64,000 nt of DNA from positions 62,001-126,000 of the forward strand of contig NZ_NMPZ01000007.1 in assembly GCF_002224675.1 (NCBI RefSeq), given 5' to 3'. Shown in pieces: positions 1 through 64,000 of this stretch. The position numbers were made by a program, and so were the translations under genes. Numbering within the stretch: position 1 is the stretch's first letter; every line of letters begins with the position of its first letter. Source of the stretch: Segatella copri (GTDB taxonomy: Bacteria; Bacteroidota; Bacteroidia; Bacteroidales; Bacteroidaceae). The notes under the pieces were generated by a model. That model ran no database searches. It saw nothing but the letters and a program-made list of their open reading frames with translations, and was not told the DNA's origin.

Positions 1-1097
1 CCAAGTCCTCCCAGTCCGAACATCAGGCCGAAGAAAATGCCTGCTATCAATCCCACTTTATCTGGCATCAGGTCGGTGGCATATACCACGATGGAAGAGA
101 ATGCCGAGGCGATGATTAAGCCAGAAAGGAAGGTACAGATGATGGTCCATGTGAAGTTCACAAAAGGCATGGCGATGGCAAAGGGTGCTGCTCCCAGAAT
201 GGAGAACCAGATGACATACTTTCTGCCAAACTTGTCACCCAGCATTCCTCCTGCCACCGTACCTATGGCAAAGGCGGCAAGGAATACGAAGAGGCACAGC
301 TGCGAGGTCTGTACAGATACGCCGAACTTATCCATCAGGAAGAAGGTGAAGTAACTCGTAATGCATGCCGTATAGAAATATTTGGAGAACACGAGCATGA
401 TGAGGATGAACAGAGCCCAATACTTCACCCTTTTAGAGATATGGGTATTAAGAAGGGGCTGTTTCTGAGGATGGTTCACCACGTAAGCCAGTCGTGCCTT
501 ATACCAGACTCCCAATCTTACCATGATGATGGCGGCAAGCAGGGCTGCAAGGGCAAACCAGGAGATGGCATGCTGGCCGAAAGGCAGGATGATGATGGCG
601 GCAAGCAAAGGTCCTATTGCAGATCCTCCATTGCCACCCACCTGGAAGATGGATTGTGCCAGACTCTTCTTGCCTCCCGATGCCATCTGGGCCACTCTCG
701 ATGCTGTGGGATGAAACACGGACGAACCCAGGCCGACAACGCTCACTGCCAGGAGAATCAGGAAATAATTCTCGGCGAAAGCCAGCAGGAGCAGGCCCAC
801 CAATGTGAAGCACATGCCGATGGAGAGGGCATAGGGACGGGGATGCTTATCGGCATAAAGTCCTGTGAAAGGTTGCAGGATGGAAGATGTCATCTGGAAG
901 ACCAGTGTGATGATACCAATCTGTGCAAACGAGAAGTCGAACTTATCCTTCACAATCGGATAGATGGAAGGGATAATCGACTGAATCATATCGTTCAGGA
1001 AATGAGAAATGCTACAGATGATGAGCATGGAATACACCGTACCCTCTACCATCGTAGGATTTCCCTTGATTTTACTGCCTATTGACTTGATGTTCAT
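1..1097 (-). CDS. MFS transporter, fosmidomycin-resistance (Fsr)-like, partial
   Basis: Reading the minus strand from the ATG at 1097, an open frame continues past the left edge, so the C-terminus is missing. About 365 codons are visible. The protein is hydrophobic throughout and has the Fsr-type pattern: an N-terminal segment containing SISHFLNDMIQSIIPSIYP, then LYADKHPRPYALSIGM between helices 2 and 3, and later GIFFGLMFGLGGLG. Fsr proteins are inner-membrane proton-driven drug exporters of about 400 residues. The substrate cannot be told from sequence. The gene is divergent from an AraC-type regulator at 1396, which is a candidate controller (inference from position only). Confidence 0.85.
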   Translation of the reverse strand, partial: MNIKSIGSKIKGNPTMVEGTVYSMLIICSISHFLNDMIQSIIPSIYPIVKDKFDFSFAQIGIITLVFQMTSSILQPFTGLYADKHPRPYALSIGMCFTLVGLLLLAFAENYFLILLAVSVVGLGSSVFHPTASRVAQMASGGKKSLAQSIFQVGGNGGSAIGPLLAAIIILPFGQHAISWFALAALLAAIIMVRLGVWYKARLAYVVNHPQKQPLLNTHISKRVKYWALFILIMLVFSKYFYTACITSYFTFFLMDKFGVSVQTSQLCLFVFLAAFAIGTVAGGMLGDKFGRKYVIWFSILGAAPFAIAMPFVNFTWTIICTFLSGLIIASAFSSIVVYATDLMPDKVGLIAGIFFGLMFGLGGL

Positions 1098-1205
1098 TTC
1101 TTTTGTTTTTTGTCTTTTTTATTTTCTTATTTGAAAATCAACATTTTATGTTGTTTTTATTCAGTCAGATACGATTGAGTAGTGCATTATATTGTACATT
1201 TCCTG

Positions 1206-1236
1206 CAAAGGTAATAAATATTTCTAGATTACGCAA
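1206..1236 (-). promoter_or_regulatory. Bacteroidota-type promoter for the MFS gene
   Basis: On the minus strand, TTG at 1236-1234 is followed 20 bp later by TACCTTTG at 1213-1206, an exact match to the -33 TTG / -7 TAnnTTTG consensus. The start codon lies about 100 nt downstream, so the mRNA has a sizeable leader. Confidence 0.75.
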
Positions 1237-1395
1237 GAAAAGGTGCAATATAATGTTCTTTTTTTTAAAAATTATAAGTTCATGGTCTTTGATCCGGAAG
1301 CGCTGGGAATCTGCTAAAATATCATAAATAATCGGGATTGTTATCAGATGGAATTGATATTTTTGTTATCTTCGCAGTTCAAGCAATTTGAAAAA

Positions 1396-2223
1396 ATGGA
1401 GATAACAGACAATATAATCATATATGAGGCTTATGATTTTCCTCATTTTCTGATGCAGCCTTTCTATTCTGATTATGTCGGAATAGTAGTTTGTCATCAA
1501 GGGATGTTCCGTTTCTGTGTAGATGGAACATCCTTTGTTGCGTCTATGGGAGAGACCGTTTTTCTCTCTCCCGGAATCCTGTTTCATGTGCAGGAAGTCT
1601 CTGCAGACTTCCGATACACGTTGCTTTTTTATCGTGTGGAACAGATTCTCCACATGCTGGGAAATACCGTAGTCAGCATGCGGCTTTATTCTACGCTCTA
1701 TCCCCAGTCGTGCACGGTGGCTCATACGGGATATGAGGAGATGCTGACCTCTTATGCCCGGATGCTTTTGGATTTAGAGCAGAAGGAGAAGCATGACACT
1801 TACAGTTTGCATGAGCAGAAGTTGCTTCTGATGGCGGTAACCTATCGTCTTTGCAGCATTTTTTCTGCTTCGTTCCAAAAGGAAGGTAAGGAGATGCGAC
1901 GTAAGATAGAGACTTTCGAGATGTTGGTGAAGCTGATAGAGGAGAACTTCATGCGTGAGCGTACGGTAGCTTTCTATGCCGACCAGCTTTGTCTCACTCC
2001 GAAGTATCTTTCGGTGATAGTGAAGTCGGTATGTGGCAAGACGGTTCAGCAGTTGATTTTCAAGGCGATTATCCGTCGCAGCATTTATCTGATGAAGAAT
2101 ACGAACATGACGATTCAGCAGATAGCCAGTGATCTCAGCTTTCCTAATGCCTCATCCTTCGGCACCTTCTTTAAAAAGCATACTGGTTTGTCGCCAAAGA
2201 ATTACCGCATGGGGGCGGAGTAG
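1396..2223 (+). CDS. AraC-family transcriptional regulator
   Basis: The protein has 275 residues from the ATG at 1396. The N-terminal part, to about residue 130, looks like a cupin-type effector domain, with a run of short beta strands around GMFRFCVDGTSF and ETVFLSPGILFHV. The last 100 residues hold two helix-turn-helix motifs. The first includes YADQLCLTPKYLSVIVKSV; the second includes IQQIASDLSFPNASSFGTFF, followed by the usual HTGLSPKNYR ending. An in-frame ATG at 1348 would add 16 residues, but a TATCTTCG sequence resembling a -7 box lies between the two starts at 1367-1374, so the later start is preferred. The ligand is unknown. The divergent MFS exporter is the obvious candidate target. 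Confidence 0.85.
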   Translation: MEITDNIIIYEAYDFPHFLMQPFYSDYVGIVVCHQGMFRFCVDGTSFVASMGETVFLSPGILFHVQEVSADFRYTLLFYRVEQILHMLGNTVVSMRLYSTLYPQSCTVAHTGYEEMLTSYARMLLDLEQKEKHDTYSLHEQKLLLMAVTYRLCSIFSASFQKEGKEMRRKIETFEMLVKLIEENFMRERTVAFYADQLCLTPKYLSVIVKSVCGKTVQQLIFKAIIRRSIYLMKNTNMTIQQIASDLSFPNASSFGTFFKKHTGLSPKNYRMGAE

Positions 2224-2319
2224 GCACTGTTAATAATCGCAATTATCAGTGTTAAAAACCAAAGATTCAGCTCGTTCATATACATACACAGAACTTATAT
2301 CCAACAATTCATCGCCCAC

Positions 2320-2605
2320 CAGCTGATATGCGCTTGCATAACAGGTGTCGGGCGAGCGCATAACAGCTGATATGCAAGCGCACAACAGCTGTTGTGCGGC
2401 TGAAGATATAGGCTTCTCCGGCTTATAACATTAATTCTTCCGGCAACAAGTAAAGGTTACTCCGAAGACTTTTTACGTAAAACCTATGCAGCAATGATAG
2501 TACTTACAAGTAACTGAGATAGTACTTACAAGCAATAACGATAGCACTTACAAGGCGCAAAGACGTTACTGATAGGTCGCTATGATAGTACTGACGATGC
2601 GTAAA
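2320..2605. repeat. Array of thirteen 22-bp units in one register
   Basis: This non-coding tract lies between the ends of the converging araC-like and ssrA genes. It divides into 22-bp units starting at 2320, 2342, 2364, 2386, 2408, 2430, 2452, 2474, 2496, 2518, 2540, 2562 and 2584. Units 1-4 begin CAGCTG or CAGGTG. Units 5-7 share TCCG at unit positions 10-13. Units 9-11 and 13 begin GATAG(T/C)ACT. Unit 8 does not clearly belong to any class. The period is not a multiple of three and no open frame is kept. Within the first block, CAGCTG sits in a 20-bp perfect palindrome (2379-2398), and an 11-bp arm at 2331-2341 is the inverse of 2371-2381. No function is assigned. Confidence 0.75.
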
Positions 2606-2640
2606 GCGGCTTGTTTCGCTTACCATGCCCATAGAAGTGC

Positions 2641-2680
2641 TGATTAAAACAAAAGAAGTCGCTGAAAATCAGCGACTTCT
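2641..2680 (-). terminator. Rho-independent terminator of ssrA
   Basis: A 12-bp perfect stem (2654-2665 with 2669-2680) closes a 3-nt loop. On the minus strand it is followed by TTTGTTTTAAT. It begins about 10 nt beyond the tmRNA 3' end. Confidence 0.9.
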
Positions 2681-2690
2681 CTAATGGTAG

Positions 2691-3087
2691 GGTGGAGCTG
2701 GAGGGAATCGAACCCTCGTCCGCACAAGGAAACCATACGCTTTCTACATGCTTATTCCAGCCTGCAATTTTCGAGGTATGACAAGACCTGGACCACCAAT
2801 CATACCCTTATCCTCTAAAATTTCATCCATGCAACGAGGCGTACATGAACTATTTCCGATTTGCCTGCACCGCTTGATCAACAAGATTCGGAACTACATC
2901 CGTTGAGCGATGTCCCGTTCCAGCACCTTGTGCCGGAATAAAGCTAATCTACTGTACTTCGATTAAGCAGCGAGAGCGTAGTTATTTTCGCCAATTAATT
3001 TTTTGTTCACTAGGATTTAGGAGGTAGCCAACGAGCCTCCGCATGCTTACGTACCATTTCATCTCGCCGTCAAATCCAGTCAACCCC
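2691..3087 (-). ncRNA. ssrA: Transfer-messenger RNA (tmRNA)
   Basis: tmRNA rescues stalled ribosomes by adding a degradation tag. The 5' end GGGGTTG pairs with CAGCTCC near the 3' end, and the third pair is the G-U wobble used for alanylation. The T-arm GAGGGTTCGATTCCCTC and the 5' GGATTTGACGGC segment are typical. The tag reading frame is 2992-2963 and encodes GENNYALAA followed by TAA. The length of about 397 nt is normal. The genome shows ACCC at the 3' terminus, so the final A of CCA must be added after transcription. Confidence 0.96.
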
Positions 3088-3110
3088 GAGATTTCTTGAT
3101 AACTAGAGTG

Positions 3111-3141
3111 CAAAGATAAAGCGAAATTTTGAAATCACCAA
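3111..3141 (-). promoter_or_regulatory. ssrA promoter
   Basis: On the minus strand, TTG at 3141-3139, a 20-bp spacer and TATCTTTG at 3118-3111 give a consensus Bacteroidota promoter. It lies about 24 bp upstream of the mature tmRNA 5' end, leaving a short precursor leader for RNase P to remove. Confidence 0.8.
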
Positions 3142-3297
3142 ATATTTTCGGAAAAATCATCGCTTTTTCTTTGAAATATCGGGATAAAGTGGTTGGGAGA
3201 CCGTTTTTGTTTAGAATTTTGGAAGAAATGATGGGATTTTCGAAGCTATCTCGTTTTTTTGCAGTAACTTTGTGGGCAAAATAATTAAAAATCAAAA

Positions 3298-4758
3298 ATG
3301 ATGGCAATGGAGAAAAAAGGAAAGATACTGATAGTGGATGACAATGAGGATGTTCTCTTGTCGCTCAATATGCTTTTGAAACCATACGTGGAGGGTATCA
3401 GAGTTATCAATACGCCTGAACGAATCATCGGAATGATGGATTCGTTCATGCCTGATGTCATCATGCTCGATATGAACTTCCATCGGGATGCCATCAGTGG
3501 CGAAGAGGGGTATGAATGGCTGGAGAAGATTCTGGCGCATAACCCCAAGAGCGTGGTGCTGTTTATCACGGCTTACGTGGATACGGAGAAGGCGGTGAGG
3601 GCTATCAAGGCGGGAGCCATCGACTTTATTCCGAAACCATGGGATAGGAATAAACTGCTCGATACGGTGAAGAGTGCCGTGGAATTGAGCAGGGAAAGGA
3701 AGCTGGATTCTTCGGATTCGCAGGAAAAGGAATCGGAGCAGAATATGTATCAGAATCTGAATATGAATCAATGTTCTGAGTCCAAGTCTATTGCTTCTTC
3801 TGAAGATGTGTTTGCGAGAATGATTGGCGAATGCCCTGCCATGCAGGAACTGAAAGCGCAGATGATGCGTGTGGCGGCTACGGATGCCAACGTATTGATT
3901 ACTGGAGAGAATGGTACGGGAAAGGATGTGGTGGCGCATGCCTTGCATCAGCTTTCGGGCAGGGCAAGGAAGCCGTTTGTGAATATCGACCTGGGGTGTA
4001 TCCCTGAGAATCTTTTCGAGAGTGAACTTTTCGGATACGAGAAGGGGGCGTTTACGGATGCCAGGAATGCGAAGGAAGGACGAATTGAAACGGCGGATGG
4101 CGGTACTCTCTTTCTGGATGAGATTGGAAATCTGAACCTGCCGATGCAGCAGAAACTCCTGACGGTGATTGAGAAGCGGGAGACTCAGCGCATTGGTTCC
4201 AATAAGGTGAGCCATGTGGATGTGAGGATTCTGGCGGCTACGAATGCTAATTTGCGTGAGAAGGTGGGCGAGGGAACATTCCGACAGGATCTCTTCTATC
4301 GACTGAATACCATTGAGTTGCATCTTCCGCCGCTGCGTGAACGTGGAGAGGATATTGTTCTGCTGGCAGAATATTTTCTGAAGATTTATTCGGGAAAATA
4401 TAGTGTTGGCGATGTGGTGCTGGGTGCATCTGCCAAACAGAAGCTGTTGAAACATACCTGGCCGGGTAATGTAAGAGAATTGCAGCATTGCATTGAGAGG
4501 GCAATCGTATTAAGTGATAAGACGGAACTGGCTGCCGAGGATATCAGATTGGAGGATTCTGTGGTGGCATTGGGCTCTTCTTCATCAAGTTCTTCATCAG
4601 GTTCCATAAAGGTTGATTCGCTCAATCTTCAGACCTTGGAGCGTGAAGCCATCAAGCGTGCCATCTCCTTGAGCAATGGAAATCTTACACAGGCCGCAGA
4701 GTTGCTGGGTATCACCCGTTTCGCCCTTTACAGAAAAATCGATAAGCTCGGGGTTTAA
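3298..4758 (+). CDS. Sigma-54-dependent response regulator (NtrC family)
   Basis: The 486-residue protein has the three NtrC-family domains. The receiver domain (about 8-130) has acidic residues D14/D15, phospho-acceptor D58, T91 and K113. The AAA+ domain (about 172-410) has a Walker A GENGTGKD at 203-210 and a Walker B LFLDEIGNL at 271-279. A Fis-type helix-turn-helix ends the protein (LTQAAELLGITRFALYRKI). The sigma-54 contact loop reads GAFTDA at 250-255 rather than GAFTGA. A serine-rich linker lies just before the DNA-binding domain. A TAACTTTG -7-like box is at 3265-3272. The next gene is its probable kinase, and the efflux operon beyond is the likely target. In-frame ATGs at 3301 and 3307 are alternative starts. 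Confidence 0.93.
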   Translation: MMAMEKKGKILIVDDNEDVLLSLNMLLKPYVEGIRVINTPERIIGMMDSFMPDVIMLDMNFHRDAISGEEGYEWLEKILAHNPKSVVLFITAYVDTEKAVRAIKAGAIDFIPKPWDRNKLLDTVKSAVELSRERKLDSSDSQEKESEQNMYQNLNMNQCSESKSIASSEDVFARMIGECPAMQELKAQMMRVAATDANVLITGENGTGKDVVAHALHQLSGRARKPFVNIDLGCIPENLFESELFGYEKGAFTDARNAKEGRIETADGGTLFLDEIGNLNLPMQQKLLTVIEKRETQRIGSNKVSHVDVRILAATNANLREKVGEGTFRQDLFYRLNTIELHLPPLRERGEDIVLLAEYFLKIYSGKYSVGDVVLGASAKQKLLKHTWPGNVRELQHCIERAIVLSDKTELAAEDIRLEDSVVALGSSSSSSSSGSIKVDSLNLQTLEREAIKRAISLSNGNLTQAAELLGITRFALYRKIDKLGV

Positions 4759-4851
4759 AGCTTTTGCCCTTTCAGGGCGTAGGGATATATCTTGTTAAAA
4801 CCCAGGGTGTTGCCCTGGGCTAGGAGCTTCTGCCCTTACAGGGCGTGTGGG
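4759..4851. repeat. Family A REP-like element
   Basis: Three palindromes stand in order: GCCCTTTCAGGGC (4766-4778), CCCAGGGTGTTGCCCTGGG (4801-4819) and GCCCTTACAGGGC (4832-4844). The same layout recurs at 17712, 41129, 41713, 50822, 51926 and 52048, and both sides of the transposase at 41251-41709 carry it. Confidence 0.85.
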
Positions 4852-4897
4852 GATTTAAGCAGTTTTTTTGATAGAAAAAACGGAAATTTTTGAAACT

Positions 4898-6124
4898 ATG
4901 TCAATCGTCAATAACTTATTCAATCATAAGAGCAATGAGCGGATGCGCCAACTGATTGAGGCTATCCGCACCCGTGACTTCTCGCTTCAGTATTCATTGG
5001 ATCATCTGAGGGGAGAAGAGCGGAATCTTGCAGAGCAGATTAACGAAGTGGTGAATGAATTTCGGGAAACCACTTTGCTGCAGGAAGCGAAATACCAGTA
5101 TTTCGGAACGATGCTCGATACCATCAATGCCTTTCTCATTGTGGCGGATGAACAGGGAAAGGTGCATTGGATGAATCGGGCTGCCGTGGATGGACTCTGC
5201 GGTTTTTCGATTCATCACTTGCACGACTTGCAGGTGCTGGATGAGACGCTTCCGGAAATGATGATGCAGCTGAAGCCGGGATTGCAGAAACTGGTACAGT
5301 TGGAGACCAAGACCAGCGAGGGGGCTGCTGGCAAGAAGGCTTTGGATGCTGGAAATCAGCATGCGGGGAAGGCTGACTTTGTATTGAGCGTGGTCAACTT
5401 CTTTAATAAAGGCTTTGCCTATCGCCTCTATACCTTGCAGAATGTGCAACCGGTGATTCAGAAGAATGAGACGGATGCGCAGCAGCAGCTGGTGAGGGTA
5501 TTGACCCACGAAATCATGAACTCGCTGACTCCTATCATCTCTTTGGCTGATACACTATGTGAAGGGGTGGAGCAGGATACGCTGGAGCATGATGATCTGC
5601 TGATGGCATTGCAAGCCATCAATCGAAGGAGTAATGGCTTGCTGCAGTTTGTGGAGAACTATCGAAAGTTGCAACGCATATCGAAACCTCAGTTTGAGGA
5701 TGTAAGGATTGGTGATCTGGTGGCTGATTTGCAGCATCTTTATCCGGATTCGATATTCCATTATGAGATAGAAAACGAAGACCAGAGGTTGCAGATGGAT
5801 CGTTCGCAGATAGAGCAGGTGCTGATTAATCTGCTGAAGAATGCGCAGGAAGCAGTGGAGAATGAAGAGATTCCTTATGTCCGTCTTACCACTCATCTTT
5901 CGAGCAACAAGCGCGATTTCATCATTTCCATTACTGATAATGGTAAGGGAATCCTTCCGGAGGTGATGGAGCGCATTTTTGTGCCGTTCTTTACTACCAA
6001 GACGAACGGTTCGGGCATCGGGTTGAGTATCTGCAAGCAGATAGTAACCCTGCATGGTGGAACCATCACCGCCTCTTCGAAACTAGGCGATAAAACCACC
6101 TTTAGCGTGGTGCTTCCTGCCTGA
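4898..6124 (+). CDS. PAS-type sensor histidine kinase (NtrB/AtoS-like)
   Basis: The 408-residue protein is a cytosolic-looking kinase with no clear membrane segment. A PAS-like region runs from about 65 to 185 (LDTINAFLIVADEQGKVHW). The phospho-acceptor histidine is in LTHEIMNSLTPI at about residue 204. The ATPase motifs follow: N box QVLINLLKNAQEA, G1 ITDNGKGI, F box FVPFFTTK and G2 GSGIGLSI. The ATG at 4898 is preferred; an in-frame TTG at 4868 would add ten residues. Its position 139 bp after the sigma-54 response regulator, with a repeat element between them, makes it the cognate kinase (inference). Confidence 0.92.
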   Translation: MSIVNNLFNHKSNERMRQLIEAIRTRDFSLQYSLDHLRGEERNLAEQINEVVNEFRETTLLQEAKYQYFGTMLDTINAFLIVADEQGKVHWMNRAAVDGLCGFSIHHLHDLQVLDETLPEMMMQLKPGLQKLVQLETKTSEGAAGKKALDAGNQHAGKADFVLSVVNFFNKGFAYRLYTLQNVQPVIQKNETDAQQQLVRVLTHEIMNSLTPIISLADTLCEGVEQDTLEHDDLLMALQAINRRSNGLLQFVENYRKLQRISKPQFEDVRIGDLVADLQHLYPDSIFHYEIENEDQRLQMDRSQIEQVLINLLKNAQEAVENEEIPYVRLTTHLSSNKRDFIISITDNGKGILPEVMERIFVPFFTTKTNGSGIGLSICKQIVTLHGGTITASSKLGDKTTFSVVLPA

Positions 6125-6162
6125 TAGAGACGGATGCCTATCATATTGAGGATGTGCGCACC

Positions 6163-6197
6163 GTGCGAAATCGCACACGTTTCGTGCGGTTTCGCAC
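6163..6197. promoter_or_regulatory. Two phased 14-bp palindromes, candidate enhancer and/or terminator
   Basis: GTGCGAAATCGCAC (6163-6176) and GTGCGGTTTCGCAC (6184-6197) have the form GTGCG-N4-CGCAC, and their centres are 21 bp apart, about two helical turns. A third partial copy, GTGCGCAC, is at 6154-6161. The second palindrome followed by CTTTTTTTAT also looks like a terminator for the kinase gene. Sitting about 90-110 bp before the predicted start of the efflux operon, they fit an upstream binding site for the adjacent sigma-54 activator (inference). Confidence 0.55.
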
Positions 6198-6252
6198 GCT
6201 TTTTTTATATCCGGAATTTCTTATTTTCCTGATAATCATATCTTTATCTTTA

Positions 6253-6267
6253 TGGCATAGCTTTTGT
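6253..6267 (+). promoter_or_regulatory. Sigma-54 (-24/-12)-like promoter of the efflux operon
   Basis: TGGCAT-N5-TTGT places GG at 6254-6255 and the -12 dinucleotide at 6266-6267 with the required 10-bp gap. The -12 pair is GT instead of the consensus GC. The ATG of the TolC gene is at 6293. No clean TTG/TAnnTTTG promoter is seen here, although TAGCTTTTG overlaps the site and is one base off the -7 consensus. Confidence 0.5.
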
Positions 6268-6292
6268 GTTAGTTTTTGCAAAAGAAATCATT

Positions 6293-7753
6293 ATGAAGAT
6301 AAAGAATTACCTATTCATAGTATGGGCGCTTGCAGCCCTGAATGTTCAAGCCGACACGCTGCAGCTCGACTTGGCGGCTACCATTGCGATGGCGCAGCGG
6401 CAGTCGCCATCGGTGCAGAGTGCCCGCAATACCTTTCTGTCTGCTTACTGGGCTTATCGGTATCATCAGGCCAACTATCTGCCTTCGCTTTCCCTCTCAT
6501 CTTCACCTTATATTAATAAGGAGGTGAACAAGATAACCCAGTCAGATGGTACGGCTCTCTTTCTGAAGCAAGATCAGTTGAGTGCCGACCTTACTCTGAA
6601 AATCAACCAGAATATCTCCCTGACGGGTGGTAGCCTTTTTGTGAAGAGTTCGCTCAACCGCTTGGATGAGTTGCACAACAAGATAACAGCCTATAGTAGT
6701 CAACCCTTTATCGTGGGTTATGAGCAGAGTCTTTTTGGCTATAACTCACTGAAATGGAATCGACGGATAGAACCTATCCGGTTCCGGGAATCCAAAAAGC
6801 GATATGCCGAAACGCTGGAGATTGTTTCGGCAAAAGCCTGTGAGCATTTCTTCGGTCTGGCTTCGGCGCAAGCAGAATGGGAGATGGCAAAACAGAACTT
6901 TGCTTCTGCTGATACGCTTTATCAGATGGCAAAGGGGCGATATGAGAACGGAACGATTTCGGAAAACGAGATGCTACAGCTGGAAATCAACCGTTTGAAC
7001 GAGGAGACCAATGTGATGGATGCTCAGGTGGCTTTGCGGGAGAAGATGCAGACCATCCGCTCGTTTCTGGGGTTGGAACAATCGCAGGACATCTGTCTGG
7101 TGATGCCGGATAAGGTGCCTGCCTTTGAGGTTCCTTTGCAACGGGCGATAGATTGGGCTTTGTTGAATAGTCCGGATCCCGATTATTACCGTCGTATCCA
7201 GAAGGAGAGCGAAAGCCGGTTGGCTCAGGCTCGTGCCAATGCCGGATTGAAGGCTGATCTCTATATGCAGTTTGGACTCTCGCAGACGGGAGCCGACATC
7301 GGTGCCGCCTATCGCAGTCCGATGAGACAGCAATCGGCAAGCATCACCATCGCCCTTCCGATATTGGATTGGGGACGGGGAAAGGGTAGGATAAGAGAAG
7401 CCAAATCGCAGCTGGCGCTTACCCAGACGCAGGTGGAGCAAGGCATGAGGGATTTCTACCAGAACGTAGAAAAACTGGTGTTGCAGTTTAACATGCAAGC
7501 CCGAAAGGTGCATGTGGCATCGCTCACCGACCAGCGTGCCGAGAAGCGACATGTGGTGGCGCGCCGACTCTATATCATGGGGCGCAACTCGATACTCGAC
7601 CTGAATGCAGCCATCAGCGAGAAAGATGCCGCCCGGCGCAATTACATCTCGACCATGCAGACCTATTGGAGTCTTTACTATACGCTCCGAAGCATGACGG
7701 GATTCGATTTCGAACACAATAAAGAATTGAAGGAAGAACTTCCTATAGAATAA
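6293..7753 (+). CDS. TolC-family outer-membrane efflux protein
   Basis: The 486-residue precursor has a signal peptide (KIKNYLFIVWALAALNVQA, cleavage about residue 20) and then the TolC start LDLAATIAMAQRQSPSVQSA. The body has the two-fold pattern of long helices and short strands, including LALTQTQVEQGMRDFYQNV and a second half from about 240. The length suits a trimeric outer-membrane duct. An in-frame GTG at 6266 is rejected because it lies in the promoter region and would spoil the signal peptide. It is followed after 24 bp by the periplasmic adaptor, so it is the exit duct of the pump encoded downstream. Confidence 0.92.
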   Translation: MKIKNYLFIVWALAALNVQADTLQLDLAATIAMAQRQSPSVQSARNTFLSAYWAYRYHQANYLPSLSLSSSPYINKEVNKITQSDGTALFLKQDQLSADLTLKINQNISLTGGSLFVKSSLNRLDELHNKITAYSSQPFIVGYEQSLFGYNSLKWNRRIEPIRFRESKKRYAETLEIVSAKACEHFFGLASAQAEWEMAKQNFASADTLYQMAKGRYENGTISENEMLQLEINRLNEETNVMDAQVALREKMQTIRSFLGLEQSQDICLVMPDKVPAFEVPLQRAIDWALLNSPDPDYYRRIQKESESRLAQARANAGLKADLYMQFGLSQTGADIGAAYRSPMRQQSASITIALPILDWGRGKGRIREAKSQLALTQTQVEQGMRDFYQNVEKLVLQFNMQARKVHVASLTDQRAEKRHVVARRLYIMGRNSILDLNAAISEKDAARRNYISTMQTYWSLYYTLRSMTGFDFEHNKELKEELPIE

Positions 7754-7777
7754 AGAAATGAATAAAAACAGAATAAT

Positions 7778-9028
7778 ATGGATATAAAAAAACAACCGAA
7801 ACCGTGGTATATCCGCTACCGATATCCTATCCTGTCGGGTGCAGCAGGCATTGCTATCCTGGTCTATGCCCTTTTCCTAATCGTTACTTCGGGCACCCGA
7901 AGGGTGGATATGGATAGCGTGGTGATAGCCGAAGTAAAGAAGGCTCCTTTCTGGGAGTATGTAGATGTAGAAGGACTGGTGTATCCCTTCAAGACCATCC
8001 AGGTGAATGCGATGGAGAACGGATTCGTGGAACGGGTGGTGGCAGAAGAAGGAGCCATGCTGCAGCAGGGCGATACCATCCTGGTGCTTCAGAATTCGGA
8101 ACTCTATCATTCTATTGATGATGAGCAGGATGCATGGAGCAGCAAGCTTCGCAACTGTCAGGAACAGGAGATAGAGATGACGCAGAAGACCATCAACCTT
8201 CGCCAGCAAGCCTTGGATGCCCAGCATCAGATGGCGAGCTTGAAGAAATCGCTCAAGCAGAGCCGAGAGGAATATCGTATGGGCATTAAGAGTAAGGCGG
8301 AACTGGAAGTGGCTGAGGAAGATTACGAATATCAGCGGCAGAAGGTGCTCTTGCAGATGCAAAACCTGAAGCATGATTCCGTATCTACCCGATTGAAGCG
8401 CGAGATGATTGCTGCCAACCGGATGGAAGCCAACAAGAAATTATCGAGAATGAAGGGTCGCACCCAGCAGTTGGTGGTTCGGGCTCCCGTAAGCGGACAA
8501 CTGAGTTATTTGGGGGTAACCCAAGGTCAGCAGGTTTCGTCCGGGGCGAGCATCGGACAGATCAAGGTGATGAGCCAGTTTAAACTGCAGGTTTCGCTGG
8601 CTGAGTATTACATCGACCGCGTTATCGCCGGACTTCCTGCCCATATCGAGTACGATGGTCATCAGTTCCCGCTTCGTGTATCACGGGTGATTCCTGAAGT
8701 GAAAGACCATCAGTTTGTCTGCGAATTAACTTTCACTGGCAAGACTCCCGCCAATATCCGTTTGGGCAAGAGTTATCGGGTGCTGTTGGAATTGGGCAAG
8801 CCGGAACAAGCCTTGGTGATTCCGAATGGTGATTTCTTCCAAACGACCAACGGATATTGGATATTCCGGGTATCTGACGATGGCAAGAAGGCGCAGCGGG
8901 TGAATATCAATGTTGGCAGACAGAATCCGCAGCAATTCGAAATTACTTCCGGCTTGAAGCCGGGCGACAAGGTTATCGTAAGCGGATATACCCAAATCGC
9001 CAGCGAAAAAGAAATAGATTTGAGATAG
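7778..9028 (+). CDS. Periplasmic adaptor (HlyD/MacA-type membrane fusion protein)
   Basis: The 416-residue protein has one N-terminal membrane anchor (about 13-37) and then a split lipoyl-type domain: GLVYPFKTIQVNAMENGFVE before, and VRAPVSGQLSYLGVTQGQQV after, a helical hairpin of about 110-225. Beta-barrel and membrane-proximal domains follow (LGKSYRVLLELGKPEQALVI). Such adaptors join an inner-membrane pump to TolC. The neighbours supply both partners, with the TolC gene before it and an FtsX-like permease and ATPase after it. Confidence 0.92.
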   Translation: MDIKKQPKPWYIRYRYPILSGAAGIAILVYALFLIVTSGTRRVDMDSVVIAEVKKAPFWEYVDVEGLVYPFKTIQVNAMENGFVERVVAEEGAMLQQGDTILVLQNSELYHSIDDEQDAWSSKLRNCQEQEIEMTQKTINLRQQALDAQHQMASLKKSLKQSREEYRMGIKSKAELEVAEEDYEYQRQKVLLQMQNLKHDSVSTRLKREMIAANRMEANKKLSRMKGRTQQLVVRAPVSGQLSYLGVTQGQQVSSGASIGQIKVMSQFKLQVSLAEYYIDRVIAGLPAHIEYDGHQFPLRVSRVIPEVKDHQFVCELTFTGKTPANIRLGKSYRVLLELGKPEQALVIPNGDFFQTTNGYWIFRVSDDGKKAQRVNINVGRQNPQQFEITSGLKPGDKVIVSGYTQIASEKEIDLR

Positions 9029-9116
9029 ATTTTTATCTGAGATAATAAAAAACAAAATCTCTCATAGATAATAAAATTCAATATTTCACGTAAATAAATT
9101 ATAAAGACTAAAAAAT

Positions 9117-11522
9117 ATGAACATGTTATTACACAACCTGAAGGTTGCCCTGCGCAACATTCTCAAGTACAAGGTGCAGACGCTGGGCAGCATCCTGTCG
9201 CTTGCCATCGGTATGGTGACGCTTGCCACGGTGCATTCGTTTCTGCAGAATTTCCGCATGGCTTCCATAAATCATGAACCTTATTATGACAGGGTTTATA
9301 ACCTCCGGTTCGATTCCATCCAAAAACGTCAATCGGATAATTCAATTCGTATCAATGGTGATATCGTAAGGGCGGTGAAGGCGAATGGAGGACCTCGTTG
9401 CATAGAGCAGGGACCCTATGCTCCTAATGGTATGCTAACAGGCGGCTGGGCTGAGTTTACCCTAAGCGGCAAGACAAGACGCAAGATGCAGTTGGATGCA
9501 GTTCCCCTTGACCGAAATTACCCCAACTTTGTAGGTATCCGTTCTGCCATTACGGGAGAAAAGATAAAGGTGCTGGGTCCTCATGATGCCATTATCAACG
9601 AAAAGCAGGCAAAGCTAATCTTTGGTGACAAGAATCCTGTGGGTGCAAGCATTCGTTTGACTAAGAACTATGGGAATTATCAGAATTATCAGTTGAGATT
9701 GGTTGATGTCTATCAAGACTTATCATTGACTGAGCCAGACATATACATTTCCGCTCTCTTTTACTCACCATGTGAGTTGGAAGATATGGATTCTGATCAA
9801 TTTAATGCTGGGAATTTGTATGTGGTGTTGAAAGAGGGATGCACGCCACAGCAGTTGAAAGCAGAGGTGAACGGCAGGTTGAAACCATTGGGGTTGAAGG
9901 TAAAAACAGAAAAGCTGAAAGATCGGTTGAGCGAAGAGTATTCAAGCGTTGCTATTGCTCGTTCCATCACTTATCTGATAGGTTCGTTGATTCTGCTGGC
10001 TGCCATCATTGGTTTTCTGAGAATGCAGACGCAGCTGTTCTGGATGCGCAGACGTGAAATCTCGCTTCGAATTACCAATGGTGCCACACGCCTCCAACTC
10101 TTCTCTATGTTTGCTACCGAGGTGGTGATGATCGTGCTGGCGGCTTATTGGGTGGCAGTATTGATGGGATCCTGGATTTGTGATTATCTGGCAAGGCCTC
10201 AGTTTGCAGAAATCACCTCCGAGTTAGGAACCATCAGTCATCTGTATCTCTATAGTCTGGTGATTGGGCTGGTGGTTATGATGTTGTGTCTCGCCATCAT
10301 CTGGGTTGTGCTGAGTCGCATTTGCAAGTGTACGCAAGCACTCGAATCAGGAATGAGAAGAAGCCATAACCATTGGTTCCGCAATACGATGCTGGGTGTG
10401 CAGGTGATGATCAGTATGTTCTTCCTGGGTGTTACTTTCTGCCTCCTGTGCTGGGTGGGCAAGATGGCTGATTTCAATCATATTCCTGATGACGAGCGTG
10501 CATACAAGCAAAGTCTGTATCTGCAGACAAATGCGGCAGAAAATGGTCAGCGCCTTAGAGACAAGCTCATCCATTTGCCGCAGGTGGAACGATGGATTCC
10601 TTATAGCTGGGGAGTTTTGCAAGTTAACGAGCTGGCAGAGAACGAGGAGTTCAGCAAGGCGGCTTGGCAAGGCGATCCTTATGCTAGCTATAATAATGTG
10701 ACGAGTTATAAAATTCGGATTACATCAGATACCTCCTATCTCGATTTCTTCAAGATCAAGGTGAATTGGAAGCCGAAGGCAAACCGGAAGAAGTGTATCC
10801 TGGTAAATGAGGAGTTGTATAAGCAGATGCGCCAGCATCATGTTGCTCCTAATGATATATTGACCGTAGATGAGATGGATTCGTATCAGATAGCCGGAAC
10901 GTTCCAGTCGATACCTTATCAGGGGAGTTTTAAAATTGATATATACTCATTCATAGTCATAGACCCCAAAGAGGCTTATGGTGCCACACATTATATTCTT
11001 GTGGCAAAGCCGGGTGAATATAAGGAGATGCAGATCGCTGTAGATAGAATGATACAGAAATTGGAGCCTGCTGTGGTAAAACCGATGTCATCCAATCTGC
11101 GTGACTATATGGCAAGGAGTATGTTTGCGTTGGAAATACTGCAAAATATTGCGTGGATCCTGGCTATCGTGAGTCTGGCTATCTGCCTGATAAGCATCTT
11201 CAGTACGGTGATGCTGGATACGCAGACCCGCAAGAAGGAAGTAGCTATCCGCAAGGTGAATGGTGCCCTGACAAAGGATATTACCAAACTCTTCGGAAGA
11301 ACCTATCTGGTGATTACGCTCATCGCCATGGTATTTGCGGTGGTAGCCGTGTTGCTGTTCCATATCGTTCTGAGTCAGACTTTCGATATGGTAGAAATCA
11401 ATCCTGCCTTTCCTATTAGTTTGAGTGTCGTGATAGTCATTGGCTTCATTGCAGCTATCATCGCCTGTCAGGTACGTAAAATCATGAAGGTGGATCCTTC
11501 GGAGATTCTGGTTAAGGAATAA
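9117..11522 (+). CDS. ABC transporter permease, two FtsX/MacB-type domains
   Basis: The 801-residue protein is a duplicated MacB/FtsX permease. It starts NLKVALRNILKYKVQTLGS, the typical amphipathic lead-in, then a membrane helix, a large extracytoplasmic domain (about 45-275) and three helices (about 280-400). A second copy follows: a helix at about 430, a second periplasmic domain, and three C-terminal helices from about 675 containing RKKEVAIRKVNGALTKDI, a characteristic FtsX coupling sequence. Length and layout match the Bacteroidota YknZ/MacB-like permeases encoded with TolC and an adaptor. It probably works by mechanotransmission with the downstream ATPase; the cargo is unknown. Confidence 0.92.
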   Translation: MNMLLHNLKVALRNILKYKVQTLGSILSLAIGMVTLATVHSFLQNFRMASINHEPYYDRVYNLRFDSIQKRQSDNSIRINGDIVRAVKANGGPRCIEQGPYAPNGMLTGGWAEFTLSGKTRRKMQLDAVPLDRNYPNFVGIRSAITGEKIKVLGPHDAIINEKQAKLIFGDKNPVGASIRLTKNYGNYQNYQLRLVDVYQDLSLTEPDIYISALFYSPCELEDMDSDQFNAGNLYVVLKEGCTPQQLKAEVNGRLKPLGLKVKTEKLKDRLSEEYSSVAIARSITYLIGSLILLAAIIGFLRMQTQLFWMRRREISLRITNGATRLQLFSMFATEVVMIVLAAYWVAVLMGSWICDYLARPQFAEITSELGTISHLYLYSLVIGLVVMMLCLAIIWVVLSRICKCTQALESGMRRSHNHWFRNTMLGVQVMISMFFLGVTFCLLCWVGKMADFNHIPDDERAYKQSLYLQTNAAENGQRLRDKLIHLPQVERWIPYSWGVLQVNELAENEEFSKAAWQGDPYASYNNVTSYKIRITSDTSYLDFFKIKVNWKPKANRKKCILVNEELYKQMRQHHVAPNDILTVDEMDSYQIAGTFQSIPYQGSFKIDIYSFIVIDPKEAYGATHYILVAKPGEYKEMQIAVDRMIQKLEPAVVKPMSSNLRDYMARSMFALEILQNIAWILAIVSLAICLISIFSTVMLDTQTRKKEVAIRKVNGALTKDITKLFGRTYLVITLIAMVFAVVAVLLFHIVLSQTFDMVEINPAFPISLSVVIVIGFIAAIIACQVRKIMKVDPSEILVKE

Positions 11523-11579
11523 AATGTGTAATTTGAAAGTATAAAAGTATAATACGAATTTAAAGAAACGATAAAGATT

Positions 11580-12254
11580 ATGATTCAATTAAATAATATC
11601 AAGAAAGTATTTCAGACAGAGGAAGTGGAGACCTGGGCTTTGCGTAATATCAGTCTGGAGGTGAAGGAAGGTGAATTTGTTGCCATCATGGGACCTTCGG
11701 GATGTGGCAAATCCACATTACTTAATATAATAGGTTTGCTGAATAATCCTACAAGCGGCAGCTATCTGCTCGACGGCAAGGATGTAAGCATGCTGAAGGA
11801 GAGCGAGCGTACCCTGATAAGAAGGGGAATGATAGGTTTTGTGTTCCAGAGTTTCAACCTGATTGATGAGTTGAATGTGGTGGAGAATATCGAGTTGCCA
11901 CTTCTGTATATGGGAGTTTCGGGCAAGGAGCGCCGCAAGCGTGCAGAGGATGTGATGGAGCGAGTGGCGATATCCCATCGTGCCAAGCATTTCCCATCGC
12001 AGCTTTCGGGCGGTCAGCAGCAGCGCACCGCTATCGCCCGTGCCATCCTGCCGCATCCTAAGCTGATTCTTGCCGACGAGCCTACGGGAAACCTGGATTC
12101 CAAGAATGGCAAGGAGGTGATGGAACTGCTTTCTGAGTTGCACAAGGAGGGCACCACCATCGTAATGGTAACCCACTCGCTGCATGATGCCAATTATGCC
12201 GATAGAATCATCAATATGTTTGATGGTGAGATTGTGAATCAGGTTGAGATGTAG
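11580..12254 (+). CDS. ABC transporter ATP-binding protein (MacB/LolD type)
   Basis: The 224-residue nucleotide-binding domain is complete: Walker A GPSGCGKST, Q-loop VFQSFNLI, signature LSGGQQQR, Walker B LILADEPTGNLDS and H-switch VTHS. The length and the ADEPTGNLDS sequence are typical of the MacB/LolD/FtsE group that pairs with FtsX-like permeases. It closes the efflux operon 57 bp after the permease and should energise it. A hairpin at 12271-12310 follows. Confidence 0.95.
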   Translation: MIQLNNIKKVFQTEEVETWALRNISLEVKEGEFVAIMGPSGCGKSTLLNIIGLLNNPTSGSYLLDGKDVSMLKESERTLIRRGMIGFVFQSFNLIDELNVVENIELPLLYMGVSGKERRKRAEDVMERVAISHRAKHFPSQLSGGQQQRTAIARAILPHPKLILADEPTGNLDSKNGKEVMELLSELHKEGTTIVMVTHSLHDANYADRIINMFDGEIVNQVEM

Positions 12255-12270
12255 GATTTTATGATATGAA

Positions 12271-12310
12271 AATCGCCCGATAGCATATTCTTTGATGCTA
12301 TTGGGCGATT
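12271..12310. terminator. Hairpin between converging genes
   Basis: A 16-bp stem with one wobble position (12271-12286 with 12295-12310) lies between the ends of the efflux operon and miaA. The flanking T tracts are weak on both strands, so its use as a terminator is likely but not certain. Confidence 0.65.
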
Positions 12311-12314
12311 ATGT

Positions 12315-13214
12315 CTATATCTCTTCATCGATAAATCGGATGATTTCATCCTGCTGGTCGGGATGATACCAGTGGATTTCGGTATCTCGCTTAAACCAGG
12401 TGAGCTGCTTGCGCATGTATTCACGGCTATGCGACTGTATCTGGCGGATGGCTTCATCCTTATCTATCTCGCCATCGAAATAGGCAAACATTTCCTTGTA
12501 GCCCACGGTTCTCAAGGCAGTGAGACCCTTGTGTGGATATACGCTGCGGGCTTCTGCCTCCAGGCCTTCCTTCATCATCATCAGCACACGCTGATTGATG
12601 CGATCGTACAGTTCGGCACGGTCGCGGTTCAGGCCTATCTTGATGATGCGGAAAGGACGCTGCTTCTTCTCGGCTACACGGAAAGAAGTGTAGGTCTTGC
12701 CAGTCTGGTGACAGATTTCCAGAGCATGCACCACGCGGCGGGGATTCTTCTTATCTACTATCGCCCAATGCTCCGGGTCCATCTTGTGGAGTTCTTCTAC
12801 CAGTGTCTCCAAACCTTCCTCTTCCAGGCGCTGTTTCATCCAGGTACGGATGTCGTCACGCACGGTAGGAATATCGTCGATACCCTTGCATACGGCATCG
12901 ATATACATCATACTGCCGCCTGTAAGCAGCGCCACATCGTGATTCTTGAAAATTTCTTCTTCCAGGAGATTCATCACATCGGCCTCGTATTGGGCTGCGC
13001 TGTAATAATCTTCGATGTGGTGGTTTCCTACGAAATAATGCTTCACCCGCTGCTGCTGTTCGGCAGTAGGGGCAGCGGTTCCGATAGGGAGTTCTGCGAA
13101 GATCTGGCGGGAGTCGGCATTGATAATAGGTATAGAGAGATGCTCTGCCAGAGAAAGACAGAGCTCGGTCTTACCTACACCGGTAGGACCGAGCACTACA
13201 ATTAAAGTTTTCAT
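12315..13214 (-). CDS. miaA: tRNA dimethylallyltransferase
   Basis: MiaA adds a dimethylallyl group to A37 of tRNAs that read UNN codons. The 299-residue protein has the P-loop GPTGVGKT at 9-16, the NADSRQIF segment that follows it in Mia[17 protein letters not shown], and RRVVHALEI. The length is normal. The start overlaps the lpxA stop by one base (TAATG), so the two are translationally coupled in this minus-strand operon. Confidence 0.96.
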
Positions 13215-13984
13215 TATCGGATGATGCCTCGCTGAGAACTCTCTACGAAGTCGATGATGTACTGGATTTCCTTGGTCACCTCAAGATTCTTCTTGATTTC
13301 CTCGATACCTTCCTTCAGGATACCCTTGCTGTAGAGCAGGCGATAAGCCTCGTGGATGTTCTGGATGGTCTCGTTGCTGAAACCACGGCGACGCAAACCG
13401 ATGAGGTTGATGCTGCAATAGCGGGTTGGCTCCTTGCCGGCAATGATATAAGGAGGAATGTCCTGAGAGAAACGGCAACCGCCCTGGATCATCACGTAGC
13501 CTGCGATGTGGCAGAACTGATGAACGAGAACGTTGGCGCTGACGATGGCGTTGTCATCTACAACCACCTCGCCGGCAAACTTGGTAGAGTTACCGATAAT
13601 CAAGCCGCTGCCCAGCTCGCAGTCGTGAGCCACGTGAACAGTCTCCATCAGGAGGTTGTTGCTGCCTACCACGGTCTTGCCCTTAGAGGCTGTACCACGA
13701 GAGATAGTAACGTTCTCACGGATGCTGTTGTTATCGCCCACCTCGCAGGTTGTCACCTCGCCCTTGAACTTCAAGTCCTGAGGCTTTGTAGAGATGCTGG
13801 CACCTGGGAAGAATTCATTATTGTTGCCGATACGAGCGCCCACGTGGATGGTAACGCTGTTCTGCAATACGTTGTTATCGCCCAAAACGGTGTCCTTGTC
13901 GATATAGCAGAAAGGACCGATAATGTTGTTGTCACCGAGTTTTGCCTCTGGATGAACAAACGCTAATGGACTAATCTGATTCAT
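13214..13984 (-). CDS. lpxA: Acyl-ACP--UDP-N-acetylglucosamine O-acyltransferase
   Basis: LpxA carries out the first step of lipid A synthesis, the 3-O-acylation of UDP-GlcNAc. The 256-residue protein shows the left-handed beta-helix of hexapeptide repeats ([20 protein letters not shown] and following), the catalytic His in [12 protein letters not shown], and the helical C-terminal domain ([20 protein letters not shown]). The length matches the family. It lies 15 bp after lpxC-fabZ and overlaps miaA by one base. Confidence 0.97.
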
Positions 13985-13999
13985 ATTTCTATCTTATTA

Positions 14000-15382
14000 T
14001 TACTTGTTCTTAACAATCTGTGCAGTGAAAGTTGCCTCTGCCACCACCTGGTCGCCTACGAACATATAGCCCTTCATTGAGCTGATGCCATGGCGTACGG
14101 GTGCAAGCAACTCCACACGGAAGAGGAGGGTATCACCTGGAACCACCTTCTTGCGGAACTTCACGTCGTCGAGCTTCATGAAGTAAGTGCTCCAGCGCTC
14201 AGGCTCTTCCAGCTGGTTCAATACGAGCAGACCGCCACACTGTGCCATCGCCTCTACCTGGAGAACGCCAGGCATTACTGGCTCCTCAGGGAAGTGACCG
14301 GTGAAGAATGGCTCGTTGCTGGTTACGTTCTTAACGCCCACGATGCTGGTAGGACCCATAGCGATGACCTTATCAACCAACTGCATTGGGTAGCGATGAG
14401 GCAGGAGCTGGCGGATGCGGATGTTATCCATGATTGGCTCCTCGTTTGGATCGTAGATAGGAGCCTGGATTTCGTGCTTGCGGATCTCCTTGCGCATGAG
14501 ACGGGCGAACTTGTTGTTCACGGTGTGGCCCGGACGGGTAGCGATGATGCGACCCTTGATAGGCTTACCGATGAGCGCCATATCGCCGATGATGTCGAGC
14601 AGCTTATGGCGTGTACACTCGTTCTCCCACTGCAAAGGGCGGTGCTGGATGTAACCCAACTTGCTGGCATCCATGTGAGGCACCTTGAGATGGTCGGCGA
14701 GCTGATCGAGCTGAGCCTGCTCTACCTGACGCTCGTAGATAACGATGGCATTGTCCAAGTCGCCACCCTTGATGAGGTTAGCCTGGAGCAATGGCATGAT
14801 ATCGCGAACGAATACGAAGGTACGTGCAGAAGCAATCTCGTCAACATAGGTCTCCATCTTGTCGAGGGTGGCAAACTGGCTGTTGATGAACTTGCTCTCG
14901 AAGGAACACATCGCCGTGATGCTGAACTCCTCGTCTGGAAGGATGGTGATGACAGAACCGTTGTCGTCCTTCACCTCAATCTTATGACGGATGATATAAT
15001 AGTCCTTCTCTGCATTCTGCTCCTGGATGCCAACGCTCTGAATCTTCTCTACATACATGGATGCAGAGCCGTCGAGGATAGGGAACTCAGGACCGTTTAC
15101 CTGGATGAAACAGTTGTCGATGCCGAGGGCATAGAGTGCTGACATACCGTGCTCGATGGTAGAGATGCGGATATCGCCCTTACCGAGTACGGTGCCACGC
15201 TGGGTTTCAACGACGTTCTCAGCTACAGCCTGGATGATAGGCTCGCCTTCGAGGTCGATGCGCTGTATCTTATAACCGGTGTTCTCTGGTGCAGGATTGA
15301 AAGTCACGGTGAGGCTCAAGCCTGTGTGCAATCCCTTGCCGCAAAGAGAGAAGCTACCTTTCAGTGTCTTCTGTTTTGACAT
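14000..15382 (-). CDS. lpxC/fabZ: Bifunctional UDP-3-O-acyl-GlcNAc deacetylase / 3-hydroxyacyl-ACP dehydratase
   Basis: The 460-residue protein is a fusion. Residues 1 to about 300 are LpxC, the zinc deacetylase committing lipid A synthesis, with TIEHGMSALYALGIDNC and RHKLLDIIGDMALIG. Residues from about 315 are FabZ, a hot-dog fold dehydratase of fatty acid elongation, with LLPHRYPMQLVDKVI, the catalytic His in FFTGHFPEEPVMPG, and VEAMAQCGG. The fusion is well known in Bacteroidota and links lipid A commitment to hydroxyacyl-chain supply. It lies between lpxD and lpxA with 14-15 bp gaps. Confidence 0.97.
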   Translation of the reverse strand: MSKQKTLKGSFSLCGKGLHTGLSLTVTFNPAPENTGYKIQRIDLEGEPIIQAVAENVVETQRGTVLGKGDIRISTIEHGMSALYALGIDNCFIQVNGPEFPILDGSASMYVEKIQSVGIQEQNAEKDYYIIRHKIEVKDDNGSVITILPDEEFSITAMCSFESKFINSQFATLDKMETYVDEIASARTFVFVRDIMPLLQANLIKGGDLDNAIVIYERQVEQAQLDQLADHLKVPHMDASKLGYIQHRPLQWENECTRHKLLDIIGDMALIGKPIKGRIIATRPGHTVNNKFARLMRKEIRKHEIQAPIYDPNEEPIMDNIRIRQLLPHRYPMQLVDKVIAMGPTSIVGVKNVTSNEPFFTGHFPEEPVMPGVLQVEAMAQCGGLLVLNQLEEPERWSTYFMKLDDVKFRKKVVPGDTLLFRVELLAPVRHGISSMKGYMFVGDQVVAEATFTAQIVKNK

Positions 15383-15396
15383 AATTATATATAGTT

Positions 15397-16431
15397 TTAT
15401 TTATTTTTCTTTAATTCTTCAATCTGCTTCTTCAGGTCGTTGAGCTCCTTGTACATGTCAGGCAGGCGACGGAAGATGGCCTGTGACTTGAAGTAAGCAC
15501 GCTGCTCCATAGGAGGAGTACCGATGAGCTGCTGGCCGCTCTTGAGGCTGCCTGGCACACCGCTCTGTGCTCCGAGGAACACCTTGTCGCCGATGGTGAT
15601 GTGACCGGCGATACCTACCTGTCCGCCAAACATACACCATTCGCCTACCTTGGTACTGCCGGCTACACCCACCTGTGCAGACATCACGGTGTTGGCACCG
15701 ATGTCGGTATTATGGGCAATCTGAACCATGTTGTCGAGCTTCACGCCTTTGCGAACGTAGGTAGAGCCCATGGTAGAGCGGTCAATGCAAGTGTTGGCAC
15801 CAATTTCCACATCATCCTCGATGGTAACGATACCGATCTGAGGAATCTTGTCATATCCATCAGGTCCTGGAGCGAAGCCGAAGCCATCAGCACCAATGAC
15901 GCAACCTGCATGGAGAGTCACGTTATCGCCGAGCTTACAGCCGTGATAAATGGTTACGTGAGGGTAGATGAGGGCATTCTTGCCGATCTTCACACCCTCG
16001 CCGATGTAAGCGTGAGGATAAATCTGGCTACCTTCGCCCACCTCTGCGCCATCGCTGATATAGGCGAAAGCACCGATATAGACGTTCTCAGCCACCTTAG
16101 CCTTTGGAGAAACGAAAGCCAATGGGTCGATGCCCGTCTTCTTAGGTTTCATTGATTCATACATCTGGAGCAACTTTGCCACGCACTCGTATGCATTCTT
16201 CACACGAATGAGGGTGGTAGAAACAGGATGATCCAATTCCACGTTCTCGTCGATGAGTACGATGCTCGACTTTGTGTCGTACACGAAGTGAGTATATTTA
16301 GGGTTTGAAAGGAACGAGATAGCGCCTTCCTTGCCTTCTTCGATTTTAGCGAAGGTGTTGACTGTTGCGTTCTCATCACCTTCCACACGGCCCTGAACGA
16401 ACTGGGCTATTTGCGCTGCGGTAAATTCCAT
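15397..16431 (-). CDS. lpxD: UDP-3-O-(3-hydroxyacyl)glucosamine N-acyltransferase
   Basis: LpxD adds the N-linked acyl chain in lipid A synthesis. The 344-residue protein has an N-terminal uridine-binding domain ([19 protein letters not shown]), a long hexapeptide beta-helix, the catalytic His region [10 protein letters not shown] and the C-terminal [20 protein letters not shown] helix. The ATG at 16431 is chosen over an in-frame TTG at 16440. It heads the lpxD-lpxC/fabZ-lpxA-miaA run. Confidence 0.96.
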
Positions 16432-16581
16432 ATTTATCAATCTTCTAGTTTGTATTACTTAGGGTCTCCTTGCAAGATTCTCTTTTAGGAAACACATTTT
16501 GTTTGCAAAAATAACAAAATAAATTTAGATTCTCGTCATTCTTTCGTAATATTTTGCTTTTTTCGCCAACAAATGGGTATT

Positions 16582-16625
16582 TTTTAGGCGCAAAGCCTCT
16601 TTTTCAAGATACTTTGCGCCTAAAA
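16582..16625. repeat. 14-bp perfect inverted repeat
   Basis: The arm TTTTAGGCGCAAAG (16582-16595) is repeated in inverse at 16612-16625 around a 16-nt loop. It lies between lpxD and pyrF. No good T tract follows on the minus strand used by both genes, so it is not called a terminator. Confidence 0.6.
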
Positions 16626-16635
16626 TCTTATTTTT

Positions 16636-16769
16636 GGTGGGGGATTGCAAATCCCCCGGTTTAATAGGTCGAACCTTTTTTACGGCGGATTTCAAATCCG
16701 CCGGGACGCCTAGCAGAAGACTTTCTTGCTGGGACGCCTAGCGGAAGTCTTTCTTGCCGGGACGCCTAG
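16636..16769. repeat. Family B palindromic element with trailing tandem copies
   Basis: Two palindromes, GGGGGATTGCAAATCCCCC and GGCGGATTTCAAATCCGCC, are joined by about 28 nt that include TTTTTTACGGC. After them the segment GGGACGCCTAGC and its flank repeat at about 16702, 16731 and 16758, roughly every 28 bp. The first part matches 43223-43311 closely, and a half copy lies inside the VirE/DUF3987 gene. Confidence 0.75.
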
Positions 16770-16777
16770 CGGGAGGC

Positions 16778-17623
16778 TTAGCCCAGCTTGGCAAGCTCGG
16801 CTGCCATTTGCTCCTGCAGCTCCTTTGCCTTCTGGCCTGCTACCTCTGCGAAATCATCGCCATTGCTAGCGTAGATGATGCCGCGAGATGAATTGACGAG
16901 CAGACCGCAATCCTTGATGATGCCATACTTGCAAACCTCCTGGAGGCTGCCACCCTGGGCACCTACGCCTGGAACAAGGAGGAAGTGGTTAGGAGCCACC
17001 TTGCGGATGTCCTCGAACATCTGGCCCTGGGTAGCACCTACTACGTACATCATGTTCTCATCGTTGCCCCATTCCTGGCTCTTCTTCAGAACCTTCTCGA
17101 AGAGGCGCTCGCCTTCCTTATCCTCTGTGAGCTGGAAGTCGTGGCTACCCTTGTTGCTGGTCAAAGCCAGGAGGATGACCCACTTGCCCTCATACTCGAG
17201 GAATGGCTTTACAGAATCCTCACCCATGTAAGGAGCTACGGTTACTGAATCGAGATTGTATTCCTCGAAGAAAGTCTGGGCATACATTTTGGATGTGTTG
17301 CCGATATCGCCACGCTTGGCATCAGCGATGATGAAGTGGTTTGGATAGTGGCTCTTGAGATACTTGATGGTGTTCTCGAAGGCGATCATGCCGTCGATAC
17401 CACGGCTCTCGTAGAAAGCCAGGTTTGGCTTGTAAGCCACACAGTAAGGAGCGGTTGCGTCGATGATAGCCTGGTTGAACTTAAACATCATCTCGGCTTC
17501 TGCGCCTTGGATGTCTTCACTCTCAGTGATGCACTTAGGCAACTTATTGATATCTGTATCAAGACCTACGCACAAGAAACTCTTCTTGGCGAAAATCTGC
17601 TCTACAAGTTCTTTTCTGTTCAT
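16778..17623 (-). CDS. pyrF: Orotidine 5'-phosphate decarboxylase
   Basis: PyrF makes UMP from OMP, the last step of pyrimidine synthesis. The 281-residue protein belongs to the longer type-2 PyrF family: [18 protein letters not shown] at the N-terminus, the catalytic Asp-Lys-Arg cluster in [15 protein letters not shown], and [11 protein letters not shown] and SRGIIYAS at the phosphate site. The length fits. It is in line with prfA, 218 bp upstream, but a repeat element between them makes a continuous transcript uncertain. Confidence 0.96.
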
Positions 17624-17640
17624 TTCTTTTTAAGTTATTT

Positions 17641-17716
17641 GAATTTCATATGTTTGCTCCACACTTGAATTTCATATGTTTGCTCCACACTTGAATTTCA
17701 GATGTTTGCTTCACAC
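17641..17716. repeat. 26-bp tandem repeat, three copies
   Basis: The unit beginning GAATTTCATATGTTTGCTCC starts at 17641, 17667 and 17693. The third copy is slightly diverged and runs straight into the family A element at 17712. It is non-coding, between prfA and pyrF. Confidence 0.85.
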
Positions 17717-17806
17717 GCCCTGAAAGGGCAGAAGCCCCTAGCCCAGGGCAACACCCTGGGTAGTCATGGCATCAAGCCTGTCGCCCTGTAAGGGCAAAAG
17801 CTTTAA
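17712..17806. repeat. Family A REP-like element, inverted orientation
   Basis: It contains GCCCTGAAAGGGC, CCCAGGGCAACACCCTGGG and GCCCTGTAAGGGC, the three-palindrome layout of family A. It follows the prfA stop on the minus strand. Confidence 0.85.
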
Positions 17807-17841
17807 AACTGCGGAGCCACATACGAAACCCTGGTAAGGTT

Positions 17842-18951
17842 TTACAATTCTGTTTCTTTCAGCTTCTCTGCGTTCTCAGCCACGGTCAAGGCATCAATCA
17901 TATCCTGGATATTACCAGCCAGGAAACCATTGAGGTCGTGGGTGGTGTAACCGATACGGTGGTCGGTAACACGGCCCTGTGGGAAGTTGTAGGTACGAAT
18001 CTTCGCACTACGGTCACCGGTAGAGACGAGGCTCTTGCGGCGGCTGGCGATATCATCTACATACTTCTGATGCTCACGGTCGTGGATGAAGGTATAGAGG
18101 CGGCTCAAGGCACGCTCCTTGTTCTTTGGCTGGTCACGGGTCTCGGTACACTCGATGAGGATTTCCTCTACCTCGCCTGTGTTAGGGTTCTTCCAAGGAT
18201 AGCGGAGACGAACTCCAGACTCCACCTTGTTCACGTTCTGACCACCGGCACCTGAGCTTCGGAAGGTATCCCATTTGATGTCACCCTCGTTGATGTTCAC
18301 CTCAAACTTGTCTGCCTCTGGCAATACAGCCACGGTAGCAGCTGAGGTATGCATACGGCCCTGAGTCTCAGTAGCAGGCACACGCTGAACACGGTGAACA
18401 CCAGACTCGTACTTCAATGTACCGTAAACATCTGTTCCGCTTACAGCGAAGTCGATTTCCTTGTATCCACCCACAGCGCCCTCAGAGACAGATGTCACGC
18501 TGATGGTCCATCCCTTAGACTCGCAATATTTCTTATACATAGAGAAGAGGTCACCGGCGAAGAGGGCAGCCTCGTCGCCACCTGCACCGCCACGGATCTC
18601 CATCTGTACATTTTTGGCATCCTCTGGATCCTTAGGAACCAGGGCTATCTTGATTTCCTCTTCGAGCTTAGGCTGCAGAGCCTCGTTCTCGTTGAGTTCC
18701 TCGCGCGCCATCTCCTTCATTTCAGGGTCGCTTTCGTTGGCGAGGATATCCTTAGCCTCCTTGATGCTGTTCAGACAGTTGATGTATCGCTTGCGTGCGT
18801 CCATGATGTCGCCAAGGTCTTTCCACTCCTTGGTGAGCTTCACGTAGCGTGGCTGGTCGGCGATGACATCAGGGTCGGTAATGAGGGTGCTTACTTCCTC
18901 GTATCGGCTCTCTAAGCCTTCTAGCTTCTGTAATATGTTGTTATTATCCAT
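17842..18951 (-). CDS. prfA: Peptide chain release factor 1
   Basis: RF1 ends translation at UAA and UAG. The 369-residue protein carries the GGQ hydrolysis motif in SSGAGGQNVNKVESGVRLR. The stop-recognition domain (about 110-230, 290-340) includes RVPATETQGRMHTS, in the position of the RF1 P-A-T codon-reading motif. The length is normal, with no programmed frameshift, which is a feature of RF2. It lies 17 bp after purM. Confidence 0.97.
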   Translation of the reverse strand: MDNNNILQKLEGLESRYEEVSTLITDPDVIADQPRYVKLTKEWKDLGDIMDARKRYINCLNSIKEAKDILANESDPEMKEMAREELNENEALQPKLEEEIKIALVPKDPEDAKNVQMEIRGGAGGDEAALFAGDLFSMYKKYCESKGWTISVTSVSEGAVGGYKEIDFAVSGTDVYGTLKYESGVHRVQRVPATETQGRMHTSAATVAVLPEADKFEVNINEGDIKWDTFRSSGAGGQNVNKVESGVRLRYPWKNPNTGEVEEILIECTETRDQPKNKERALSRLYTFIHDREHQKYVDDIASRRKSLVSTGDRSAKIRTYNFPQGRVTDHRIGYTTHDLNGFLAGNIQDMIDALTVAENAEKLKETEL

Positions 18952-18968
18952 TAATTTTAAATTCTTTT

Positions 18969-20135
18969 TTAGTATTCGAATGTTCCGAATTCGCTCTTGA
19001 TGGTCAGGCTGCGCTTGCCTTCCTCGATGTGACCCACAATCTGGGCATCGATGTTGAAGCTCTTGCTGATGGCGATAACCTTCTCGGCTACCTCTGGGCG
19101 AACGTAGATTTCCATACGGTGACCCATGTTGAATACCTGGTACATCTCCTTCCAGTCGGTCTCAGAGCAGTCGTGGATGGCCTTGAAGAGTGGAGGTACT
19201 GGGAACATGTTGTCCTTCACTACCTTGCAGTTCTCGCCTACGAAGTGCAGAACCTTGGTCTGGGCACCGCCTGTGCAGTGAACCATACCGTGAACCTCTG
19301 GGCGAAGCTCATCCAGAATCTTCTTGATTACTGGGGCATAGGTGCGGGTAGGAGAGAGTACCAGTTCGCCTGCGTTGATAGGAGAACCCTCAACCTCATC
19401 GGTCAACTTATACTTACCGCTGTAAACCAACTCATCTGGCACGGCGTGATCGTAGCTCTCAGGATAGTTTTCTGCGAGATACTTGGCGAATACATCGTGG
19501 CGGGCAGAAGTCAAACCGTTGCTACCCATACCGCCGTTGTACTTCTTCTCGTAAGTAGCCTGACCTGTAGAAGAAAGACCTACGATAACATCGCCTGGAC
19601 GGATGTTGGCATTGTCGATGACGTCGCTGCGCTTCATGCGGCAGGTTACGGTAGAGTCAACGATGATGGTGCGTACCAGGTCGCCTACATCGGCAGTCTC
19701 ACCGCCGGTAGGATAGATGCCGATACCCATCTCGCGCATCTCGTGGAGCAGGTCGTCGGTACCGTTGATGATAGCCGAGATAACCTCGCCAGGGATGAGC
19801 ATCTTGTTGCGGCCGATGGTAGAGCTGACGAGGATGTTATCTACGGCACCCACGCAGAGCAGGTCGTCGGTATTCATCACGATAGCATCCTGAGCGATAC
19901 CCTTCCATACAGAGAGGTCGCCAGTCTCCTTCCAGTACATGTAGGCCAAGCTAGACTTGGTACCTGCACCGTCGGCATGCATAATGTTGCAATACTCTGG
20001 GTCACCTCCCAGGATATCAGGGATAATCTTGCAGAAAGCCTGTGGGAAGATACCCTTGTCGATGTTCTTGATAGCGTTGTGAACATCTTCCTTTGCTGCG
20101 CTTACACCGCGCATCATGTATCTATTGTTACTCAT
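18969..20135 (-). CDS. purM: Phosphoribosylformylglycinamidine cyclo-ligase (AIR synthetase)
   Basis: PurM closes the imidazole ring in purine synthesis. The 388-residue protein has the AIRS fold, with ATP and metal residues in IMHADGAGTKSSLAY and GIYPTGGETADVGDLV, and the C-terminal GHIEEGKRSLTIKSEFG. It is slightly longer than the enterobacterial enzyme, as is usual in Bacteroidota. It sits in a compact minus-strand group with prfA and aroE. Confidence 0.94.
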   Translation of the reverse strand: MSNNRYMMRGVSAAKEDVHNAIKNIDKGIFPQAFCKIIPDILGGDPEYCNIMHADGAGTKSSLAYMYWKETGDLSVWKGIAQDAIVMNTDDLLCVGAVDNILVSSTIGRNKMLIPGEVISAIINGTDDLLHEMREMGIGIYPTGGETADVGDLVRTIIVDSTVTCRMKRSDVIDNANIRPGDVIVGLSSTGQATYEKKYNGGMGSNGLTSARHDVFAKYLAENYPESYDHAVPDELVYSGKYKLTDEVEGSPINAGELVLSPTRTYAPVIKKILDELRPEVHGMVHCTGGAQTKVLHFVGENCKVVKDNMFPVPPLFKAIHDCSETDWKEMYQVFNMGHRMEIYVRPEVAEKVIAISKSFNIDAQIVGHIEEGKRSLTIKSEFGTFEY

Positions 20136-20176
20136 ATTCTTATTTTGAACTTTAATCTTTGAACTTTATGATATGC

Positions 20177-20923
20177 TTATTTTTCTTCTTGCCAGAAATC
20201 CCATGATGCAAAAGCTTGCAGCAAGAGCATTTCCAAGCCATTCTTCACTGTGGCTTCGTGCTCTTTTCCCTTCTTCATGAAGAGGGTTTCATCGGGATTG
20301 TAGATGAGGTCGTAGAGTAGTGTATGGGTATCCATCGCCTCGTAAGGCAGTGGAGGGCACTCATCTACATGAGGATACATACCTACAGGAGTACAATTCA
20401 CGATGACATTGTATTCCTTGATGACCTCAGGGGTGATTTTATCGTACTGAATAGTACCAGGACGTTCGTATCGACTCACGAAAACAGTCTCCAGTCCGAG
20501 CGATTTCAAGCCGTAGTTGATGGCTTTGGATGCACCGCCAGTACCGAGAATCAATGCCTTCTTGTGGAAAGACTCGATGAAAGGTTCGATGCTCTGGGTG
20601 AAACCGATGACATCACTGTTGTATCCCTTGAGGATAGTCTCGTCGCCTTTATGCTCCACTTTCACCACGTTGACAGCTCCGATGGCATTTGCCTCGGGGC
20701 TAACCTGATCAAGATAACTGATTACCTTCTCCTTGTAAGGGATGGTTACATTGAGGCCTTTTAACTCCGGATTAGAGTCGAGAATCTCGGTGAGATCTTC
20801 GATAGATGGAATCTCGAAGTTGATATATTGGGCGTCGATGCCCTCGTTCTCAAACTTCTCGTTGAAGTAGCCTTTTGAGAACGAATGTCCTAGGGGATAA
20901 CCTATGAGTCCATACTTGTCCAT
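20177..20923 (-). CDS. aroE: Shikimate dehydrogenase (NADP+)
   Basis: AroE reduces 3-dehydroshikimate in chorismate synthesis. The 248-residue protein begins YGLIGYPLGHSFSKGYFNEK, containing the shikimate-binding Ser pair. The catalytic Lys is in LNVTIPYKEKVI, the NADP loop is ILGTGGASKAI, and the C-terminus is EMLLLQAFASWDFW. The length is slightly short but complete. It is 12 bp from the menG/ubiE gene. Confidence 0.95.
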   Translation of the reverse strand: MDKYGLIGYPLGHSFSKGYFNEKFENEGIDAQYINFEIPSIEDLTEILDSNPELKGLNVTIPYKEKVISYLDQVSPEANAIGAVNVVKVEHKGDETILKGYNSDVIGFTQSIEPFIESFHKKALILGTGGASKAINYGLKSLGLETVFVSRYERPGTIQYDKITPEVIKEYNVIVNCTPVGMYPHVDECPPLPYEAMDTHTLLYDLIYNPDETLFMKKGKEHEATVKNGLEMLLLQAFASWDFWQEEK

Positions 20924-20935
20924 AATATCTTTGTT

Positions 20936-21670
20936 TTATTTTGTTGCGAAATAAAGGGTGCAGATGCCGAAGGTGAGTCTCTTGAACTCAGCCTTTTCGA
21001 ATCCTGCCTTCTTGAATACCTCCATCATCGTTTCTCCCTGTGGGAATGCCTCGATGGTCTTGGTGAGATAGCTGTAGGCACTCTGGTCTTTCGATATCAG
21101 CTTGCCGTAGATAGGCAATACGGTATGCGAATAGATGTGGAACAGCTGCTTCATCGGGAAGCTAACTGGAGTGGTGAGTTCCACGATGCAGAGATGTCCT
21201 CCCTTCTTCAGTACTCGGCACATTTCGCGCAGTCCCTGGTCCAGGTTCTGGAAGTTGCGGATGCCGAAGGCGGCTGTTACCGCATCAAAGGTGTTGTCTT
21301 CGTATGAGAGGTGAAGGCAGTCTTCCTTGTCGAAGCGGATTACCTGGTCCAGTCCCAACTGCTTCACTTTCTGTCTTCCTATCTCCATCATTCCCTGCGA
21401 GATATCTGCTCCCACGAGTTTGTCGGGATGCAGCATCTGTGCAGCAAGGATGGCGAAGTCGCCGGTACCTGTGGCGATGTCGAGCATTTTCTTTGGAGAG
21501 AAGGGCGCAAGCCGCTTGATTGCCTTCTTGCGCCATCCCTTATCGATATCCCACGAGAGTCGGTGGTTCAGGGTATCGTAGGTAGGGGCGATGTTATCAA
21601 ACATCTCCTCTACCAACTTTCCCTTTTCTCCTGTGCCCTCGTAGGGCTTAATCTGTTCTTGTTTATACAT
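20936..21670 (-). CDS. ubiE/menG: Demethylmenaquinone methyltransferase
   Basis: The 244-residue SAM-dependent methyltransferase has motif [16 protein letters not shown] and the UbiE signatures [17 protein letters not shown] and [17 protein letters not shown]. Bacteroidota use menaquinone, so the MenG reaction (last step of menaquinone synthesis) is the expected role. It lies between purC and aroE, with a 48-bp gap to purC. Confidence 0.95.
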
Positions 21671-21718
21671 TATTTATATATTACTTACTTTTGTCGAGCA
21701 ATATACCTTATCTATATA

Positions 21719-22669
21719 TTACTTGTGTGCAGCAAGCCACTCGCTTACGTTCTTCTCGATGCGGGCAGCGATGTCGCCTTCCTCGGCAGCCTTGTCGAAC
21801 TTCTCGCCTGTGATGTGCTCGTACAGCTCGATGTAGCGGTCGGATACGCTCTCTGCATACTCGTCAGTAATCTCTGGCATAGTCTGACCAGGCTGGTTCA
21901 TGAAGTTGTGCTCGATGAGCCACTGGCGAACGAACTCCTTAGAAAGCTGGCGCTGAGGCTCACCCTTCTTAAACTTCTCCTCGTAACCATCAGCGTAGAA
22001 GTAGCGGCTAGAGTCTGGAGTATGGATCTCGTCGATGAGATAAACCTTGCCGTCGCGCTTACCGAACTCGTACTTGGTATCAACGAGAATCAATCCCTGC
22101 TTGGCAGCGATTTCCTGACCACGGGCGAAGATGCGGCGTGTATAGTCCTCCATTACAGCGTAATCCTCTGCACTAACAATACCCTGGGCGATGATCTCTT
22201 CCTTAGAGATGTTCATATCGTGACCCTCGTCAGCCTTTGTAGTAGGGGTGATGATAGGCTCTGGGAAACGCTCGTTCTCGCGCATTCCGTCAGGCAACTT
22301 CACACCGCAGATCTCGCGGCATCCCTTCTGATAGTCACGCCATGCACTACCGGTGAGGATAGAACGGATGATCATCTCCACGCGGAAACCTTCGCACTTC
22401 AAACCTACTGTAACCATTGGGTCTGGAGTAGCCAACTTCCAGTTTGGACAGATATCTGTAGTTGTGTCCAGGAACTTAGCTGCAATCTGATTGAGCACCT
22501 GACCCTTGAATGGAATACCCTTTGGCAGAACAACATCGAATGCTGAGATTCTGTCGGTAGCGACCATCACGAGGATGTCGTCGTTAATGTCATACACATC
22601 ACGTACTTTACCGTGGTAAACACTCTTCTGTCCATCGAAATGGAAATCTGTTTTTGTTAATGCTTTCAT
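21719..22669 (-). CDS. purC: SAICAR synthetase
   Basis: PurC joins CAIR and aspartate in purine synthesis. The 316-residue protein begins [20 protein letters not shown] and has [22 protein letters not shown], the substrate site [10 protein letters not shown], and [13 protein letters not shown]. The ATG at 22669 is used. An upstream extension to 22732 would overlap the end of phoH and lacks family similarity. It follows phoH by 16 bp. Confidence 0.96.
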
Positions 22670-22685
22670 TTTATTTAATTTATAA

Positions 22686-23657
22686 TTAATTTGTTTTTTG
22701 AGCTTCCCGTGCTTCCGCTCTCTCCTTGTCATACTTGTCGTATGCGTTGACGATGCGGGTTACGAGCTTGTGTCGCACAATATCCTTCTGCCCCAGTTTC
22801 ACGACTCCGATTCCTTCTACTCCTTCCAGAATCTTGAGCGCCTCTTTCAGTCCGCTTCGCTGTTCGCGAGGCAAGTCTATCTGTGTCAGGTCGCCTGTAA
22901 TGATCATCTTGGTGTTCATACCCATACGGGTGAGGAACATTCTGATTTGCTGTGAGGTTGTATTCTGCGCCTCGTCGAGGATGACGACGGCGTCGCTGAG
23001 GGTGCGTCCACGCATGAAGGCGAGTGGCGCAATCTGGATAATGTGCTTTTCCATCATGTCTTGCAACTTGACGGCAGGAATCATATCTTCCAACGCATCA
23101 TAGAGCGGTTGCAGGTAAGGGTCTATCTTATCTTTCATGTCGCCCGGCAGGAATCCGAGCTTTTCGCCTGCTTCTACGGCAGGTCTTGAGAGGATGATCT
23201 TCTTGATAGCCTTCTCCTTGAGGGCTTTCACGGCAAGGGCGATGCTGAGGTAGGTCTTACCGGTTCCGGCAGGACCCACAGCAAATATCATATCGTTCTT
23301 TTCGTAAGCCTCGATGAGCTGCTGCTGGTTCTCGCTGCGGCTCTTGATAGGTCGGCCGCTGATGCTATATACCAGCACGCCTTTCACGGAGTCTGCTTTG
23401 GTCTGTTTGCCTTTCACAATATCAAGGATATCCTCTTCATTGAGCATGTTGTATTTAGCTAAGTGCTTGCGCATCAGCTCAATGTCTTCTTCTGCTTTCG
23501 CCATCTCCTCCTCGTCGCCGAGCACACGAATCACGTTGTCGCGTGCAACGATACGCAACTTAGGATACAGTGACTTAATCATCTGTAGGTTACCATTTCC
23601 TACGCCATAGAACATCACTGGATCTATATCTTCGAGTATAATATGTTTCTCTATCAA
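22686..23657 (-). CDS. phoH: PhoH family ATPase
   Basis: The 323-residue P-loop ATPase has Walker A GPAGTGKT at about 128-135 and Walker [10 protein letters not shown]. The N-terminal half resembles an RNA-binding KH-like region ([19 protein letters not shown]). PhoH proteins are thought to act in RNA metabolism. The start appears to be TTG at 23657: the frame from there gives the conserved [19 protein letters not shown] opening and there is no ATG close by. A promoter lies about 60 bp upstream. Confidence 0.92.
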
Positions 23658-23718
23658 AATATTTATATTTCTTATTGGTTTGCAACCTTAATGTTCTAAA
23701 TAATGTTATATAACGCTG

Positions 23719-23749
23719 CAAAATTACTACTTTTCTGTGAATTGAGCAA
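23719..23749 (-). promoter_or_regulatory. Promoter for phoH and downstream genes
   Basis: On the minus strand, TTG at 23749-23747, a 20-bp spacer and TAATTTTG at 23726-23719 match the Bacteroidota consensus. Confidence 0.7.
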
Positions 23750-23768
23750 ATATTTCAATACTTTTTGT

Positions 23769-23776
23769 TACCTTTG
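23769..23776 (+). promoter_or_regulatory. -7 box for the DUF5715-like gene
   Basis: TACCTTTG lies 17 bp before the ATG at 23793. A TTG occurs at 23742-23744, but its 24-bp spacing is long. The box shows that translation starts at 23793, not at the in-frame ATG at 23703. Confidence 0.6.
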
Positions 23777-23792
23777 CAGGAAATTTTTAGTT

Positions 23793-24683
23793 ATGAAGAT
23801 TAGTAAGAATAGATATTTGCAAGGTTTTTTGGTTGTCGTGCTGTTGCTGGCACTGGTCCGTGTTATTTTTCCGAGTGTGGCTGAGCCTAGGTTGACGGCT
23901 CATTCTGATGGAAAAGACAGTACGGCAATCGATTCATTGAGAGAAGATTTAATGGCTTCGGCTGGTGCTCAGGATGCCATTTCCGGTGAGGCTTCTGATG
24001 CTTCTTCTGCTGAAACAGTGGCTGATGAATTGAAGAAGGATGAACTGTCGGTAACTCCTGATACAGCCTCTGATGGCAGTTTTTCGATATTTTTCGATAA
24101 GAATGGCAAGGAGGTGAAGCATCGCATTTTCTCGGTGCCTCATTTCGGAAATACCTTCCCTGATCAGCAGGATGTACAGATTGTGGCTGCCGGCAAGCAT
24201 GGTGTGGCTCCGGTTCAGAACCGTGAGGAGGCTGAGCATAGCAAGGGTAAACTGGTGTATGTGGGCAGCAATCCGTTCTTTTATGTGGATAAGCTGAACA
24301 ACAGTATTCCTTATCTGGTGCCTAGGGCTTCGGTATTGTTGCAGGATATCGGTAGGGCGTATTTTGATTCGCTGCAGATCAAGGGCATTCCTTTGCATAA
24401 GATCATCGTTACCAGTATCTTGCGTACCAAGGATGATGTGTCGAAACTGAGAACCCGAAACGGCAATGCTACCGAGAATTCGTGCCATCTCTATGGTACT
24501 ACCTTCGATGTCTGCTACAACCGGTATAAGCAGATTCAGACGGAGAAGCAACCTCGCCGTCAGGTGCAGAATGATACCCTGAAGTGGGTTTTCAGCGAGG
24601 TGTTGAGGGATTTCCGTGAGAAGAACCGCTGTTATATCAAATACGAGGTGCACCAGGGTTGCTTCCATATCACCGTAAGATAA
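23793..24683 (+). CDS. DUF5715-like exported protein with an M15-type peptidase motif
   Basis: The 296-residue protein has an N-terminal anchor or signal (LQGFLVVVLLLALVRVIF), a low-complexity region rich in Ser, Ala and Asp to about residue 100, then a conserved domain to the end. The domain has SILRTKDDVSKL, then SCHLYGTTFDVCY, matching the S-x-H-x-x-G-x-x-x-D metal site of M15/DUF882 murein peptidases, and ends YEVHQGCFHITVR, which could supply the last histidine. I recognise it as DUF5715-like from memory. A periplasmic cell-wall peptidase role is inference. It is divergent from phoH and ends at a strong terminator. Confidence 0.75.
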   Translation: MKISKNRYLQGFLVVVLLLALVRVIFPSVAEPRLTAHSDGKDSTAIDSLREDLMASAGAQDAISGEASDASSAETVADELKKDELSVTPDTASDGSFSIFFDKNGKEVKHRIFSVPHFGNTFPDQQDVQIVAAGKHGVAPVQNREEAEHSKGKLVYVGSNPFFYVDKLNNSIPYLVPRASVLLQDIGRAYFDSLQIKGIPLHKIIVTSILRTKDDVSKLRTRNGNATENSCHLYGTTFDVCYNRYKQIQTEKQPRRQVQNDTLKWVFSEVLRDFREKNRCYIKYEVHQGCFHITVR

Positions 24684-24728
24684 GGTTATTACCATAAGAT
24701 TAATCTTTTATGGCAAAAAAACAAAAAA

Positions 24729-24758
24729 GCTAGCAGATTTTTCCTGCTAGCTTTTTTT
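24729..24758. terminator. Bidirectional terminator
   Basis: GCTAGCAG (24729-24736) pairs with CTGCTAGC (24744-24751). It is flanked by an A run before and a T run after, so it works for the plus-strand gene and the converging antiporter gene. Confidence 0.9.
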
Positions 24759-24769
24759 CGTTCTTTTAT

Positions 24770-27031
24770 TTAGCTCTTTTCCTGAATCTTCTGCAGGTCG
24801 GCTTCTTCGCCTACCAGCCAGATGATATCGCCCTTTTCGAAAATGCGGGAAGGGAGAATGTGGGTAAGGTTCTCCTGACCCTCTTCCAATCCTACAACCA
24901 TACAGTTGTACTTGTTGCGGATTCCGCTCTCTTCCAGCGTCTTTCCCAGAAATTCGCTGCCGCCGCTGATGATGAGCTGGCGGAGCTTCATCTCCCGCTT
25001 CTCTATCTCCAGATCTTCCGGGGCTAGTTCGGTGGTGAGCGCCTGGGCAAACTTGTGTACCTGGTCGTCGTTACCGATGATCTGAAGCTTGTCGCCAGGG
25101 AATATCACGGTGTCGCCATTCGGGATGTTCAGGCGCTGCGACCCCCTTCGGATGCTGCTCATATCGATGCCGAAACGCTGGCGGAGGTGCAGTTCCTTCA
25201 GTGATTTGCCACACCAGATGCTGTCTTCCGGTACCTCTATTTCACTGATATGGATATCTCTATCCAGTAGATGACCCTCGTAGAGCGGGCGCTTTTCGCC
25301 GTTCACCTGTGCAGCAATATCGCGCGAACGCAGGTTGTGCAGGAAGAGGCGCTCCATCACGATGCTTCGTTTCTTGATGCGGCGCGAACCCAACATCAGC
25401 AGTACAATCACGGCTCCGATGCATACCATCAGCGCATTGGTGAATCGGGACAGATAGTTGATGATATAGAAGATGAAGCCCAGGGCAATGACGTATCTCA
25501 CGAATATCGTGAAGAGCAGCGGAATGCGGTTGATGCTGCTCTCCACCCACAGTCGCTTCCATTCCGGGCTGTGATTCTTCTTCATCACGATGGCTCGCAG
25601 GAAAGGCGAGATGAGTACGATGGTGAGCAGACCCGTGATGGCGTTAGCGTACCAGTGAAGATTCCAGCCTGGTAGCATATTGCGCATCAGAGGCAAGACG
25701 AAGGTGAACATCATCGCTATCGCCGCAGCCGAAAGAATGGAGTATGCCACGGTATTGATGACCATCTGGCGGATCAGTGATTTCCACTTACTCTGCTGTT
25801 GGGTAGAGGGGCGGCTCATCGCAAAATGGTTCAGGATATTGATGAATTTGCTAGGCAGATGCTTCTCCATCAGCTGATAGGAAGGCTGCGCCAGTCGAAT
25901 CATGTAAGGGGTGAGGAAGGTGGTGATGACTGAAACTGCCACCACTACCGGATAGAGGAAGTTGCTGATAACTCCCAGCGACAATCCCAGTGAGGCGATG
26001 ATGAAGGAGAACTCGCCAATCTGCGCCATCGAGAATCCGCAGCGCATCGCCGACTTCAATGATTCGCCGCCCAGCATGAATCCGAAGGTTCCCAATGTTG
26101 CCTGTCCTATCAGAATGGCTGCCACGAGCGCAAGGATAGGAACGGCATATTCTACCAGAATGTTGGGATCTACCAGCATACCTACCGATACGAAGAAGAT
26201 GGCTCCGAAAAGATTCTTTACCGGTTCTACCAGCTTGATAATCTTCTCAGCCTCAATGGTTTCCGCCAGGATGCTACCCATAACGAAGGCTCCGAAAGCG
26301 CTTGAAAAACCAACCTTGGTAGATAATACCGCCATGCCGCAGCACAGTCCCAGGGAAACGATGAGCAGGGTTTCGCCATTGATGAACTTCCTGACTGAGC
26401 GCAGGAAGAGCGGGATGGCAAAAATGCCCACGATAAACCATAATACCAGGAAGAAGCCAATCCTCAGTACCGATGTAAACATCTGTTCGCCATCCGGATT
26501 GTTGCCTCCGGCGATGGCGGAAAGCATCACCATCATCACGATGGCGAGGATGTCTTCCAGAATGAGCACGCTCATCACCATGGAGGCAAACTTCTGCTGC
26601 CGCAGTCCCATATCGTCGAAAGCCTTATATATAATGGTGGTGGAACTCATGGCGAGCATACCACCCAGGAAGATGCAGTCCATCCTGCCCCAGCCGAAGC
26701 TGTGACCCACGCTGATGCCCAGCATCATCATGGAAAAGACGATGACGATGCAGGCGATGATGGGCGAGGCTCCCATCTTCACGATTTTCTTGAAGGAGAA
26801 ATCGAGACCGAGGGAGAAGAGGGTGAAGATGACACCGATGTCTGCCCAGGTCTGGATATCCGTCTCGTCCATCACCGACATGGTATATGGCATGTGGGGC
26901 GACACGAGGAAGCCCGCCACGATGTAACCCAGCACCAGGGGCTGCTTGAGCCGCTTGAAGATGAGGGTAACAATGCCAGCCACCATCAGGATGAGGGCGA
27001 GGTCTTTTACTAAATAGGGAATTTCTGCCAT
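24770..27031 (-). CDS. Kef-type cation:proton antiporter (CPA2) with two TrkA-C domains
   Basis: The 753-residue inner-membrane protein has a CPA2 exchanger domain of about 12 helices (residues 5-395, e.g. VIFTLFSLGLDFSFKKIVKM and AMSSTTIIYKAFDDMGL). A second membrane block with several helices follows to about 545, then two cytosolic RCK_C/TrkA-C domains: EVPEDSIWCGKSLKELHL with FPGDKLQIIGNDD, and GGSEFLGKTLEESGIRNKY with EKGDIIWLVGEE. The Rossmann TrkA-N domain of classical KefB/C is absent. K+ or Na+ efflux in exchange for protons is expected. It is single, with its own ATG at 27031. Confidence 0.92.
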   Translation of the reverse strand: MAEIPYLVKDLALILMVAGIVTLIFKRLKQPLVLGYIVAGFLVSPHMPYTMSVMDETDIQTWADIGVIFTLFSLGLDFSFKKIVKMGASPIIACIVIVFSMMMLGISVGHSFGWGRMDCIFLGGMLAMSSTTIIYKAFDDMGLRQQKFASMVMSVLILEDILAIVMMVMLSAIAGGNNPDGEQMFTSVLRIGFFLVLWFIVGIFAIPLFLRSVRKFINGETLLIVSLGLCCGMAVLSTKVGFSSAFGAFVMGSILAETIEAEKIIKLVEPVKNLFGAIFFVSVGMLVDPNILVEYAVPILALVAAILIGQATLGTFGFMLGGESLKSAMRCGFSMAQIGEFSFIIASLGLSLGVISNFLYPVVVAVSVITTFLTPYMIRLAQPSYQLMEKHLPSKFINILNHFAMSRPSTQQQSKWKSLIRQMVINTVAYSILSAAAIAMMFTFVLPLMRNMLPGWNLHWYANAITGLLTIVLISPFLRAIVMKKNHSPEWKRLWVESSINRIPLLFTIFVRYVIALGFIFYIINYLSRFTNALMVCIGAVIVLLMLGSRRIKKRSIVMERLFLHNLRSRDIAAQVNGEKRPLYEGHLLDRDIHISEIEVPEDSIWCGKSLKELHLRQRFGIDMSSIRRGSQRLNIPNGDTVIFPGDKLQIIGNDDQVHKFAQALTTELAPEDLEIEKREMKLRQLIISGGSEFLGKTLEESGIRNKYNCMVVGLEEGQENLTHILPSRIFEKGDIIWLVGEEADLQKIQEKS

Positions 27032-27085
27032 ATTTTTCTGTTTATGAAAATGATAATCTCTCTAAAAAATAGTCAGTTTATGAAA

Positions 27086-27118
27086 ATGGGGAATTTAGAT
27101 TTCTCCTAAATTCCCCAT
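27086..27118 (-). terminator. Terminator of pepT
   Basis: A 12-bp perfect stem (27086-27097 with 27107-27118) begins 6 bp beyond the pepT stop and is followed on the minus strand by TTTTC. Confidence 0.75.
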
Positions 27119-27123
27119 ATATA

Positions 27124-28347
27124 TTAGTCGTTATACTCTTCTGTGATTTCCGCAATCTTCACGATGGTATCCACTACCTTCTGCATCACCTGTACGCTCA
27201 CGAATTCGTGAGGACCATGGAAGTTGACGCCACCGGCAAAGATGTTTGGACAAGGAAGACCCTTGAAGCTGAGCTGCGCACCATCTGTGCCGCCACGGAT
27301 AGGCTCTACGCGAGGTGGAACGCCACTCTCCTGCATGGCACGGAGCACGATGTCGATGACATGCATGTTTGGATCAATCTTCTCCTTCATGTTGTAGTAC
27401 TGGTCGTAGATTTCTGCCGTAACAGTTCCCTCGCCGTACTTCTCGTTCATCTTCTTGACGCAGTCTTCGATGAAATCCTTGCGAGCCTCAAACTTCTGTC
27501 GGTCGTGGTCGCGGATGATGTAGCTGAGCTTGGCTTCCTCGCAGCGGCTTTCGATGCCGAGCAGGTGGTAGAAGCCCTGGTAACCTTCGGTCTGTTCAGG
27601 AGTTTCTGTCTCAGGAATCATGTTCTGGAATTCCACAGCCAGTCGGCTTGCGTTGATCATCTTGCCCTTGGCATAGCCTGTATGCACGCTCACGCCCTTG
27701 ATGTGGATCTTGGCAGCAGCAGCATTGAAGTTCTCGTATTCCAGGTCGCCCAGGTCGCCGCCGTCGATAGTGTAAGCCCAGTCGCAGCCGAACTTCTCTA
27801 CATCGAAGTGATGGGCGCCCATGCCGATTTCCTCGTCTGGATTGAAGCCCACGCGGATGTCTCCGTGCTTGATTTCCTTATGGTCGCGGAGGTAGCACAT
27901 TGCCTGTACGATTTCAGCGATGCCCGCCTTGTCGTCTGCACCGAGCAGAGTAGTTCCATCAGTTACGATGATGTCCTCGCCCTTGTGCGCCTTGAGTTCT
28001 GGGAATTTTTCTACGCTGGAGATGATGCCCGGACTGAGTTCGATATCCTCGCCGTCATAATTCTTGATGACGCGTGCCTTGATGTCTTTTCCGCTGGCAT
28101 CAGGACTGGTGTCCATGTGAGAGATGAAGCCGATGGTAGGAGTCTTTTTCTTGGTATTGCCCTTCAGGGTGGCGTAGATGTAGCCCATATCGTCCATCTC
28201 TACGTCGCTCAGACCTTCTTCCTCCAGTTCGTGCTTCAGGTACTTGGCAAAATCCAACTGTTTTGCCGTGCTTGGCACACTTTCTGAGTCTTCACTCGAC
28301 TGTGTGTCGAATTTTGTATAGTTAATGAAACGTTCTACTAAATCCAT
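27124..28347 (-). CDS. pepT: Peptidase T (tripeptide aminopeptidase)
   Basis: The 407-residue M20-family zinc peptidase releases N-terminal residues from tripeptides. The metal ligands lie in [40 protein letters not shown] and a late [31 protein letters not shown] opens the dimerisation lid. The length is standard. It lies 28 bp after tRNA-Arg in the same direction, and the nearest promoter is upstream of the tRNA. Confidence 0.97.
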
Positions 28348-28375
28348 GTTCTTAAATTAAATTTTAATGTAGTAG

Positions 28376-28449
28376 TGATCTCGGTGGGACTCAAACCCAC
28401 GACCTTCAGAACCGGAATCTGACGCTCTATTCAACTAAGCTACGAGACC
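28376..28449 (-). tRNA. tRNA-Arg (anticodon CCG)
   Basis: The 74-nt cloverleaf has acceptor GGTCTCG pairing with CGAGATC, anticodon loop TTCCGGT giving anticodon CCG, and a T-arm GTGGGTTTGAGTCCCAC. The discriminator is A and the CCA end is not encoded. It reads CGG codons. Confidence 0.95.
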
Positions 28450-28502
28450 AGAATTGGTGATTTATCGGCAAACGCCGCCTACCCCTTAGGAGTAATTGAC
28501 TG

Positions 28503-28533
28503 CAAAAGTACATTTTTTATTTCGAATAACCAA
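28503..28533 (-). promoter_or_regulatory. Promoter for tRNA-Arg and probably pepT
   Basis: On the minus strand, TTG at 28533-28531, a 20-bp spacer and TACTTTTG at 28510-28503 form a consensus promoter about 55 bp upstream of the tRNA. Confidence 0.75.
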
Positions 28534-28657
28534 ATATTTGGCTCATTTTTTTTCTATATATATAATGTATAGGGAGAAAAAGCGGTGAATTTTTCTACAA
28601 AATGATACTTAAAATCTAAAAAATGCTATCATTTTGCGAAATATTTTCGAAAAACGC

Positions 28658-28687
28658 TTGCAGATTAATAATAAATTTGTATCTTTG
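28658..28687 (+). promoter_or_regulatory. Promoter for asnA
   Basis: TTG at 28658-28660, a 19-bp spacer and TATCTTTG at 28680-28687 match the consensus. The start codon is 60 bp downstream. Confidence 0.8.
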
Positions 28688-28747
28688 CAGCGTGAAAGTA
28701 AGATAAACAGTAAAATAAGAAACTATAAACGATATATAATAGATAAA

Positions 28748-29785
28748 ATGAGTAATCTGATAAAACCCGAAGGGTATGAGGCGCTGCTGGATATGCGCCA
28801 GACCGAAATGGGTATCAAAATGATAAAAGAGTTCTTCCAGCAGAACCTGTCCACAGAGTTGCGCTTGCGCCGTGTCACCGCCCCTCTCTTCGTATTGAAG
28901 GGTTTGGGTATCAATGACGACCTGAATGGAGTGGAGCGCCCTGTAACTTTCCCTATCAAGGATTTGGGTGATGCAAAGGCTGAGGTGGTTCACTCTCTGG
29001 CTAAATGGAAGCGCTTGACCTTGGCAGAATATGAGATAGAGCCGGGCTATGGTGTCTATACCGATATGAACGCCATCCGTGCCGATGAGGAGCTTGATAA
29101 TCTTCATTCGCTCTATGTGGACCAGTGGGACTGGGAGGCTGTGATTACGAAGGGTGATCGTACCATCTCATTCCTTGAAGATGTGGTTCGCCGCATCTAT
29201 GCAGCCATCCTCCGCACCGAGTTCCTGGCTTGCGAGCACTATCCGCAGCTGAAGCCTTTCCTGCCAAAGGATATTCATTTTATCCATGCGCAGGATTTGC
29301 TCGATATGTATCCTGACAAGACTCCTAAGGAGCGCGAGGATGCTATCTGCAAGAAATATGGTGCCGTATTTGTAGAGGGTATCGGCGGAAAGTTGAGCGA
29401 TGGAAAGAAACATGATGGACGTGCTCCTGACTATGACGACTGGAGCACCATAGCCGAGAATGGCAAGGAAGGATTGAATGGTGATATCCTGATTTGGTAT
29501 CCGGTGTTGGGCAGAAGCTTCGAGCTGAGCTCTATGGGTATCCGTGTTGACAAGGAGAGCCTGCTTCGCCAGTTGAAGCTGGAAGGCAAGGAAGATAGAG
29601 AGAAGCTCTATTTCCACCAGCAGCTCCTGAACGACAAGTTGCCATTGAGTATCGGTGGTGGTATCGGTCAGAGCCGTCTCTGTATGGTGCTGCTCCACAA
29701 GGCGCACATCGGCGAGATTCAGGCTAGTATCTGGCCGGAAGATATGAGAACAGAATGTGAGAAGGCAGGAATGCCGCTCATCTAG
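28748..29785 (+). CDS. asnA: Aspartate--ammonia ligase (asparagine synthetase A)
   Basis: AsnA makes asparagine from aspartate, ammonia and ATP. The 345-residue protein has the class II aaRS-like fold: LRLRRVTAPLFVLKGLGIND, RPVTFPI, GVYTDMNAIRADE, VDQWDWEAVI and the C-terminal GGGIGQSRLCMVLL motif. The length is slightly above the E. coli enzyme. The ATG at 28748 is chosen because an upstream in-frame start at 28634 lies before the promoter. A terminator follows at 29897. Confidence 0.97.
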   Translation: MSNLIKPEGYEALLDMRQTEMGIKMIKEFFQQNLSTELRLRRVTAPLFVLKGLGINDDLNGVERPVTFPIKDLGDAKAEVVHSLAKWKRLTLAEYEIEPGYGVYTDMNAIRADEELDNLHSLYVDQWDWEAVITKGDRTISFLEDVVRRIYAAILRTEFLACEHYPQLKPFLPKDIHFIHAQDLLDMYPDKTPKEREDAICKKYGAVFVEGIGGKLSDGKKHDGRAPDYDDWSTIAENGKEGLNGDILIWYPVLGRSFELSSMGIRVDKESLLRQLKLEGKEDREKLYFHQQLLNDKLPLSIGGGIGQSRLCMVLLHKAHIGEIQASIWPEDMRTECEKAGMPLI

Positions 29786-29896
29786 AGATAAAAAGATTGT
29801 TAAGTTGGTATCCTGGTCATATCAACATATTTTTTAATGAATATCAGAGAGATTGTCAACATACGATTATAAGTTCATAGATATTATATAAATGAG

Positions 29897-29932
29897 AATC
29901 CCGACCCTCCTTCTTCTTGGAGAGTCGGGATT
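29897..29932. terminator. Hairpin after asnA
   Basis: AATCCCGAC pairs with GTCGGGATT, extended by CTCC/GGAG after one mismatch. It is followed by TTATCATTTT. It serves asnA and possibly the converging outer-membrane gene. Confidence 0.75.
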
Positions 29933-30009
29933 ATCATTTTTATGATTGTTCTTTCCTGATGTTTTCCGAATTGTTTCGACCGTACAGATAGAATTGTTTC
30001 CGAAAAAAA

Positions 30010-31794
30010 CTAGAAGTAATAGGTGAAACCCATAGTGGCAGCACGGTTGCCGAAATGCTGACCGGCGATATCGTGGAATCTGCCTTCCAGGGTAAGATGC
30101 TTGCCTATGTTCTTATATACGGCCACCTCGGCATAGAGATTGGCTGGCGTATAGGCTGGTGTAAGCGTGTGGCGACGGGTGCACCAGATCATATTGGATG
30201 TCAGGCGCCAGCCAGCAGGCAATGACAACTGTGGAGCCAGCTTGAATATCGCAAAATTGCTGTATTTGCTGGTTTTAGAGTTCTTTCCTTCTTCTCCTCC
30301 GAAAATCTCAGCCTTTTCCCAGAAGTAATTCACTCCGGCGGTAATCCTCAGCATTCCCTTATGCCAGAAGGCAGTAGTTCCGATGCCCAGTGTATTGTCG
30401 CGATCTACACCCGGAAGATCCTGATGGATATTTTTGATAGAACTGCTTACCACGAGATTCGGCTTGCTGTAGGTATGCTTCAGCTCAGCCACATAGGCGA
30501 GGCGCTCGCTGATGTCCTTGGTGTAGTATGGACGCCAAGCCCCCTCCATATCGCCTGCAGTAACGAAATCGCCAAAATCGGCATTGAAGATTCTTCGGCA
30601 GAATGTGCCCTGCAGGGTGTGGCCCGGTGCAAAGTTGTGATATACGCTCACCGTGTAGCTATGGTTGTGGGTACTATGCTTCCAGTCCTTTTCTGTTGCA
30701 ATCTGCTTCGGACGGAAATTGATGGTGCGGAATCGGTCGCCCACCATGAAGCCCCATTTGCCGATGGTATAATCCAGCTGCGCATACAGGTCCTGATAGT
30801 TGGAGTGGTTGGTGTAATCAGCCACACAGTTCTTCTCGATAGACAGTCCGCCCTCGAAACCGGCTGTAAGCCAGAGATTTTCAGAAATCACCGGAGTGGC
30901 ATATTCCACTACCATAAACGGATAGGTGGCATGGTTGCGATAAGGTGCCGCACTGGCATCTGCCGCATTTCCGCCATTGTCGCTGATGTTCTCTGCACCC
31001 AGGGTAAAGAGGATGCTCGCTCCCTTGTCGCCCAGCAGGCGGGTATAGTCTGCCTGGAGATGGTAGGCGCGTACATAGTCGGCTGGCGTACCGGTAATAT
31101 GGTTTCGGGTGTAGGTCTGCATCGCATCCACTTCCAGCATGTCCTTCTCGGTAGGAGTCCAGAGGATGTTCATCTTGGCTCCCTCGTGCGAATAGTGATT
31201 GATGAGGCTTGGGCCATCACCGGCATAGGAACCCAGGTCGTTGTTGGAAGTGCGCTGCATGTTGCCCTCTACGTGGCTCAGGATGCGCAGCTTGTCCTGC
31301 TGGCTCAATACGCTCACGATGCCCTTTCCGCCGCCATAGGTGTCGCCGAAGAAACCTACTCTTCCGCTCACCCCGTTCTCACCCTTGCGCAGGGTGATGT
31401 CAATCACCTTTTTCAGACTGCTGCATCCCTTCATCACCTCAGAGTTCTGGCAAACCTTGATGCTCTCTATCTCCCTCGCCTTGAAATGATGGAGCAAGGT
31501 AGCGTAGTCGAGACCATATTCCTGGTTGTCGATGCGGATGACGAACTTGCCGTAGAGATTGGCGAAAGGATCACCGCCGATGATGTTGTTGCCGTCCATC
31601 GTAAGGACTTCTGGGCACATCATCAGCATATCGAGGAGCGATTCCTCGCCTGTGAGTTCCATTTCTGATACGTGCATGATGTAGCGGTCGCCGATGTGTT
31701 CTATCGGTGCCGCCATTGTAGGATTAGTAAAGCCTCCGAGCGCCATAGCGAGCAGCAGGAGGCGGCTGGTTTTTATCATTTTATTCTTTCTCAT
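30010..31794 (-). CDS. Small outer-membrane beta-barrel protein with TonB-receptor-like plug
   Basis: The 594-residue protein has a signal peptide (LLLLAMALGGFTNPTMAA), then a plug-like segment ending in ESIKVCQNSEVMKGCSSLKK, resembling the R/SVEV-x-R-G..S motif of TonB receptor plugs. The rest alternates as beta strands and ends GFTYYF, with the aromatic last residue of barrel proteins. It lacks the N-terminal carboxypeptidase-like domain of SusC-type receptors and is shorter than a normal receptor (650-1000). Substrate is unknown. It is the last gene of the agmatine operon, 54 bp after the AEC transporter gene, which suggests uptake or secretion of a related compound (inference). Confidence 0.75.
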   Translation of the reverse strand: MRKNKMIKTSRLLLLAMALGGFTNPTMAAPIEHIGDRYIMHVSEMELTGEESLLDMLMMCPEVLTMDGNNIIGGDPFANLYGKFVIRIDNQEYGLDYATLLHHFKAREIESIKVCQNSEVMKGCSSLKKVIDITLRKGENGVSGRVGFFGDTYGGGKGIVSVLSQQDKLRILSHVEGNMQRTSNNDLGSYAGDGPSLINHYSHEGAKMNILWTPTEKDMLEVDAMQTYTRNHITGTPADYVRAYHLQADYTRLLGDKGASILFTLGAENISDNGGNAADASAAPYRNHATYPFMVVEYATPVISENLWLTAGFEGGLSIEKNCVADYTNHSNYQDLYAQLDYTIGKWGFMVGDRFRTINFRPKQIATEKDWKHSTHNHSYTVSVYHNFAPGHTLQGTFCRRIFNADFGDFVTAGDMEGAWRPYYTKDISERLAYVAELKHTYSKPNLVVSSSIKNIHQDLPGVDRDNTLGIGTTAFWHKGMLRITAGVNYFWEKAEIFGGEEGKNSKTSKYSNFAIFKLAPQLSLPAGWRLTSNMIWCTRRHTLTPAYTPANLYAEVAVYKNIGKHLTLEGRFHDIAGQHFGNRAATMGFTYYF

Positions 31795-31848
31795 ACTTTC
31801 TTTTTAATGTTAAGTTGTAGCATTTAGGTTTTGTCCCATCGCCTGTCC

Positions 31849-32757
31849 CTACCCGAAAAGCAGGGTGATGAGCGGGATGGTGAGGATGCTGCCCAGCGTA
31901 GTGATGAATGTCAGCTCCGTGATGAGCGCCGGGTTTCTGCCGTATTTCAGGCAGAACATGGTGCCGAAGCTAGCCACAGGCATCGCAATCACCACGGTGT
32001 TGATATTATTCACCACGTCGCTCACGCCGCATACCTTGAAGAAGAAGTAGAGGCTCAGCGGAACCACTACCAGGCGCAGCAGCGAGGCTACGTAAACCTT
32101 CGGGCTGCCGATAATCTCCTTGAGGGGCAGTTTGGCCATGCTGCTTCCGATAATCATCAGGGCGGCAGGAACCGTTACGTTGCCCACCATCGTTACCGGA
32201 CGGGCGATGACATCAGGCGTATGTACTCCCAGCGCCACCAGCAGGGCTGCCACGGCAGCCGCAATCAGAGCCGGACTCAGCAATACCTTCGGGTTGAACT
32301 GCTTCACGCTGTATTCGCCCTTGATGAGCATCACGCCAGCCGTGAAGATGAAAAACGTGTTCGGCATGTTGAGCAGGGCGGCGTAGAAGATTGCCTTGGG
32401 GCCGAAGATGCTCGAAACGATAGGATATCCGATGAATCCCACGTTGGCAAACATCAGGGCGAAACCGATCATTCCCTGGTCGTCATGGTTCTTACTGATG
32501 AGCCGAGGCACCCCGAATCCGAACACCAGTAATAAGATGTACGTGAGGAAACCTACACCCAGAAGCGGGAGAATGAGCGTGCGGTCGGGCAGTTCATCTC
32601 CCATCACAGACGAGAGCACCAGCAGCGGGCAGGTGATATCTACCACGATGCTGGACAGCTTCTTGTCAAACTTGTCGCCCATATAGCCAAGCTTGCAGGC
32701 GACGTAACCTAAAACTACGATGATGAACAGAACCACCATCACTTCCAAATTCTCCAT
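31849..32757 (-). CDS. AEC (auxin efflux carrier) family transporter
   Basis: The 302-residue protein has about ten hydrophobic helices in two halves, typical of the AEC family (MENLEVMVVLFIIVVLGYVA, ITCPLLVLSSVM, NVGFIGYPIVSSIFGP in the first half, and MIIGSSMAKLPL opening the second). AEC members in bacteria move malate, malonate and other small solutes. It lies 51 bp after the aguB-like gene, so a polyamine-related solute is possible but unproven. Confidence 0.88.
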   Translation of the reverse strand: MENLEVMVVLFIIVVLGYVACKLGYMGDKFDKKLSSIVVDITCPLLVLSSVMGDELPDRTLILPLLGVGFLTYILLLVFGFGVPRLISKNHDDQGMIGFALMFANVGFIGYPIVSSIFGPKAIFYAALLNMPNTFFIFTAGVMLIKGEYSVKQFNPKVLLSPALIAAAVAALLVALGVHTPDVIARPVTMVGNVTVPAALMIIGSSMAKLPLKEIIGSPKVYVASLLRLVVVPLSLYFFFKVCGVSDVVNNINTVVIAMPVASFGTMFCLKYGRNPALITELTFITTLGSILTIPLITLLFG

Positions 32758-32808
32758 TATCCCGAAAATCTAATCTCTTTTATCTTAATCGATAAAACTT
32801 CTTTTACC

Positions 32809-33684
32809 TTAATCTATGAATCTTCTGGTGATATCGCCGTAGTTCTCGATGCGGCGGTCGCGCAGGAATGGCCACCAGCGGCGTACATCCTCGCTGTGCT
32901 TCAGGTCGATATCCACCACCAGGCTCTCTTCCTCATCATCGCTCGCACGATAGTGAAGCTCGCCCTGAGGACCTGCCACGAAACTGCTGCCCCAGAACTG
33001 GATTCCGTCGGTCTGACCGCTTGGGTCAGCTTCGAATCCCACTCGGTTTACAGCCACTACCGGCAAACCGTTTGCCACGGCATGGCCTCTCATCACGGTG
33101 GTCCACGCCTCACGCTGGCGCTGCTGCTCCTCCTCTGTATCGTAGGTGGCATAGCCGATGGCAGTAGGGTAGATCAGGATGTCTGCGCCCTGCAGCGCCA
33201 TCAGGCGGGCTGCTTCCGGATACCACTGGTCCCAGCACACCAATACGCCGAGCTTGCCCACGGAAGTCTGTATCGGCTTGAATCCAAGGTCGCCAGGGGT
33301 GAAGTAGAACTTCTCGTAGTAGGCAGGGTCATCCGGAATGTGCATCTTGCGGTACTTTCCGGCTATGCTTCCGTCCTTCTCTATCACCACTGCCGTATTG
33401 TGGTACAGTCCCGGAGCACGGCGCTCGAAGAGCGAAGTAACGATCACCACGCCCAGATCCTTGGCAAGCCTGCCGTAGAATTCTGTAGATGGACCAGGTA
33501 TCGGTTCGGCAAGGTCAAAATTCTCTACATCTTCTACCTGGCAGAAGTAGAGCGTGTTGTGAAGTTCCTGCAATACAATGAGTTCTGCGCCACGCTTCGC
33601 CAGGTCGATGATGCCCTCAGCGAGTCGGGTCTTGTTATCGGCGATGTCCGCCGTAATGTGAAGTTGTAATAATCCGAGTTTCAT
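32809..33684 (-). CDS. aguB: N-carbamoylputrescine amidase
   Basis: AguB hydrolyses N-carbamoylputrescine to putrescine, CO2 and ammonia. The 291-residue nitrilase-fold protein has Glu in LIVLQELHN, Lys in KYRKMHIPDDP and Cys in GVLVCWDQWYPEAARL, the catalytic triad. The length and the WDQWYPEAARLMALQGADIL block are those of the AguB subgroup. It follows aguA by 25 bp. Confidence 0.95.
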   Translation of the reverse strand: MKLGLLQLHITADIADNKTRLAEGIIDLAKRGAELIVLQELHNTLYFCQVEDVENFDLAEPIPGPSTEFYGRLAKDLGVVIVTSLFERRAPGLYHNTAVVIEKDGSIAGKYRKMHIPDDPAYYEKFYFTPGDLGFKPIQTSVGKLGVLVCWDQWYPEAARLMALQGADILIYPTAIGYATYDTEEEQQRQREAWTTVMRGHAVANGLPVVAVNRVGFEADPSGQTDGIQFWGSSFVAGPQGELHYRASDDEEESLVVDIDLKHSEDVRRWWPFLRDRRIENYGDITRRFID

Positions 33685-33709
33685 TTATGTCTGTGTCTTT
33701 TCTAATACT

Positions 33710-34816
33710 TTATTTAATAGCCCCCTCCGGCAGCTGCATGGTGAGGCAGTGGATGCTTCCGTGCTGGCGGATGATGGTGAGCGAATCTACTCCTATCACG
33801 TTTCTGTCTGGGAAGGCAAGCTGAATCTGTCGCTTCGCCTCCTCGTCCTTCTCAGGCTGGTTGTACGTAGGATAAATCACGGCACCGTTCAGAATCAGGA
33901 AGTTGGCATAGGTGGCAGGCAGTCTGTCGCCCTTGCTGTTCTTGTCTGTAGTCAGTCTGTCGCCCTCGTCATAGATGGCATCCGGCATCGGGAGCTTCAG
34001 CAGTCGGTAAGGGTATCCCTCGTAGGTGAAGAGCTTCTGCAGCTGCTTCTCCAGCGCCTGGAAGTCCTCATACTGCTCATCCTCCGCATCATCACACCCT
34101 ACATATAATAAGGTGTCGTGCGGAGCCACTCTCACGATGGTGTCGATATGTCCGTCGGTATCATCACCCACCAGATTACCGTGGTCGAGCCATACCACGT
34201 TTCTTACATGGAAGAAATTCCTGAGCTGGCTGTCGATGTTCTCGCGGGTGAAAGGCTGGTTGCGGTGAGGCGCCAGCAGGCATTGCGATGTGGTGAAGAG
34301 CGTACCCTTGCCGTCGCTCTCTATGCTTCCGCCTTCGAGCACGAAGCCCTGGTGGTTCTCCAGCGCCGCATTGAAGGCTCCCTGATAGTAGAGCTGCAGA
34401 TTGATGGCATTGTCCTTTTTCCAGTCGAATTTCTCGCCCCATCCGTTGAACTTGAAGTCGAGCAGATGGATAGGGATGACGTGCGAATTGTGTCTGCCGC
34501 GCGAAACCATGCTGATAGGTCCGTGGTCGCGCGCCCAGGTATCGTTGGTATCCATCTCGTAGAGGTGAACGCGGCTCATCTGTCCCTCCGACAGCTTTTC
34601 GGCGAGCATTCTCTGGGTGCTTTCCAGGATAGGTGTCACCACCAGCAGGTCTTCGTAGCGGGTGATGATGTCTGCGAGCTGCAGATACGTGTTGGTTATC
34701 TGTCTCAGATACGGCTTCCAGTCCGTTCCGCCGTGTGGCCACGTGAGCATGATGGCGCTCTGTGGTTCCCATTCTGCGGGAAGTGCGAAATCGCAAGGTA
34801 ATATTGAGTGATGCAT
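33710..34816 (-). CDS. aguA: Agmatine deiminase
   Basis: AguA converts agmatine to N-carbamoylputrescine. The 368-residue pentein-fold protein begins LPAEWEPQSAIMLTWPHGGT, has DTNDTWARDHGPI, GGSIESDGKGTLF, the His in DGHIDTIVR, and the catalytic Cys in GSIHCLTMQLP near the end. The length is normal. It is the first gene of a four-gene operon with aguB, a transporter and a barrel protein. A TATATTTG box on the minus strand (34855-34848) is a probable -7 element. Confidence 0.96.
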   Translation of the reverse strand: MHHSILPCDFALPAEWEPQSAIMLTWPHGGTDWKPYLRQITNTYLQLADIITRYEDLLVVTPILESTQRMLAEKLSEGQMSRVHLYEMDTNDTWARDHGPISMVSRGRHNSHVIPIHLLDFKFNGWGEKFDWKKDNAINLQLYYQGAFNAALENHQGFVLEGGSIESDGKGTLFTTSQCLLAPHRNQPFTRENIDSQLRNFFHVRNVVWLDHGNLVGDDTDGHIDTIVRVAPHDTLLYVGCDDAEDEQYEDFQALEKQLQKLFTYEGYPYRLLKLPMPDAIYDEGDRLTTDKNSKGDRLPATYANFLILNGAVIYPTYNQPEKDEEAKRQIQLAFPDRNVIGVDSLTIIRQHGSIHCLTMQLPEGAIK

Positions 34817-34906
34817 AAGCTTTTGTATTTTTAATGTTTTATGCGTGCAAATATACTAAAAAAATCGGCAACTTACATAATTTTTTGAAAATTTTTAGTG
34901 AAACGC

Positions 34907-34937
34907 TTGCTAATTTCGTGAGAAATGCGTAACTTTG
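34907..34937 (+). promoter_or_regulatory. Promoter for the Nif3-like/zinc-ribbon pair
   Basis: TTG at 34907-34909, a 20-bp spacer and TAACTTTG at 34930-34937 match the consensus. It is divergent from aguA. Confidence 0.78.
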
Positions 34938-34971
34938 CAGCCTAAATTATAAAATAAGACATATTAGGAGC

Positions 34972-35829
34972 GTGAAAATAAGAGAAGTAGTTGATGCCCT
35001 TGAACATTACGCGCCTCTGCCCTTGCAGGAAGGATATGATAATGCCGGCCTGCAAGTTGGATTGACAGAGGCGGTAGAAATGTCAGGGGCATTGTTGTGT
35101 CTTGACGTCACTGAGGCGGTGGTGGATGAGGCGGTCCAGAAGGGCTGCAATCTCATCGTAAGCCATCATCCGCTCATCTTCAGAAAGCTTTCCAGGCTAT
35201 CGGATGAGAACTATGTGCAGCGCACCGTTCGCAAGGCGATCAAGAATGATGTTACCATCGTCTCCATGCATACCAACATGGATGCAGCGGCAGGCGGAGT
35301 GAACTTCAAGATTGCCGAGAAGCTGGGCCTGAAGAACGTGCAGTTTTTCGGTGGCGAGAAGGAAGTGGATGGCGTGAAAGGCGGCAGCGGCGTGATAGGA
35401 GAGATCTCTGACGAGGATATCCTGAAGGCTGCCCAGGCTGGCAAGCTTTCGGATGAGGTGAAGGAGCATTTCGCCGAAGGTATCGCTGCCGATGACCTGG
35501 TATTGCTGCTCAGGGATCGTTTTGGAGTGGAATGCGTGCAGTGCAACCAGCTCTTGCGTCGCCCTATCCGCAAGGTGGCGCTCTGTGGCGGTTCGGGTTC
35601 ATTCCTGCTGGGCGATGCCATTGCGGCGGGAGCCGATGCCTTCATCACGGGCGAGATGAGCTATCACGAGTATTTCGGCCATGAGCAGGAGATTCAGATC
35701 TGCGTCATCGGCCACTATCAGAGTGAGCAGTTTACCAGCGAAATCTTCCGCAGCATCATCCTCTCTCATTTCCCAGATGCCAAATGCTGCATCTCGGAGA
35801 TCAACACCAATCCCATCATCTATTTGTAA
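34972..35829 (+). CDS. Nif3-like dinuclear metal-binding protein
   Basis: The 285-residue protein has the Nif3/DUF34 pattern: ALEHYAPLPLQEGYDNAGLQVG, LIVSHHPLIF with the metal-binding His pair, SMHTNMDAAAGGVN, and GHYQSEQFT near the end. The start is GTG at 34972, preceded by AGGAG. At 285 residues it carries only a short insert between the two conserved halves, unlike the longer (about 365) forms. Biochemical role is unsettled; proposals include GTP cyclohydrolase-like or metal-handling activity. It is paired with the zinc-ribbon gene 37 bp downstream. Confidence 0.9.
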   Translation: MKIREVVDALEHYAPLPLQEGYDNAGLQVGLTEAVEMSGALLCLDVTEAVVDEAVQKGCNLIVSHHPLIFRKLSRLSDENYVQRTVRKAIKNDVTIVSMHTNMDAAAGGVNFKIAEKLGLKNVQFFGGEKEVDGVKGGSGVIGEISDEDILKAAQAGKLSDEVKEHFAEGIAADDLVLLLRDRFGVECVQCNQLLRRPIRKVALCGGSGSFLLGDAIAAGADAFITGEMSYHEYFGHEQEIQICVIGHYQSEQFTSEIFRSIILSHFPDAKCCISEINTNPIIYL

Positions 35830-35866
35830 AGTAAAAAATAAGGTTTAAAGATAAAATAAAGAAATT

Positions 35867-36694
35867 ATGGCAAAGAAAGATCCTACAGATTTGACAGTTG
35901 AAGAGAAGTTGAAGGCTCTTTACCAGCTTCAGGTAACCTTGTCGGGCATCGACGAGAACCGTGAGTTGCGTGGTGAGCTTCCTCTCGAAGTTCAGGACTT
36001 GGAAGATGATATCGCCGGTCTCACCACTCGTATCGAGAACATCCAGCGCGAAATCGAGCAGTTCGACCATGCTGTTTACCAGAAGCAGAACGAGATTGCT
36101 GATGCACAGGCTAGCCTGGAGCGCTATCATGCGCAGCTCGATACCGTGAGCAACAACCGCGAGTATGATACCTTGAGCAAGGAGATCGAGTTCCAGGAGT
36201 TGGAAATCGAGCTTTGCAACAAGAAGATCCGCGAGGGCATGGCTAAGATGCGCGAGCGCGAGTTCGACCTCCACAAGGCTGAGGAGAAGAAGGCTGACCT
36301 GGAGCACGGACTGGTAGAGAAGCGTGCTGAGCTGGAAGACATCCTGGAGGAGACTCACGAGGAGGAGGAGCGCCTGAAGGAGAAGGCTCTCGAGCTTGAG
36401 AAGAAGATTGAGCCACGTCTGCTCGCCAGCTTCAAGCGTATCCGCAAGGGAGCCCGCAACGGTCTGGGCATCGTTTACGTGCAGCGTGATGCATGTGGTG
36501 GTTGCTTCAACAAGATTCCACCTCAGCGCCAGTTGGATATCAAGATGCACAAGAAGATCATCCCTTGTGAGTACTGCGGCCGTATCCTCATCGACCCAGA
36601 GTTGGCAGGTGTGAAGATCGAGACTCCGAATACTGATGAGAAGCCAAAGCGCAAGCGCATTTCCCGCCGCAAGAAGGCTGAGGATGCTGAATAA
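35867..36694 (+). CDS. Coiled-coil zinc-ribbon protein (CT398/HP0958-like, DUF164)
   Basis: The 275-residue protein is a long coiled coil (about 10-190) ending in a C4 zinc ribbon, with the pairs CGGC and CEYC about 24 residues apart (YVQRDACGGCFNKIPPQ, KKIIPCEYCGRIL), and a basic tail KPKRKRISRRKK. Chlamydia CT398 and Helicobacter HP0958 belong to this family, and both are reported to bind RpoN. The pairing with nif3 is common. A terminator follows at 36742. Confidence 0.9.
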   Translation: MAKKDPTDLTVEEKLKALYQLQVTLSGIDENRELRGELPLEVQDLEDDIAGLTTRIENIQREIEQFDHAVYQKQNEIADAQASLERYHAQLDTVSNNREYDTLSKEIEFQELEIELCNKKIREGMAKMREREFDLHKAEEKKADLEHGLVEKRAELEDILEETHEEEERLKEKALELEKKIEPRLLASFKRIRKGARNGLGIVYVQRDACGGCFNKIPPQRQLDIKMHKKIIPCEYCGRILIDPELAGVKIETPNTDEKPKRKRISRRKKAEDAE

Positions 36695-36741
36695 GGATAG
36701 GAAAAGAGACAAAAGCTTGTAAAAGCGTATAAATGTAAAGG

Positions 36742-36778
36742 AAGCGGCAACCGGAAGATACGGCTGCCGCTTTTTTTT
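36742..36778 (+). terminator. Rho-independent terminator
   Basis: AAGCGGCA pairs with TGCCGCTT, extended by ACCG/CGG, then a run of eight T. It ends the Nif3/zinc-ribbon transcript. Confidence 0.9.
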
Positions 36779-36794
36779 CATACGGTTATGCGAT

Positions 36795-36878
36795 ATCAGA
36801 TGATGATAATCCGAAATCAGATGATGATAACCGAAAATCAGATGATGATAATCTGAAATCAGATGATGGTAATCCAGA
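36795..36878. repeat. 21-bp tandem repeat, four copies, over the end of the DUF5675 gene
   Basis: Units starting at 36795, 36816, 36837 and 36858 share ATCAGATGATGATAA. On the minus strand the last unit codes the C-terminus and stop of the DUF5675-like gene. The other three copies continue in the same frame, each with its own TGA. Confidence 0.85.
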
Positions 36879-37425
36879 TGCCTTCTCCCTGATTCTCAGC
36901 CGCCTGGATGCGCTTCTTCAGTCGGGTGAGCCAGATGCGGGAGTTCACCACCATGCCCTTCACCTTGTTCTCGCCCACCAGGATGCAGCCCTGGGTATCG
37001 TCGGGATAGTTGCCGGCATGGATGCGGATGCCCTCGAAACCGGGTACCCCCTGCACATACGGCAGCCACTCCTTGAATCGGGGCGACTTGGTGATGAGTA
37101 CACGATACGAGCCCTCGGGGATGGCAGTATGCCCCGGAATCTTTCTTGCCACCTTGCCGCTCTGACGGCTGTACTTGGCATTCACTTCCTCGGGCTTCAG
37201 CGCTATCCCGTTCAGGTTGCGCCACGTAGGCTCCAGGGTGTCACAGAAGTAGCTGTCCTTAGACAACTTCTTCAAGTCGAAAGTATGTTCGAAACTGCGC
37301 TTGTCGCCGGCAGACTTGCCGGAAAGCACCTTGCGCTTCACATCACCATCAGCCAACAGATACAGTCGGCCGATGGTATAAGTATTCTTCTTTGCTATAC
37401 GCTCTAAAACAATTTCCATATACAA
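36859..37425 (-). CDS. DUF5675-like protein
   Basis: The 188-residue protein matches, from memory, the DUF5675 family: an N-terminal part [12 protein letters not shown], a middle [20 protein letters not shown], and [20 protein letters not shown] containing H and C residues spaced as in L,D-transpeptidase-like folds. No signal peptide is seen. In Bacteroidota such genes accompany phage- or HU/VirE-associated modules in the place of an amidase, so a cell-wall role is plausible but unproven. Its last codons lie in a 21-bp tandem repeat. It ends the minus-strand accessory operon. Confidence 0.8.
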
Positions 37426-37469
37426 TAAAAATTTTTCGTTTACAACTCTAAGAGTGAGGCTTCATCATT

Positions 37470-39545
37470 CTAATAATGGGTCTTGAAATAAACTGAGTCA
37501 CTGAGTTTCTGAGTCATTGAGTCACTTTCTTCTTTCTCGATATACCCGCGATGCAGCCAGTTTCTCAACATTTTGGCAGTACCCTTGGCGTTCATGTCGT
37601 TTTTCAGACGCAGACTTTCCACCTGCTGATAGCTGAACTTGTCGGGCAGGAATGCCAGGATGCTCGCAGGTCCCTTCTTGCTTTCCTGATCTCCGTCACG
37701 CTCCGCCTTCTTGATGGCATCGCCGAAGAAACGCATCTTGCAGTAGAGGTCGTAACGCTCGCTCCAGCGGATGAAATCCTCAATCTCAGGCTCCCACTGG
37801 TAACCGTTCGCCACATAGAGCACACACGCCTTCAGATAGCCGATTACGTTGGCACGGAAACTCAGATTCTCATAGACTCTGTCCTGCGACAGACGGGAGA
37901 ATTCCGCATTCTCATCCTTCAGTACCTCGGCAAGATGAAAAGCCTCCTTGCATTCCACCAGCCCCGAAGCCATGCAGAGATTATCAATGTAAGATTTCAG
38001 AGAATTTCTGAATTCCTCATCATAGGTTCCATAGACGGGAATGTCCTCGCCGATGTCTCTTTCCGGGATGGTGCAGAAGTTGATACGGGAAACCGGACCG
38101 TCGGTCAGCACTCGCTTGAAATACTTGATGCCTTTATGGATGGTGGTAGAAGCATTCCAGTTGAAACGGATGGTGACTCGCTCGGTGACACTTTGTGTTC
38201 CGACTCGTGTTTGTCCATATAAGTTACCTGGGCCAAAGGCGAGGCACATGATGCGGAACTGCTGATAACCGCTACCTTTGAGTGCATCAAACTGGTCGAT
38301 TTCGTTCAGCGAAGTATAAAGGAAATGTTCCTTGGCTTCAGCGGTACGCATCACGAAGGCTGGGTTGGTCATATCGGCATCAATCTCCTGGATAATCAGA
38401 TTTTCAGGGCGTTTGCGCTTATCCTTGTTGGCACCCTTACGCATCATCTCATCCTTCCATTCCTTCTCACGCTTCAGGTTTTCGGCATCTCTTTTACGGA
38501 TATCCTCCATGATGAAATCGATAGGTTTCTGTACACAACTTTTACCTGCACCGGTGCCTGCAAGCAGACAGGTCATCAGGGTAGCTTCGTGCTCCACGTT
38601 GTCGATATATCTGAATCTGGTTCTCCAGAGATGGGTAGCGAGCGAAGGAAAAATGGCGTGCGCCACAGCAGGCTGATAGATTTCCGGCGTCTTGGATATC
38701 AGCAGCTCCACCAGCTTCGGCAGCTTCTTCGGCATCGGAGGCGGAGCAGGATACTCCTCCTCTTCGCCTTGAGCATTGAGATTTGAACTTTGAACTGTAT
38801 GATTAGCATTGCCTGCCATTTGCCCCATAAAGTCCCCCGCCAGGCGTTCCGGGGATTTGCAATCCCCGGCAAGCAAGCTATAGCGAGCTGTCCCCTTACC
38901 ATCAATCGTAAGCCCACGCTTCAAGAAAGCCTCTCTGCGGGCTTTGATCTCCTCATCCGGCAGAACCCCATACCACTCCTTCGAGCGGTAAATCTCGGAG
39001 TCCTTATCCGTGATAAAGATGATTCTCTCCGGCGTGATGCAGCTTTTGTCGTAGGGAATCCCTGCCGCCTCGCAATACGCCTTCTGCGTCTCCTCTATCG
39101 TCATACCCATCGGCATACGGATATCAATATGCAGCTTCTTTCTAGCCGAATACTCCAGATGCAGCAGCTTCCCCTTCCAAATCGTGTTGCTGCAGTTCAG
39201 CTCACGAGCCTTCTCCAGGGCAGCATCCACATACTCCACATCATCCACATCAATAGTCGTCTGAAAGAGGAAGCTTTCAGGATCCGCATCCTCACTAGAG
39301 CGGTGATTATTCCTGAATCTGTAATAATGAATCGCACGGATAGGCAGCTGTCTTTTCAGCCCCTCCTTCGCTTTCTTCACCGCCTTTTCATCACCAGCAT
39401 CTACGCCGGGGATCGCCTTCTCCCCACGTATCTGCGCAATCACACCCTTCAGCCATGGCTGTGCTATCAGGGTGTCATAGACATACAGGGGCTGGGAAGA
39501 GTTCAATCTTCCCATATTGCCCTTGCGTGCCGGATTCAGAGCCAT
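37470..39545 (-). CDS. VirE_N domain / DUF3987 (BT4734-like) protein
   Basis: The 691-residue protein has a VirE_N-type domain with a primase-like feel in the first 220 residues (FLFQTTIDVDDVEYVDAALE, LHLEYSARKKLHIDIRMP). A DUF3987-like ATPase domain follows from about 255, with a P-loop CLLAGTGAGKSCVQKP and the later LYTSLNEIDQFDALKGSG. Between the two, the sequence SLLAGDCKSPERLAGDF is encoded by an inserted family B palindrome. The tail SDSMTQKLSDSVYFKTHY is encoded by TGACTCAG-like repeats. The ATG at 39545 overlaps the upstream stop (TAATG); an in-frame ATG at 39563 is an alternative. A role in DNA replication or helicase-primase action is inferred only. Confidence 0.85.
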   Translation of the reverse strand: MALNPARKGNMGRLNSSQPLYVYDTLIAQPWLKGVIAQIRGEKAIPGVDAGDEKAVKKAKEGLKRQLPIRAIHYYRFRNNHRSSEDADPESFLFQTTIDVDDVEYVDAALEKARELNCSNTIWKGKLLHLEYSARKKLHIDIRMPMGMTIEETQKAYCEAAGIPYDKSCITPERIIFITDKDSEIYRSKEWYGVLPDEEIKARREAFLKRGLTIDGKGTARYSLLAGDCKSPERLAGDFMGQMAGNANHTVQSSNLNAQGEEEEYPAPPPMPKKLPKLVELLISKTPEIYQPAVAHAIFPSLATHLWRTRFRYIDNVEHEATLMTCLLAGTGAGKSCVQKPIDFIMEDIRKRDAENLKREKEWKDEMMRKGANKDKRKRPENLIIQEIDADMTNPAFVMRTAEAKEHFLYTSLNEIDQFDALKGSGYQQFRIMCLAFGPGNLYGQTRVGTQSVTERVTIRFNWNASTTIHKGIKYFKRVLTDGPVSRINFCTIPERDIGEDIPVYGTYDEEFRNSLKSYIDNLCMASGLVECKEAFHLAEVLKDENAEFSRLSQDRVYENLSFRANVIGYLKACVLYVANGYQWEPEIEDFIRWSERYDLYCKMRFFGDAIKKAERDGDQESKKGPASILAFLPDKFSYQQVESLRLKNDMNAKGTAKMLRNWLHRGYIEKEESDSMTQKLSDSVYFKTHY
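38833..38885. repeat. Family B half-element inside a coding sequence
   Basis: GGGGATTGCAAATCCCC with a GGAACGCCTGGCGG flank on the minus strand is the core-plus-flank of family B (compare 43223-43311). It stays in frame with the VirE/DUF3987 gene and adds roughly 17 residues between its two domains. Confidence 0.7.
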
Positions 39546-39979
39546 TACTTGTACTGTTCCCATGCTATATTCTCCTTGAAATGTTTAGCTTTGCCCTTCA
39601 TCTCCATCATCTCTTTGTAGAGATATTTCAGAATGTCCGACTTGCTCATCTCCTTCGGAAAAGAGAAGGAAGCGAACACACGCTGCGGCGAGGTACGGAG
39701 GGCACCATGCGAGGTATGGATAATCTCGGTATAAAGCTTCCCGCCCGACTGAGCGTAAGGTTTGAAGTCGAGCTGGTCGCCATGCTCGCCACCGCTGCAG
39801 ATCATTCTGCCCGGAATCACCTTGGGCACCTCGCAGATGGTCTCCGCATCGTTCCAGGGAGCCTTGCGGATAGCTACGTTACCACACTCGTCAGTAATGA
39901 TACTGGCATCTACCTTCTGGGCGTTCAAAAGCGCCTGTACAGCAGCCTCTGCAGCTGCAGAAAAACTTTTCTTGCTCAT
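39545..39979 (-). CDS. Hypothetical protein, 144 residues
   Basis: I do not recognise this protein. It starts KKSFSAAAEAAVQALLNAQK, a helical opening, and has an ordinary mixed composition without signal peptide or membrane segment. A motif RMICSGGEHGDQLDF sits in the middle. It ends in the TAATG overlap with the VirE/DUF3987 gene, so the two are translated together and probably act together. It follows the 128-residue gene after 29 bp. Confidence 0.75.
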   Translation of the reverse strand: MSKKSFSAAAEAAVQALLNAQKVDASIITDECGNVAIRKAPWNDAETICEVPKVIPGRMICSGGEHGDQLDFKPYAQSGGKLYTEIIHTSHGALRTSPQRVFASFSFPKEMSKSDILKYLYKEMMEMKGKAKHFKENIAWEQYK

Positions 39980-40008
39980 ATATATTGAAGTTTTAGAAAG
40001 ATATGTTG

Positions 40009-40395
40009 TTAATCAAAAATCTGGTCATTGATGGTCAGGATTCTGCCATTGAAGCGGACGTCGATGGGGGTGACTTCTGAATTGTCCGACAGCAGGAAGA
40101 CTCCAGAAGCACAGTAACAATGAACAAACATTTTGTTGTTCAAACTGTCCTTGATAAATCCCAGCAACCATTTGGCAATCAACTTATCACCACATTTCTG
40201 CGGGTTCACCATATCGGTCACCATCACCTCATCGCAGAAGAAGGTCTTGCCTCCCGCTGTCAGTACTCTCATCTTTCCATATTGAGGATGCTCGAAATAA
40301 TATGGTTTTATCACGTTCATTATTTGATGTATTATCACGTTGGGACTGCGACCATCCGCTAAATTCCGTACCAGGAAATGGTACCGGTTTTCCAT
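40009..40395 (-). CDS. Hypothetical protein, 128 residues, first gene of the VirE operon
   Basis: I do not recognise this protein. From the ATG at 40395 it reads ENRYHFLVRNLADGRSPNVI and ends VRFNGRILTINDQIF. It has no signal peptide; CDEV and CYCAS place several cysteines in the centre. A strong promoter lies at 40441-40471, about 40 bp upstream, which rules out the in-frame ATG at 40443. The mRNA leader is short and contains the second arm of a terminator-like hairpin. Confidence 0.7.
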   Translation of the reverse strand: MENRYHFLVRNLADGRSPNVIIHQIMNVIKPYYFEHPQYGKMRVLTAGGKTFFCDEVMVTDMVNPQKCGDKLIAKWLLGFIKDSLNNKMFVHCYCASGVFLLSDNSEVTPIDVRFNGRILTINDQIFD

Positions 40396-40400
40396 ATACA

Positions 40401-40441
40401 GAAAAGCCCCGCAACCAGACTTTATCATCTGATTGCGGGGC
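40401..40441 (-). terminator. Terminator-like hairpin overlapping the next promoter
   Basis: A 14-bp stem with one wobble (40441-40428 with 40419-40406) is followed by TTTTCTG on the minus strand. It could end transcription from the tiny ORFs upstream. Its first arm begins at the last base of the -7 box of the next promoter. Confidence 0.7.
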
Positions 40442-40471
40442 AAAGGTACGGCAAAATGCGATACTGACCAA
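40441..40471 (-). promoter_or_regulatory. Promoter of the VirE/DUF3987 operon
   Basis: On the minus strand, TTG at 40471-40469, a 20-bp spacer and TACCTTTG at 40448-40441. Transcription should start near 40435, inside the hairpin's first arm. Confidence 0.78.
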
Positions 40472-40536
40472 GAAAATACCCCTGCGGTTATTTCGAGGGT
40501 TATAAAGTTATAACGAGGGTTATTTCTGTGCCCGTT

Positions 40537-40662
40537 TTAAGCATCATTTTCGTCGATTCCCAACAGATTTCTGAAGCAAACCACCATATGGGTCATTGCA
40601 ATATAAGGTTTCTTTTTCACATTTCCCATCGGAGCATATTCCCATTTATCGAATGGTTTCAT
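40537..40662 (-). CDS. Small ORF 2, 41 residues, overlaps small ORF 1
   Basis: From ATG at 40662 it reads KPFDKWEYAPMGNVKKKPYI, then THMVVCFRNLLGIDENDA and TAA. I do not recognise it. Its ATG overlaps the TGA of the preceding small ORF (ATGA), the usual sign of coupled translation. The composition is protein-like, with conserved-looking aromatic and charged residues. It is followed by the hairpin at 40401-40441. Confidence 0.5.
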   Translation of the reverse strand: MKPFDKWEYAPMGNVKKKPYIAMTHMVVCFRNLLGIDENDA

Positions 40663-40784
40663 ATAACAATCCGAGTTGCTGATTTCTGCTCAGATATACG
40701 CTTGGGGTTCAATTCGCCTTTCTTGGCTTTCTCTTCATTAGGAGCAGACTGGCTGCTGTTTGATTGTTGTTCTTCTTCATTCAT
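40659..40784 (-). CDS. Small ORF 1, 41 residues
   Basis: From ATG at 40784 it reads NEEEQQSNSSQSAPNEEKAK and ends QKSATRIVI before TGA. The first half is acidic and polar, with few large hydrophobic residues, and is probably disordered. It lies just after a strong hairpin (40808-40853) and its stop overlaps the start of small ORF 2. No clear promoter is visible, so expression is uncertain. Confidence 0.42.
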   Translation of the reverse strand: MNEEEQQSNSSQSAPNEEKAKKGELNPKRISEQKSATRIVI

Positions 40785-40807
40785 ATTATTATAGTTTTTA
40801 AGTATAT

Positions 40808-40853
40808 GCAAAAGCCCCGCCTAGCGAGAGCGTTGTACTCTGCTAGGCGGGGC
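40808..40853 (-). terminator. Terminator-like hairpin before the small ORFs
   Basis: A 12-bp perfect stem, GCCCCGCCTAGC with GCTAGGCGGGGC, is followed on the minus strand by TTTTGC. It could end transcription coming from the transposase gene or attenuate entry into the small ORFs. Confidence 0.7.
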
Positions 40854-41128
40854 TTGCGTTCCTTATTGTTATGTTGTTATTCTTTCGGGAAAGACTATTT
40901 ATATTATCATTCTACTATTTTGCAGTATCAATATCCCAACCATCGGCTATCAGGCCAGTTTCTTTTCTCCACCAATAACCTCTTTATCTTTCCAGCCAAG
41001 CTGTTTTGTATGACTCCCAGACGGTTGGAATCGGAAGAGGTTAACGTGATAGTTCAGATATTATTTCACCAAAGTTTCGCAAGTGAATAAATATCAACTT
41101 GCTTGTTTGTAAATATATTGAACTTTTG
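40854..41128. other. Region without a supported gene
   Basis: No intact gene is visible. On the minus strand, one frame reads TVWESYKTAWLER, a TAA stop, then RGYWWRKETGLIADGWDID and a final stop, which could be the end of a decayed gene. There is no start codon for it and no known relative comes to mind. Confidence 0.3.
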
Positions 41129-41232
41129 CATGTGGTTCAAGAACGGGCTGAAGGCCCAAAAGCTCCTAGCCCAGGGCATCGCCCTGGGTATAATGGCAAT
41201 CAATAAGGCGCCCTGTAAGGGCAAAAGCTTTA
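41129..41232. repeat. Family A REP-like element, left flank of the transposase
   Basis: About 104 bp in inverted orientation: GGGCTGAAGGCCC, then CCCAGGGCATCGCCCTGGG and GCCCTGTAAGGGC. It is nearly identical to 51926-52029. It lies 18 bp beyond the transposase stop. Confidence 0.88.
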
Positions 41233-41250
41233 CAATATCACGCAGCCCAC

Positions 41251-41709
41251 CTAATCCCGGAATACGAAATTCTCATCATATTCCACATTATATAATTGCA
41301 AGAACGCTCTATATTCCTCTGCAAACGAATGCTTTGTGTGATGCTCTTTCTGATTGGCAATGTATTGTAATGTTTTATCCACAACTGATTGGCTGATGGA
41401 ATATGCGGCATAACCACCCTGCCATGCGAAAAAATGATAATACGCAGGGTCGAGATTCTTAATCCATCTGCTGCTGTTTCGCTTAATCTCCTCCACAATC
41501 TGGGAAATCGTGACGTCTTTGGATAAAATGAACAAAACATGAATATGATCTCCTACACCACCTGCCTTTATCTCGGCACATCCCGTAGTTTTAACAAGTT
41601 TGCCGATATAATTATGAAGTCGCTCCAAATTATTTTCACGTATTTTGGGGCTCGTGGTTTTGATGTGGAAAATCAAATGGATGTAAATTTTTGATAATGA
41701 TTGTGCCAT
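41251..41709 (-). CDS. REP-associated (RAYT-type) IS200-like Y1 transposase
   Basis: The 152-residue protein is a Y1_Tnp HUH enzyme. The HUH pair is H55 and H57 in GGVGDHIHVLFILS. The likely nucleophile is Y116 in TLQYIANQKEHH, with Q120 one helical turn later. KIYIHLIFHIKTTSPKIR is a typical opening. Length fits the single-domain family, which cuts and joins single-stranded DNA at hairpins. The ATG at 41709 is used; an upstream in-frame ATG at 41754 is within the repeat. Family A hairpins flank it in inverted orientation, close on both sides, which is the defining arrangement of a REP-associated transposase. All catalytic residues are present. Confidence 0.88.
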   Translation of the reverse strand: MAQSLSKIYIHLIFHIKTTSPKIRENNLERLHNYIGKLVKTTGCAEIKAGGVGDHIHVLFILSKDVTISQIVEEIKRNSSRWIKNLDPAYYHFFAWQGGYAAYSISQSVVDKTLQYIANQKEHHTKHSFAEEYRAFLQLYNVEYDENFVFRD

Positions 41710-41712
41710 AAT

Positions 41713-41809
41713 TGTAAAGCTTTTGCCCTTACAGGGCGTTGGTTTATATGTCATTAATACCCAGGGCGTTGCCCTGGGCTAGGAGCTTCTGCCCTTTCAG
41801 GGCGTGTGG
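41713..41809. repeat. Family A REP-like element, right flank of the transposase
   Basis: GCCCTTACAGGGC, CCCAGGGCGTTGCCCTGGG and GCCCTTTCAGGGC begin about 10 bp before the transposase ATG, in the orientation opposite to the left flank. Confidence 0.88.
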
Positions 41810-41932
41810 GGTATCGCGAATGAAACCTCAGAGCGTGTGGGGGTGTCGCGAATGAAACCTCAGGGCGTGTGGGGTATCGAGAATGAAACCTCAGGGCGTG
41901 TGGGGTGTAGCGAATGAAACCTCAGGGCGTGT
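41798..41932. repeat. 31-bp tandem repeats, four copies and a stub
   Basis: Units start at 41798, 41829 (32 bp), 41861 and 41892. Each contains GCGTGTGGGG and GAATGAAACCT. The unit begins with the last hairpin arm of the family A element, so the array seems to have grown from its outer end. Confidence 0.85.
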
Positions 41933-41952
41933 TAATGTTTCTTTTATAGGAG

Positions 41953-41983
41953 CAAAGTTACGATTTTCTTTTGAAACCAACAA
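41953..41983 (-). promoter_or_regulatory. Promoter reading toward the transposase
   Basis: On the minus strand, TTG at 41983-41981, a 20-bp spacer and TAACTTTG at 41960-41953 match the consensus. The transcript would cross the tandem repeats and the REP hairpins before the transposase start, about 240 nt away. Confidence 0.65.
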
Positions 41984-42131
41984 GAGTTTTCTCAAAAAAG
42001 TTTGGAAAAAGTTGGTGGGGCAATCTTTTGTTTCCGTCTATACCATTTGCTGGTATTTCTTATTTATTGACAAGAGGTGGCAATCTGAAAGATTAAGGGA
42101 GGATGATGATACCTGGCGGATATACCCCAAA

Positions 42132-42316
42132 AAGTGACTCAGTGACTCAGTGACTCAGTTTATTTCCGACCCCCTATAGGGGTTGTTTTCTGCTTACAGA
42201 TTGTAAGCATATAGATTATATATTATATAATATATAATATATCTACTATAAAGAGGGTAGAATATACGGGCTGAAATAAACTGAGTCACTGAGTCACTGA
42301 GTCACTGAGTCACTTT
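42132..42316. repeat. 33-bp perfect inverted repeat of TGACTCAG units around an AT-rich core
   Basis: The left arm (42134-42166) has three TGACTCAG copies at 8-bp steps and then GTTTATTTC. The right arm (42273-42305) is its exact inverse, continued by a fourth copy. The 106-bp core holds small hairpins (CCCCCTATAGGGG, GCTTACAGATTGTAAGC) and a run of A/T around 42213-42245. The left side, from GCGGATATACC on, resembles the 3' end of the VirE/DUF3987 gene. Confidence 0.85.
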
Positions 42317-42491
42317 TCGTAGCAGATGGATATTCTGCTTAACCATCTTATTGAAAGAACTTTAGGACAAAAAACTATATTTCGAAGAACGCAACTCAAT
42401 GCTTCTTTCTTCTCTATCTTACGAGTTAGGATTATTAACGCAGTTTCAAATTGAAAGCTGCTGAAAATCGGCCCTTATCGCCACCCAAAAT
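42317..42491. other. Intergenic stretch before the HU-like gene
   Basis: No gene or strong repeat is seen. The segment from 42484 (CCACCCAAAATTTGGTGG) is a short palindrome that runs into the -33 region of the HU-like promoter. Confidence 0.5.
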
Positions 42492-42522
42492 TTGGTGGTT
42501 CCAGAAAAAAGCCGTATCTTTG
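42492..42522 (+). promoter_or_regulatory. Promoter for the HU-like gene
   Basis: TTG at 42492-42494, a 20-bp spacer and TATCTTTG at 42515-42522. The leader to the ATG at 42623 is about 95 nt. Confidence 0.82.
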
Positions 42523-42622
42523 CACTGTCATTCAGAGATAAGGCGCCAATCGGATGAGTGACAAAAAACTGAATGAGTAACCGTTAAAATTGAATTATTA
42601 ACCCTTTAAAAACTGATTGATT

Positions 42623-43216
42623 ATGGGACAAGGAACTAGTAAGTATCGTAAGATTACACGTACCCCTCAGACGGGTGAGAACGCAGGTAAGAAGCTCTGG
42701 TATGCTACTGCCGTAAGCGACCGTGAGATGAGTTTCGAGGATTTCGTTACCCACATCTCTGAGCACAACTCTCCATACAGCCGTGGTACTATCCATGGTG
42801 TGCTGATGGATACCCTCGATTGCCTGAAGCATCTGATTCTGGACGGCAAGAGCGTGCGTTTCTCCGACCTCGGATTGTTCTCCATCGGTATGACTTCGCG
42901 TGGCGAGGTGAGCAAGGAGAAGGTGACGGCGGCTAGCGTGCTGGGCGTGCATCTGATTGTAAGAAACACAAAGACCTGGAGCAACGCCGAGCTGAAGAAG
43001 CTCACCAAGATCGTGGCATACGATGATTATACCTCCGGGGCTGAGGACGGCGGTGGAACTGAGAATACGCCGGGTGGAGGCAATACTAGCCAGGGCGCTG
43101 GCGGGGAGACCAACAAGGATAACGGCGGAACATCGCAGGGCGGCGGAACTAGCCAGGGCACTGGCGGCGGAACTGACAGCGGAACTGACGCTGGCGGCGA
43201 CAACGTAAGTTTGTAA
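42623..43216 (+). CDS. HU-like DNA-binding protein with Gly/Thr-rich tail
   Basis: The 197-residue protein has an HU-related core (about 1-125): YRKITRTPQTGENAGKKLWY, DFVTHISEHNSPYSRGTI, the beta-arm region KSVRFSDLGLFSIGMTSRGE and LGVHLIVRN. This is the longer Bacteroidota subgroup. The C-terminal 60 residues are a flexible tail of Gly, Thr, Ser, Gln and Glu repeats. The ATG at 42623 follows a TTG two codons upstream. It probably binds DNA without a fixed sequence. It stands divergent from the transposase and VirE operon and just before the smalltalk gene. Confidence 0.88.
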   Translation: MGQGTSKYRKITRTPQTGENAGKKLWYATAVSDREMSFEDFVTHISEHNSPYSRGTIHGVLMDTLDCLKHLILDGKSVRFSDLGLFSIGMTSRGEVSKEKVTAASVLGVHLIVRNTKTWSNAELKKLTKIVAYDDYTSGAEDGGGTENTPGGGNTSQGAGGETNKDNGGTSQGGGTSQGTGGGTDSGTDAGGDNVSL

Positions 43217-43222
43217 ATCTTG

Positions 43223-43311
43223 CTTGATGCGGATTGCAAATCCGCAAAGCCCAAATAGGTTAGGACGTTTTTTTACGGCGGATTGCAAATCCGCCGAAAC
43301 GCCTAACGGAA
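43223..43311. repeat. Family B palindromic element
   Basis: Two cores, GCGGATTGCAAATCCGC and GGCGGATTGCAAATCCGCC, are separated by about 33 nt containing TTTTTTTACGGC, with ACGCCTAACGG after the second. The same order is seen at 16655-16712. It separates the HU-like and smalltalk genes. Confidence 0.82.
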
Positions 43312-43327
43312 TTAATCACTAAAAAAA

Positions 43328-43429
43328 ATGCCTATGAAGAAAGAAACCTGGAAAACTGTATTTCAGATAGTTATATCTATCTTGACCGCCATTGCCGCCT
43401 CTCTGGGCGTGACGAGCTGCATGTCTTGA
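43328..43429 (+). CDS. Smalltalk-type small protein
   Basis: The 33-residue ORF reads MKKETWKTVFQIVISILTAI from its second Met, then ends LGVTSCMS and TGA. From memory it belongs to the NCBI 'smalltalk protein' family, found next to HU-like genes in Bacteroidota. It has one hydrophobic segment; VTSC resembles a lipobox, so a small membrane or lipoprotein peptide is possible. Start may be 43328 or the ATG at 43334. No function is known to me. A terminator follows at 43475. Confidence 0.82.
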   Translation: MPMKKETWKTVFQIVISILTAIAASLGVTSCMS

Positions 43430-43474
43430 CACATCGAAGCTAAAAAGGCTGAATGTCTTGACGCATCAAATAAA

Positions 43475-43510
43475 AAAAGTGCCGATAGGTGAATCCTACC
43501 GGCACTTTTG
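43475..43510. terminator. Terminator between smalltalk and the DjlA-like gene
   Basis: AAAAGTGCCG pairs with CGGCACTTTT, with further TAGG/CCTA pairing past one mismatch. A and T flanks let it act on both strands. Confidence 0.9.
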
Positions 43511-43543
43511 CTGTATATGAATTTCCTTGCTGGAATCCTTTTT

Positions 43544-44419
43544 CTAGATGCCTCTAGCCTTGTAGATTTTATCCTTGGCATCATTGATTTCCTGGAACTT
43601 CTTCTCGGCGGCACGGCGAACATCCTCGCCCAGAGCTGCTACCTTGTCGGGATGATACTTGAGCGCCATCTTGCGGTAGGCGGCCTTTACCTCATCGTTG
43701 GAAGCGTCGGGGGAGACGCCGAGGATGCGGTAGGCATCTTCCAGCGAAGTGGCAGATGTGGCTGATGAACCGCCGCCATGCATGCCCAGCATCTGATCTA
43801 CATCCGATGCTTCCAGCCCCATATGGAGGGCTACTTCCTTCAGCGCCTGAACCTCCTCTGGAGAAACCACATTGTCTGCCTGGGCTATCATCACGAGGAA
43901 GTTGAGCAACTGCAGGCGCTGCTCGTACATCATGTTGGCACGTATCTGATGACAGCTGTCCTGTATCACCGTGCGATACTGCTGCATGCCCATGCGCTTC
44001 TGCTGCTCGAAGAGCTTGAGGAGGATTTCCTCGCCCTGCTGCTTCGCCGCCATACCGAAGTTCTGGAGTAGGAAGCGGCGCACCAGCTCCATCTCTGAAT
44101 GCATGATTCTGCCATCTGCATTGATGATGTAAGAGGCGAGAACCAGGAGCGAGAACATAAAACTATTTCGCTCTCCCTCGTAGGCGTGCTGCTGACCGTA
44201 GCCGCCGTAACTTCCGTTTCCATATCCTCCGCTGCCATATCCGCTGTAAGCTTCGTAGGCGTTGGAGTATTCTCTGTTGTTATGTCCCTCACTGCCAGGC
44301 TTATTGACCTCGTCTAGCCCATGGTCGAAGAGCGAGCCGAGGGCGAATCCTGCTAGGGCGCCAAGAGGTCCTGCGGTGATGAATCCCAGAAAACCTCCTA
44401 TCCATTTTCCTGCTGCCAT
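43544..44419 (-). CDS. DjlA-like J-domain protein with TerB-like domain
   Basis: The 291-residue protein has a short glycine/hydrophobic N-terminus ([20 protein letters not shown]), a Gly/Tyr-rich linker, a TerB-like helical domain (about 85-205) and a C-terminal J-domain from about 225 ([20 protein letters not shown]) with the HPD motif in [10 protein letters not shown]. DjlA proteins stimulate the ATPase of DnaK and are membrane-anchored co-chaperones. The ATG at 44419 is used. Length is normal for the family. Confidence 0.9.
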
Positions 44420-44539
44420 ATATACTGATTTTTCTGAATGATAATCAAGTTGAAAAGCCCCCGACCTCTGCCGTATGCTAAGAAAAGAAGCATGCAACTT
44501 CGGAAGGGGGCGAGTGCTGATTAATAAGAGGTTTCTTTT

Positions 44540-45007
44540 TTATTTCTCGAAATAGTAGAGGAACTGGGCAATACCAGAAAGTGCTGGCTTGCGCTGACCT
44601 TCTATCTCGATGGTAAACTTGATGCTGGTCTTGCAGATACCACGGAGATTCTGAATATCATGGAGTGTTGCCACGAGGCGAACACGTGAACCGGTGATGA
44701 CCGGCTGACCGAAACGCATCTCATCCATACCATAGTTTACGAGCATTTTGATGTTGTTTACCTCGATGATCTGCTGCCAGAGATATGGCAGTACAGAGAG
44801 GGTGAGGTAGCCGTGAGCGATGGTGCTGTGGTAAGGGCTTTCTACCTTGGCGCGCTCTACATCTACGTGAATCCACTGTGGATCGAGGGTTGCGTCTGCA
44901 AACTTGTTGATACGGTCCTGGTCGATCTGCAACCAGTCTGATTCACCTAACTTCTCACCGAGGTGAGATGCAAAATCCTCATAGGAATTGATAACTAACT
45001 TTGCCAT
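44540..45007 (-). CDS. MaoC-family (R)-specific enoyl-CoA hydratase-like protein
   Basis: The 155-residue hot-dog fold protein has the hydratase 2 signature IHVDVERAKVESPYHSTIAHGYLTL split over FADATLDPQWIHVD and STIAHGYLTLSVLP, with the catalytic Asp and His in place. Such enzymes hydrate trans-2-enoyl-CoA. The exact acyl substrate is unknown. It follows the ugd gene by gene order but a 64-bp gap with a half family A repeat separates them. Confidence 0.9.
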   Translation of the reverse strand: MAKLVINSYEDFASHLGEKLGESDWLQIDQDRINKFADATLDPQWIHVDVERAKVESPYHSTIAHGYLTLSVLPYLWQQIIEVNNIKMLVNYGMDEMRFGQPVITGSRVRLVATLHDIQNLRGICKTSIKFTIEIEGQRKPALSGIAQFLYYFEK

Positions 45008-45047
45008 TTTTATCTTTGTTTTTTAAATTGTTATTTGCGATATTCTT

Positions 45048-45072
45048 AAAGCTTTTGCCCTTTTTAGGGCGT
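45048..45072. repeat. Half family A REP-like element
   Basis: AAAGCTTTTGCCC followed by TTTTTAGGGCG is the first third of family A, ending within the last codon of ugd. Confidence 0.6.
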
Positions 45073-46325
45073 TAGTCTCTTCGGAAGATATCCCGGGTAT
45101 AGACTTTTTCCTTCACATCATCGAGGCATTTATCGTATCTGTTGGCGATGATCGCCTGACTCTGCTTCTTGAAATCCTCCAGGTCGTTTATCACGCGGCT
45201 GCCGAAGAAGGTGGTTCCGCTCTTCAGCGTAGGTTCGTAGATGATAACCTGGGCGCCCTTCGCCTTGATGCGCTTCATCACGCCCTGGATGCTGCTCTGG
45301 CGGAAATTGTCGCTGTTGCTCTTCATCGTGAGGCGATACACGCCGATGGTGCAAGGCTTCTCTTCCTCCTCGCGGTAGTTGTTCTGGTTGGCGTAATCGT
45401 AGTAGCCTGCCATGTGGAGCACTCGGTCGGCGATGAAATCCTTGCGGGTGCGGTTGCTCTCTACGATGGCCTGGATCAGATTCTCGGGCACGTCGGCATA
45501 GTTTGCCAGCAGCTGCTTGGTATCCTTCGGCAGACAGTAGCCGCCATATCCGAACGATGGATTATTGTAGAAGGTGCCGATGCGAGGGTCCAGTCCCACA
45601 CCCGATATGATGGCCTGGGTGTCGAGTCCCTTCATTTCGGCGTATGTGTCCAGCTCATTGAAGTAGCTTACCCGGAGCGCCAGGTAGGTGTTGGCGAAGA
45701 GTTTCACCGCCTCAGCCTCTGTGAGTCCCATGAAGAGGGTGTCGATGTTCTCCTTGATGGCTCCCTCCTGCAGGAGTTCTGCGAAGAGATGCGCCGCCTG
45801 GTCGAGCCGCTCATCTCCTGCCGGTCTGCCCACGATGATGCGGCTAGGGTAGAGATTGTCGTAGAGCGCCTTGCTCTCGCGCAGGAATTCCGGGGCGAAG
45901 ATGATGTTCTCGCTGCCCATCTTCCGGCGTATGTTCTCGGTGTAGCCCACTGGGATGGTGCTCTTGATGACCATGATGGCATCTGGGTTCACCTCCTTGA
46001 CCAGCTGGATGACCTCTTCTACATGCGATGTGTCGAAGTAGTTCTTCACGGGGTCGTAGTTGGTTGGCGTGGCGATTACCACGAAGTCAGCATCCCTGTA
46101 GGCTGCGGCTGCATCGGTAGTAGCCTTGAGGTTGAGCTTTTTCTCTGCCAGGTATTTCTCGATGTATTCGTCCTGGATAGGCGAGCGGCGGTGGTTGATG
46201 AGTTCCACCTTTTCGGGAACCACATCCACAGCCACCACCTCGTGATGCTGGCTCAGCAGCGTGGCGATGCTCAATCCTACATAGCCTGTTCCGGCTACGG
46301 CTATCTTTATATTTTCTTTTGCCAT
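45072..46325 (-). CDS. ugd: UDP-glucose 6-dehydrogenase
   Basis: The enzyme oxidises UDP-glucose to UDP-glucuronate with two NAD+. The 417-residue protein has the Rossmann motif [19 protein letters not shown], the substrate region [20 protein letters not shown], and the catalytic Cys in [19 protein letters not shown]. The C-terminal domain reads [18 protein letters not shown]. The ATG at 46325 is used because a -7 box lies at 46351-46358, upstream of it. UDP-glucuronate feeds capsule or O-antigen synthesis; no such genes are in the window. Confidence 0.95.
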
Positions 46326-46350
46326 TACCTTTTTTATATTTAAATTGCTG

Positions 46351-46380
46351 CAAAGGTAATAATAAATAGGTAGAATGCAA
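46351..46380 (-). promoter_or_regulatory. Promoter for ugd
   Basis: On the minus strand, TTG at 46380-46378, a 19-bp spacer and TACCTTTG at 46358-46351. Confidence 0.75.
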
Positions 46381-46437
46381 AATGTTGCGCCGATTTTTAT
46401 TAAAAAATAACTGAAATGGCGGCTGAAAAAGCCCTTC

Positions 46438-46491
46438 AAAATTTGCGTATTTCTGAGCATCTGTACGATTGGCCGGAAATACGCAAATTTT
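46438..46491. repeat. 16-bp perfect inverted repeat
   Basis: AAAATTTGCGTATTTC (46438-46453) is inverted at 46476-46491 around a 22-nt loop. It lies between the HsdR-N gene and ugd. There is no T tract, so a terminator role is unclear. Confidence 0.65.
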
Positions 46492-46574
46492 GGAGGGGGA
46501 TAAATGGGGCGTTTTGGGGGTGATGATGCAGTGATGGGAGAGAAGCCGGGTGTCTGCCTTTCTGTCTGATTTTT

Positions 46575-47033
46575 CTATATTGTCAATAAATCAGAATAGT
46601 CGGGAATCTCTTCGAGGAATAAATATTTTTTATCGTCGTAATCCATCCGGCAGATGTAGTGCTCCAGTCCGTTGCTCACCACCAGGTAATCTACGTGGAG
46701 CAGGAGATTATATACCGAAATCTGATCGAACACCTTCTGCGTGATGGGGATATGCGGCGCCTTGTATTCGATAATCATCCTGGGGCGGAGTTCGCGGCTG
46801 TAGAGCACGCTGTCGGCACGCAGCACCTTGTCGCCGCATTTCAGCTGGATCTCGTTGGCGAGCAACGAGGCAGGGTAGCCCTTGTGCTCGATGAGATAGT
46901 GTACGAAGTGCTGGCGCACCCATTCTTCGGGCGTGATGGCTACGTATTTCCTGCGCAGCACATCCAGTATCTTGGGCTGCTGTTTCGTGCCCGAAACCTT
47001 CATTTCGAAGGTTGGTAAGTTCAAGCGAATCAT
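46575..47033 (-). CDS. HsdR N-terminal-domain protein (small nuclease-like)
   Basis: The 152-residue protein matches the type I restriction enzyme R N-terminal domain family. A PD-(D/E)XK-like core is visible: ADSVLYSRELRPRMIIEYKA supplies the Asp and the E-x-K, and VRQHFVHYLIEHKGYPASL is the typical first helix. There is no helicase domain and no methylase or specificity gene nearby, so this is not a restriction system. It is the usual divergent neighbour of holA in Bacteroidota (from memory). Function unknown. Confidence 0.82.
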   Translation of the reverse strand: MIRLNLPTFEMKVSGTKQQPKILDVLRRKYVAITPEEWVRQHFVHYLIEHKGYPASLLANEIQLKCGDKVLRADSVLYSRELRPRMIIEYKAPHIPITQKVFDQISVYNLLLHVDYLVVSNGLEHYICRMDYDDKKYLFLEEIPDYSDLLTI

Positions 47034-47071
47034 TTTTTATACCTTATTATATATAGTTCGATTTATTTTTG

Positions 47072-47079
47072 TACCTTTG
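47072..47079 (+). promoter_or_regulatory. -7 box for holA
   Basis: TACCTTTG lies 85 bp before the ATG at 47164. No TTG at the proper distance is obvious. The leader carries GCAGGCTGGA twice (about 47090 and 47122). Confidence 0.55.
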
Positions 47080-47163
47080 CAAATGGATTGCAGGCTGGAT
47101 TCTCTGTGCAGACAGATGAATGGCAGGCTGGAATCACAGTGCAAAGATACAAAAAATAAATCA

Positions 47164-48192
47164 ATGGCAGAAAAGAAAAATGCAATAAGTTACGAGTCGA
47201 TCATGAAAGATCTCAAGGCTCGGAAGTTTGCGCCCGTGTATGTTCTGATGGGCGACGAACCTTTCTATATAGACAAGATCTGCGATTATATCGCCGAAAA
47301 CGTGCTCCAGCCGGAAGAGCGGGACTTCAACCAGACCGTGCTTTTCGGGGCGGATACCACGGCGGTGCAGGTGGTGGATCAGTGTAAGGGATATCCGATG
47401 ATGGCGGAATTCAGGGTGGTGATTGTAAAAGAAGCACAGAATCTGAAGAGTCTGGATGCCCTGGAAAAGTATCTCGAGAAACCGGTGAAATCCACCGTTC
47501 TCGTCATCTGTAACAAAAACGGCAGTATCGACCGCAGAAAGAAGTTCATCCCGAGAGCCGAACAGGTGGGAGTGGTGTTCGAGAGCAAGAAGCTCTACGA
47601 CCGTCAGCTCCCGGGTTTCATCGAAACCTATCTCAAGGCTCGCAAGGCAACCATCGAACCGAAGGCGGTGCAGATGGTGGCAGACCATATCGGAGCCGAT
47701 CTTCATCGCCTCACCTCCGAACTCGACAAGCTGCTCATCTCTCTTCCTGACTCCGACCGACGGGTGACTCCGGATGTGGTGGAACGTGAAATAGGAGTGA
47801 GCAAGGACTTCAATGCTTTCGAACTTCGCAGCGCCATCATCCAGCGTGATGTTTTCAAGGCAAATCAGATAATAAACTATTTTGACAGCAATCCGAAGTC
47901 GGGTTCGCTCTATGCGCTCCTCCCGTTGCTCTTCAGTTATTTCCAGAATCTGATGATAGCCTATTATGCTCCGAATAAGCAGAACGAAAATGAGCTTGCA
48001 AAATTCCTGGATTTGCGCGGAACCTGGGCGGTGCGCGATTATACGATGGGAATGAGAAACTATTCCGGAGTGAAAGTGATGCAGATAATCGAGAAGCTGA
48101 AAGAGGTGGATGCGAAGAGCAAGGGCATCGATAATCCGTTTACTTCGGCAGGTGAATTGATGAGAGAACTCATCTTTTTTATCCTCCATTAG
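47164..48192 (+). CDS. holA: DNA polymerase III subunit delta
   Basis: HolA is the delta subunit that opens the sliding clamp. The 342-residue protein has FAPVYVLMGDEPFYIDKICD at the N-terminal AAA+ domain, then FRVVIVKEAQNLKSLDALEK, VADHIGADLHRLTSELDKLL and the C-terminal helical domain (LRDYTMGMRNYSG-type region). The ATG at 47164 is used; the frame upstream is a run through promoter sequence. The length suits the family. A terminator follows. Confidence 0.93.
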   Translation: MAEKKNAISYESIMKDLKARKFAPVYVLMGDEPFYIDKICDYIAENVLQPEERDFNQTVLFGADTTAVQVVDQCKGYPMMAEFRVVIVKEAQNLKSLDALEKYLEKPVKSTVLVICNKNGSIDRRKKFIPRAEQVGVVFESKKLYDRQLPGFIETYLKARKATIEPKAVQMVADHIGADLHRLTSELDKLLISLPDSDRRVTPDVVEREIGVSKDFNAFELRSAIIQRDVFKANQIINYFDSNPKSGSLYALLPLLFSYFQNLMIAYYAPNKQNENELAKFLDLRGTWAVRDYTMGMRNYSGVKVMQIIEKLKEVDAKSKGIDNPFTSAGELMRELIFFILH

Positions 48193-48327
48193 GCTGCTTT
48201 CCGGCTCCAAAAATCCGTCGGCAGGCGAGGGTGGGAGAGAGGCTGATTTTTACTCCTCCTTCGTCTTGTCGGAGAAATGAAATGATCTAGAATCGGGGAG
48301 GGCGTTTAGCTTCCTGAAAGTGGTGAA

Positions 48328-48368
48328 AATAGCGTTCGTTATCGAGAAAACGGGCGCTATTTTTTTTG
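48328..48368 (+). terminator. Terminator of holA
   Basis: AATAGCG pairs with CGCTATT, extended by CGTT/AACG, and is followed by about eight T. Confidence 0.8.
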
Positions 48369-48372
48369 TTTT

Positions 48373-49073
48373 TCTCGTGGGGAATCTCTCGTTTGGATGA
48401 ATTTCTCATCTAGATGGTCATTTTTCAGTTTTCGCTGAAATCGCAGTTAACTATAATGAATATCAGATAGTTAACGAAAATAACCCCCTTCAATACTCGC
48501 ATTTTTGAGCAAAACCCGACCAACGGGCTTGAAAACGCTCAAAATGGAAAAAATTGCCATCCTCAGACCCTCTTTTTTTAGTGTTTGCATTTATTAAGGT
48601 TTATGTTTCTGTAGTTTAGTAATGTAAATGTGTATTTTGTAAATCGCTCTTTATGTTTATGAATCTAAACTAAAGAAAACTAAATCGGAGAACAGAGAGA
48701 GTGAATTTACAAACGTAAATGTAAATCGGGCGGTTTTGGAATATGAATGTATAAATATACAAGCGAATTATTGAAACGAAAACGTATTGAAACCCAGTGA
48801 TTTATAGATTTCTGTTGTTTTATGTAAGATTATGATTTGGCATTTGTCGCAAGAAAGATGCATAAAAGTGGCTGAAATGCCTATTTGTAGGGAATAAAGG
48901 CTTTGAAACTCAGTGAAATAAGAGTTTTAAGTAAAGCATATCATTGTAAAAGCTTTAGATTACTAAAGTTAGATTTGTAAATTTAAACCATAAAACTAAG
49001 AAAGTAAAGATTGGAAGTTTAAATTTGTAAATACAAACCTAAAGTTTAAAAAACAAAATTTTTCCCGAAAAGT
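48373..49073. other. 700-bp AT-rich region before the HTH regulator
   Basis: No gene is seen. It holds a 9-bp inverted repeat GTTAACTAT/ATAGTTAAC (48446-48475), and several TTTGTA/TACAAA and TTTAAA-type motifs: TTTACAAACGTAAATG near 48704, GATTTGTAAATTTAAACC near 48970 and GTTTAAATTTGTAAATACAA near 49018. These could be operators for the regulator at 49183 (inference). Confidence 0.5.
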
Positions 49074-49104
49074 TTGGTAAAACCAAATTTTTGCTTTATC
49101 TTTG
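49074..49104 (+). promoter_or_regulatory. Promoter for the HTH regulator
   Basis: TTG at 49074-49076, a 20-bp spacer and TATCTTTG at 49097-49104. Confidence 0.78.
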
Positions 49105-49182
49105 TAAAATCTAAGAAAAATGGGCCAAAAACGGGCCTGTTCGGAAATAAAACATCGTAAAAAATCAAATTCAGACATAGTG

Positions 49183-49770
49183 ATGAAAGATAGAATCAGA
49201 CAGATCATGGAGGACCAACACCTCAACCAACAGAACTTCGCGCAGCTCATCGGAAAGTCGACAGCGACCCTGAGCAGCATCTTCAATGATCGCACAAAAC
49301 CATCGCTCGACATCGTAGATGCAATCAAGAAAAAGTTGCCTCAGGTGAACCTTGAGTGGTTGCTTTATGGTACTCCTCCTATGTATATTAATAAGGTGGA
49401 AGGTGCCCAGGCGGGTGCTTCAGCCAGAGGTGAAAACGGAGCGGACGATGATTCGCTCGATATGTATGGAGACGCTGTAGGCGTGGCTGGTACAGGTGCT
49501 TCGGCAGCAGGTATGGGCGGAAGCCATGGGGGCATAGGTGGCGCTGGCGGCGTGGTGGAGCCTACCCTGGATTTCGGGGGCAGCGAGGGATCCGACTCCC
49601 CTACTTCTCCATCGCTCTTTGACCAGCCTCAAACACACGGTGTAAAAAGGACACCTAAAAATATCGCCAATGCAGCAGTTAAATATGTGGACAAACCGCA
49701 GCGTAAGATTACCGAGATCCGCATCTTCTACGATGACCAGACCTGGGAGACTTTCGTTCCGAAGAAATAG
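49183..49770 (+). CDS. XRE-like helix-turn-helix regulator
   Basis: The 195-residue protein begins MKDRIRQIMEDQHLNQQNFA with a lambda-repressor-type HTH (about 1-60; QLIGKSTATLSSIFNDRTKP). A Gly/Ala/Ser-rich linker follows, then a conserved C-terminus: KRTPKNIANAAVKYVD and ITEIRIFYDDQTWETFVPKK. The family is common in Prevotella and Bacteroides. The in-frame ATG at 49120 is possible but the family start is at 49183. The target is unknown; the long AT-rich upstream region suggests autoregulation. Confidence 0.85.
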   Translation: MKDRIRQIMEDQHLNQQNFAQLIGKSTATLSSIFNDRTKPSLDIVDAIKKKLPQVNLEWLLYGTPPMYINKVEGAQAGASARGENGADDDSLDMYGDAVGVAGTGASAAGMGGSHGGIGGAGGVVEPTLDFGGSEGSDSPTSPSLFDQPQTHGVKRTPKNIANAAVKYVDKPQRKITEIRIFYDDQTWETFVPKK

Positions 49771-49853
49771 GCCGGTGCTCTGCTGTCGGGAATAAGGTGG
49801 CAATAAAGAAGGAATAAAGTAAGAGGGGGAGCTGAAAAAATCGCTCTTTCTCT

Positions 49854-49883
49854 TTGTGAAGTTCGAATTTTGTTGTACCTTTG
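49854..49883 (+). promoter_or_regulatory. Promoter for pyrK-pyrD
   Basis: TTG at 49854-49856, a 19-bp spacer and TACCTTTG at 49876-49883, about 65 bp before pyrK. Confidence 0.78.
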
Positions 49884-49947
49884 CACTGCCTATATATAAA
49901 TAGGTATAACAGCAAGCATTAATAACAAGCATTAAAATAGCAATAAG

Positions 49948-50724
49948 ATGAAAAAATATGTTCTAGACCTTAAGGTGGTTTCTGTAGAAGCACTCAGCGA
50001 TAAGCACGTATTGATTAAGCTTACCGACGAGAAACCTCTGCCGGAAATCCTGCCTGGACAATTCGTAGAAGTAAAGGTAGATCATTCGCCTGCCACCATG
50101 CTTCGCCGTCCTATCTCCATCAATTTCGTGGATAGAGAAACCAACCAGCTCTGGCTGCTCGTTGCCATGGTGGGCGACGGAACCCGCCAGCTCGGAAAGC
50201 TTCAGGCTGGCGATACGCTCAACTGTATGCTGCCTCTGGGCAATGGTTTCACCATGCCTACAGAGAAGAGTCAGAAGTATCTCCTCGTGGGTGGTGGCGT
50301 AGGTGTGGCTCCGCTGCTCTACTTCGGAAAACTCATCAAGGAGTTTGGTGCAGATGTAACCTTCCTGCTGGGTGCCCGCAAGGCTTCCGACCTGCTGGAG
50401 CTGGATGAGTTTGCCAAGATAGGAAAGGTATGCATCACTACCGAGGATGGCTCTGCCGGCGAGGTGGGTTTCGTAACCAATCACTCTGTGCTGGAGAACG
50501 AGCAGTTTGACATGATTTCTACCTGCGGTCCGAAGCCGATGATGGTGAGCGTGGCTCGCTTTGCCAAGAAGGCTGGCGTGGAGTGCGAGGTTTCCCTGGA
50601 GAACAAGATGGCGTGCGGCGTAGGTGCCTGCCTCTGCTGCGTGGAGAAGACCACCGAGGGACATAAGTGCGTTTGCAAGGATGGTCCGGTCATCAACATC
50701 AAGCAGCTCACCTGGGATATCTAG
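49948..50724 (+). CDS. pyrK: Dihydroorotate dehydrogenase B, electron-transfer subunit
   Basis: PyrK moves electrons from the catalytic subunit to NAD+ through FAD and a 2Fe-2S cluster. The 258-residue protein has FAD-binding MLRRPISIN, NAD-binding YLLVGGGVGVAPLLYFGKLI, and the cluster ligands in CGVGACLCCVEKT followed by CVCKDGPV. The length is normal. It precedes pyrD, with a family A repeat in the 235-bp gap. Confidence 0.95.
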   Translation: MKKYVLDLKVVSVEALSDKHVLIKLTDEKPLPEILPGQFVEVKVDHSPATMLRRPISINFVDRETNQLWLLVAMVGDGTRQLGKLQAGDTLNCMLPLGNGFTMPTEKSQKYLLVGGGVGVAPLLYFGKLIKEFGADVTFLLGARKASDLLELDEFAKIGKVCITTEDGSAGEVGFVTNHSVLENEQFDMISTCGPKPMMVSVARFAKKAGVECEVSLENKMACGVGACLCCVEKTTEGHKCVCKDGPVINIKQLTWDI

Positions 50725-50821
50725 TCATTCCCTAGGGTATATCTGATTGGCTCCACTCGCCCTGAACCAACGGTCACCGGCCGAAGGGAAAGGTAAAGGA
50801 CAGAAGCTATCAGGTAAGCCC

Positions 50822-50913
50822 CACACGCCCTGAAAGGGCAGAAGCTCCTAGCCCAGGGCATCGCCCTGGGTATGATTGTACCAAATTGCAAGTCGCCCTG
50901 AAAGGGCAAAAGC
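50822..50913. repeat. Family A REP-like element, inverted orientation, between pyrK and pyrD
   Basis: GCCCTGAAAGGGC, CCCAGGGCATCGCCCTGGG and a second GCCCTGAAAGGGC. It is in the middle of what is otherwise a two-gene operon. Confidence 0.87.
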
Positions 50914-50959
50914 ATTTGTAATCCAAATGTAATAGAATATTATTTGATTAAGAAAGATT

Positions 50960-51868
50960 ATGGCTGATTTAAGTGTAAATATAAAGGATTTGAAGCTGAA
51001 GAATCCAGTGATGACTGCATCGGGAACTTTCGGCTACGGATTGGAGTTTGCTGATTTCGTTCCGCTGGAGGAAATCGGAGGTATCATCGTAAAGGGTACT
51101 ACCCTGGAACCACGCGAGGGAAATGACTATCCACGCATGGCTGAAACTCCACAGGGAATGCTCAACTGCGTGGGTCTTCAGAATAAGGGTGTGGAGTACT
51201 TCTGCGAGCACATCTATCCTCAGATCAAGGACATCGATACCAATATGATTGTAAACGTGAGCGGACACTCGCCTGAGAGCTATGCGGAGTGTGCTGCACG
51301 CGTGAATGAGCTGGATAAGATTCCTGCCATCGAGCTGAATATTTCCTGCCCTAACGTAAAGGATGGCGGTATGGCTTTCGGCGTTACCTGCGAGGGTGCT
51401 GCAAGCGTCGTGAAGGCGGTGCGCAAGGTGTATGACAAGACCTTGATCGTGAAGCTTTCGCCTAACGTAACCAGTATTGCCGACATCGCCCGTGCGGTAG
51501 AGGCTGAGGGTGCCGACTCTGTTTCACTCATCAACACATTGATGGGTATGGCGGTGGATATCGAGAAGCGCCAGCCGCTGCTGAGCATCCGTACTGGCGG
51601 TTTGAGTGGCCCTTGCGTCAAGCCAGTGGCATTGCGCATGGTTTACGATGTGGCCCACGCCGTGAAGATTCCGGTAGTAGGACTGGGCGGTATCCAGAAT
51701 GCCAAGGATGCCATCGAGTTTATGATGTGTGGTGCTACTGCCATCGAAATCGGTACAGCCAACTTCATCGATCCTGCCGTAACCAAGAAGGTGAAGGATG
51801 GTATGAACGAGTGGCTTGATGCTCACGGCTGTAAGTCGGTGACAGAAATTATCGGTGCCATCAAGTAA
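50960..51868 (+). CDS. pyrD: Dihydroorotate dehydrogenase B, catalytic subunit
   Basis: PyrD oxidises dihydroorotate to orotate with FMN. The 302-residue class 1B enzyme has [36 protein letters not shown] with the family-defining Cys, the FMN lysine in [10 protein letters not shown], and [18 protein letters not shown]. The length is right. PyrK precedes it, as expected for the B type. Confidence 0.96.
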
Positions 51869-51925
51869 ATGCTGGTCGCCAACAGATAAATTACACATTA
51901 TTATATATAACAGACTGAACTATCG

Positions 51926-52029
51926 CATGTGGTTCAAGAACGGGCTGAAGGCCCAAAAGCTCCTAGCCCAGGGCATCGCCCTGGGTATAATGGCAATCAG
52001 CAAGGCGCCCTGTAAGGGCAAAAGCTTTG
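51926..52029. repeat. Family A REP-like element, near-identical to the left flank of the transposase
   Basis: The 104-bp sequence differs from 41129-41232 at only about two or three positions and has the same flanking word GCATGTGGTTCAAG. Confidence 0.9.
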
Positions 52030-52047
52030 TATATTGCCCAGTATTTT

Positions 52048-52141
52048 AAAGCTTTTGCCCTTTCAGGGCGACAAGTTTGTGTCCGTAATTACCCAGGGCG
52101 ATGCCCTGGGCTAGGAGCTTCTGCCCTTTCAGGGCGTGTGG
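52048..52141. repeat. Family A REP-like element, plus orientation
   Basis: GCCCTTTCAGGGC, CCCAGGGCGATGCCCTGGG and GCCCTTTCAGGGC. It faces the copy at 51926 in inverted orientation, making a pair like the one around the transposase but with nothing between. Confidence 0.88.
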
Positions 52142-52171
52142 GCTTACATGCGTAACTAAAATAGAATAGGT

Positions 52172-52447
52172 ATGATGGATTTGAATGATATGGATCCCGT
52201 TCTGCTCGTAGCAGCTCTTACGCAGCAGATAGCGGAACAGGAGAAGCGCGCAGCGGCTTGCAGCGAGGATGCTGAGAACAAAGCTGCGCTGAGCAAGAAC
52301 CTGCTGAGACGAGGCAATCTGCTGATTCAGATGGGTGATAAGGAGGGAGCCGGAAAGGATATGCAGAGATACCTGCAGCTGAATCCCGAGAAGATAGAGG
52401 AGCTTACCGGAGAGTTTAAGGCTGAAGGAAGAGAACATTGCCGATAA
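52172..52447 (+). CDS. Small TPR-like hypothetical protein
   Basis: The 91-residue protein is helical: LVAALTQQIAEQEKRAA, then LLRRGNLLIQMGDKEGAGKD and MQRYLQLNPEKIEEL, which reads as one tetratricopeptide-like repeat. There is no signal peptide. It starts with two adjacent ATGs (52172, 52175). It lies alone after two repeat elements, with no good promoter visible. Likely real but role unknown. Confidence 0.6.
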   Translation: MMDLNDMDPVLLVAALTQQIAEQEKRAAACSEDAENKAALSKNLLRRGNLLIQMGDKEGAGKDMQRYLQLNPEKIEELTGEFKAEGREHCR

Positions 52448-52598
52448 TTGTCTGAGCATTGCCGGTAAATGTTCTTTCGAAATGATACGAATGCTGATAA
52501 AAATCTGCCAGTTTAGGGCTTTTTCTGATAAAAATCTGCTGAAAATCTGCTAAAAAGCAGAAAATATAAGGAAAATAAAGAAAAAACTGACAATTTGT

Positions 52599-52629
52599 TT
52601 GGTGGTATCAAAGAAAAGTGTTACTTTTG
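52599..52629 (+). promoter_or_regulatory. Promoter of the aromatic amino acid operon
   Basis: TTG at 52599-52601, a 20-bp spacer and TACTTTTG at 52622-52629. The leader to pheA is about 325 nt and contains the leader peptide and attenuator. Confidence 0.8.
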
Positions 52630-52732
52630 CAAACGAGTTGAGACTTTCATCGGTTGATGCTCCATCTGAGCTACTTCATTCTGAAGACTGATGGCTCAGC
52701 AATAAATGAATAACAAATAAAAGAATAAGAAA

Positions 52733-52822
52733 ATGGAAAAGTTGAACGCTTACTTTTTTAGCTATTACTTTTACTTTGCAAGCAATTGTAAAGCGGGAAG
52801 TTGCGTATATATTTCAACTTAG
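52733..52822 (+). CDS. Phe/Tyr-rich leader peptide of the aromatic operon
   Basis: The 29-residue ORF reads MEKLNAYFFSYYFYFASNCK and ends in VYIST with TAG. Eight of residues 7-15 are Phe or Tyr (4 Tyr, 4 Phe), exactly the amino acids made by the downstream genes. It lies between a consensus promoter and a terminator hairpin, the arrangement of pheL-type leaders that sense charged tRNA by ribosome stalling. There is no other reason for such a composition. Translation is inferred; no clear Shine-Dalgarno is seen, as is usual in Bacteroidota. Confidence 0.85.
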   Translation: MEKLNAYFFSYYFYFASNCKAGSCVYIST

Positions 52823-52859
52823 GATATAAGATTCTTGAAATCATCGAAACGGTCCCGCT
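52792..52859 (+). promoter_or_regulatory. Possible antiterminator pairing
   Basis: AGCGGGA (52792-52798), inside the leader peptide frame about 30 nt after the Phe/Tyr run, is complementary to TCCCGCT (52853-52859) in the first arm of the terminator. The two pairings cannot form together. AAGTTG (52798-52803) can also pair with CAACTT (52815-52820) and could block the antiterminator strand. Confidence 0.6.
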
Positions 52860-52884
52860 CTATTGTGAGCAGGACCGTTTTTCG
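52847..52884 (+). terminator. Attenuator terminator of the aromatic operon
   Basis: AAACGGTCC pairs with GGACCGTTT, continued by GCTC/GAGC past one mismatch, with a short loop and a T tract. It lies 25 nt past the leader peptide stop and about 75 nt before pheA. Confidence 0.88.
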
Positions 52885-52957
52885 TAAAACTCGAATCCGT
52901 TTTCCGAAAAATCCGTTTTCCAAAATCAGGAGATAATGTAAAAAAGAGAGTGAAACA

Positions 52958-53791
52958 ATGAAGAGAATTGCAATACAAGGAGAGTTGGGATCCTTCCACG
53001 ACATTACCGCCCACGAGTATTTCCAGGGCGAGCAGATAGAGTTAATCTGTTGCGCTACCTTCGAGGAGGTGTTTGAGAACATCAAGCGAGATCCTACCAT
53101 CATCGGCATCTGCGCCATCGAGAACACCATCGCCGGCAGTCTGCTCCACAACTACGAGCTGCTCCGGGAGAGCGGAACCACCGTGGTGGGTGAGCACAAG
53201 CTCCACATCGAGCACAGCATCTGCTGCCTGCCTTCCGACGACTGGAGCACCCTGCAGGAGGTTCACTCTCATCCTGTAGCGCTGATGCAGTGTGGCAAGT
53301 TTCTCGCCAACCATCCTGATCTCAAGGCGGTGGAGGCTGAGGATACCGCAGGTTCTGCCGCATTCATCGCCCAGCACCAGGTTCACGGATGGGCAGCCAT
53401 CTGTTCTGCCTACGCTGCCAGGATGTATGGCATGAAGGTACTGCAGGAGGGAATCCACGACAATCCGCACAACTACACCCGATTCCTCGTGGTCTGCAAT
53501 CCGCAGAAGGCCGCTCTTCTCCGACCTATCGAAAAGGCCAACAAGGCGAGCATCGTCTTCAGCCTTTCACACGACAAGGGTTCGCTCTCCAAGGTTCTCA
53601 CCATCCTGAGCTTCTACGACATCAATCTCACCAAGATCCAGTCGCTGCCAAGCATCGGTCATGAATGGGAATATCTCTTCTACGTGGATCTCACCTTCGA
53701 TAATCTGACCCGCTATCGCCAGAGCATCGATGCCATCACACCACTCGTGAAGAAACTCACGGTGCTGGGAGAATATGAGGAAAAAGAATAG
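52958..53791 (+). CDS. pheA: Prephenate dehydratase
   Basis: The enzyme makes phenylpyruvate from prephenate. The 277-residue protein has IAIQGELGSFHDITAHEYF, FENIKRDPTIIGICAIENT, and the active-site TRF motif in NPHNYTRFLVV. The C-terminal ACT domain reads FSLSHDKGSLSKVLTILSFY and KIQSLPSIGHEWEYLFYVDL. The usual Phe-binding motifs GALV and ESRP are GSLS and QSLP here. No chorismate mutase domain is fused; it is on the DAHP synthase. First gene after the attenuator. Confidence 0.95.
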   Translation: MKRIAIQGELGSFHDITAHEYFQGEQIELICCATFEEVFENIKRDPTIIGICAIENTIAGSLLHNYELLRESGTTVVGEHKLHIEHSICCLPSDDWSTLQEVHSHPVALMQCGKFLANHPDLKAVEAEDTAGSAAFIAQHQVHGWAAICSAYAARMYGMKVLQEGIHDNPHNYTRFLVVCNPQKAALLRPIEKANKASIVFSLSHDKGSLSKVLTILSFYDINLTKIQSLPSIGHEWEYLFYVDLTFDNLTRYRQSIDAITPLVKKLTVLGEYEEKE

Positions 53792-53819
53792 TAACATTTC
53801 AAAATAAAAGAGAATAAAA

Positions 53820-54989
53820 ATGATACAACCAGCCAATAGAGTAACAGAAATACAGGAATACTACTTCAGCCGTAAGCTGAAGGAAGTGGCTAAGCTTAAT
53901 GCCGAGGGACAGGACATCATCAGCCTCGCCATCGGAAGTCCAGACATGCCGCCTTCTAAGCAGACCATCGATACGCTCTGCGAGGTAGCCCATAACCCTG
54001 CTGCACACGGATATCAGCCTACGGTGGGCATCCCGGAGTTGCGCAAGGCGATGGCTGGTTATTACAAGAGATGGTATGACGTGGATCTTGACTGGGCTAC
54101 GGAAATCCAGCCCCTCATTGGTAGCAAGGAGGGTATCCTGCATGTTACGCTCGCCTTCTGCAACCCTGGCGACGAGGTGCTCATCCCAAACCCGGGCTAT
54201 CCTACCTATACTGCCATCAACAAGATTCTCGGCACCAAGATTACCTATTACGACCTGCGCGAGGACAATGAATGGCAGCCAGACTTCGAGGCGCTGGAGA
54301 AGATGGACCTCAGCCACGTGAAGCTGATGTGGACCAACTATCCGAACATGCCGACTGGAGGCGTGGCAAAGATGGAGACCTACGAGCGACTCGTGAAGTT
54401 TGCCAAGGACCACAACATCGTGGTGGTGAACGACAACCCTTATTCGCTCATCCTCAACGAGCATCCGCTGAGCATCATGCAGGTGCCTGGCGCCAAGGAC
54501 TGCTGCATCGAATTCAATTCGCTCAGCAAGAGCCACAACATGCCGGGATGGCGTGTGGCTATGATTTCGAGCAACAAGCAGTTTATCTCCTGGATCCTGA
54601 AGGTGAAGAGCAACATCGACAACGGATGCTTCCGCGGAATCCAGCTCGCTGCTGCCGAGGCCATGCTCAACAATACCGACGAGTGGCACCGTGAGAACAA
54701 CATCACCAACTATCGCCGCCGCCGCGACATCGCCGAGCAGATTATGCAGGTATTGGACTGCAAGTTTGATCCTAACCAGGTGGGCATGTTCCTCTGGGGC
54801 AAGATTCCTGAGAAATACGCCGATGTAGAAGACCTCACAGAGAAGATTCTCCACGAGGCGCGCGTATTCATCACCCCTGGATTCATCTTCGGAAGCAACG
54901 GCAAGCGATACATCCGCATCAGCCTTTGTGCCAAGGATGAGAAAATGAAGGAGGCGCTGGAAAGAATCAGAAAAGTCTTTGGAAAGTAA
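53820..54989 (+). CDS. Class I aminotransferase, probably aromatic/prephenate
   Basis: The 389-residue PLP enzyme has GYQPTVGIPELRKAMAGYYK, the cofactor loop IGSKEGILH, the NYPNMPTGGVA segment, the Asp/Tyr of NDNPYS, the lysine in NSLSKSHNMPGWRVAM and the late Arg in RYIRISLC. It resembles the LL-diaminopimelate/aspartate aminotransferase group. Its place between pheA and the DAHP synthase gene suggests transamination of phenylpyruvate, hydroxyphenylpyruvate or prephenate (inference). It starts 28 bp after pheA. Confidence 0.9.
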   Translation: MIQPANRVTEIQEYYFSRKLKEVAKLNAEGQDIISLAIGSPDMPPSKQTIDTLCEVAHNPAAHGYQPTVGIPELRKAMAGYYKRWYDVDLDWATEIQPLIGSKEGILHVTLAFCNPGDEVLIPNPGYPTYTAINKILGTKITYYDLREDNEWQPDFEALEKMDLSHVKLMWTNYPNMPTGGVAKMETYERLVKFAKDHNIVVVNDNPYSLILNEHPLSIMQVPGAKDCCIEFNSLSKSHNMPGWRVAMISSNKQFISWILKVKSNIDNGCFRGIQLAAAEAMLNNTDEWHRENNITNYRRRRDIAEQIMQVLDCKFDPNQVGMFLWGKIPEKYADVEDLTEKILHEARVFITPGFIFGSNGKRYIRISLCAKDEKMKEALERIRKVFGK

Positions 54990-55015
54990 AAAAATAAAAA
55001 TTAAAATATACGACT

Positions 55016-56083
55016 ATGGAATTAGAATTAGAACCATTGAATCTCCCTAGTGATCAGGAACGCCCTATCGTCATTGCAGGCCCATGCTCTGCAGAGACTG
55101 AAGAGCAAGTTATGACTACCGCCAAGCAGCTGGCTGCTAAAGGCTGCCACATGTTCCGCGCTGGTGTATGGAAGCCACGTACCAAACCAGGAGGCTTCGA
55201 GGGAAATGGCGAGACTGCCTTGCCTTGGATGAAGCAGGTGAAGGAGGAGACCGGTATGCTCACTGCTACCGAGGTGGCTACTCCTGAGCACGTGGAGCTC
55301 GCCTTGAAATATGGAATCGATGTTCTGTGGGTGGGAGCCCGTACTTCTGCCAATCCATTCGCCATGCAGGCACTGGCAGACAGCCTTCAGGGCGTGGATG
55401 TTCCTGTGCTGGTGAAGAACCCGGTGAATCCGGATCTTGAGCTCTGGATCGGTGCGCTCCAGCGTATCAACCAGGCTGGTATCAAGCGACTCGGTGCCAT
55501 CCACCGCGGTTTCTCCAGCTTCGACAAGAAGATCTACCGCAATCTCCCTATGTGGCAGATTCCTATCGAGCTGCACCGCCGCATTCCTCAGTTGCCTATC
55601 ATCTGCGACCCTAGCCACATCGGCGGTCGCCGCGACCTCATCGCTCCTCTCTGCCAGCAGGCTATGGACCTGGGCTTCGACGGTCTGATCGTAGAGAGCC
55701 ACTGCTCTCCTGATGATGCATGGAGCGATGCCAAGCAGCAGGTTACTCCGGATATCCTGGATTACATCCTGAGCCTCCTCGTAGTTCGTGATGAACATTA
55801 TTCTACAGAGGGCCTGCATCAGCTGCGTGGTCAGATTGATGAGTGCGACAACCAGCTGATGGATCTTCTTGCCAAGCGTATGCGTGTATGCCGCGAAATC
55901 GGTACCTACAAGAAGGAGCACAATATGACAATCGTACAGACCAACCGCTACAACGAGATTCTCGAGAAGCGTGGTGCCCAGGCTTCACTCTGCGGAATGA
56001 GCCCAGAGTTTGCTGCCCAGATCTTTGAGCATATCCACGAGGAGAGTGTTCGCCAGCAGTTGGAAATCCTGAATCAGAAATAA
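55016..56083 (+). CDS. DAHP synthase / chorismate mutase fusion
   Basis: The 355-residue bifunctional protein starts the shikimate pathway and also converts chorismate to prephenate. The N-terminal type I-beta DAHP synthase (about 15-260) shows VIAGPCSAETEEQVMTTA, RAGVWKPRTKPGGFEG and the metal-binding CDPSHIGGRRDL and VESHCSPDDAWSDA. An AroQ chorismate mutase (about 265-355) follows: LHQLRGQIDECDNQLMDLLA, KRMRVCREIGTYKKEH and the final helix. The fusion places the mutase on the pathway's entry enzyme; it may serve as its feedback sensor. The gap from the aminotransferase is 26 bp. Confidence 0.94.
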   Translation: MELELEPLNLPSDQERPIVIAGPCSAETEEQVMTTAKQLAAKGCHMFRAGVWKPRTKPGGFEGNGETALPWMKQVKEETGMLTATEVATPEHVELALKYGIDVLWVGARTSANPFAMQALADSLQGVDVPVLVKNPVNPDLELWIGALQRINQAGIKRLGAIHRGFSSFDKKIYRNLPMWQIPIELHRRIPQLPIICDPSHIGGRRDLIAPLCQQAMDLGFDGLIVESHCSPDDAWSDAKQQVTPDILDYILSLLVVRDEHYSTEGLHQLRGQIDECDNQLMDLLAKRMRVCREIGTYKKEHNMTIVQTNRYNEILEKRGAQASLCGMSPEFAAQIFEHIHEESVRQQLEILNQK

Positions 56084-56148
56084 ATTAAGTGAAGAGTAGA
56101 GGACGAAAGACTTCGGCCTTCACTCTTCATTCTTCACATTATAAAGAA

Positions 56149-56949
56149 ATGAGAATTTTGATAATGGGAGCAGGTAAGATGGGAAGCTTTTTCATCGACC
56201 TGCTCAGCTTCGACCACGAGGTGGCTGTGTATGAAAAGGATGCCAAGCGACTGCGCTTCACCTATAACTGCTACCGTTTCACCAAGATGGAGGAGGTGGA
56301 GATGTTCCGCCCGGAACTCGTCATCAATGCCGTAACCGTGAAATACACCATCCCGGCATTCGAGGAGTTGCTGCCACATCTCTCTAAAGACTGTATCATC
56401 AGCGACATTGCGTCGGTGAAGACAGGATTGCAGGAGTTTTACGACAAGAGCGGCTTCCGATACGTGAGCACCCACCCGATGTTCGGTCCTACATTCGCCA
56501 ACCTGAACCAGCTCTCCGAGGAGAATGCGGTCATCATCAAGGAGGGCGACTATATGGGTAAGATTTTCTTCAAGGATCTCTATCAGAAGCTCGGACTGAG
56601 CCTGCATGAGTACACCTTTGATGAGCACGACCAGACGGTGGCTTACTCGCTGAGTATTCCATTTGTCAGCACTTTTGCCTTTGCGGCGGTGATGAAGCAT
56701 CAGGATGCTCCTGGTACCACCTTCAAGCGCCACATGCAGATAGCCAAGGGCGTATTGAACGAGGATGACTATCTCTTGCAGGAAATCCTCTTCAACCCAT
56801 ATACATCTGGACAGGTGGTCCAGATTCGCGAAGAGCTGGCTGAACTCATCGACATCATCGATCACAAGGATGCCAAGCGCATGAAACTCTTCCTCACCAA
56901 AATCAGAAATCATGTGAAGGAAGACATCGAAATCAAGCAGCAGAAATAG
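56149..56949 (+). CDS. tyrA: Prephenate dehydrogenase
   Basis: TyrA makes 4-hydroxyphenylpyruvate from prephenate. The 266-residue protein opens MRILIMGAGKMGSFFIDLLS, the NAD-binding site, and has DIASVKTGLQEFYDK and the conserved His in RYVSTHPMFGPTFANL. There is no ACT domain. The ATG at 56149 is used; the in-frame ATG at 56089 lies in a spacer with a partly palindromic GAAGAGT/ACTCTTC pair. The fourth gene of the operon. Confidence 0.94.
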   Translation: MRILIMGAGKMGSFFIDLLSFDHEVAVYEKDAKRLRFTYNCYRFTKMEEVEMFRPELVINAVTVKYTIPAFEELLPHLSKDCIISDIASVKTGLQEFYDKSGFRYVSTHPMFGPTFANLNQLSEENAVIIKEGDYMGKIFFKDLYQKLGLSLHEYTFDEHDQTVAYSLSIPFVSTFAFAAVMKHQDAPGTTFKRHMQIAKGVLNEDDYLLQEILFNPYTSGQVVQIREELAELIDIIDHKDAKRMKLFLTKIRNHVKEDIEIKQQK

Positions 56950-56982
56950 GAAAAAACAGAAGACAAAGAAGAGTAGTAGATT

Positions 56983-58362
56983 ATGAGTGAACAGATTGAT
57001 CAACAGAATAACACAGCTGAACAGCCTAGTATGTTTCAGGTGGTAAACGAGGGATTCACTACCCGAGAGGCGATTGAGGAAGCCAAGAGATGTCTGCATT
57101 GCAAGATTCCGCAGTGTAAGAAGGGATGCCCTATTGAAAACGATATACCGGATTTCGTACACGAACTGTCGATGGGTAACATGGGTGCTGCGATGAGCAT
57201 CATCAATGCCAAGAGCAATCTGCCGGCTATCTGCGGACGCGTGTGTCCACACGAGAAGCAGTGCCAGGGACATTGTGTGCTCGGCAAGAAGGGAAAACCG
57301 GTACAGATTGGAAAATTGGAGCAGTTTATCGCTGACTTCGATACCAAGATGAATCTCTCCCGTGAACTCCTGCCACAGAAAACCCGTGGTAGAGTGGCTG
57401 TAATCGGTTCGGGTCCTGCAGGACTTACCGTAGCCGGTGATTTGGCAAGACAGGGATTCAATGTAACGATTTTTGAAGGACAGGCTGAACCGGGTGGCGT
57501 ACTGATGTACGGTATTCCGGAGTATCGCTTACCAAAGACTGTGGTGCGCGATGAGGTGAGCAAGATTGCTGCCTTGGGCGTGCAGTTTATCACCAACTGT
57601 ATGGTGGGCGAGAACAATGTCACCATCGACAGCCTCTTCCGTGCCGGTTATGATGCCATCTTCATGGGTACCGGTACCAACGTGCCTCAGAATATGGACT
57701 CTACACCGGGCAGTAAGCTCCATGGTGTAAGCCAGAGTACCTACTTCCTGCATAATGTAAATGCCTATAACGAAGGTGCCTTGACCCGCGATATGGTTCC
57801 TTTGCGCGATGGCGAGAAGGTAGGTGTAATCGGTGGTGGAAATGTGGCGATGGATGCTGCCCGTACTGCCATCCGTCTGGGTGCTGACGTTACCGTATTG
57901 TACAGAAAGACCCAGGAGGAAATGCCTGCCATCAAGAGCGAATACGAGGATGCTGTAAAGGAAGGTGTGAAGTTTGAATGGAAAACTACCGTAGAAGCCT
58001 TCCTGAAGGGTAAGAATGGCAGACTGGGAAGCTGCGTGCTGAATACACCTGATGGCGAAAGGGTAGAGATTTTTGATAGAATCTATCTGGCTATCGGCTC
58101 GCGACCTGCCAACCGCATTGTTTCTACTACTGCCGGAATCGAGGTGGATGAGAAGGGATATGTAAAGGTGGTAGATCGTCCTTTCGGAATGACTACCCGC
58201 CGTGGCGTATTCGCAGGTGGTGACGTGGTGCATCGCCCTCAGACCGTAGTGCTGGCGATGAAGGCTGCCAAGGAGGTGGCTCAGGGTATCGCACAGTATG
58301 TGGATGCCATCAAGCTCCTGGAAGAAGCCAAGCGTATCGAAAAAGAAAGTACCTGTTCGTAG
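56983..58362 (+). CDS. gltD: NADPH-dependent glutamate synthase, GltD-type
   Basis: The 459-residue flavoprotein has two N-terminal 4Fe-4S motifs (CLHCKIPQCKKGCP, CGRVCPHEKQCQGHC), an FAD site VIGSGPAGLTVAGDLA, a second nucleotide site VIGGGNVAMDAARTA and the C-terminal GVFAGGDVVHRPQTV. No large GltB subunit is nearby; stand-alone forms may have another electron partner. It lies 33 bp after tyrA, in line with it, so glutamate or reductant supply could be tied to the aminotransferase (inference). Confidence 0.9.
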   Translation: MSEQIDQQNNTAEQPSMFQVVNEGFTTREAIEEAKRCLHCKIPQCKKGCPIENDIPDFVHELSMGNMGAAMSIINAKSNLPAICGRVCPHEKQCQGHCVLGKKGKPVQIGKLEQFIADFDTKMNLSRELLPQKTRGRVAVIGSGPAGLTVAGDLARQGFNVTIFEGQAEPGGVLMYGIPEYRLPKTVVRDEVSKIAALGVQFITNCMVGENNVTIDSLFRAGYDAIFMGTGTNVPQNMDSTPGSKLHGVSQSTYFLHNVNAYNEGALTRDMVPLRDGEKVGVIGGGNVAMDAARTAIRLGADVTVLYRKTQEEMPAIKSEYEDAVKEGVKFEWKTTVEAFLKGKNGRLGSCVLNTPDGERVEIFDRIYLAIGSRPANRIVSTTAGIEVDEKGYVKVVDRPFGMTTRRGVFAGGDVVHRPQTVVLAMKAAKEVAQGIAQYVDAIKLLEEAKRIEKESTCS

Positions 58363-58405
58363 AGGTTAATATCTGCTTAATCTGGTTAATATCTATTGCA
58401 ATATT

Positions 58406-58435
58406 TTGCGGAATGAATGATTCTTGTTATTTTTG
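58406..58435 (+). promoter_or_regulatory. Promoter for the small secreted protein
   Basis: TTG at 58406-58408, a 19-bp spacer and TATTTTTG at 58428-58435. Confidence 0.65.
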
Positions 58436-58456
58436 CCTACAAAAAAAGCAAAGATT

Positions 58457-59122
58457 ATGAAGAAAATTATATTTTTGATGATAACCCTGTTGTCGATGGC
58501 TTCCATGGTCTATGCGCAGAAAACATGCGTCATCGCATCTGCCGAGGATCATGTGCCTATCAGGGAAGCCCTCATTCATACGAACAATAACCATTGGGCG
58601 CGTACCGACTATCGGGGCTACTGGAACATGCGCTACCAGTTTGATTCTGCTACCGTATCCAAACCGGGCTATATCAAGGCAACCATCCGCTATCAGGAGT
58701 TGCCTGATACCGTTTTTCTCCTTCCCGAAGCCAAACAGATTGGTGAAGTGACCGTTTGGGGCAAGAACCAGGAGCATATCGACAATATGGAAGAGCAGAT
58801 ACAAGAGAAGGTGAATTCTGTGCCAACATCACCGGGAGGAATCGGCTTCGATGCCTTCGGCTGGATGGACAAGCAGGGCAGCCGCGACCGGAAGCACAAG
58901 AAGCAGGCTCAGGAAATCTTCAAGAAGATGGACAGAAAGGATCCTATCGTCTCTGCCTACGAAAAGGCTACGGGAAAGAAGTATGAACTGAAAAATCCTA
59001 TCAATCTGAGTGCTAACAAGAAAGAAACTTTGGAAAAGCAGGATGAGACCAGGCAGGAATCATCAGAGAAAACACTTCCAAATGTTCAAAATGAAGCAAA
59101 AGAGCAAGAAAATGAAAAATAA
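58457..59122 (+). CDS. Secreted protein with carboxypeptidase-regulatory-like domain
   Basis: The 221-residue protein has a signal peptide (KKIIFLMITLLSMASMVYA, ending AQ) and a beta-sandwich resembling CarboxypepD_reg-like domains (residues 22-105; SAEDHVPIREALIHTNNN and LPEAKQIGEVTVWG). A polar, charged C-terminal half follows. No enzyme motif is seen. Role unknown; likely periplasmic or on the surface. The in-frame start at 58424 is upstream of the promoter -7 box and is rejected. Confidence 0.75.
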   Translation: MKKIIFLMITLLSMASMVYAQKTCVIASAEDHVPIREALIHTNNNHWARTDYRGYWNMRYQFDSATVSKPGYIKATIRYQELPDTVFLLPEAKQIGEVTVWGKNQEHIDNMEEQIQEKVNSVPTSPGGIGFDAFGWMDKQGSRDRKHKKQAQEIFKKMDRKDPIVSAYEKATGKKYELKNPINLSANKKETLEKQDETRQESSEKTLPNVQNEAKEQENEK

Positions 59123-59133
59123 TCGAGATTGAG

Positions 59134-59164
59134 TTGGCTTTCTCGGAAAAAGTTCGTAACTTTG
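59134..59164 (+). promoter_or_regulatory. Promoter for ffh
   Basis: TTG at 59134-59136, a 20-bp spacer and TAACTTTG at 59157-59164, 30 bp before the start codon. Confidence 0.8.
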
Positions 59165-59194
59165 TGCCCGAAATAAAAAAGTACAATTAAGAAC

Positions 59195-60547
59195 ATGTTT
59201 GAAAATTTAAGTGATAGATTAGAACGTTCCTTCAAAATCTTGAAGGGTGAGGGTAAAATTACCGAAATCAACGTGGCTGAGACCATGAAGGATGTGCGCC
59301 GTGCACTCCTCGATGCCGACGTTAACTATAAAGTTGCCAAGGAATTCACCAACAAGGTGAAGGAAAAAGCACTCGGCATGAATGTTTTGACAGCCGTGAA
59401 GCCAGGCCAGCTGATGGTGAAGTTGGTTCACGACGAGCTCGCTGAGCTGATGGGAGGCGAGGAAGCTCCATTGCATTTGGAAAGTCGCCCTGCTGTAATC
59501 CTGATGAGTGGTTTGCAGGGTTCTGGTAAGACTACCTTCAGCGGTAAGCTTGCCAATATGCTCAAGAACAAGAAAGGCAAGAAGCCTTTGCTCGTGGCTT
59601 GCGACGTATATCGTCCTGCTGCTATCCAGCAGCTCCATGTAGTAGGCGAACAGGTGGGTGTGCCTGTATATAGTGAGCCTGATAACAAGGATGTACTCAG
59701 CATCGCTGACCACGCTTTGCAGCAGGCTAAGACCAACGGCAACGATGTGGTCATCGTCGATACTGCCGGTCGATTGGCTGTGGATGAGCAGATGATGCAG
59801 GAAATCAGCAACCTCAAGAATCATCTCAACCCGGATGAGACACTCTTCGTAGTTGACTCAATGACGGGTCAGGATGCTGTAAATACAGCCAAGGAGTTCA
59901 ACGACCGCCTCGACTTCAATGGTGTAGTTCTCACCAAGCTCGATGGTGATACCCGTGGTGGTGCTGCCCTCAGTATCCGCACCGTGGTTACCAAGCCTAT
60001 CAAGTTTATCGGTACCGGCGAGAAGATGGAAGCTATCGATGTGTTCCATCCTGCTCGAATGGCAGACCGTATCCTCGGAATGGGTGACGTGGTTTCGCTG
60101 GTAGAGCGCGCACAGGAGCAGTTTGACCTGGAGGAAGCCAAGAAGTTGGAGAAGAAGATTCGCAAGAACCAGTTCGATTTCAATGACTTCTACAATCAGA
60201 TTCAGCAGATCAAGAAGATGGGTAACATTAAGGATCTGGCTGCGATGATTCCGGGTGTAGGCAAGGCTATCCGCGATGTTGATATCCCAGAGGATGCCTT
60301 CAAGGGTATCGAGGCTATTATCCAGAGTATGACTCCTAAGGAGCGTACCAATCCATCTATCCTCAACACATCTCGCCGCCAGCGTATTGCCAAGGGTTCT
60401 GGTACCAATATCCAGGAGGTAAACAAGCTCATCAAGCAGTTTGAACAGACACGCAAGATGATGCAGATGATGACTGGCAACAAGATGGCGCAGATGATGG
60501 GCCGTATGAAGGGTATGCCAGGTATGCCTAAGATGCCAGGTATGTAA
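59195..60547 (+). CDS. ffh: Signal recognition particle protein
   Basis: Ffh binds signal sequences and 4.5S RNA and delivers nascent chains to FtsY. The 450-residue protein has the N domain, the G domain with GLQGSGKTTFSGKLA, DTAGRLAVDEQM and TKLDGDTRGGAALS, and the Met-rich M domain from about 310 to the end (GSGTNIQEVNKLIKQFEQ, then repeats of Met and Lys). The length is normal. Confidence 0.97.
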   Translation: MFENLSDRLERSFKILKGEGKITEINVAETMKDVRRALLDADVNYKVAKEFTNKVKEKALGMNVLTAVKPGQLMVKLVHDELAELMGGEEAPLHLESRPAVILMSGLQGSGKTTFSGKLANMLKNKKGKKPLLVACDVYRPAAIQQLHVVGEQVGVPVYSEPDNKDVLSIADHALQQAKTNGNDVVIVDTAGRLAVDEQMMQEISNLKNHLNPDETLFVVDSMTGQDAVNTAKEFNDRLDFNGVVLTKLDGDTRGGAALSIRTVVTKPIKFIGTGEKMEAIDVFHPARMADRILGMGDVVSLVERAQEQFDLEEAKKLEKKIRKNQFDFNDFYNQIQQIKKMGNIKDLAAMIPGVGKAIRDVDIPEDAFKGIEAIIQSMTPKERTNPSILNTSRRQRIAKGSGTNIQEVNKLIKQFEQTRKMMQMMTGNKMAQMMGRMKGMPGMPKMPGM

Positions 60548-60612
60548 TTCTGAAGCAGAGAACCAAGACTCGAAGCTTATAAATGTAAAATTCTTAAAAT
60601 AGAAAAAGTAAG

Positions 60613-61491
60613 ATGCAGCTAATAGACGGAAAGGCGACAGCAGCCGCCATAAAGGAACAGATTGCCCAGGAGGTGGCTCAGATTGTAGCCGCAGGAGGCA
60701 AACAGCCACATCTGGTGGCTGTGCTGGTGGGCCACGATGGTGGCAGCGAAACCTATGTGAAGAACAAGGTTCTGGCATGCGAAAAGTGCGGATTCAAATC
60801 TACGCTGATCCGTTTTGAGGAGGATGTTACTGAGGAGGAGCTTCTGCAGTGTGTAGATAAGCTCAACAAGGATGCTGACGTGGATGGTTTCATTGTGCAG
60901 CTGCCTTTGCCGAAGCACATCGACGAGCAGAAGATTACCATGGCGATAGACTATCGCAAGGATGTAGATGGCTTCCATCCCGTGAATGTGGGTAGAATGT
61001 CGCTGGGTATGCCTAGTTTCATCTCGGCTACTCCGCTTGGAATCCTCACCCTGCTGCAGCATTATCAGATAGAAACCAGCGGTAAGAAGTGTGTTATCCT
61101 GGGCAGAAGCAACATCGTGGGCAAACCTATGGCCCAGCTGATGATGCAGAAGCAGTATGGAGATGCTACGGTTACCGTGTGCCACTCGCACTCCAAAAAT
61201 CTGAAGGAGGAGTGCCGGGAGGCGGATATTATCATTGCGGCTATCGGTAAGCCTGATTTCGTAACAGCCGATATGGTTAAACCGGGAGCTGTTGTCATCG
61301 ACGTGGGTACGACTCGTGTTCCTGACGTCACCAGAAAAAGCGGATTCCGCCTGAATGGTGACGTGAAGTTCGATGAAGTGGCAGAAAAGTGTTCTTTCAT
61401 CACTCCAGTACCGGGCGGAGTGGGTCCGATGACCATCTGCTCGCTGATGAAGAATACGCTTGCCGCAGGAAAAAAAGAAATTTATGATTAA
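60613..61491 (+). CDS. folD: Methylenetetrahydrofolate dehydrogenase / cyclohydrolase
   Basis: FolD interconverts 5,10-methylene- and 10-formyl-tetrahydrofolate. The 292-residue protein has the Tyr and Lys of the active site in [27 protein letters not shown], the NADP motif [18 protein letters not shown] and the C-terminal [12 protein letters not shown]. It lies 65 bp after ffh. Confidence 0.96.
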
Positions 61492-61584
61492 ATCTCTCTA
61501 ACCCATTAGGGAGTTTATTAGGTTTAGTTGTTAGGTTGGGGGGCAGGTTGCTGTGAAGCATTCTACCCCTTTTTTATTAACTTT

Positions 61585-61602
61585 ATACGATTTAAGTCGT
61601 AT
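61585..61602. promoter_or_regulatory. 18-bp near-perfect palindrome upstream of the GH51 gene
   Basis: ATACGATTTAAGTCGTAT has arms ATACGA/TCGTAT and an almost symmetric centre. It lies 66 bp before the GH51 start codon and could be an operator (inference). No consensus promoter was found nearby. Confidence 0.45.
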
Positions 61603-61667
61603 CATCGTATATGTAATGTAATACAATTGAGAATCTAAAAACAAACAAAAAATAAATAAGAAGTAAT

Positions 61668-64000
61668 ATGATGAAACCAAAGTATCTACTCTTCTCGGCT
61701 GCCCTGTTGGCTATGACCCAAGCTGTGGCGCTGACTCCTGTCAGAAAGCAGACTCAAATGCCAGCTGCCAAGAAACAAGTTAATAAGGCGACTTTGTCAG
61801 TTGCAGATAAGGATGCACCTGCCTATACCATAGTGGGCAAGGATTCTACCTGTCAGATTTTCGTCTATTCGCCAGCTCCCAACCAGGGACTGCATCTCGC
61901 TTATCTTACAGACGATGAAAGATGGGTGGATGTAGGTCAGCTCTGTGCCTCTGACTTCGGACCTTGGGGCAGTGAGAAAAAGATGTATCGCCCATTCGTT
62001 CTCAAGGCAAATGATGGTACCTGGCGGGCTCTTTGGAGTGTAAATAAGACCTCACCACAGTTTGCTGTGGCTTATTCTGAAGATCTCGTAACCTGGCGAC
62101 CACAAGATTATCCTATCATGAAGGAGAAGAATATCAGTGATGTGGCTGCCTATCAGATGGAAGATGGAACCTTCGACCTTTATCTGAAGACGGAGAAAGG
62201 CAAAAGATACGTTCATGCCGACAAGGATTTCCGTACCTTCCAGGAGGATTCGCTGGAAGCTTCTGCCGATGAAATCCTCTGGCAGCGAGATACGGCTACC
62301 AGCAATGGTAAACTGGTAGAGGGTAATGACTTCGAGATTCCGGCCATTCATCTGAACTATATCCGTGCCTGGCATAAGGCTCTGGCTGAGGAAGCAAAGG
62401 AAAACAGCCGGAAGCTGCCTAAGAATGAGGCTGATCTGAAGGCTTATATCGCTGATGTAGAGGAGAAAATCAAGAATGAGCAAGGTGAGGAGGCTGTCCT
62501 TCAGCACGCTAAAATGGTAAAGGAGGCGGATGCAGCAGATGCTTTCACGGCTAAGCTTACGGTGAATCTGAAGCAGAGCCATCGAATCAGCGACAAGCTT
62601 ATCGGCATCTTCTTCGAGGATATCAGCAGAGCTGCCGATGGTGGACTCTGTGCAGAACTCCTGCAGAACGGTGACTTCGAATACAATGGTGAGCGAAAAG
62701 GCTGGAATGCTGCTACTGCCTGGATGGGAATTGAGGCTTCATCTTCTTCAGCATCTTCTTCTGTATCGTCATCCTCTTCTGCCATCATTTCTACAGAAAA
62801 TGGGGTAAGCGTGAATAATCCGCATTATGCCATTCTCTCATCTACACCTATTTATAATATAGGATGGGAGGGAATCGTCATCAAGCGTGGTGCCGCTTAC
62901 GAAGTGAGTCTGTATGCCCGTTGTATCGACGGCAAGAAAAAGCAGCTTACTGTAGCACTCGTAGATCAGGAAGGACTTCCGATAGCCCAGGCTAAGCTGA
63001 AGGTGCAGGGACCTGATTGGGCTGAATACAAGGCGCAGCTTGTCGTCACAGACAAATATAAAGGTGAACTGGGCAAGGATACCCGTTTTGCCCTCTTGCC
63101 TAAGGGGGAGGAAAAGGTAGCCGTAGATATGGTGAGCCTGATGCCGCAGGATACCTACAAAGGTCATGGTCTGAGAAAGGATCTTGCTGAGACCATCGCG
63201 GAGCTGAAGCCTCGCTTTGTGCGTTTCCCTGGTGGATGTATGCTCCACGGACAGGGACTCGGCAACATCTATCATTGGAAGGAGAGTATCGGTGAACTGA
63301 AAGACCGAAAACCGGCTCTCAATATCTGGAACTATCACCAGACCCGTAAGCTGGGATTCTTCGAGTATTTCCAGTGGTGTGAGGATATGGGCGCTGAGCC
63401 TCTGCCAGTATTGGCTGCTGGTGTACCTTGTCAGAATTCCCAGCCTAATGCGCAGGGCATCTGCGGACAGCAGGGTGGAATCCCTATGGCAGAAATGCCA
63501 AAGTATGTGCAGGATGTTCTCGACCTGGTAGAGTGGGCGAATGGTGATCCTGCCACATCGAAGTGGGCAAAGATGAGAGCGGATGCAGGACATCCGGCTC
63601 CTTTCAATCTCAAGATGGTAGGTATCGGAAATGAAGATCTGATTTCCACCGATTTCGAACAGCGCTATCTGATGATCTGCAAGGCTCTCAAGGAGAAGCA
63701 TCCGGAAATTGAAGTAGTAGGTACTGTAGGTCCATTCCATAGTCCATCTTCCGACTATATCGAGGGCTGGAAGATTGCAAAGGAGAATAAAAAATGGATT
63801 GATGCGGTAGATGAGCACTATTATGAGCAGCCAGGATGGTTTATCAATCATCAGGATTACTACGATCATTACGACCGTAAGGCTCCGAAGGTGTATCTGG
63901 GCGAGTATGCTGCAAATGGCAATAATGAATTAGACCGCGCTTTGGCAGAGGGTATTCATCTCTGTAATGTGGAGCGTAACGGAGATGTCGTGGAAATGAC
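61668..64000 (+). CDS. Alpha-L-arabinofuranosidase (GH51) with GH43-like N-terminal domain, partial
   Basis: The frame runs off the right edge after about 777 codons. After a signal peptide (KPKYLLFSAALLAMTQAVA), residues 45-230 form a beta-rich domain with motifs like GH43-type five-bladed propellers (WRALWSVNKTSPQFAVAYS and YRPFVLKANDG). A GH51 part follows from about 310 (HRISDKLIGIFFEDISRAAD), then a serine-rich insert around 360, PRFVRFPGGCMLHGQGLGN, the acid/base Glu in MVGIGNEDL, and the probable nucleophile in VYLGEYAANGNN. Together they predict removal of terminal arabinose from plant polysaccharide in the periplasm. Adjacent ATGs at 61668 and 61671 are equally possible starts. Confidence 0.9.
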   Translation, partial: MMKPKYLLFSAALLAMTQAVALTPVRKQTQMPAAKKQVNKATLSVADKDAPAYTIVGKDSTCQIFVYSPAPNQGLHLAYLTDDERWVDVGQLCASDFGPWGSEKKMYRPFVLKANDGTWRALWSVNKTSPQFAVAYSEDLVTWRPQDYPIMKEKNISDVAAYQMEDGTFDLYLKTEKGKRYVHADKDFRTFQEDSLEASADEILWQRDTATSNGKLVEGNDFEIPAIHLNYIRAWHKALAEEAKENSRKLPKNEADLKAYIADVEEKIKNEQGEEAVLQHAKMVKEADAADAFTAKLTVNLKQSHRISDKLIGIFFEDISRAADGGLCAELLQNGDFEYNGERKGWNAATAWMGIEASSSSASSSVSSSSSAIISTENGVSVNNPHYAILSSTPIYNIGWEGIVIKRGAAYEVSLYARCIDGKKKQLTVALVDQEGLPIAQAKLKVQGPDWAEYKAQLVVTDKYKGELGKDTRFALLPKGEEKVAVDMVSLMPQDTYKGHGLRKDLAETIAELKPRFVRFPGGCMLHGQGLGNIYHWKESIGELKDRKPALNIWNYHQTRKLGFFEYFQWCEDMGAEPLPVLAAGVPCQNSQPNAQGICGQQGGIPMAEMPKYVQDVLDLVEWANGDPATSKWAKMRADAGHPAPFNLKMVGIGNEDLISTDFEQRYLMICKALKEKHPEIEVVGTVGPFHSPSSDYIEGWKIAKENKKWIDAVDEHYYEQPGWFINHQDYYDHYDRKAPKVYLGEYAANGNNELDRALAEGIHLCNVERNGDVVEM

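Follow-up and report, generated by a model that had tools for sequence, protein, structure and literature searches.

A probable ribosome-mediated attenuator for phenylalanine and tyrosine synthesis upstream of pheA in Segatella copri, conserved in the class Bacteroidia

How does Segatella copri control the transcription of its genes for phenylalanine and tyrosine synthesis? In the window, which is the whole stretch of 64,000 nucleotides analysed here (contig NZ_NMPZ01000007.1, positions 62,001 to 126,000), these genes follow each other on the plus strand: pheA for prephenate dehydratase (52958-53791; Pfam PF00800, 1.7e-52, with an ACT domain match below Pfam's cut-off), a class I/II aminotransferase gene (53820-54989; PF00155, 9.6e-59), a gene for DAHP synthase fused to chorismate mutase (55016-56083; PF00793 and PF01817) and tyrA for prephenate dehydrogenase (56146-56949; PF02153, 3.4e-12). 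Pfam thereby confirms the gene order given in a sequence-only reading of this DNA, which had also proposed a ribosome-mediated attenuator for Phe/Tyr synthesis in front of the operon. This proposal is well supported by our computational analysis of the leader, the terminator, their conservation and their covariation. Leader and terminator are very probably a switch that turns the Phe/Tyr genes on when these amino acids are short, and we hold with high confidence, on the grounds of sequence comparison, that the switch would be a ribosome-mediated transcription attenuator which senses charged tRNA-Phe and tRNA-Tyr together.

The leader ORF (52733-52822, plus strand) has 29 codons and encodes MEKLNAYFFSYYFYFASNCKAGSCVYIST. 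Phe or Tyr occupies eight of the nine positions 7-15 (52751-52777, plus strand), exactly as the sequence-only reading had described it, and these codons are the putative sensor, called segment 1 in the following. The function of the operon matches the codons of the leader. Short ORFs of this length are common, the window containing 687 ATG ORFs of 10-60 amino acids on both strands, and one could imagine a plain intrinsic terminator accompanied by a chance ORF or by an ORF for a small functional protein. The composition of the leader is however outside chance: it is the only one of the 687 ORFs with at least seven Phe/Tyr per ten residues, its score of eight was reached by none of 5000 dinucleotide shuffles of 52599-52957, and among 2980 shuffled sequences of the 500 bp in front of pheA (loci L001-L150) just 2 came to a score of seven. 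Together with two findings described below, namely that the leader is linked to pheA throughout the class and that the sequence following the run co-varies with the terminator, this makes a chance ORF or small protein highly improbable. The leader peptide matched no family in Pfam or NCBIfam at E-values up to 1, searches in which HMMER is weak on very short peptides. A pattern of five Phe/Tyr codons searched across the own genome gave 137 sites versus 264 in the reversed control; it was uninformative alone and was dropped.

Upstream of the leader, TTTG (52598-52601), a 20-nt spacer and TACTTTTG (52622-52629, plus strand) fit TTTG/TAnnTTTG, which we take to be the -33/-7 promoter form of Bacteroidota, and the earlier claim of a consensus promoter in front of the leader ORF stands in this sense. 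The pattern TTTG-N18-22-TAnnTTTG was found upstream of leaders with terminator in 76 of 87 loci from the genus, 27 of 51 from the order and 12 of 35 from the class. Transcription would start near 52636, giving a 5' UTR of 97 nt before the leader (52636-52732) with a hairpin of -20.4 kcal/mol (z -1.48); in the genus comparison, made with those 60 of 87 loci in which a -7 box and over 20 nt are present, the median length was 22 nt and no structure was seen. The sole full-length match of this 5' UTR in the genome is the UTR itself, the next best being a partial match of 33 nt.

Between the leader and the first gene, pheA, an intrinsic terminator is located (52849-52882, plus strand), consisting of a hairpin (52849-52878) and T5 (52878-52882). 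Its letters are ACGGTCCCGCTC...GAGCAGGACCGT-TTTT and it folds with -19.4 kcal/mol. A generic scan for sigma-70 promoters and terminators reported neither the leader promoter nor the leader terminator; the former does not look like a sigma-70 promoter, and the terminator hairpin contains one internal C-A mismatch. The position of the terminator also bears on the idea of translational coupling or reinitiation, in which the leader would mainly feed ribosomes to pheA. In Bacteroidetes, according to PMC4833913, leader ORFs peak at a distance of 11-14 bp from the gene that follows, which would fit such a role, but here the leader stop lies 135 nt before pheA with the terminator in between, and we give coupling hardly any credit.

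The attenuator reading rests on a second pairing. Segment 2 (52790-52801, plus strand), located 3' of the aromatic run, is similar to the 3' arm of the terminator, and its pairing partner is the terminator's 5' arm. This shared strand, segment 3 (52851-52860, plus strand), can thus be paired either with segment 2 as antiterminator or with segment 4, the terminator 3' arm defined by folding and covariation (52867-52878, plus strand). The core of segment 2, AGCGGGA (52792-52798), is complementary to TCCCGCT (52853-52859), which bears out the alternative structure, mutually exclusive with the terminator, that had been noticed by eye. In the predicted fold of the complete window RNA the terminator wins. 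In classical attenuators the terminator likewise wins in the full RNA, and the antiterminator wins by being made first. A pairing of segments 1 and 2 was seen solely in folds of the window sequence.

From these elements the following course of events can be proposed. After the start of transcription a ribosome would translate the 29-codon leader; Bacteroidia hardly use Shine-Dalgarno sites. If Phe-tRNA or Tyr-tRNA is short, the ribosome would stall in codons 7-15 and segment 2, just ahead of it, would stay free and could pair with segment 3 before segment 4 exists. RNA polymerase would then read into pheA and the genes for the aminotransferase, DAHP synthase/chorismate mutase and TyrA. If both Phe and Tyr are plentiful, the ribosome would run on, segment 2 would be covered or re-paired with the codons of the run, and segments 3 and 4 would form the terminator, resulting in a short leader RNA of about 245 nt.

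To see how far these elements extend among relatives, we counted a short ORF not more than 450 bp away from pheA as an aromatic leader if a ten-residue stretch of it included at least six Phe, Tyr or Trp; kinship is given as assigned by the search tool. For the genus, 90 of the 163 genomes with PheA (200 searched) were examined, namely the 70 best and the last 20 listed, plus one genome from the order search. The order sample comprised 60 of 139 genomes with PheA (295 searched), mostly high-scoring, one of the 60 belonging to the same genus; the phylum sample comprised 60 of 257 (296 searched), spread over families, with 37 from the same class and 23 from other classes. In the genus, 90 of 91 pheA loci have an aromatic leader in front. 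The figures are 53 of 59 for the remainder of the order and 35 of 37 for the class outside this order, but only 3 of 23 for the other classes of the phylum. Among 80 named loci, which overlap partly with the others and are not independent of them, 79 have a leader with at least seven Phe/Tyr, the exception lying at a contig end with 140 bp upstream. The closest named relatives found are Segatella copri strains with PheA proteins 92-93% identical. Examples of leader peptides are MNKSYASFYYFYFYFARNCEAGSCV from the genus and MKNFNYAYYFFFYFYFSKK from other Bacteroidales. Leaders were missing upstream of pheA in L075, L106, L114, L119, L125, L150, L179 and L183, and in L136, where only 15 nt lie upstream. 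In the two class-level misses, L179 and L183, pheA is located 2 and 11 bp behind another ORF and is therefore not the first gene; neither is it in many loci from other classes.

A terminator was found for 87 of the 90 genus leaders; over all samples, none was recognised within 140 nt for L029, L041, L068, L093 and L126. A search without distance limit had taken remote hairpins for terminators in L110, L112, L113 and L126, and the limit of 140 nt was set later. The hairpin assigned to L173 is not convincing.

Leader ORF and alternative pairing are thus both found well beyond Prevotella/Segatella, the reverse of the lack of conservation that had been named as refuting the proposal, and the covariation analysis that had been suggested as a check gave a clear result at the level of families. 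With one genome per family (n=35), the cognate partners of segments 2 and 3 pair with -15.4 kcal/mol versus -10.9 kcal/mol (SD 0.45) for permuted partners, and none of 5000 permutations was as good. Both strands change between distant genomes, as in GGTGGGT/GCCCACC (L141), GACCGGGA/TCCCGGTC (L146), GAGCAGGA/TCCTGCTC (L122) and CGAGACTT/AAGTCTCG (L158). In the terminator set obtained without distance limit, from which the segment 2 spacing given below also derives, the duplex surpassed 95 or more of its 100 shuffled versions in 83 of 87 genus loci and 40 of 52 order loci; for 12 of the 52 order duplexes more than 5 of 100 shuffles were equally good. Within the genus we aligned the stretch from the run to the terminator for 50 of 85 distinct sequences (alignment A2), and scored structures that were derived from these same sequences. 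The antiterminator has 88.9% of its cells paired, compared with 41-50% in slid controls, and the terminator 83.2%, compared with 39-52%. Nine terminator pairs changed on both sides, as did five antiterminator pairs with eight cells. The number of pair types in the genus antiterminator did not exceed that of shuffles, 404 of 500 having as many, and was higher in one slid control; the covariation score was 0.086 versus 0.081 for the best slid control. This modest covariation in the genus is due to the high conservation of the strand.

A terminator with an alternative pairing is the output part of riboswitches and T-boxes too, and the leader RNA might thus bind a metabolite or uncharged tRNA directly, the ORF being incidental. 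We consider this very unlikely. The aromatic reading frame is conserved at the amino acid level, a third conserved domain is not visible in the aligned stretch from run to terminator (A2), and neither in the window leader nor in 16 pheA loci did any Rfam family come up to its threshold. A match to the T-box covariance model did not appear in these searches even at a permissive threshold. At this permissive threshold eight matches were obtained, all far below the gathering scores, and they were treated as chance.

An attenuator controlled by the ribosome should also have a fitting geometry. Segment 2 starts at a median of 12 nt (genus) and 14 nt (order) after the last aromatic codon, with a standard deviation of 2.9 nt in both, and its distance to the stop codon has standard deviations of 6.0 and 12.3 nt, respectively. 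Judged by the size of the ribosome footprint, a spacing of 12-14 nt is what a ribosome stalled in the run would need to leave segment 2 free. We modelled this situation in folds with the ribosome edge 11 nt after the run and the terminator 3' arm not yet made. At least five antiterminator pairs were predicted in 85 of 87 genus, 51 of 51 order and 34 of 35 class loci, on average 10.2, 9.3 and 7.7 pairs, compared with 6.2, 4.9 and 4.6 if segment 2 was shuffled; in such modelled folds the evidence lies in the excess over shuffles and not in the bare pair count. With the full RNA and a ribosome on the last aromatic codon, the terminator was at least 80% formed in only 70 of 87, 36 of 51 and 28 of 35 predicted folds (genus, order and class).

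Segment 2 would be masked by a ribosome that has reached the stop codon in 84 of 87 genus loci, where the overlap is half of the segment or more, in 44 of 51 order loci and in 25 of 35 class loci. This part of the attenuator reading does not hold for the window itself, where the footprint misses segment 2 owing to a shifted stop codon: it comes 12 nt later than in the Segatella copri relative L211, and a ribosome there would not cover segment 2. The leader of L211 ends with ...AGSCV-TAA; the window (52805-52822) reads TAT at this place and the frame continues for four codons. Either the pairing of segments 1 and 2 would take over this role, or basal readthrough would be higher here.

Classical attenuation with joint sensing of Phe and Tyr is the most likely function of the element. 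Of 176 leaders with terminator, 174 contain both residues in their run, and the genus runs mix synonymous codons (TTT 247, TTC 45, TAC 263, TAT 132), so the constraint on the run is one on the amino acid rather than on the base. An attenuator of the same translation-dependent kind could in practice answer to Phe alone, with the Tyr codons as neutral filler of similar shape, since Phe and Tyr codons are one base apart and drift between them is easy; two of the 176 runs (L108 and L123) have no Tyr in the ten-residue window. We think this unlikely. Tyr is commoner than Phe in the genus runs (394 versus 293 of 870 positions), a ribosome should be held up at the Tyr codons of the run each time Tyr-tRNA becomes scarce, and tyrA lies downstream in 71 of the 80 named loci, the other nine having less than 4.2 kb after the start of pheA. 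As to Phe codon choice, TTT is favoured in the genus runs, compared with 30 TTT and 70 TTC in eight genes of the window; here many species are set against one.

The candidate sensor for Phe and Tyr may be wider in some lineages. Trp codons were observed inside the Phe/Tyr run of L152, L153, L155, L156, L158, L163, L164, L178, L184 and L186, that is in 10 of 35 class leaders outside Bacteroidales, compared with none of the 51 leaders from the order (Fisher p 5e-5, kinship uncorrected). As a hypothesis, such runs would fit three-way aromatic sensing, with DAHP synthase controlled by all three products.

The genes downstream vary to a certain extent. In 20 loci from order and class with downstream DNA, picked among leader-bearing loci with and without Trp, tblastn found pheA and DAHP synthase/chorismate mutase in 20 of 20, the aminotransferase in 16 and tyrA in 12. 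An ORF between aminotransferase and DAHP synthase looks like tyrA in four further loci (L351, L353, L364 and L365), confirmed by Pfam in the first three. The remaining four loci carry genes of the common pathway in place of tyrA: EPSP synthase and chorismate synthase in L357 and L361 (Pfam for both) and in L363 (Pfam for EPSP synthase alone), and 3-dehydroquinate synthase and dehydratase in L350. In these four, the genes behind the unit of leader, pheA and DAHP synthase/chorismate mutase are of the aroA/aroC or aroB/aroD type, without aminotransferase and tyrA, which is an exchange of the operon under a conserved leader. We offer tentatively, as an idea that we are slightly more inclined to doubt than to accept, that a single ancestral multivalent aromatic attenuator (for Phe and Tyr, with Trp in many lineages outside Bacteroidales) could be the standard control of aromatic operons throughout Bacteroidia. 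It would have remained linked to pheA and DAHP synthase through exchanges of the other operon genes (tyrA branch or aroA/aroB/aroC common pathway), and such upkeep throughout the class would imply that the leading ribosome is kept near enough to RNA polymerase for attenuation to work.

Ribosome-mediated Phe attenuators are known from enterobacteria, where pheL-pheA and pheM-pheST have runs of mainly Phe. The element described here shares with them a leader peptide rich in codons of the product, alternating RNA segments and an intrinsic terminator in front of biosynthetic or synthetase genes. Unlike in these systems, the Segatella run alternates Phe and Tyr, and one operon contains both branches plus DAHP synthase. 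Multivalent leaders exist as well, ilvGMEDA responding to Ile, Val and Leu; the Segatella leader similarly combines codons of several end products of a shared pathway, but is aromatic and found in Bacteroidia. Vitreschak et al. reportedly predicted attenuators also in Bacteroidetes/Chlorobi in 2004, which may cover part of the present system. Rfam leader families, which presumably include the Phe, Leu/phe and Trp leaders, gave no match at the gathering threshold in the window leader or the 16 pheA loci.

The sequence-only reading knew of no described case in this group, and in the open-access papers searched we came across no account of Phe/Tyr leader peptides from Bacteroidota. Related elements have nevertheless been reported. 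The Bacteroid-trp motif (Rfam RF01692), whose name points to a leader of tryptophan genes, is among the probable cis-regulatory RNAs of Bacteroidetes in Table 1 of PMC2864571. It belongs to a different operon, and RF01692 was not matched by the window or the 16 pheA loci. For Flavobacterium psychrophilum, the accessible text of PMC9723704 describes clues to leader-peptide attenuation upstream of amino acid operons and a structured 5' element upstream of pheA, conserved in Flavobacteriaceae and without Rfam match, which, as far as this text goes, is very probably the same element. Peptide, codons and pairing do not appear in this text; our analysis adds to it how far the element extends through the class, the Phe/Tyr(/Trp) runs of its leaders and the evidence from covariation. 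Small ORFs reminiscent of attenuator leaders are mentioned for Bacteroides thetaiotaomicron in the accessible part of PMC7366714, and attenuation and leader peptides are unmentioned in that of PMC10994844. According to the accessible part of PMC2965389 (2010), leader-peptide systems had to its authors' knowledge been shown only in Proteobacteria and Actinobacteria before their own case from Firmicutes.

The putative attenuator is thus of a known mechanistic kind, absent from Rfam, Pfam and NCBIfam and class-wide in extent, a placement well supported by the sequence comparisons. For a major group of gut bacteria it provides a concrete example of termination under ribosome control that is widely conserved and open to experiment, makes transcription-translation coupling in Bacteroidota and the way in which they sense aromatic amino acids testable, and gives a motif for annotating leader peptides that are missing from the searched libraries.

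Leaders for his, trp, ilv and thr operons were also sought in 20 relatives, most thr flanks ending short of the gene start. A His run upstream of hisG was found neither in the own genome, nor in six other same-genus genomes, nor in L293, and no WWW ORF was seen for trpB in the own genome, where by eye trpB follows trpA. Short ORFs with WWW, for instance MTKTANFWWWRNSRFGQS, are located upstream of trpB in L371, L372 and L376 of the same genus, three loci that reached no Rfam threshold, and in other families upstream of trpB (L366) and trpE (L304, L305 and L307); to judge from their sequence these are likely trp attenuators. Upstream of hisG, His runs of up to HHHHHH were seen in short ORFs of L291, L292, L294 and L302, and upstream of ilvD Val/Leu/Ile runs in short ORFs of L315, L316, L320, L324 and L327, all of these loci coming from other families of the order.
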